Origin: a virus
IMG/VR virus record: IMGVR_UViG_3300030419_000256
Coordinates: 1 to 20,575 of that record
Direction: 5' to 3' (one strand)
DNA: 20,575 nt
Shown here piece after piece: positions 1-20,575 of this stretch (position 1 is the first letter of the stretch; every line of letters starts with the position of its first letter). Under the pieces are notes generated by a model. The model was not told where the DNA came from. It searched no databases and worked only from the letters and a program-made list of their open reading frames with translations. The position numbers and the translations under genes were made by a program.

Positions 1-46
1 CAATTAAAGCAGCTACTCCTGCTAATTGTTCTTTTATTTTACCCAT
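1..46 (-). CDS. Start of an unidentified small protein, cut by window edge
   Basis: Fifteen codons are visible, beginning MGKIKEQLAGVAALI, and then the gene leaves the window. The ATG (44-46) overlaps the 3' end of the Glu-rich exported-protein gene by 8 nt (ATGGGTAA), and an AGAGG ribosome-binding sequence sits about 8-9 nt upstream. The same overlap style is used at other junctions in this operon, which supports a real gene. The visible part is a short charged start followed by Ala/Val/Leu/Ile residues, which could be the beginning of a membrane helix, as in a holin or other small membrane protein, but too little is present to decide. Confidence 0.6.
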   Translation of the reverse strand, partial: MGKIKEQLAGVAALI

Positions 47-1550
47 TTGTTAATACCTCTATCTCTCTTATCAATTTTTGTTTTTTAAGTCTAATACTAT
101 TAATCTCGTTTTGTTTAGTAAAAATGGGGTCATTTTGTTGATATTCTGCAAGATTTTTAGTGTAGATTAACCTGTTGTCAAATATATTTAATTGATCCTC
201 ATATATCTTTTCTTCTTTATAAAACGGAACATTATAAGTTAACAAGATAGAATTGTCTACCATTGCGTTTATTTTTATAAAATTTTTTGCTTGCAAATTT
301 TTGTCTATTTCTTTAATCTTTTCGTCAATTTTATCTAAAGTTTTAACAAGTCTTGCATCTGCTTTAGCCTCACGTATTTTTTCTTTTTGTTCTTTTCTAC
401 TCTCTGTCTTAGATTCGGCTGTTCTAGTAGGCTCTTCGCTATTGGATTCCTCTGCAATTTCTTCTGTTTTTTCTTCTTCTTTTTCTTCATTTTCTACCAC
501 CTCCATTTGCTTGTTCATTATGGGTTTTTCTTCTTTTTCCTCTTTTAATTCTTCAAATTCCTCAACCACTTCCATAACCATCTCTTCTTTTTCTTCTATA
601 AACTCTTCAAATTCTTCTACTATTTCCATAGGCATCTCTTCTTTTAATTCTTCAAATGTTTCTAATACTTCTAACTTGGTCATTTTAGGTTCTTCTTCCA
701 TAGGAGGTGGTAACATTTCTATTATCTCAAATATTTCAAATACCTCTTCCATTTCAAGTTCTTCTATGATTTCAAATTCTTCTTCAAAATTTAATTCTAC
801 GATTTGTTCTATCTCTTCAAACTCTTCAAATAGTTCTTCAAATACTTCTGTTATTTCTGTTTGTATTGCTGGTGGTAATGGTGTGTAATCAATATCCAAT
901 AATGTTGCTGTAAGTTCTGCACCAACCAAATTGGGTCCTATGGCTGCTGTAGAACTGGTATTGCCACCATCTATTCCTCGCCACTCCCAACTCCAGTTTC
1001 TTGCTCCTGTGCCATTATGAATAACGGTATCTGTGTAAGTAAATGTATTGCTATAATAGCCAGCATCATTATTTCTATTTTGAGTTACGCTGCCTAAAAC
1101 ACCATTAGATTCATCTAATATTTTTACAGTTGTCGAGTAACTATCTCTTTGTCCACCACCAGAAGATGCTTGACCACATTGATGAGCAGATCCCACCCAC
1201 TCACAGTTTTGTACTTCTGTTGTAGAGTTTAATCTTACTCCGCCATCTAAACTGTTTGCTGTAGTTGTAAACTGACCACTGTTTTCTTTTTCTGTTGTGA
1301 TGTTTAATAAAGAACCATTTGCAGATACAGTCCCTGTCCCTGTCGCCTCTATCTCGTTTGGATAGTATGTTGTGCCAGACATTGTCCAGTTACTAGTGCT
1401 GTTAAAACCATCAATAGAGCCACTAGAATTTTGTAAACTAGTTTGTCCTGTGCCTGCGTTGGGTAATAGATTACTTGATGTTGCTTCTTCAGAATTACTT
1501 TTTAGTGTTATCGATAACAGGATCAATAATGATAGCGTTAGCTTTAGCAT
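39..1550 (-). CDS. Exported protein with beta-rich head and long Glu-rich segment
   Basis: The 503-aa product is not a family I can name; similar secreted proteins occur in marine phage contigs as far as I recall. Residues 1-20 are a Sec-type signal peptide (one Lys, then a Leu/Ile run, then LKSNS). Residues about 25-225 are rich in Ser, Thr, Asn and Gly with alternating hydrophobics, suggesting a beta-sandwich, with one possible disulfide (C116, C125). Residues about 230-375 are extremely Glu-rich, in repeated patterns such as VEEFEE and FEELKEE, likely long acidic helices. Residues 375-420 are Lys/Arg/Glu helical and the last 80 are a mixed-charge tail. The start is fixed by a strong GAGGAGG site and lies 56 nt inside the upstream exported-protein gene. 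A surface or periplasmic role, for instance altering the infected cell envelope, is inference only. Confidence 0.82.
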   Translation of the reverse strand: MLKLTLSLLILLSITLKSNSEEATSSNLLPNAGTGQTSLQNSSGSIDGFNSTSNWTMSGTTYYPNEIEATGTGTVSANGSLLNITTEKENSGQFTTTANSLDGGVRLNSTTEVQNCEWVGSAHQCGQASSGGGQRDSYSTTVKILDESNGVLGSVTQNRNNDAGYYSNTFTYTDTVIHNGTGARNWSWEWRGIDGGNTSSTAAIGPNLVGAELTATLLDIDYTPLPPAIQTEITEVFEELFEEFEEIEQIVELNFEEEFEIIEELEMEEVFEIFEIIEMLPPPMEEEPKMTKLEVLETFEELKEEMPMEIVEEFEEFIEEKEEMVMEVVEEFEELKEEKEEKPIMNKQMEVVENEEKEEEKTEEIAEESNSEEPTRTAESKTESRKEQKEKIREAKADARLVKTLDKIDEKIKEIDKNLQAKNFIKINAMVDNSILLTYNVPFYKEEKIYEDQLNIFDNRLIYTKNLAEYQQNDPIFTKQNEINSIRLKKQKLIREIEVLTNG

Positions 1551-2103
1551 TTGCCTCCTCTATAATTTTTAATTCTTTTACATATAAATCATAGTCCGGT
1601 CTTAACTTGTCATATTTTTCCCAAGCTTTTGTTGCTTTTTTTCCTATCTGCCCTTCAAAAGGACACGGTGTGCCTGCATGATGCATGGCTTGAAATACTC
1701 TTTCGTCTTGACAAAGCATACTTACAGCTGCAACTTTCATACCTTGATTTGATAGTTCTCTTGCTAATTTTATTCTCTCACAATTTTTATCTCTAAAATG
1801 TTTACCAGCTGACACACCAAGACCAAAAGTTTGAACACCAGCTGATACACCTACAGCACAAATATCCATACCACCTGCATTTATGTTTGGAGCAGATGAT
1901 GTTGGAGGTGCTGATCTAATGTTAGATGTTGTATTGTTAGTTGTTGTTGAACTAGAACTAGATCCAGACTCATATGTTGTAGCGTTTGTGTAACCACCAG
2001 TTATAGAGGTGTTTGACCCACTTGTGTTATTTTGAGTCGTATCTGCAAAAACAGATGTTGTTAACAAAACAACTATTGCTAAAAGCAAACTTATTTTGTT
2101 CAT
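1495..2103 (-). CDS. Exported four-cysteine protein, conserved in marine phages
   Basis: The product is 202 aa from the ATG at 2101-2103. Residues 1-20 are a clear Sec signal peptide (MNK, then a Leu/Ile/Val core, then SVFA before D21). Residues 21-75 are a Ser/Thr/Asn linker. From about 78 comes a compact domain with a repeated GVSAG motif (85-89 and 96-100), RDKNCERIKLARELSNQGMK, LCQDERVFQAM and AGTPCPF. Its cysteines (82, 108, 131, 147) are even in number, fitting disulfides in the periplasm. I recall this domain as recurrent in phage genomes without known function. The TAATG junction with the Cys-rich mini-gene argues for the ATG rather than the in-frame GTG two codons upstream. The last 56 nt overlap the next gene. 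A periplasmic or envelope-modifying role is inferred from the signal peptide. Confidence 0.85.
   Translation of the reverse strand: MNKISLLLAIVVLLTTSVFADTTQNNTSGSNTSITGGYTNATTYESGSSSSSTTTNNTTSNIRSAPPTSSAPNINAGGMDICAVGVSAGVQTFGLGVSAGKHFRDKNCERIKLARELSNQGMKVAAVSMLCQDERVFQAMHHAGTPCPFEGQIGKKATKAWEKYDKLRPDYDLYVKELKIIEEANAKANAIIIDPVIDNTKK
1554..1560 (-). promoter_or_regulatory. Strong Shine-Dalgarno for the Glu-rich exported protein
   Basis: GAGGAGG lies 3 nt before the ATG at 1548-1550 and inside the coding sequence of the upstream exported protein. It decides the start of the 503-aa gene despite the unusually long 56-nt gene overlap. Confidence 0.75.
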
Positions 2104-2204
2104 TAACACTCACAGTTCTCACAAGTACAAACGCCATATTCATCTGCATGAAGATCTTCAGAACAATGACATTCATGATTACATTTACTACAATTTTTAT
2201 TCAT
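2103..2204 (-). CDS. 33-aa Cys-rich, metallothionein-like mini-protein
   Basis: This small gene is easily missed. The product has eight cysteines (5, 8, 12, 14, 26, 28, 31, 33) and three histidines (10, 13, 19) in 33 residues. The spacing is CxxC, CxxxC, CxC, then after an 11-residue acidic middle CxCxxCxC (CTCENCEC). The CxCxxCxC knot is the signature seen in cyanobacterial SmtA-type metallothioneins (CACEPCLC in SmtA, from memory). The likely role is binding Zn(II), Cu(I) or a similar soft metal as an intracellular store or buffer, or acting as a tiny metal-site protein. The ATG overlaps the 21-aa upstream gene by 8 nt (ATGAATAA) and the stop shares an A with the next ATG (TAATG), so it sits in a fully coupled gene chain. 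That is the best evidence it is translated. A zinc-ribbon-like protein is the main alternative; the CxC pairs and small size favour metallothionein. Confidence 0.75.
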   Translation of the reverse strand: MNKNCSKCNHECHCSEDLHADEYGVCTCENCEC

Positions 2205-2262
2205 GTTTTTTAAACAACCACTCTGTGTATCTTTTCCACAGATTCTTAATCCATTTAATCAT
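2197..2262 (-). CDS. 21-aa cationic, Trp-rich peptide
   Basis: The short reading frame starts MIKWIKNLWKRYTEW and ends LFKKHE. It has three Trp residues (4, 9, 15) spaced so that hydrophobics fall on one face of a helix, and a net charge near +4. Its start has the excellent GAGGAG site 7 nt upstream and overlaps the end of the 216-aa gene by 8 nt (ATGATTAA); its own end overlaps the metallothionein-like gene by 8 nt. It could be a membrane-associating peptide, a leader whose translation feeds the downstream Cys-rich gene, or both. Similar Trp/Lys starts occur on small marine-phage proteins as I recall, but no function is known to me. Confidence 0.62.
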   Translation of the reverse strand: MIKWIKNLWKRYTEWLFKKHE

Positions 2263-2905
2263 TTTTTTTCTCCTCAATTTCATAGAAGAACTTATCAGTG
2301 TCTTCCGTTTTCCATTTACGAGTGTCCTCTACATTCCATTCGGATGTTTGGACTTTCCAATCAGGAACTTCATCTTTAACTGTAAAAGATGGTATATCCC
2401 ATATTAGTCTATTGTTTGGCTGAGCCGCATAGTTGCCATCGTCTAAAGCAAGTATGTGTGCGCACTTATGTTCGTGCGGAATTTCAGAATGATCTGTATC
2501 TATTATATTACTCTCTGGGTGAGCAAAGTCAACTGTGAAAAGATAAGCACCTGCGTGCCATTTTTTATCTTTTCCTATGTATTTACCAGATTGTCCGTCT
2601 AAGATATCCCAACTAGTAACAGCAGGATAATAACTGAAAGAATTCCATAACTCCAACTCGTCCAGTCTATACCTAGGAACGTCCTCCGGTTTAAACCCTC
2701 TTTGAATAAACGCAGAAATTGGAAGTCTATAGAAAATTGCGCCGTTTTCCATAATTGCATGAAATAAAATTGGACGACCCGTAATGCAGGTAATACCAAA
2801 GATAATGCAATCTTCAACTTCGCCATGATGTTTTTTAAGGTCATATAAATATTCTCTCCTTATTTGAGAGTATGTTACAGGAATATTTGCATTTAAATAA
2901 GCCAT
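2255..2905 (-). CDS. Conserved marine-phage protein of unknown function
   Basis: The 216-aa product starts MAYLNANIPVTYSQIRREYL. I recognise the type as recurrent in marine phage contigs, next to polymerase genes, but know no function. It looks like a globular, mixed alpha/beta cytoplasmic protein without signal peptide or membrane helix. Notable segments are ECIIF-like beta strands (about 31-60), FSYYPAVTSWD (90-100), GKDKKWHAGAYLFTVDFAHP (111-130) and PHEHKCAHILALDDGNYAAQ (143-162). The last 30 residues hold three short Trp-starting repeats (W183, W190, W198), each close to W-x-x-E-x-T. It follows the polymerase gene by 2 nt (TAATTATG), so it probably serves replication or nucleotide metabolism, but that is context only. 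Confidence 0.85.
   Translation of the reverse strand: MAYLNANIPVTYSQIRREYLYDLKKHHGEVEDCIIFGITCITGRPILFHAIMENGAIFYRLPISAFIQRGFKPEDVPRYRLDELELWNSFSYYPAVTSWDILDGQSGKYIGKDKKWHAGAYLFTVDFAHPESNIIDTDHSEIPHEHKCAHILALDDGNYAAQPNNRLIWDIPSFTVKDEVPDWKVQTSEWNVEDTRKWKTEDTDKFFYEIEEKKND
2270..2275 (-). promoter_or_regulatory. Shine-Dalgarno for the 21-aa peptide
   Basis: GAGGAG with a 7-nt A-rich spacer precedes the ATG at 2260-2262. It lies inside the 3' end of the 216-aa gene and is the main evidence that the short frame downstream is translated. Confidence 0.7.
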
Positions 2906-2907
2906 AA

Positions 2908-4752
2908 TTAATCATTAATTGTTCCCCAGTTTTTGCCTGATTCGTAGTCTACTTTGTTAGGGATTTCTAACTTAACAGCATTCTCCATAATCTCAACAAT
3001 TTTTTTAGCTTGCTCTGGAGATTCTACAGAAATATCTAACTCATCATGTATTTGTATGTGCGCTACAATGCCTTCTTTGTATAAATCTAACATAGATTTT
3101 TTTGTCATGTCAGCAGCAGAACCTTGTATTAATTTATTTAATGCTTTGTAAGTATAAGCACGCTTGATGCCTGGTCCATGTTCCTGGACAGCTTGATCAA
3201 ATGGTAATGCTTTGTGCATACCAAAACTATTTGGTTCCCATAAATGAAACCGGCATAATCTTCCAAGTAACGTTCTTATTTGTCCTCGTTGTTGTGCTCT
3301 ATTAGATACAGACTTCATTAACGATTTAACAAATGGAACTCTGCTATGATAAATATTAAATAGTTCTTCAGCTTTATCTTTACTAACACCTAACTCTGCT
3401 TGTAATTTTGCTTTACCCATACCATAAAATAATCCAAGATTAATTGTTTTTGCTGCAGATCTTGGTATGTCTGCCATCTTTGCAACAATAGTGTGAAAAT
3501 CTGCATCTCCATCATCGTATGCTTCTTTAACACCAAACACACTTGTGTCTTGGTCTAGGGATGCGTAGTGAACTACTAGTCTTGGTTCTTGTTGACTGTA
3601 ATCAAAGCATCCCCACTCGCAACCTGATTCTGGTATGAAAAGGGATCGAATCAGTGGACCGAGGTCTTTATTACGAGCAGGAATTTGTTGTAAATTAGGG
3701 TTAGAATATGAAAATCTACCAGTAACTGTACCACCTTGGTCAGATCTTATTTGGTTAATATCCGCATGTATTCTACCTTTATGTTCATATTTTATAATTG
3801 TATCTATAAATGTTGTATGTGCCTTGTTTATTTCTCTAGCTTTTGCTATCTTCTTAACTAAAGGATGTTCATGATTAGACAGAAAGTTTTTGGTAAATGA
3901 TGGTGCCTGTGTTTTCTCAGTTCTTTCGTAAGGTAATTTTAATTTGTCAAAAACTTTGGCAATCGATCTTGCTGCCCATATTTGACATTCTACTCCTGTC
4001 TCTTTGGTTACTTCTGATAATAACGTTTTTTCTTCTGTACTTAACTGTTGTTTCAATTTATGAGCGGATTCGGTATCGACACGTACCCCTTTAAATCTCA
4101 TGTCAACTAAACATGGAAATAAATCTGTTTCTAAATCAAATATAGAATTTAAATCTTGGCTGTTTATTTCTTTTTGCATAACTTTCCATAAAGCCAGAGT
4201 AAGTTCCGCGTCTCGTTCTGCGTAATTACCTACATATAATGCGGGTAATTTCCACATATCTGCTTTAGGATCTACACCCCATTCTTGTGCTGCATTAGTT
4301 AACTCTGTTTCATTTTTACCTTGACCAACATAATCCCAACCTAAACTATTAAGATCATATCTATATCTGTTTTCGTTTACCAAAGATGCAGCTATCATTG
4401 TGTCATAAATTCTACCATTTATTTTAAATCCCATAGCTCTTATCCAACAAACATCATACATTGCATTGTGAAATATTTTATCTGCTGTTGACTCACAAAT
4501 ATCTTTAAACCATTTCATAACTAAATCTTTATCAAGATTACCACCACCTTCGTGATCAAATGGAAAATAGCCTGAGTAACCATCTGTAGCTACAGCTATA
4601 CCTACAACTTTACCTCTACCCACAACAGAACCTGTTCCTAATTTTTTTAAATCAGGATCATATGTTTCTAAGTCAATAGCTATTTCTTCAGCATGTCGTA
4701 GATCTGGAAACTCTGTAGGTTTTACCCACTCTGTCTGTGCTTTAAATATCAT
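2908..4752 (-). CDS. Family A DNA polymerase with 3'-5' exonuclease
   Basis: The 614-aa enzyme replicates the phage genome. The N-terminal proofreading domain has ExoI D27-x-E29, ExoII N96/D100 (FHNAMYD) and ExoIII Y177-x3-D181; there is no 5' nuclease domain, as is usual in phage PolA. The polymerase part has TGRFSYSNPNLQ (344-355), motif A FDYSQQEPR (D384, E389), motif B RSAAKTINLGLFYG (R431, K435, Y443) and motif C HDE (569-571). All catalytic residues seem present. Two variations stand out: the position matching E. coli Phe762 is Leu439, and motif A reads SQQEP where SQIEL is standard. Length fits a complete enzyme. The start overlaps the DUF3310 gene by 11 nt. It lies downstream of primase and helicase genes in one operon. 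Confidence 0.97.
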   Translation of the reverse strand: MIFKAQTEWVKPTEFPDLRHAEEIAIDLETYDPDLKKLGTGSVVGRGKVVGIAVATDGYSGYFPFDHEGGGNLDKDLVMKWFKDICESTADKIFHNAMYDVCWIRAMGFKINGRIYDTMIAASLVNENRYRYDLNSLGWDYVGQGKNETELTNAAQEWGVDPKADMWKLPALYVGNYAERDAELTLALWKVMQKEINSQDLNSIFDLETDLFPCLVDMRFKGVRVDTESAHKLKQQLSTEEKTLLSEVTKETGVECQIWAARSIAKVFDKLKLPYERTEKTQAPSFTKNFLSNHEHPLVKKIAKAREINKAHTTFIDTIIKYEHKGRIHADINQIRSDQGGTVTGRFSYSNPNLQQIPARNKDLGPLIRSLFIPESGCEWGCFDYSQQEPRLVVHYASLDQDTSVFGVKEAYDDGDADFHTIVAKMADIPRSAAKTINLGLFYGMGKAKLQAELGVSKDKAEELFNIYHSRVPFVKSLMKSVSNRAQQRGQIRTLLGRLCRFHLWEPNSFGMHKALPFDQAVQEHGPGIKRAYTYKALNKLIQGSAADMTKKSMLDLYKEGIVAHIQIHDELDISVESPEQAKKIVEIMENAVKLEIPNKVDYESGKNWGTIND

Positions 4753-5005
4753 TTTGTTTTTTCCATTTCTTATAACCTTCAGTCCAAGACTCTTTTTTTT
4801 CTGAATAATCTCGTTCTAAAATCATTTCTAGATAATGTATTGCCTTTTTAATATCTTCTTCCTTTCCTTTGGCAGAATGTCTGCATATATATTTTATAGC
4901 CGATGCCTCTGCAAAAAGCAACCTGTTCTTGTTTATAAACTCACTCGGCTGCACGACCATTGATTGATAGTGATTCCCGCCGACCTGTTTTTTGTACACA
5001 CTCAT
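4742..5005 (-). CDS. DUF3310 family protein (T7 gp1.7-like)
   Basis: The 87-aa product carries the DUF3310 hallmarks: KQVGGNHYQSM (6-16), QPSEFI (19-24), AIKYICRH (36-43), then KGKEEDIKKAIHYLEMIL (46-63). The family is widespread in phages and plasmids. T7 gene 1.7, which has this domain, is a nucleotide kinase, so a role in dNMP phosphorylation is possible, but this short version contains essentially only the domain and no P-loop, so activity is uncertain. The start overlaps the helicase stop by 4 nt (ATGA) and the end overlaps the polymerase start by 11 nt, so the three proteins should be made together. Confidence 0.9.
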   Translation of the reverse strand: MSVYKKQVGGNHYQSMVVQPSEFINKNRLLFAEASAIKYICRHSAKGKEEDIKKAIHYLEMILERDYSEKKESWTEGYKKWKKQNDI

Positions 5006-6441
5006 ATTTTATACTCCTTCTTTTTGTTTTTACATTTTATTAAATACAAATTATCTATGGTTCGTGTAACACCTACGTACCAGACTCTTTGTTCCTCATC
5101 ATATTTTTCTTTCGATCTTTTTGATCCTTTCAAAGTATTTTCTGTTTGATTTAAATATAATACAACATTAGTTGCTTCTCCTCCTTTTGCTCCATGTATT
5201 GTAGATATTTTTATTCTAGGTGGTTTTGATAAATCTTCTCCATTAACAAACATAGATTTTACATAATCAAGTTGATGAAATGGAACTTTAACAAAAGCTT
5301 CATACCAAGGTTTATTAAACTCTGGTTTCTTATCATCTAATCTTTCTATAACTTTTTGTTCTAAAATTTCTGGTAGTTTTTCACCTCCCTGCATTCTCTT
5401 AAAATTATTTATATCTTCATACAAACCTTTACCTATGCTGTTGCCTTGACTGCTCTCAAAAAAATAACCCTTTCTTTTAAGATAAGAAGAAATAGGTTTT
5501 AATAATGATTTTGTTCGTGTTAAAATTAACCATTGCCCTTGAGATATGTCTATATCAGCTAGCTTAAAACGTTGATTTATATGGCCAATCTCAGATTTAG
5601 GTAAGTATTGTTTATCTAATCTTGTGTTAATTCTTTCTATAATATCTAAAGCCTTCTGTTGAATAAGTTGTGGCACTCTTTTTGATTTTGTTAATGGTAT
5701 TTGTTTTGCTTGCCAGTTTATAAATGAATTAACATCAGCTCCTGCCCAACCAAATATTGCTTGATCGTCATCTCCAGCAATCCATACATCATTACAATAA
5801 CCGTCTTCTAGTTTTTTTATCATAGACCATTGTATTAAAGATAAATCTTGAGCTTCATCTACAAATATAACTTCAAATTTAGGAGCTGTGCCTTTTGGTC
5901 CTAAAAATTTATCTAACATGTCGGTGTAATCAATTAAACCATACACATTTTTATAGTTGTTTATTTCTTTATCTATAGCTTCTAACTTATCTCTTTGAAT
6001 TTTACCAAGATGTTCGTTTAAATTATATTGATCTAGCACACTAATTTGTTTTACTCTAGCTAAACTTATTAAACTTAAATACTCACTGTCTGACGTAAAT
6101 ATTCCATTCCATTCATTCTTTTCGTACGCTGCATATTTTATTTGTACACCACATGTCTCACCTATTTTTTTATAATTACCTTCTTGCATTACGTTTTCTT
6201 CTTTTAATCCTAGTCTTGTAAATGCCAACGAATGTAATGTTTGAAAATATTTTATATCTTTTTTATCTAACGTAGGGTTTCTTTTTAAAAATCTATCTCT
6301 AGCTTCGTTTGCAGCTTTACGTGTAAAAGAAAAATAACCTATTTTATCTAATGGCACTCCTTTGTTAACATAGTTTGTTACTTCATTTAGAAGTGTGTAT
6401 GTTTTACCTGTTCCTGGTGGTCCTATAACTTTGTATCTCAT
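5002..6441 (-). CDS. UvrD/Rep-like SF1A DNA helicase
   Basis: The 479-aa protein has the full superfamily 1A motif set in order: Walker A GPPGTGKT (7-14), Ia FSFTRKAANEA (37-47), Ib FQTLHSLAF (66-74), II FVDEAQD (193-199), III GDDDQAIFGWAGA (223-235), IV WLILTRT (304-310), V ISTIHGAKGGEA (412-423) and VI VWYVGVTR (453-460). It is expected to be a 3'-5' ATP-dependent DNA translocase. It is shorter than cellular UvrD or Rep (about 670-720 aa), mainly through smaller 1B/2B inserts. Lying between primase and polymerase genes, it is the most likely replicative or fork-assisting helicase of this phage; a recombination role is the alternative. It is coupled to the primase gene by TAATG. Confidence 0.95.
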   Translation of the reverse strand: MRYKVIGPPGTGKTYTLLNEVTNYVNKGVPLDKIGYFSFTRKAANEARDRFLKRNPTLDKKDIKYFQTLHSLAFTRLGLKEENVMQEGNYKKIGETCGVQIKYAAYEKNEWNGIFTSDSEYLSLISLARVKQISVLDQYNLNEHLGKIQRDKLEAIDKEINNYKNVYGLIDYTDMLDKFLGPKGTAPKFEVIFVDEAQDLSLIQWSMIKKLEDGYCNDVWIAGDDDQAIFGWAGADVNSFINWQAKQIPLTKSKRVPQLIQQKALDIIERINTRLDKQYLPKSEIGHINQRFKLADIDISQGQWLILTRTKSLLKPISSYLKRKGYFFESSQGNSIGKGLYEDINNFKRMQGGEKLPEILEQKVIERLDDKKPEFNKPWYEAFVKVPFHQLDYVKSMFVNGEDLSKPPRIKISTIHGAKGGEATNVVLYLNQTENTLKGSKRSKEKYDEEQRVWYVGVTRTIDNLYLIKCKNKKKEYKI

Positions 6442-8009
6442 TAATAATTAGATTTTTCTCTATCTGTTAATTTATGTTCTATTCTTTTGTAATGTAGTTG
6501 TGCTACCCTACAAACTTTTAATGTTTTGCCATCAATGTTTAGTGAGTGTCCAAATTCTACAGAACATTTCTCCTTTAATTTTTGTGCAATTCTTTCTTCA
6601 GGAATTTTCCAATTAGTCCCTAGATGCTCGATGAAAGACTCAAATCTAAAAAAATGGTGTGCTTCTTCTGTAAGACATGCACCACTGTTAATCTGACTTC
6701 GTTTCATAGCTTGTGGTCCATTAACACAATATTGATACAACTCTTCTTTTAATCTATCAGCTATCTGTGTTCCTGCAGGTGGTGTAATTTCTTGGCAGTT
6801 GTTTCTTAACAACGTTAGTTTAGATCTCCAATCCTTTGGTTTTAATGGTTCAAAATATATTCCTGTCTGTTCCCATACAAAATTTAAAACATCTTTTTGA
6901 TTAGTCATAAGTTTTGTATTAGGTATTGTAACTTCTACGTTATCATCGTTAGGCATGACAATGTTAAATCTATATTCAGGATCAGAGTATTTTATAATTG
7001 CAAAATCTTTTATGTCTGGAAATGTAGTTATACCATCTGACTTTATTCCAAACGGTTTAGAATAACACAGAGTACGCATACATTTAGATTGTATAGGTTC
7101 TTCATAACAAGTATGACCTGCTGTGTCTTTTTTCCATGCAGCTATTTTGCTGTCCAATTTTGATTTATCCCAAGGATCTTCTAAATAATTATAGTTTGCT
7201 TTTGCCACTTGATCTGGCCATTTGTCTTTGTATTTCTTTTTTGCAAAAACCATGTAGTTATACATAAAACGATCTCTGCCATCATTTAATTTCTTTTTAG
7301 AACACAATGCTAAACAAGGTGGTCCATCTTCAAATTCTGCATTTGTCCCTAATAATATATCTCTATATGTGCTAGCAACTAATTCACTTAATTTTTCTTT
7401 ATCTATTCTTGATTCGTTTGCATATTTAATAAATTGTTCTAAAGATAGTTTAGAATTATTCTTATCTACAGCATACCTAGTTGAGTCGCCATTATTGTAA
7501 TATGGTAAATTTATAAAATTACCTGGCTTAATATCTCCTTTGTCATCTTCCTTTAATTCTTTTTGTTTTGGAAAAACTTCTGTGTTAGATGGTAGTCCTA
7601 ATGGCAATAAAAAAGATTTAAATGCTTCTATTAAATCTATTGTTGGTATTGGTTCTTTTAGAAATAAATAACAATGTAAGCCTCCGCTTTTAGAAAGTAT
7701 TGGTATTAAGGGTAGTTTGTATTGTTGAAATAATGCTAAAAATTCTTCTATTTTAAATTGACCATAATCAGGTGGGTCAATATCTATACAACCAAATTGG
7801 ACTGTTTTGTTTAATCTACAAGGTTGTATTCCTATAGAAATTTTTCCCTCTATATGATTTTTATAATCTATTGCAGATACAGGTCTACCTGCCCACTCGT
7901 AATTAGGTTTTATTTTATTTTTATTAGAGTCTAGGGAAGTTTTAGACATGTCGGCAATACCAAAATCACCTTCATATCCAGTAAATAATTTTATAAATTC
8001 ATTAACCAT
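6441..8009 (-). CDS. Archaeo-eukaryotic (AEP/PrimPol-type) DNA primase
   Basis: The product is 522 aa from the ATG at 8007-8009; an in-frame TTG at 8021 is possible, but a GGGGA site lies 5 nt before the ATG. Residues about 1-190 match the AEP catalytic core: CIDIDPPD with metal ligands D76 and D78, then SKSGGLHCY with H112, then EVFPKQ (144-149) and GNFINLPYYN. Residues about 230-325 form a helical primase C-terminal region with GPPC (C232), GRDRFMYN and three further cysteines (C301, C310, C315) that could hold a metal or Fe-S centre. Residues 326-522 are not recognised; no helicase motifs occur there. It should make primers, possibly also short DNA, for the family A polymerase encoded downstream. 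It ends in KSNY, as does the preceding gene product. Confidence 0.9.
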   Translation of the reverse strand: MVNEFIKLFTGYEGDFGIADMSKTSLDSNKNKIKPNYEWAGRPVSAIDYKNHIEGKISIGIQPCRLNKTVQFGCIDIDPPDYGQFKIEEFLALFQQYKLPLIPILSKSGGLHCYLFLKEPIPTIDLIEAFKSFLLPLGLPSNTEVFPKQKELKEDDKGDIKPGNFINLPYYNNGDSTRYAVDKNNSKLSLEQFIKYANESRIDKEKLSELVASTYRDILLGTNAEFEDGPPCLALCSKKKLNDGRDRFMYNYMVFAKKKYKDKWPDQVAKANYNYLEDPWDKSKLDSKIAAWKKDTAGHTCYEEPIQSKCMRTLCYSKPFGIKSDGITTFPDIKDFAIIKYSDPEYRFNIVMPNDDNVEVTIPNTKLMTNQKDVLNFVWEQTGIYFEPLKPKDWRSKLTLLRNNCQEITPPAGTQIADRLKEELYQYCVNGPQAMKRSQINSGACLTEEAHHFFRFESFIEHLGTNWKIPEERIAQKLKEKCSVEFGHSLNIDGKTLKVCRVAQLHYKRIEHKLTDREKSNY

Positions 8010-8027
8010 AACGATCCCCAATTATTA

Positions 8028-8058
8028 TGGGCGGCTTCAGTCTCCCTATGACCGCCCA
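8028..8058 (-). promoter_or_regulatory. GC-rich hairpin in the leader of the primase gene
   Basis: On the minus strand TGGGCGG and CCGCCCA form a perfect 7-bp, mostly G-C stem around a 17-nt loop that contains AGGGAG. It is a striking GC island in an AT-rich genome and lies 18 nt before the primase ATG. No U-run follows, so an intrinsic terminator is unlikely. The last four bases of the stem (CCCA) could instead pair with TGGG of the primase ribosome-binding site. Confidence 0.6.
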
Positions 8059-8060
8059 CA

Positions 8061-8076
8061 TTTCTCTCACGAGAAA
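8061..8076 (-). promoter_or_regulatory. GNRA-tetraloop hairpin right after the 256-aa gene
   Basis: On the minus strand the 6-bp stem TTTCTC / GAGAAA closes a GTGA loop, which is a GNRA-class tetraloop in RNA. It begins with the base after the TAG stop of the 256-aa gene, and the GC-rich hairpin follows two bases later. It may shape mRNA stability or processing at this internal operon junction. Confidence 0.55.
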
Positions 8077-8847
8077 CTAATAATTTGATTTATCTTCCCC
8101 TGAAACTGTGGCAGCATTTTGCTGCAAGTTCTTTAAAGAGTTGTGAAAATCACGGGCCATTTGGTAAAGTCCAGCGTTGTCAACTTTTCTTACCATGTCT
8201 ATGTTATAACCATGCCAATTAAAATTGCTTCCTGCATTTTCAACAGATCTTAATCTGTATACTCTTGAAAACATAGGTGCTGGTACAGCTTTGCCAGTTT
8301 TAGGATCTGTCTCAAATTGATCTTCCATTTGAGAGTTCCATCCTCTACTAACTTTTAACTGAGTAGACTTCATTGTCATTAAAGCTTTCTCAGGTCTGTC
8401 TCCGTTAATGATAACAAAATGATTTGCTGTCTTGATAATCTCATTACCATTCTTCAACACATCTTTGTTGCTACCTTTATTTTGAGTAGTTTCTGCCATA
8501 ATGCTTGCCCCCCTATCAGGATGAACAGGTCGACCTTCACTTCTTTCAAAAGGTGCCCACTCAGGGTAAGTCATTTTGTAGAACACAGGAATAACTTCTA
8601 TTCCTTTCTCTCCATCATACAGTTTTTTTGTAACTGTATTATAAAACATACCAGCTTCTGCCCCTTCGACATACTTAGCATGTTTTTTCTTCGTTTCATC
8701 TGACATACTTTGCAGTAATTTCAGAAAAGGTAAAGCAAGATCACTTTTTTCAATGTTTTCAAGACCCATTCCTGAATCTGCAACAAAGTCTAAAGTTGCT
8801 AATGCACCACCTTGTTTTTTTGCGACGTCTCTTGTTTCTTCGCTCAT
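8077..8847 (-). CDS. Conserved phage replication-region protein, possible ssDNA-binding protein
   Basis: The 256-aa product belongs to a phage protein type I recognise by ALPFLKLLQSMSDE (38-51), AGMFYNTVTKKLYDG (65-79), GIEVIPVFYKMTYPEWAPF (82-100) and a later IKTANHFVII strand (138-147). Such proteins sit beside replication genes in many podoviruses and are mostly unannotated. By position, size and abundance-type expression signals it could be the ssDNA-binding protein, though no OB-fold signature can be proved by eye. The C-terminus is GEDKSNY: mildly acidic with an aromatic end, reminiscent of SSB tails, and its last four residues match those of the primase. A GGAGC site precedes the ATG and the upstream stop is 1 nt away. 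Two hairpins follow the stop. Confidence 0.8.
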   Translation of the reverse strand: MSEETRDVAKKQGGALATLDFVADSGMGLENIEKSDLALPFLKLLQSMSDETKKKHAKYVEGAEAGMFYNTVTKKLYDGEKGIEVIPVFYKMTYPEWAPFERSEGRPVHPDRGASIMAETTQNKGSNKDVLKNGNEIIKTANHFVIINGDRPEKALMTMKSTQLKVSRGWNSQMEDQFETDPKTGKAVPAPMFSRVYRLRSVENAGSNFNWHGYNIDMVRKVDNAGLYQMARDFHNSLKNLQQNAATVSGEDKSNY

Positions 8848-8848
8848 G

Positions 8849-9412
8849 TTATTTGCTCCTTGTTATTTTTGTTTTGTTTCCCTTAAACAGATTAAAATGT
8901 TCAGATGGCAATTCTTGATTATTCTCAGAACGTTCTCTGAACAATGCTTTAAGGGTCATAGGTTCGACTTTCAACTTTTGTGTTGGTTCGAACCCATTCC
9001 CTTTTGCAAGGTTTGCGTATTCGCTCGCCTTGTTGTCTTCGCCACGACCAAAGGAAACGGTAATCTCATTTTTGATAAGATCACCCAGGCCATTCTCTCG
9101 AAGCCAGTTGTATGCGCCTTCTCTTTTGTTAAGAGGAATAGTTGCGCTATAAATTTCTTTTACTTCTATTGCAGATCCATCAGCTAGTTTCATTGTTTTC
9201 ATTTTCAATGCTTCCATTATTTCAGGTATAGCTATGTTAGATATTTTATCTGCTTTTTCTTTTTTTAATTTTAATCTCTCTTCATCTAGTTTAATTTCGT
9301 CTTCTAGTTTTTGAAGTTCAACAACCAAACTAGATAGGTTGTTTACACCAGTAAGATTTTCTACATCTTGTGGTGCATCTTCAATAAACATTTTTTGTAG
9401 GTCTTCACTCAT
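8849..9412 (-). CDS. Conserved phage protein with N-terminal coiled coil
   Basis: The 187-aa product has a Lys/Glu heptad region (about 28-58) predicted to be a coiled coil, followed by a globular part with IPEIMEALKMKTMKLADGS (62-80), VKEIYSATIP (84-93), NKREGAYNWLRENG (95-108), VSFGRGED (119-126) and PMTLKALFRERSE (151-163). I recall this C-terminal pattern from many phages as a protein of unknown function near single-strand-binding and recombination genes. The position between the operon's first gene and the candidate ssDNA-binding protein suggests an early DNA-metabolism role. The start overlaps the previous gene by 8 nt (ATGAGTGA). Confidence 0.83.
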   Translation of the reverse strand: MSEDLQKMFIEDAPQDVENLTGVNNLSSLVVELQKLEDEIKLDEERLKLKKEKADKISNIAIPEIMEALKMKTMKLADGSAIEVKEIYSATIPLNKREGAYNWLRENGLGDLIKNEITVSFGRGEDNKASEYANLAKGNGFEPTQKLKVEPMTLKALFRERSENNQELPSEHFNLFKGNKTKITRSK

Positions 9413-9794
9413 TTATATTTCCTTTCTCGTATAAGTTTATATGTATTGGATAGTATCTTCTTTCTTGTTTGTCCCACTTTAATACATTGTATTTACCATT
9501 TGTAATATCTGATGCGATAGAACATGCAACACCTATTATAGCAGGATCACCAGTAAGTAACAAATAATCATTAGGTCTATAATTTTTTAAACCTTGTCTA
9601 AGTTTCATTATTAATGGACCAGGTGAAAAAATTATTTGAGATAACTCCGGTAATAAAAATTTGAACGAACCATATTGTGATGCGCCCATAATATTTATTT
9701 TTGGTCTACCCTCTCGTGTGCCTGCAATCTCTTGTATGACATAAACAGTAGACGGAGTTTCTTTAATGCTTTTATAATTTATACTTTCTGACAT
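9405..9794 (-). CDS. First gene of replication operon, conserved phage protein
   Basis: The product is 129 aa from the ATG at 9792-9794. Conserved-looking segments are YVIQEIAGTREGRPKINIMGA (18-38), FLLPELSQIIFSPGPL (46-61), NDYLLLTGDPAIIGVACSIASD (75-96) and LKWDKQERRYYPI (105-117). I know the type from marine and other podovirus genomes, where it has no assigned function; there are no membrane helices or enzyme motifs I can name. An in-frame TTG three codons upstream is possible, but the ATG fits better: the -10 box of a strong promoter ends 7 nt before it, so the mRNA should start at or next to the A of the ATG. No Shine-Dalgarno is present, which agrees with a leaderless message. Confidence 0.85.
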   Translation of the reverse strand: MSESINYKSIKETPSTVYVIQEIAGTREGRPKINIMGASQYGSFKFLLPELSQIIFSPGPLIMKLRQGLKNYRPNDYLLLTGDPAIIGVACSIASDITNGKYNVLKWDKQERRYYPIHINLYEKGNINE

Positions 9795-9830
9795 TGACAG
9801 CAATATAAACTTTGTGTTATATAAGTCAAT
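9794..9830 (+). promoter_or_regulatory. Sigma70-like promoter of the plus-strand helicase gene
   Basis: A perfect TTGACA -35 box (9794-9799) is followed after 18 nt by TATATA (9818-9823) as a -10 box. The expected start is near 9830, giving an A/G-rich leader of about 20 nt before the ATG at 9850 with only a weak AAGAA as ribosome site. Its -35 box overlaps the start codon and start site of the opposing operon. Confidence 0.62.
9795..9829 (-). promoter_or_regulatory. Sigma70-like promoter of the replication operon
   Basis: On the minus strand the -35 box TTGACT (9829-9824) and the -10 box TATATT (9807-9802) are separated by 16 nt, each matching the bacterial consensus at five of six positions. 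The expected transcript start falls around 9795-9794, the first base of the downstream ATG. It overlaps head-on with the promoter of the plus-strand helicase gene. Confidence 0.72.
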
Positions 9831-9849
9831 AGAAAGTTAAGAAATAAAA

Positions 9850-11283
9850 ATGAACTACAAGTTTAAAACTAAACCATACGCACATCAGTTGAAAGCGTTA
9901 AAAATGTCTTGGGATAAAGAAGTGTTTGCGCTTTTTATGGAGATGGGAACAGGTAAATCAAAAGTGTTGATAGACAACGTATCTATGCTTTATGATAAAG
10001 GTAAAATAAATGGTGTCGTAATTGTGGCACCAAAAGGTGTGTATAAAAATTGGCATGAATCAGAAATACCAACACATATGGCAGATCATGTCGAACATGT
10101 GTCCGTTTTGTGGCAGTCTAATATTAATAAAAAACAAGAAAAAGAATTATCTAAACTGTTCAAAACAGGTCACGAACTACACGTCTTGATTGTAAATGTA
10201 GAAGCTTTGTCTACTAAAAAAGGTGTTGATTTTGTGACTAAATTTATTAGTTGTCATGAAACTCTAATGGCCATTGATGAATCAACCACTATAAAAAACC
10301 CAGAAGCCAAAAGAACTAAAAATATTTGTAAATTAGGTAGACTTACAAAATACAGAAGAATACTTACAGGTTCACCTGTAACTAAATCTCCATTAGATTT
10401 ATACAAACAATGTGAGTTTTTAGATCCTTGGTTATTAGGTCATCAATCTTATTATGGTTTTAGAACACGGTATGCAATTATGAAGACTGCAAACTTTGGA
10501 GGTAGATCAGTTCAAATAGTTGTAGGTTATAGAAATATACCAGAGCTATCTAATAAACTTACAGGATTTTCTTATCGTGTTTTAAAAGATGATTGTTTAG
10601 ATTTACCTGCTAAAACGTACACAAAAAGAATAATACAACTAACAGACGAACAACAAAAACTATACAATCAAATGAAAAAAAGTGCGTTAGCTATTATGAA
10701 TAGTAAACTAAGTACAACTGCAACAGCTATGACACAACTTATGCGACTACAACAAATAACCTGTGGTCATTTTAAATCTGATGATGGTGTTGTGCAGGAG
10801 ATAAAAAATAATCGTATAACAGAACTTATGGACACGTTGGAGGAGATACAAGGTAAAGTAGTAATATGGGCACATTGGAGGAACGATATAGAAACAATAG
10901 TGAAACATGTTAAAAAAGAGTATGGGGATAACTCTTATGTAACTTATTTTGGTGACACATCTACTGAAGATAGACAAAAAGCAATTAAAAAGATACAAGA
11001 TCCTAAAAGTCCTGTTAGATTTATTATAGGAACACCACAAACAGGTGGATATGGTATTACACTTACAGGCGCTTCTACTATGATATATTATTCTAACGGT
11101 TATGATCTTGAAAAAAGAATGCAATCAGAGGCCAGAATAGATCGTATAGGTCAAACAATGCCTATGACATATATAGACATTATGTGTGAAAAAACTGTTG
11201 ATGAAAAAATAGTAAAAGCTTTACGTAAAAAAGTAAACATAGCTACTCAAGTTATGGGTGAAGAATTAAAAGCTTGGATATGA
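9850..11283 (+). CDS. SNF2-like SF2 helicase/ATPase
   Basis: The 477-aa protein has the SNF2-branch superfamily 2 motif order: Q-like YAHQLKAL (10-17), Walker A MEMGTGKS (30-37), Ia VIVAPKGVYKNW (57-68), II IDESTTIKNP (142-151), III LTGSPV (172-177), IV KVVIWAHW (336-343), V TGGYGITLTGAS (398-409) and VI QSEARIDRIGQ (425-435). DEST in motif II replaces the more common DEAH/DEAQ. Such enzymes translocate on double-stranded DNA and remodel DNA-protein complexes; phage members are common but poorly studied. It and its small partner are the only plus-strand genes here, under their own promoter. Roles in fork restart, recombination or displacement of host proteins are all possible. Confidence 0.94.
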   Translation: MNYKFKTKPYAHQLKALKMSWDKEVFALFMEMGTGKSKVLIDNVSMLYDKGKINGVVIVAPKGVYKNWHESEIPTHMADHVEHVSVLWQSNINKKQEKELSKLFKTGHELHVLIVNVEALSTKKGVDFVTKFISCHETLMAIDESTTIKNPEAKRTKNICKLGRLTKYRRILTGSPVTKSPLDLYKQCEFLDPWLLGHQSYYGFRTRYAIMKTANFGGRSVQIVVGYRNIPELSNKLTGFSYRVLKDDCLDLPAKTYTKRIIQLTDEQQKLYNQMKKSALAIMNSKLSTTATAMTQLMRLQQITCGHFKSDDGVVQEIKNNRITELMDTLEEIQGKVVIWAHWRNDIETIVKHVKKEYGDNSYVTYFGDTSTEDRQKAIKKIQDPKSPVRFIIGTPQTGGYGITLTGASTMIYYSNGYDLEKRMQSEARIDRIGQTMPMTYIDIMCEKTVDEKIVKALRKKVNIATQVMGEELKAWI

Positions 11284-11483
11284 AACCACCTTTTCATTAT
11301 CGTATGGCTATATTGTTATGTGTAGGAGCTTTTTCCCCAATATTAATTCATTACTATGTAATGTATCGTTTTGATGTTAGCATACAAAGAGCAGCGGAAA
11401 TTACGTTTATATTATGTATACCTATCGCTGCTTGGTTAGCTGGCAAAATTAATGAACGCTGGCACGACGATAGAGAAGATTAG
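11280..11483 (+). CDS. Small protein with two membrane helices
   Basis: The product is 67 aa from the ATG at 11280, which overlaps the helicase stop (ATGA). Two hydrophobic segments (about 9-29 and 38-56) flank a short loop with Arg30, Asp32 and Arg37; the C-terminus is charged (KINERWHDDRED), so it is likely an inner-membrane hairpin with both ends in the cytoplasm. Size and topology would suit a class II holin, but small membrane proteins have many uses and there is no endolysin gene nearby. Its stop codon overlaps the stop of the opposing 69-aa membrane protein gene (shared bases 11480-11483). Confidence 0.75.
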   Translation: MKPPFHYRMAILLCVGAFSPILIHYYVMYRFDVSIQRAAEITFILCIPIAAWLAGKINERWHDDRED

Positions 11484-11689
11484 TTTATAAATAAATTAAA
11501 TAAACCCACAAGCGTAAGAATGGTTGTAAATGCACCACCAACAATCCAATAAATTACAGTGTCTGTTTTCTTTTCTAACTTTCCTATGTCTGCGTGTAGA
11601 TGATCTATTTGTTTTTTAAACCCTGTTACATATCCGTACAGAGATACTAAATGTTCGCCAGTTGTTTTTGGTGGTTTACCGTTTGGCAT
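11480..11689 (-). CDS. Coiled-coil single-helix membrane protein, XhlA-like layout
   Basis: The 69-aa product starts MPNGKPPKTTGEHLVSLYGY; residues about 20-43 form an amphipathic helix or short coiled coil and residues 45-68 a single membrane helix, ending LFNLFIN. Soluble helix followed by a C-terminal membrane anchor is the layout of XhlA-type phage hemolysin/holin-accessory proteins, and similar small proteins are frequent in marine phage contigs as I recall. It could act in lysis or anchor a virion protein at the membrane. Its start lies 14 nt inside the end of the 447-aa gene in a different frame, and it closes the virion operon. Confidence 0.78.
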   Translation of the reverse strand: MPNGKPPKTTGEHLVSLYGYVTGFKKQIDHLHADIGKLEKKTDTVIYWIVGGAFTTILTLVGLFNLFIN

Positions 11690-13019
11690 TTTTTTCTACA
11701 AAGCCCCCTTCTTTAAATGGTGAAGGTCCACTATAACCAGGATCATCTCCTGCAGTTGAAGACGAACCACCTCCGCCTCCGCCTCCACTATCACCATTAC
11801 CACTATCATAATATACTGGTGCTGGTGCTGGTGCCGGAGCTGGTGCTGGTTCGGGTTCATCAAATATTGATTCCGTGGCTAAACCTGCTTCTACGTCTGC
11901 TTCATTAACAGCATCTGCAAATCCTGCATCAGATGTTGTTTCTCCTTCGTCTCCATAAATTTGTTCTGCTGGAGTTTGTAAATTTGTTCCAACTGTTAAT
12001 GCAACTTCATCCATAATATTTTGATCAGGATCTAAAGATGCTTGTTCTTGTTGTAAATTTAATGCTATATCTTCCGCAGTGCTAGTTGGTGTTATGGCAC
12101 CTGTTGCTTGAAGAAGTTTATCGGCAGCAACATCAGCAGCAGCATCAGTGATAATAGCTCCTCCAATTTGTTTAGCTATTTCATTTATGACCTCGCTAGT
12201 TCCTCCAGTTAACGCAGCTAAACCTATTCTACCAGCTTGAACAGCGTTAATAACATCTTGTCTTGAAACACCGCTTATGGCATTGATTGCTTTATCTACA
12301 ATACCTGTATCTTCAATTTGTTCTTGTGTTAAAGCTTCTGCTCTTTGTTCTGGTGTTGTAGCTTCAAACTCATAATCAAAAACATTAGGGCTTATACCTG
12401 TTGGTTGAACACCAGCTGCCTCTGATTCGTAGTCAAATACATTAGGACTTATGCCTGTAGGTTGAACACCTGCTGCTTCTGATTCATAGTCAAAAACATT
12501 AGGATCAAGGCCCGTCGGCTGAACACCAGCTGCTTCTGCTTCATAATCAAAAACGTTAGGAGTGATTGTTGCAACTCCAGTTGGAGTTAAACCTTGTTCT
12601 ATTAATTCATCTGTTGTTAATAAGTCCCCTGTCGCTTGATCCTGGACTCCTGTATCTACCGCAGGTGTTACAACAGCGCCTGCTTCTACCGCAGGTGTTT
12701 CTGTTACAGGTTGTTGTGATGGCATGCCACCATAATAATAATTAAATAAATCATTGACACTTGTAACTGATGTACGATCAACAAAGGCACCGGGCTCTAT
12801 TTCTTGTATATCAGCTAACTGAGAACCTTGAGCTAATAAAGGTTCTGCACTTGTGGCTATACCAGACAAACCTCTACCTTGTGTAGGATTAATTATAAAA
12901 TCAGTTTGTAATATATCTTCGTCTCCCATTAAATTACTTGTTTGCGCTCTTGTTGGATCATATACTGAGCCCACAGGATCTCCTGGTTGAACAGGTCTGT
13001 CTAAATAAATAATTGCCAT
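11676..13019 (-). CDS. Repeat-bearing putative virion protein
   Basis: The 447-aa product has no family I can name. Residues 154-219 contain three and a half copies of a 19-residue unit (PNVFDYESEAAGVQPTGIS). Around 240-310 there is an Ala/Ile-rich, weakly hydrophobic helix region; 386-402 is an acidic then Pro-Ala run, followed by a Gly/Ser-rich linker (409-421) and the end FKEGGFVEKNAKR. The low-complexity linkers and acidic repeats suggest an extended structural protein. It is coupled by TAATG to the 1299-aa gene, with GAGGAG before the start, so the two are probably used in similar amounts as internal virion or ejection components. That role is inference from operon position. Confidence 0.82.
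   Translation of the reverse strand: MAIIYLDRPVQPGDPVGSVYDPTRAQTSNLMGDEDILQTDFIINPTQGRGLSGIATSAEPLLAQGSQLADIQEIEPGAFVDRTSVTSVNDLFNYYYGGMPSQQPVTETPAVEAGAVVTPAVDTGVQDQATGDLLTTDELIEQGLTPTGVATITPNVFDYEAEAAGVQPTGLDPNVFDYESEAAGVQPTGISPNVFDYESEAAGVQPTGISPNVFDYEFEATTPEQRAEALTQEQIEDTGIVDKAINAISGVSRQDVINAVQAGRIGLAALTGGTSEVINEIAKQIGGAIITDAAADVAADKLLQATGAITPTSTAEDIALNLQQEQASLDPDQNIMDEVALTVGTNLQTPAEQIYGDEGETTSDAGFADAVNEADVEAGLATESIFDEPEPAPAPAPAPAPVYYDSGNGDSGGGGGGGSSSTAGDDPGYSGPSPFKEGGFVEKNAKR
12363..12560 (-). repeat. 57-nt coding tandem repeat, about 3.5 copies
   Basis: Units encode residues 154-172, 173-191, 192-210 and 211-219 of the 447-aa protein. The amino acid repeats are almost identical, whereas the DNA copies differ at many third codon positions (for example the GVQPTG codons). 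Confidence 0.85.
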
Positions 13020-16000
13020 TAACTCACTCCTCTTTGTCTAAGTCTTATTTGTTGTTCCTCTGGTGATAATAAAGCTTGTTCAGTTTGTGTCAATCCTGTT
13101 TGTGTAACTGGTATATTATTTGTTGCTAACGCTGCTGTGCTAACAGCTGGTGTTACCGGAGCTACTGGTAGTTGTGCTGCTTCATCGTAAGATGGTAGAT
13201 AATCTTCTATATCTATATCAAACTGTTCATCAAATGATAAATCTCGTAGATCATCTTGTATGTCTAATAACACATCTCTTGCTTCTTCAAATGGATTATC
13301 TCTATCTATGTTTTCTGCAATTTGTCTAAACTCTCTTTGTATATTTTCAGATGGAAAGTATGGTACAAACTGATCATTATCTAATCTATTATAAACGTTT
13401 TGTAATTGTCTTTCTCTAAACTCTTGTCTAATACGATCCATATCTGCTCCTAATGTTTCAGCACCCCTCATGTCTCTTAACATTTCTTGTTGTACTTTAA
13501 ATTTAGCTTTGTTAGCAGCTATAAATCTTTCAACAACATCTCTTGATGTTTTAGGCCCACCTCTTAATACAGATTCAGCACCACCAGTAAATAGTGCTCT
13601 AGACTCTCTAATACCCCTTTGATAGTTTGCAATCTTAAAACCCATGGATCTTACAGGGTCTAATTTAACTGCACGATATCCAGCAAAACCTAACAACTCA
13701 TCTGGTAATTCAAAAAACTCTCCACGCTTAGATGGTTTGTCTGTGGCTGCTTGATATAATCTATTTAATTGTTGATATGAAAAAGGCAACATAGCTTTGG
13801 CCATGTGGTTTGTTATAATTTTTATTTTTTCTCCGTCAGGTGTTTGTTCTGTGTACAATTGTCTACCTTCTCTTGTTCGACCACCTCTTGCAATAATATC
13901 AAGTGCAGCCTCTGTATAAATAGCTTCTGATACAAATGGTGATGAAAGTTCTGCTGCTGCTTCAGCCATACCTTTTAATACACCTCGCATTAATACTTCT
14001 TCGTTATCTATACCTTTTTGCACTTCATTTAATAAAGTTTGTATTGGTCTTATTGCAACATCGTATGCATTACCGTGACTAAAATCTATGTATTTAAGTT
14101 CACCATCATCTGTTCTTATGGGTAATATTGTAGAGTTTTTTGACCAGTCTGGTAGATATCTTTTTAACGCTTCCATCTGTTCATTTGTAACGTTGTATAA
14201 TCCTTGAAAACCTTTTTGTATTGCATAAGGTGCAGTTGCCAATACAGTTGTTAATCCAACTAATCTTTTAATACCTATATTTCTAAGTGCTGGATCTTTT
14301 ATTTCTTTAATAGATCTTTGTGCAATATTAGTCGTTGTTCTTAATATTTCAGATGGAAATGACATAAATGTACCAAGGGGTAATCGTCTTAGCGCTCTTA
14401 CCGTGTCAGATACATAAGCGTAGTTAGGCACAGTGTTTCTAACAATATCAGCAGCTTCTTCTTTAAGTTGTCTTTCTGTAAATTTTCTACCAGCTGCTGT
14501 GTATGCATTTTTTAATCTGTATCTTTCAACAGCATAGTTTGCTATTTTGAATAAATCATCTTCTGCGGTATATAAATCTTCTGCACCTTTCATAAATCCT
14601 TTTACTTTTCTACCTGCACCTGCAGTTAGTTTTCTCATCATAGAATCTAATGGTTTACCAATATTTAAATTTTCACCCATACGAACATCTCGCAATAGGT
14701 TTTTAACATCACCTAAATTTACTTGTGAGTTTACGACTCCTAGTCTTAATAGTTCTCTGTACTCTTCAGCTTCTTTTGTTGCTAATTTAGGATCTCTTTT
14801 TCCTATAACTTTTTCTACAATCTTTGGTCTATCAATTCTTAATTTAGGAAACGCCTCTTTAAATGCTTTACCAACTATTAATGGGTTTTCAAAAAATATA
14901 CCATTACCTGCAGAAAATCCTGTGGCAGAAAATAAGTTTCTAAAGTGTGTTACAGGTGCAAGAATTGTTTTAGCCACCTGTGATGCTGCTTTTGGAAATA
15001 ACACTAAATTACGATATCCCCATGTTAAAGCTTTTTCTACTCCTGTAGCTCCAGGTCTAGGTTCAAATAAAAATTTTAATGCTTTCTCTGAATCACCTAA
15101 TGCTTCTGCTATGGCTTTTGTTGTAAATTTACCTGATAGAGGATTAACTGTAAATTCATCTTTAAAAAATGGTTTTAAATAATCGTCAAGTGCAACAATC
15201 TCTTGATTAGGTAATGCTGCTTGTGCATCTAGAGGTTCATCAAAGAAAAAACCTCTAGCACCTACGGGTGTATTTTTATTAACTTTAGCCTTAACCGCAT
15301 CGTCTTGTTTAGCTAATTTTTCAAATAATTCATTTTTTCTAGCTATAGTAGATAGTTTTGTCATACTATTATAAATAGAAAATCTAGGATCTTCTATTTT
15401 ACCAAATAAGTCTTGTATAACTTTTTTATCCTTACCTTTTAATTCTACTAATAAACGTTCTGGTCTAATTTTATCTGTAATGATATTTTTTAAAAATTTA
15501 TCTATTTCCATACCCTCATCTGATGCAGTATCTTTTGCATATTTAAAAGGTAATCCTGGTGCTGCTTTTTGTTTTTGTGCAGATTTAACAACAGTTTCTA
15601 CAATACCTTTTGCTTGAAAGTCTGTAAGTTTTCTACCATTTTGTGCAGCATATCTTTTAAAAAATACTTCTGCATTTTTTATAGCTTCTTCTGTTGGAGC
15701 ATAATTTAAAAAAGGTAGTATAGATTTGTCTTCAAATATTTTATAGGTGTTACCTAAATACTCTTGCACTCTTTTACCCATTAATGATTTAAGAGTTTGT
15801 ATATCTTTGGGTGCATTTGATGATGCTTCAATTAACTCAACAAAACTTTCTCTTGCACCTTGTAAAGAATTAAAAAGGTTTTTTACTGTTTCATCTGAAG
15901 CTTTATTATCTTTTAATATATTAGTTAATTTAGCAGCTGATTTACTTGGTATAGCCTTACTTATGTCACCCGCAAACATAGCATCATTTAATTCTTTAAA

Positions 16001-16918
16001 TATTTCTGCTTTTTTCTTGTCGGTTGTTTTATCAAATGTAGATTTAATACTTGGAAATATACTATCTACATCAGAGTCTATTGTTTTTACTAACTCCATA
16101 GCTCTGTTAGTATCAGCCATGGTAGCACCTTTTTCTGCCATTTTAGCTTCAAATACTTCTTGTGGTTTTGCACCTCTTGCTCTTAATGCAGAAAATATTT
16201 TATTAAAATGTTTATCTAATTGTGAATTACTAAACTCTATTCTTCGCCCTCTTGTAACTGCAGCCTTAATACCTTTACCTACACCATAGCCAAATAGTAT
16301 TGTTACTGGACTTTCAGCACCAAACTTTACTCTATTAAATAATTTTTTAGTGGCATCTTCTCTACCACCTTCATCAGTAACTTCTTCTAGTTGTGTTGGG
16401 CCAGCTTCAAACGCATCACCAAATGAACCTATTTCTTCTACATCAGCAACAAAAGCTTCACCTGCAGCTCCACCTGCTAGACCTGCTACAAACTTTTTTC
16501 TACCTACAGTTTTATTAAAATCAGATGCTTTCTTTGCAGCTTTTTGTGCATTAATACCTTTTAAACTTGCATAATTACCAGCTTTTTTTGCTTTAATTGC
16601 AGAGCTTGCTAATTTAAAACCAACACCTCCACCAACACCAAGTTGTAATAATGCTTGTGTAATTTTACCTGACGCTCTTTCTTCTGCTACTTCTTCAAAT
16701 GGATTTATTTTGTCAAAAAATATTTCTACATCAGCAGCTGTATCTGTATCTAAACCAAGGTCAATAAGTTCTGCTGCTAGTGAAACAACACCTTCTGGAA
16801 CTTTAATAATACCTGATGCTATACCCGCAACGGCAGCTGTAATAGCATTACGCTCGTTGCCCATTTCAACTGGAGAAAGGCTAAAATAGCTATCCGGATC
16901 TATAAATTCTTCAGCCAT
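13019..16918 (-). CDS. Large internal virion / DNA-ejection-type protein
   Basis: At 1299 aa this is the largest gene. It is mostly helical and charged, with N-terminal hydrophobic stretches (about 24-55 and 88-110), a central segment containing VLFPKAASQVAKTILAPVTH (about 635-660), which I recognise from very large phage ejection proteins, and a hydrophobic helix near 885-905. The C-terminus ends in an acidic stretch, then a Pro/Ala/Thr linker, then TEQALLSPEEQQIRLRQRG, an ending shared by large virion proteins of marine phages as far as I recall. The natural comparison is the role of T7 gp15/gp16, entering the host envelope with the DNA, but no transglycosylase motif is evident. An AGGAGG site overlaps the stop codon of the upstream gene. 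Confidence 0.85.
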   Translation of the reverse strand: MAEEFIDPDSYFSLSPVEMGNERNAITAAVAGIASGIIKVPEGVVSLAAELIDLGLDTDTAADVEIFFDKINPFEEVAEERASGKITQALLQLGVGGGVGFKLASSAIKAKKAGNYASLKGINAQKAAKKASDFNKTVGRKKFVAGLAGGAAGEAFVADVEEIGSFGDAFEAGPTQLEEVTDEGGREDATKKLFNRVKFGAESPVTILFGYGVGKGIKAAVTRGRRIEFSNSQLDKHFNKIFSALRARGAKPQEVFEAKMAEKGATMADTNRAMELVKTIDSDVDSIFPSIKSTFDKTTDKKKAEIFKELNDAMFAGDISKAIPSKSAAKLTNILKDNKASDETVKNLFNSLQGARESFVELIEASSNAPKDIQTLKSLMGKRVQEYLGNTYKIFEDKSILPFLNYAPTEEAIKNAEVFFKRYAAQNGRKLTDFQAKGIVETVVKSAQKQKAAPGLPFKYAKDTASDEGMEIDKFLKNIITDKIRPERLLVELKGKDKKVIQDLFGKIEDPRFSIYNSMTKLSTIARKNELFEKLAKQDDAVKAKVNKNTPVGARGFFFDEPLDAQAALPNQEIVALDDYLKPFFKDEFTVNPLSGKFTTKAIAEALGDSEKALKFLFEPRPGATGVEKALTWGYRNLVLFPKAASQVAKTILAPVTHFRNLFSATGFSAGNGIFFENPLIVGKAFKEAFPKLRIDRPKIVEKVIGKRDPKLATKEAEEYRELLRLGVVNSQVNLGDVKNLLRDVRMGENLNIGKPLDSMMRKLTAGAGRKVKGFMKGAEDLYTAEDDLFKIANYAVERYRLKNAYTAAGRKFTERQLKEEAADIVRNTVPNYAYVSDTVRALRRLPLGTFMSFPSEILRTTTNIAQRSIKEIKDPALRNIGIKRLVGLTTVLATAPYAIQKGFQGLYNVTNEQMEALKRYLPDWSKNSTILPIRTDDGELKYIDFSHGNAYDVAIRPIQTLLNEVQKGIDNEEVLMRGVLKGMAEAAAELSSPFVSEAIYTEAALDIIARGGRTREGRQLYTEQTPDGEKIKIITNHMAKAMLPFSYQQLNRLYQAATDKPSKRGEFFELPDELLGFAGYRAVKLDPVRSMGFKIANYQRGIRESRALFTGGAESVLRGGPKTSRDVVERFIAANKAKFKVQQEMLRDMRGAETLGADMDRIRQEFRERQLQNVYNRLDNDQFVPYFPSENIQREFRQIAENIDRDNPFEEARDVLLDIQDDLRDLSFDEQFDIDIEDYLPSYDEAAQLPVAPVTPAVSTAALATNNIPVTQTGLTQTEQALLSPEEQQIRLRQRGVS

Positions 16919-16922
16919 TTAA

Positions 16923-16928
16923 CCTCCT
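16923..16928 (-). promoter_or_regulatory. Consensus Shine-Dalgarno for the 1299-aa gene
   Basis: AGGAGG lies 4 nt before the ATG and overlaps the TAG stop of the 251-aa gene, so ribosomes finishing there are placed directly on the next start. Confidence 0.75.
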
Positions 16929-17682
16929 ATTTTAGTAGATCTTCATACTCTTCTAGTCTTATAATTTTTTGACCATCAAATTCTACAACTCTTCTGTTCT
17001 CTACATCAATATACACACCAGGTCTTAGTCTCTTTGTTTTGTATTCACCTTTATCATCTAACTTTATTCTACCTTTTGGATTTTTTCCATCCTGTCTTAA
17101 TTTTGGAGAAACTCTTACATCAAAAGCCGCATGAGTATAAGCTTTATTGCCTTCACCATATGTGCCTCTATAGTCTGCTACTGCACTTTGAAATATTCTA
17201 TCTGGACTTAAAGCTTTTCCAGTTTCATCTAATTTATTTAATCTTGCGGTCTCTTTATTTATATTTTCTTCTGTTAACTCTATACCTCTTGCTTTTAAAT
17301 TTACTTGAGCTTTTTTTCTATTTGTTAATTGACTACCACTAAATTTTTTAAGTTCTTCTGCTTGAGCTTGTTCAATACCCATTTTTTTAGCTGCTAAGTT
17401 TCTTGCTCTAATATCTGTAAACAAGTCATCTGTTGGTTTTTTATAGGCAGTTGCTAGTTCTCCAAGTGTGCCTTTGCCTGCACCTTCACCAGATAATAAA
17501 TTTAACCCACCTGTAATTAATAGTTGATCAAGACTAGGTCTGCCTAATATTTCTCTATATTCTTCTGCTAATTCTTTTGCTCTACCACCAACATCCATAT
17601 TGGTTCTATCTACAAGACCAGTCATAATACCTTGACCTGTAGACCCACCTTTTCTAAACATCGGTCTTTTCAATACTCTCAT
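16927..17682 (-). CDS. Putative virion protein with N-terminal RKGG motif
   Basis: The 251-aa product starts MRVLKRPMFRKGGSTGQGIMTGL, a Gly-rich basic start of a kind I recall from marine phage structural operons. Residues about 35-130 are helical and rich in Ala, Glu, Lys and Leu; 155-240 look more beta-like, with RIKLDDKGEYKTKRLRPGVY and a final VVEFDGQKIIRLEEYEDLL. There is no signal peptide, membrane helix or enzyme motif. Position between two presumed internal virion genes, with TAATG coupling upstream, suggests a structural or assembly role; nothing more precise can be claimed. Confidence 0.8.
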   Translation of the reverse strand: MRVLKRPMFRKGGSTGQGIMTGLVDRTNMDVGGRAKELAEEYREILGRPSLDQLLITGGLNLLSGEGAGKGTLGELATAYKKPTDDLFTDIRARNLAAKKMGIEQAQAEELKKFSGSQLTNRKKAQVNLKARGIELTEENINKETARLNKLDETGKALSPDRIFQSAVADYRGTYGEGNKAYTHAAFDVRVSPKLRQDGKNPKGRIKLDDKGEYKTKRLRPGVYIDVENRRVVEFDGQKIIRLEEYEDLLK

Positions 17683-18638
17683 TATGTAAGTGCTCCGTAA
17701 ATTCCAGCTAATGTAGATCCAATACCTAATGCAGAAGCTAACGGACTAGTTTGAGGTGTTTGCGTAATTGATGTTTTTGCGGGAGAACCACCCATCAATC
17801 CAATAACACCAGAACCTAATTGTCCTAATCTAGTAAATCTTTCTTGTGCTGCAGCTAGATTAGCTTGTCTAGTTGCATCTAATTCAGCTTGTGCCTGTGC
17901 TTGTCTTGTAGCGCCTAGTGTTCCTAAACCAGCTATTTGTGTTCTAGCTAAAGTTTGTGCTTGTCCTCCTAAATTAGATTGTAGATTAGCTAAACCTAAT
18001 TGATTTTGTAAATCTTGTTGTCTTGCTCTTTGTGCTTGTTGAAATCCTTGTTCTAATAATCCTGCTTGTAAAGCCGCTCGATTCCTGTCGCTTGCTGAAG
18101 CGTACTCGGCTTGTAATACACCTTCTCTACCACCACCAAATGCACCAGGTACTCCTAACGCTTGTGCAGCTTGTGTTGCTTTTTGTGCTGCTGCTTGTCT
18201 GTCAAACTCAGTTAACGTCGCATCAATAACAGATGTTTGATAAGGAGACATGTATGCAGTTGTTTGTGCAGTTGTCATAGGTCCTGTTAATCCAGTGGCT
18301 GCTGTTGCTGCTTCTCCAGCTTTTGTTAAAAACGGTTGAAAAGATCCTAGTCCTGTTGTTGCATCTTGTGCTTGTGTAATTGCTGCTGTTTGTAATGCAT
18401 CTTGTGCTGCAACTTGTGGAGCTAATCCTGCTAAACTTTGTTTTGTAATATCAAATCTTTGTGCTTGTGCTTGTCGTTGTGCAAATTGTTCAGGTGTCTC
18501 ACCTGCTAATTGTGCAATACCAGTTGCTCCAGGTGCAACGACTGGTTGACCAATTTCTGTTGTTAATTGATCAGCATACGTTTTACCTAATGCTTCTAAA
18601 TATTCTGCTGGTAATACTCTTTGAATTGTTTCAGCCAT
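17682..18638 (-). CDS. Ala/Gln-rich helical putative virion protein
   Basis: The 318-aa product is almost wholly helical, with high Ala and Gln. Recognisable segments are RVLPAEYLEALGKTYADQL (7-25), MSPYQTSVIDATLTEFDRQA (130-149), GAFGGGREGVLQAEYA (165-180), DRNRAALQAGLLEQGF (184-199), GTLGATRQAQAQAELDATR (239-257) and a weakly hydrophobic end SALGIGSTLAGIYGAL. I recall this arrangement as very common in marine phage genomes, without known function. Its character suits an internal virion protein able to rearrange or interact with membranes. Both ends are coupled by TAATG. Confidence 0.84.
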   Translation of the reverse strand: MAETIQRVLPAEYLEALGKTYADQLTTEIGQPVVAPGATGIAQLAGETPEQFAQRQAQAQRFDITKQSLAGLAPQVAAQDALQTAAITQAQDATTGLGSFQPFLTKAGEAATAATGLTGPMTTAQTTAYMSPYQTSVIDATLTEFDRQAAAQKATQAAQALGVPGAFGGGREGVLQAEYASASDRNRAALQAGLLEQGFQQAQRARQQDLQNQLGLANLQSNLGGQAQTLARTQIAGLGTLGATRQAQAQAELDATRQANLAAAQERFTRLGQLGSGVIGLMGGSPAKTSITQTPQTSPLASALGIGSTLAGIYGALT

Positions 18639-19564
18639 TATGCGACCCTACTCTCTAATCTTTTCATTGTGTCATACATTCTTTGTGCTCCTTTTTCTAT
18701 ACTACCGTCACCTGCAGCTCTTACTGCATCGGCTGTCATTACAAATTCATTTTTAGATAACATTGCTGGAACGTCATCTGCCTTTTCTTTTACACCAATT
18801 GGGACAAAACCGCCAGTCTTTCTCATATCTAATTCTTTGACTCCTTCAGAGTTTGTTCTAACGGGCACTTCCATTATACCACCTTCAGCTTTGTAATCTA
18901 CTGTGTTTCTTTGTACAAAGGCCTCTACATCAGTAGCTGATGCAGTAGGGTTTAGATTAGAATAATATCTTCTTAAATAACCACTAACAGCAGTTTTTCT
19001 TCTTTGTAGATACTCTTCTTCTGTTTCGTCTTCTTTTTTAGGTCCTACTAATTTTTGACCTAATAATGCTAAAGCTGTAGTTCCTAAAAATATACCTGGT
19101 GTGCCTTTACCTATAGCTTCACCTAAACCAAATTTACCTGCAGCACCTAATAATCCTTTATCTTTAAAAAGACCTGTTCCACCTTCTTTACCTAATAAAA
19201 TATTTTTTGTTACACCACTACCAACAGTTGTTTTGCCTGCAAATTTTCCAAAACCAGGAGATGCAGCTCCTGCTAATTGAATACCACCACCATATAAAGC
19301 AGAAGATTTTAAGTCACCTGTTCTGTCATATCTACCTAGACCACCAGCTAAAGCTGCATATGGTGCTAGAGCTGGATTAACAATAGCTGCAATGGGTGCA
19401 GCTACTTCTGCAACTTTTGCTACTTCATTAGGTATAATTTTACGAATAAAATTTCCAATATCACCTACGATATCTCCTATTCCATATTTTTGTCGGATAG
19501 TTTTAACGGTCATTATTCCGCCTTTATTACGTAACTGTCTTTGCATTTGAGCTCTTGTTATCAT
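18638..19564 (-). CDS. Gly/Ala-rich putative virion protein with DDVPAMLS tail
   Basis: The 308-aa product has a basic start with NKGG (13-16), a hydrophobic Ala/Pro/Ile segment (about 47-75), Gly/Lys-rich low-complexity sequence to about 175, an acidic-basic helix (176-200), EGGIME (227-232) and a C-terminal module KTGGFVPIG (249-257), KADDVPAMLSKNEFVMTADA (261-280) and GAQRMYDTMKRLE (292-304). The module D-D-V-P-A-x-L-S-x-x-E-F-V recurs at ends of phage tape-measure-like and internal virion proteins in my memory. A structural role is therefore likely, the exact one unknown. No strong ribosome site precedes the ATG; an 80-nt spacer containing a perfect hairpin lies upstream. Confidence 0.84.
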   Translation of the reverse strand: MITRAQMQRQLRNKGGIMTVKTIRQKYGIGDIVGDIGNFIRKIIPNEVAKVAEVAAPIAAIVNPALAPYAALAGGLGRYDRTGDLKSSALYGGGIQLAGAASPGFGKFAGKTTVGSGVTKNILLGKEGGTGLFKDKGLLGAAGKFGLGEAIGKGTPGIFLGTTALALLGQKLVGPKKEDETEEEYLQRRKTAVSGYLRRYYSNLNPTASATDVEAFVQRNTVDYKAEGGIMEVPVRTNSEGVKELDMRKTGGFVPIGVKEKADDVPAMLSKNEFVMTADAVRAAGDGSIEKGAQRMYDTMKRLESRVA

Positions 19565-19616
19565 ATGTTTATTTAGTTAAATTCTTAAGGCAGGAATTTC
19601 ACCTGAATTTATCAAC

Positions 19617-19637
19617 TTACTAGGTTTTTCCTAGTAA
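19617..19637 (-). promoter_or_regulatory. Perfect 8-bp hairpin between two virion genes
   Basis: On the minus strand TTACTAGG and CCTAGTAA pair perfectly around a five-A loop, 7 nt after the stop of the 113-aa gene. No U-run follows, so it is more likely a stability or processing hairpin, or a leaky terminator, than a standard intrinsic terminator. The remaining spacer (19565-19616) shows a weaker AAATTCAGG/CCTG...GAATTT inverted repeat and no convincing promoter. Confidence 0.6.
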
Positions 19638-19644
19638 ATCAAGA

Positions 19645-19986
19645 CTATGTTGTTACTTCTCTAGGTTTAATCTCTAGAGCAGAAAGCACCACATGTAGTC
19701 TATTTGCGGTTGCTGCTGTTACTTTTAATACTTCACTTTCCTCTAAAACTAAAGGATTTGTTAGTAATTCTGTTGTTGCATTTGCTGATATAGATTTAGT
19801 GTTAAATAAGCTAAATACATTATCGCTGGTGTCTGTAATCGTCACTGTTATGGTATCAGCATTACCAGAGTCCTCGGACACTAATATAGACTTAACCACA
19901 CTTGTTGTAGCTGTGGGTACAGTGTACAATGTCGTAGCACTCGTTGATGTTAGATCAGCTTTTTTATTTACAAAAGAATTTGCCAT
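19645..19986 (-). CDS. Small beta-rich virion-type protein
   Basis: The 113-aa product starts MANSFVNKKADLTSTSATTLYTVPTA and alternates Thr/Ser/Val in strands (VVKSILVS, DTITVTITD, NRLHVVLSALEI), typical of a small beta-sandwich. Proteins with this TTLYTVPxxTTxVV start are common in marine phage structural operons as I recall, and may decorate the capsid or tail. There is no signal peptide. It is coupled by TAATG to the 54-aa gene upstream, and a perfect hairpin follows its stop, which could protect the 3' end of a highly expressed transcript. Confidence 0.82.
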   Translation of the reverse strand: MANSFVNKKADLTSTSATTLYTVPTATTSVVKSILVSEDSGNADTITVTITDTSDNVFSLFNTKSISANATTELLTNPLVLEESEVLKVTAATANRLHVVLSALEIKPREVTT

Positions 19987-20150
19987 TATGCTAAGAAAAA
20001 ATTAAACGCTTCAACTTCATCTTTTACGTCTTGTTGGAACGTTGTATTAAGTTTTTGTATTACACTATCAACATCTCTAACAAATGATTGTTGAATCTGT
20101 TGATCATATTCTTTATTAGGTTGTGTTAATGCTTGTACAATTCTAGCCAT
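19986..20150 (-). CDS. 54-aa helical protein between structural genes
   Basis: This short gene begins MARIVQALTQPNKEYDQQI and ends VEAFNFFLA. It is predicted to be almost entirely helical with many Gln, Asp and Val residues and no membrane segment. Both ends share an A with their neighbours in TAATG junctions (20150 and 19986), exactly filling the space between the tail-type gene and the 113-aa gene, which is strong evidence that it is translated. The function is unknown; it may be a small chaperone or minor structural protein. Confidence 0.8.
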   Translation of the reverse strand: MARIVQALTQPNKEYDQQIQQSFVRDVDSVIQKLNTTFQQDVKDEVEAFNFFLA

Positions 20151-20575
20151 TATCTTCTTCCATCCGGTTGATAGTCTATTCTAAATGTGCCTAATTTCCA
20201 AAACTGACTTGTGCTTGTATTAGCTATTTTTAAAGATATAGATCTCGCTCTAGCTCGTGTATCTATTTTCTGTGTACCACTTGTAATAGTAAATGGTCCT
20301 AATGTAGAACTAGCTTGTGTATCATTTGGAAAATCTCTTAAATTTAAAGTTACTACTGCATCTCCTGTTTGAGATAAAAAGTCTGGTATCACTCTTCTTA
20401 TTTTCATCATAAACTCACCATCGCCAGCTAATCCTTGTTGACCTATATCAAAGTCTCCTGATTCTATGTTAGCAGCAATAGCTGTAGTTGCACCTTCTTT
20501 AACTTGGTTTAATCCTGTTTCATGTTCGTAGTATGTAGATGTGCCATCACTATTACCAAAAATATAATTTGTATC
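20150..20575 (-). CDS. C-terminal part of a tail/neck-type protein, cut by window edge
   Basis: The reading frame is open to the window edge and gives 141 residues; an internal ATG ATG at 20405-20410 is not the true start, because clear protein sequence (NYIFGNSDGTSTYYEHETG, then GDFDIGQQGLAGDGEF) continues in frame before it. The end RARARSISLKIANT, FWKLGTFRIDYQPDGRR resembles the C-terminus of podovirus tail-hub or DNA-stabilisation proteins (T7 gp12 / P22 gp10-type), where an R-x-R then WRLG-x-R-x-D-x-x-x-DGRR pattern is frequent, from memory. It is therefore probably the last part of a large beta-rich tail protein. Confidence 0.75.
   Translation of the reverse strand, partial: DTNYIFGNSDGTSTYYEHETGLNQVKEGATTAIAANIESGDFDIGQQGLAGDGEFMMKIRRVIPDFLSQTGDAVVTLNLRDFPNDTQASSTLGPFTITSGTQKIDTRARARSISLKIANTSTSQFWKLGTFRIDYQPDGRR

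Follow-up and report, generated by a model that had tools for sequence, protein, structure and literature searches.

A 33-aa cysteine- and histidine-rich phage peptide with metallothionein-like architecture recurs in unrelated pelagiphage types

The window analysed here, which is the whole of a virus record of 20,575 bases, encodes on its minus strand a 33-aa peptide that, judged from sequence, is a member of a widespread and so far unnamed virus family across unrelated phage groups. On balance, we regard it as a phage-specific metallothionein-like peptide that would wrap a small metal cluster and hold or hand over metal in the infected cell. If the metal binding is true, this would be a widespread metallothionein-like family native to bacterial viruses, including phages of hugely abundant ocean cells, and it would suggest a direct phage management of host trace metals; the 33-aa peptide is also a short and makeable means to test phage metal control. 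The family is absent from the profile libraries that were searched (Pfam, NCBIfam, and PHROGs), and of the four records with the peptide in the annotated phage collection, two give it no annotation.

On the minus strand, four genes overlap in the order 216-aa gene, 21-aa ORF, Cys peptide, and 202-aa protein, so that the Cys gene comes third, and the genes for polymerase A, helicase, and primase lie upstream of it on the same strand. The features around it are as follows.

2908–4752, minus strand: DNA polymerase A, 63–64% identical to its closest named relatives, 023Pt_psg01 and HTVC027P
2255–2905, minus strand: 216-aa gene, phrog_3704, labelled ferredoxin in PHROGs
2197–2262, minus strand: 21-aa cationic, Trp-rich amphipathic ORF MIKWIKNLWKRYTEWLFKKHE, overlapping the genes on both sides
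2103–2204, minus strand: 33-aa Cys/His-rich peptide MNKNCSKCNHECHCSEDLHADEYGVCTCENCEC, with ATG at 2204–2202 and stop TAA at 2105–2103
1495–2103, minus strand: 202-aa protein with a signal-like N-terminus, secreted-looking, TAATG-coupled downstream of the Cys gene

The Cys residues of the peptide are at positions 5, 8, 12, 14, 26, 28, 31, and 33 and its His residues at 10, 13, and 19, and the C-terminus reads CTCENCEC. At the upstream junction ATGAATAA (2204–2197), the start of the Cys gene and the stop of the 21-aa ORF share 8 bases, and at the downstream junction TAATG (2105–2101) one base is common to the stop and the next start. The 21-aa ORF in turn begins within the stop codon that ends the 216-aa gene, with an 8-base overlap (ATGATTAA). 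A preliminary description of this DNA had reported the 33-aa Cys-rich ORF with 8 Cys and 3 His, the CTCENCEC end, and overlapping junctions on both sides, and all of these were confirmed.

Cys makes up 0.63% of the 6,693 residues in the 21 larger ORFs of the window, and the binomial probability of finding at least 8 in 33 residues is 3e-11. The Cys count alone is nevertheless insufficient because, among the other mechanical open frames of the window, one has 9 Cys in 33 and several have 7, as would be expected if this Cys-rich frame were open by chance in AT-rich phage DNA. A search of marine virus contigs for the C-x-C-x2-C-x-C pattern had been proposed earlier. A DNA pattern for H-x-D-x-Y-G-x-C-x-C-x2-C-x-C (the C-half scan) was run on viral contigs; it returned at least 120 stretches that are conserved beyond the motif. 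The unselected N-half, C-x2-C-x3-C-H-C, was found in 119 of the 120 C-half matches listed, the exception being L099 with CHA in place of CHC, and the spacer from the N-half to the His was four residues in 102 and five or six residues in 17 of the matches listed. The N-half scan required H, Y, and G and demanded neither the Asp nor the four C-terminal Cys. It gave 120 stretches, 102 of them within L009–L128 and 18 in new loci; D16, C21, C23, and C26 (core numbering) were kept by every one of the 120, and position 28 was occupied by Cys in 108 of them and by His in the other 12. Position 5, which is outside both patterns, was His in 62 and Cys in 54 and nothing else among the 116 distinct cores with a spacer of four that were listed. 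A C-x2-C tail at the C-terminus accompanied Cys at this position in 43 of 54, compared with 15 of 60, relatedness being uncorrected. The family core is C-x2-C-x-[H/C]-x-C-H-C-x4-H-x-D-x-Y-G-x-C-x-C-x2-C-x-[C/H].

Each of the reciprocal scans recovered the half that it had not requested, and therefore the Cys peptide is a real gene. The chance-frame reading is refuted by this recovery and is also opposed by the four records with the peptide in the annotated phage collection, which leaves its probability negligible. The earlier claim of a minimal ligand-rich peptide gene after polA thus stands as a real and conserved gene whose relatives retain their Cys in both scans. The pN/pS was 0.31 across all 29 core codons (6,670 pairs of cores listed), but this is weak evidence because the motif selection, by which the first and second positions of most ligand codons are fixed, itself lowers the value. 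Across the 16 codons outside both patterns, the pN/pS was 0.67, uncorrected for saturation, which is weaker evidence of constraint and would by itself suit a chance frame.

A tblastn search with the peptide in 50,697 phage records at E up to 10 gave four matches with 53–59% identity, which belong to the cultured Pelagibacter phages Eyrgjafa EXVC018P, Gjalp EXVC020P, and HTVC041P and to one uncultured deep Mediterranean phage, and in all four the Cys ORF lies shortly upstream of the capsid gene. The records of Eyrgjafa and Gjalp list it as a hypothetical protein; in HTVC041P and the deep Mediterranean phage it carries no annotation and is only overlapped by an upstream gene. Relatives of the window polA were found in 98 and relatives of the 216-aa gene in 92 of 139 loci (E ≤ 1e-6; loci listed). 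With looser markers, the 139 loci were divided into 112 of HTVC023P type, 4 with Autographiviridae markers, 4 with L130-type markers, 3 with both of the latter, and 16 with none, that is, 11 loci with Autographiviridae or L130-type markers. The L130 terminase showed a 75% match with DNA maturase B of pelagiphage HTVC011P. Three of the 16 unassigned loci were searched further for similarity. In L025, similarity to the pelagiphage myovirus HTVC008M covers 4% of the locus and falls at the single-stranded DNA binding protein; 15% of the 8,000 bases searched in L108 resembles HTVC008M, with shorter matches to many cyanophages; and the search of L128 gave no phage-type assignment. On this sequence evidence, the Cys gene is common to at least two unrelated pelagiphage types and probably to three; some of the phages that carry it infect Pelagibacter, and the hosts of the contigs are assigned from kinship.

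Among 84,980 prokaryote species genomes (contigs of at least 3,000 bases), the exact motif was present in a single stretch, that of L130 from a Candidatus Pelagibacter assembly. The Cys gene of L130 adjoins a T7-type terminase, and an integrase followed by tRNA-Leu is located 6 kb away. Because the terminase, integrase, and tRNA-Leu are near the Cys gene, this stretch is probably a prophage end, and the Pelagibacter locus is best described as a probable prophage. The integrase (PF00589) and then the tRNA-Leu were mapped to 6364–7777 of L130, close to this sole cellular-genome match. A host origin of the Cys gene was considered and rejected, as the only match in these genomes looks prophage-borne. 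The profile A1 matched 1 of 297 genomes of the Pelagibacter host order of L130, which was L130's own genome (genome completeness not stated), and a plasmid search gave only weak Xanthomonas ThiF matches.

The slot that follows the 216-aa gene was surveyed with the 216-aa protein as anchor, blind to Cys, in the best 80 of at least 600 loci; the 68 slots in which the 216-aa gene is followed by at least 300 nt were counted and 12 short loci were dropped. Within these 68 slots (from the best 80 of at least 600 loci), the peptide was canonical in 20, of a divergent CHC type in 9, CxC-rich in 1, and with other CxxC pairs in 6, and no recognised Cys gene was found in 32. The Cys gene is therefore accessory, as the canonical form occupies just 20 of the 68 homologous slots. 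Related loci without the conserved Cys, or with stop codons or frameshifts in this frame, had been named beforehand as evidence against the gene: neither applies to the family members found, whereas the slots without a recognised Cys gene and the divergent ones speak on the other side. The divergent slot peptides of L137, L188, L202, and L204 keep the Cys density and have lost H.D.YG, and that of L162 has CECEDCKCKCTGDCEDCKC. Downstream of position 3645, L162 also has a peptide MTKCECEDCKCKCTGDCEDCKC, which is even more metallothionein-like and whose tail resembles that of canonical members. The slot of HTVC027P is occupied by gp12 (L006 7582–7740), in which a Cys/His domain of another kind bears a Trp-rich tail, and that of 023Pt_psg01 by a membrane-type peptide. 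In L006, L139, L147, L160, L179, L191, L192, and L203, the same slot was noticed to contain a second kind of small Cys/His domain, one linked to a Trp-rich amphipathic stretch.

The family was compared with known families using eight members. Pfam, including Metallothio_Pro, gave no family for 8 of 8 at E ≤ 10, a search in which the HMMER filters discard most of the very weak matches; NCBIfam, which may not contain a MymT model, gave no family for 8 of 8; and PHROGs gave five weak matches at chance level among the eight members (best E 0.15). In a profile search of solved structures (PDB), the sole match was 8q5b at a non-significant E of 1.9, a small CPxCG-related zinc finger protein that is likewise tiny and has a D-x-Y-G stretch. 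The AlphaFold model of the peptide was middling (pLDDT 72.7, pTM 0.35), and a fold search with it gave a best Foldseek E of 6.8 and 0 of 3 chains at Z ≥ 2; no fold is therefore claimed.

The peptide is small and very Cys-rich (8 Cys in 33) with conserved CxC and CxxC, by which metallothioneins are broadly recognised. SmtA has its CxCxxCxC near the N-terminus and the ligand set Zn4Cys9His2. The phage peptide resembles the SmtA/BmtA proteins (PF02069) in being small and Cys-dense with few His, in the CxCxxCxC run, in a similar ligand count, and probably in forming a metal cluster, but it has 33 aa against the 51 positions of the profile, the run is at its C-terminal end, and the phage family has its own CHC and H-x-D-x-Y-G. 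The metallothionein-like architecture is well supported; the kinship with SmtA/BmtA suggested in the preliminary description, and membership in that family, is not supported, given the missing Pfam match in the eight members, the C-terminal CxCxxCxC, and the H-x-D-x-Y-G of its own. The mycobacterial copper metallothionein MymT is short and Cys-rich with His. The phage peptide is similar in these respects, but none of the eight members had an NCBIfam match, a library from which the MymT model may be missing, and copper is not indicated.

The SmtA/BmtA-type fold is given as a GATA-type zinc finger in the available part of PMC10612145. For the Pseudomonas metallothionein PflQ2 MT, the available part of PMC7387436 gives Zn3Cys9His and also Cd4Cys9His, and the ligand count of the phage peptide resembles both. 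The two are also alike in combining nine Cys with His in one small protein, in a disordered tail, and in variable coordinating residues; PflQ2 MT differs in being chromosomal with an SmtA-like fold, and no sequence relation to the phage peptide was shown here. In the literature on metallothionein with phages, marine viruses, pelagiphages, and cyanophages, covered mostly at the level of titles, the family was not found described, and the cyanophage metallothionein mentioned in the preliminary description was not traced among such papers on both subjects, one of which names cyanophages solely in its reference list. The words metallothionein, zinc, and cysteine are absent from PMC9599517 on pelagiphage genomes, cysteine-rich occurs solely in a reference title in PMC9038755, and metallothionein appears in a table of bacterial genes in PMC3974807.

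As Cys and His are exchanged at core positions, these positions are taken as metal ligands, and 11 Cys/His ligands, with Cys and His interchangeable at two sites, in an acidic peptide (charge −5 in the window peptide, mean of −2.6 in the family cores) argue for the layout of a metal-thiolate cluster. Among known proteins, bacterial metallothioneins come closest in ligand count. The acidic core contrasts with a nucleic-acid-binding finger. Metal binding, and its cluster form, is what we infer from these patterns. Within 29 residues, some 11 Cys and His side chains would enclose a small metal cluster, most likely of three or four Zn(II) ions, with Cd(II) or Cu(I) being possible, and the peptide would hold metal or hand it over inside the infected cell. 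More weakly, the peptide may buffer or donate metal, for example to zinc enzymes of the phage, among them the M15-family peptidase that occurs in relatives, and from its position alone it might be made together with the replication-to-lysis genes. Metallation of the primase and the taking of metal from the host, as proposed in the preliminary description, would be further candidate purposes. The Peptidase M15 family (PF08291) is zinc-dependent. The HTVC027P peptidase falls in this family, has relatives in 15 of 139 loci (loci listed), and would be a lysis enzyme needing metal hand-over.

Several observations go against this reading. The Asp is as fixed as the Cys, and so are the Tyr and Gly, yet both patterns required these two; the gene is accessory; HTVC027P and 023Pt_psg01, the nearest cultured or named relatives, have other peptides in the slot; the pN/pS outside the motif is 0.67; and the middling AlphaFold model gave no useful structural match. 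The fixed Asp hints at a defined fold or a partner, and its presence in all 120 N-half stretches despite no selection for Asp would suit a compact structural zinc domain with two or three separate sites, acting as a host-takeover or assembly adaptor. Zinc would then only stabilise the fold, and the conserved H-x-D-x-Y-G face and the amphipathic helix, fused or adjacent, would bind protein or membrane. Consistent with such an adaptor, a Trp-rich amphipathic stretch is joined in frame to the Cys core in L026, L045, L110, and L125, a helix is predicted at residues 2–16 of the L125 model (mean pLDDT 64.9), and gp12 of HTVC027P, in the same slot, combines a distinct Cys/His domain with a Trp-rich tail. 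We consider the adaptor less likely, since the ligands per residue exceed the need of a finger, Cys and His are exchanged as ligands, and the divergent members lose H.D.YG and retain Cys.

Alternatively, the Cys could hold a Cu(I) or Fe-S centre or act as a reductant in a thiol redox, copper, or iron-sulfur peptide with no zinc store, which appears improbable. The CxC/CxxC spacing suits Cu(I) too, but Zn(II) is a better match than Cu(I) or Fe-S for the conserved His and for the exchange of Cys to His, and the HTVC027P slot has a different Cys domain. On the side of a redox or iron role, infection with HTVC027P raises the host iron transport genes and zur, according to the available part of PMC12753301. 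Among these readings, we favour metal holding or hand-over, with the adaptor role as its main rival.

Pelagiphage infection yields ribosome-free cells according to the available part of PMC11066056, and the question was therefore raised whether host ribosomes store zinc. The ribosomal proteins examined from the host order (L229–L236), four L36 and four L31 with two L31 being identical, have no CxxC zinc sites. The idea that ribosomal zinc supplies the metal is weakened by these L31 and L36 sequences and by the fact that, in the available part of that source, the ribosome-free cells came from HTVC027P, which is without the canonical slot peptide and outside the four tblastn matches. Among 197 genomes of the Pelagibacter host order of L130, whose completeness was not stated, no match to PF02069 was found, and the control Synechococcus elongatus was matched. 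From the L31 and L36 sequences, the host order seems zinc-sparing. Tentatively, and with less confidence than in the metal-cluster peptide itself, we propose a mobile virus-borne metallothionein family common to unrelated SAR11 viruses, with a compact 11-ligand zinc cluster that is sometimes helix-tethered, which would control the metal pool in zinc-sparing hosts without an SmtA-type protein.

The neighbouring genes gave further observations. The 216-aa gene has no Pfam family, and its labels conflict, being ferredoxin in PHROGs and PurM in the GenBank annotation of its HTVC027P relative. The gene at 1495–2103 shows DNA similarity to HTVC202P, Baldr, and Mosig, which are otherwise different pelagiphages, and is possibly another mobile gene. 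The 503-aa protein at 39–1550 on the minus strand has a very long Glu-rich stretch and a secreted-looking N-terminus. Of 72 homologous slots, 60 matched a loose pattern for a short Trp-containing peptide, compared with 1 of 72 when the opposite strand was read, and the Trp-rich 21-aa ORF could be a membrane-active lysis peptide. By eye, some of the slot Trp peptides adjoin M15-peptidase-like and small membrane ORFs. In L015, L050, L073, L096, and L097, the genes just upstream terminate in CxxH...CxxC at the start of the Cys gene, for example KIQCNTHSRFKKSCPICNEAAK.
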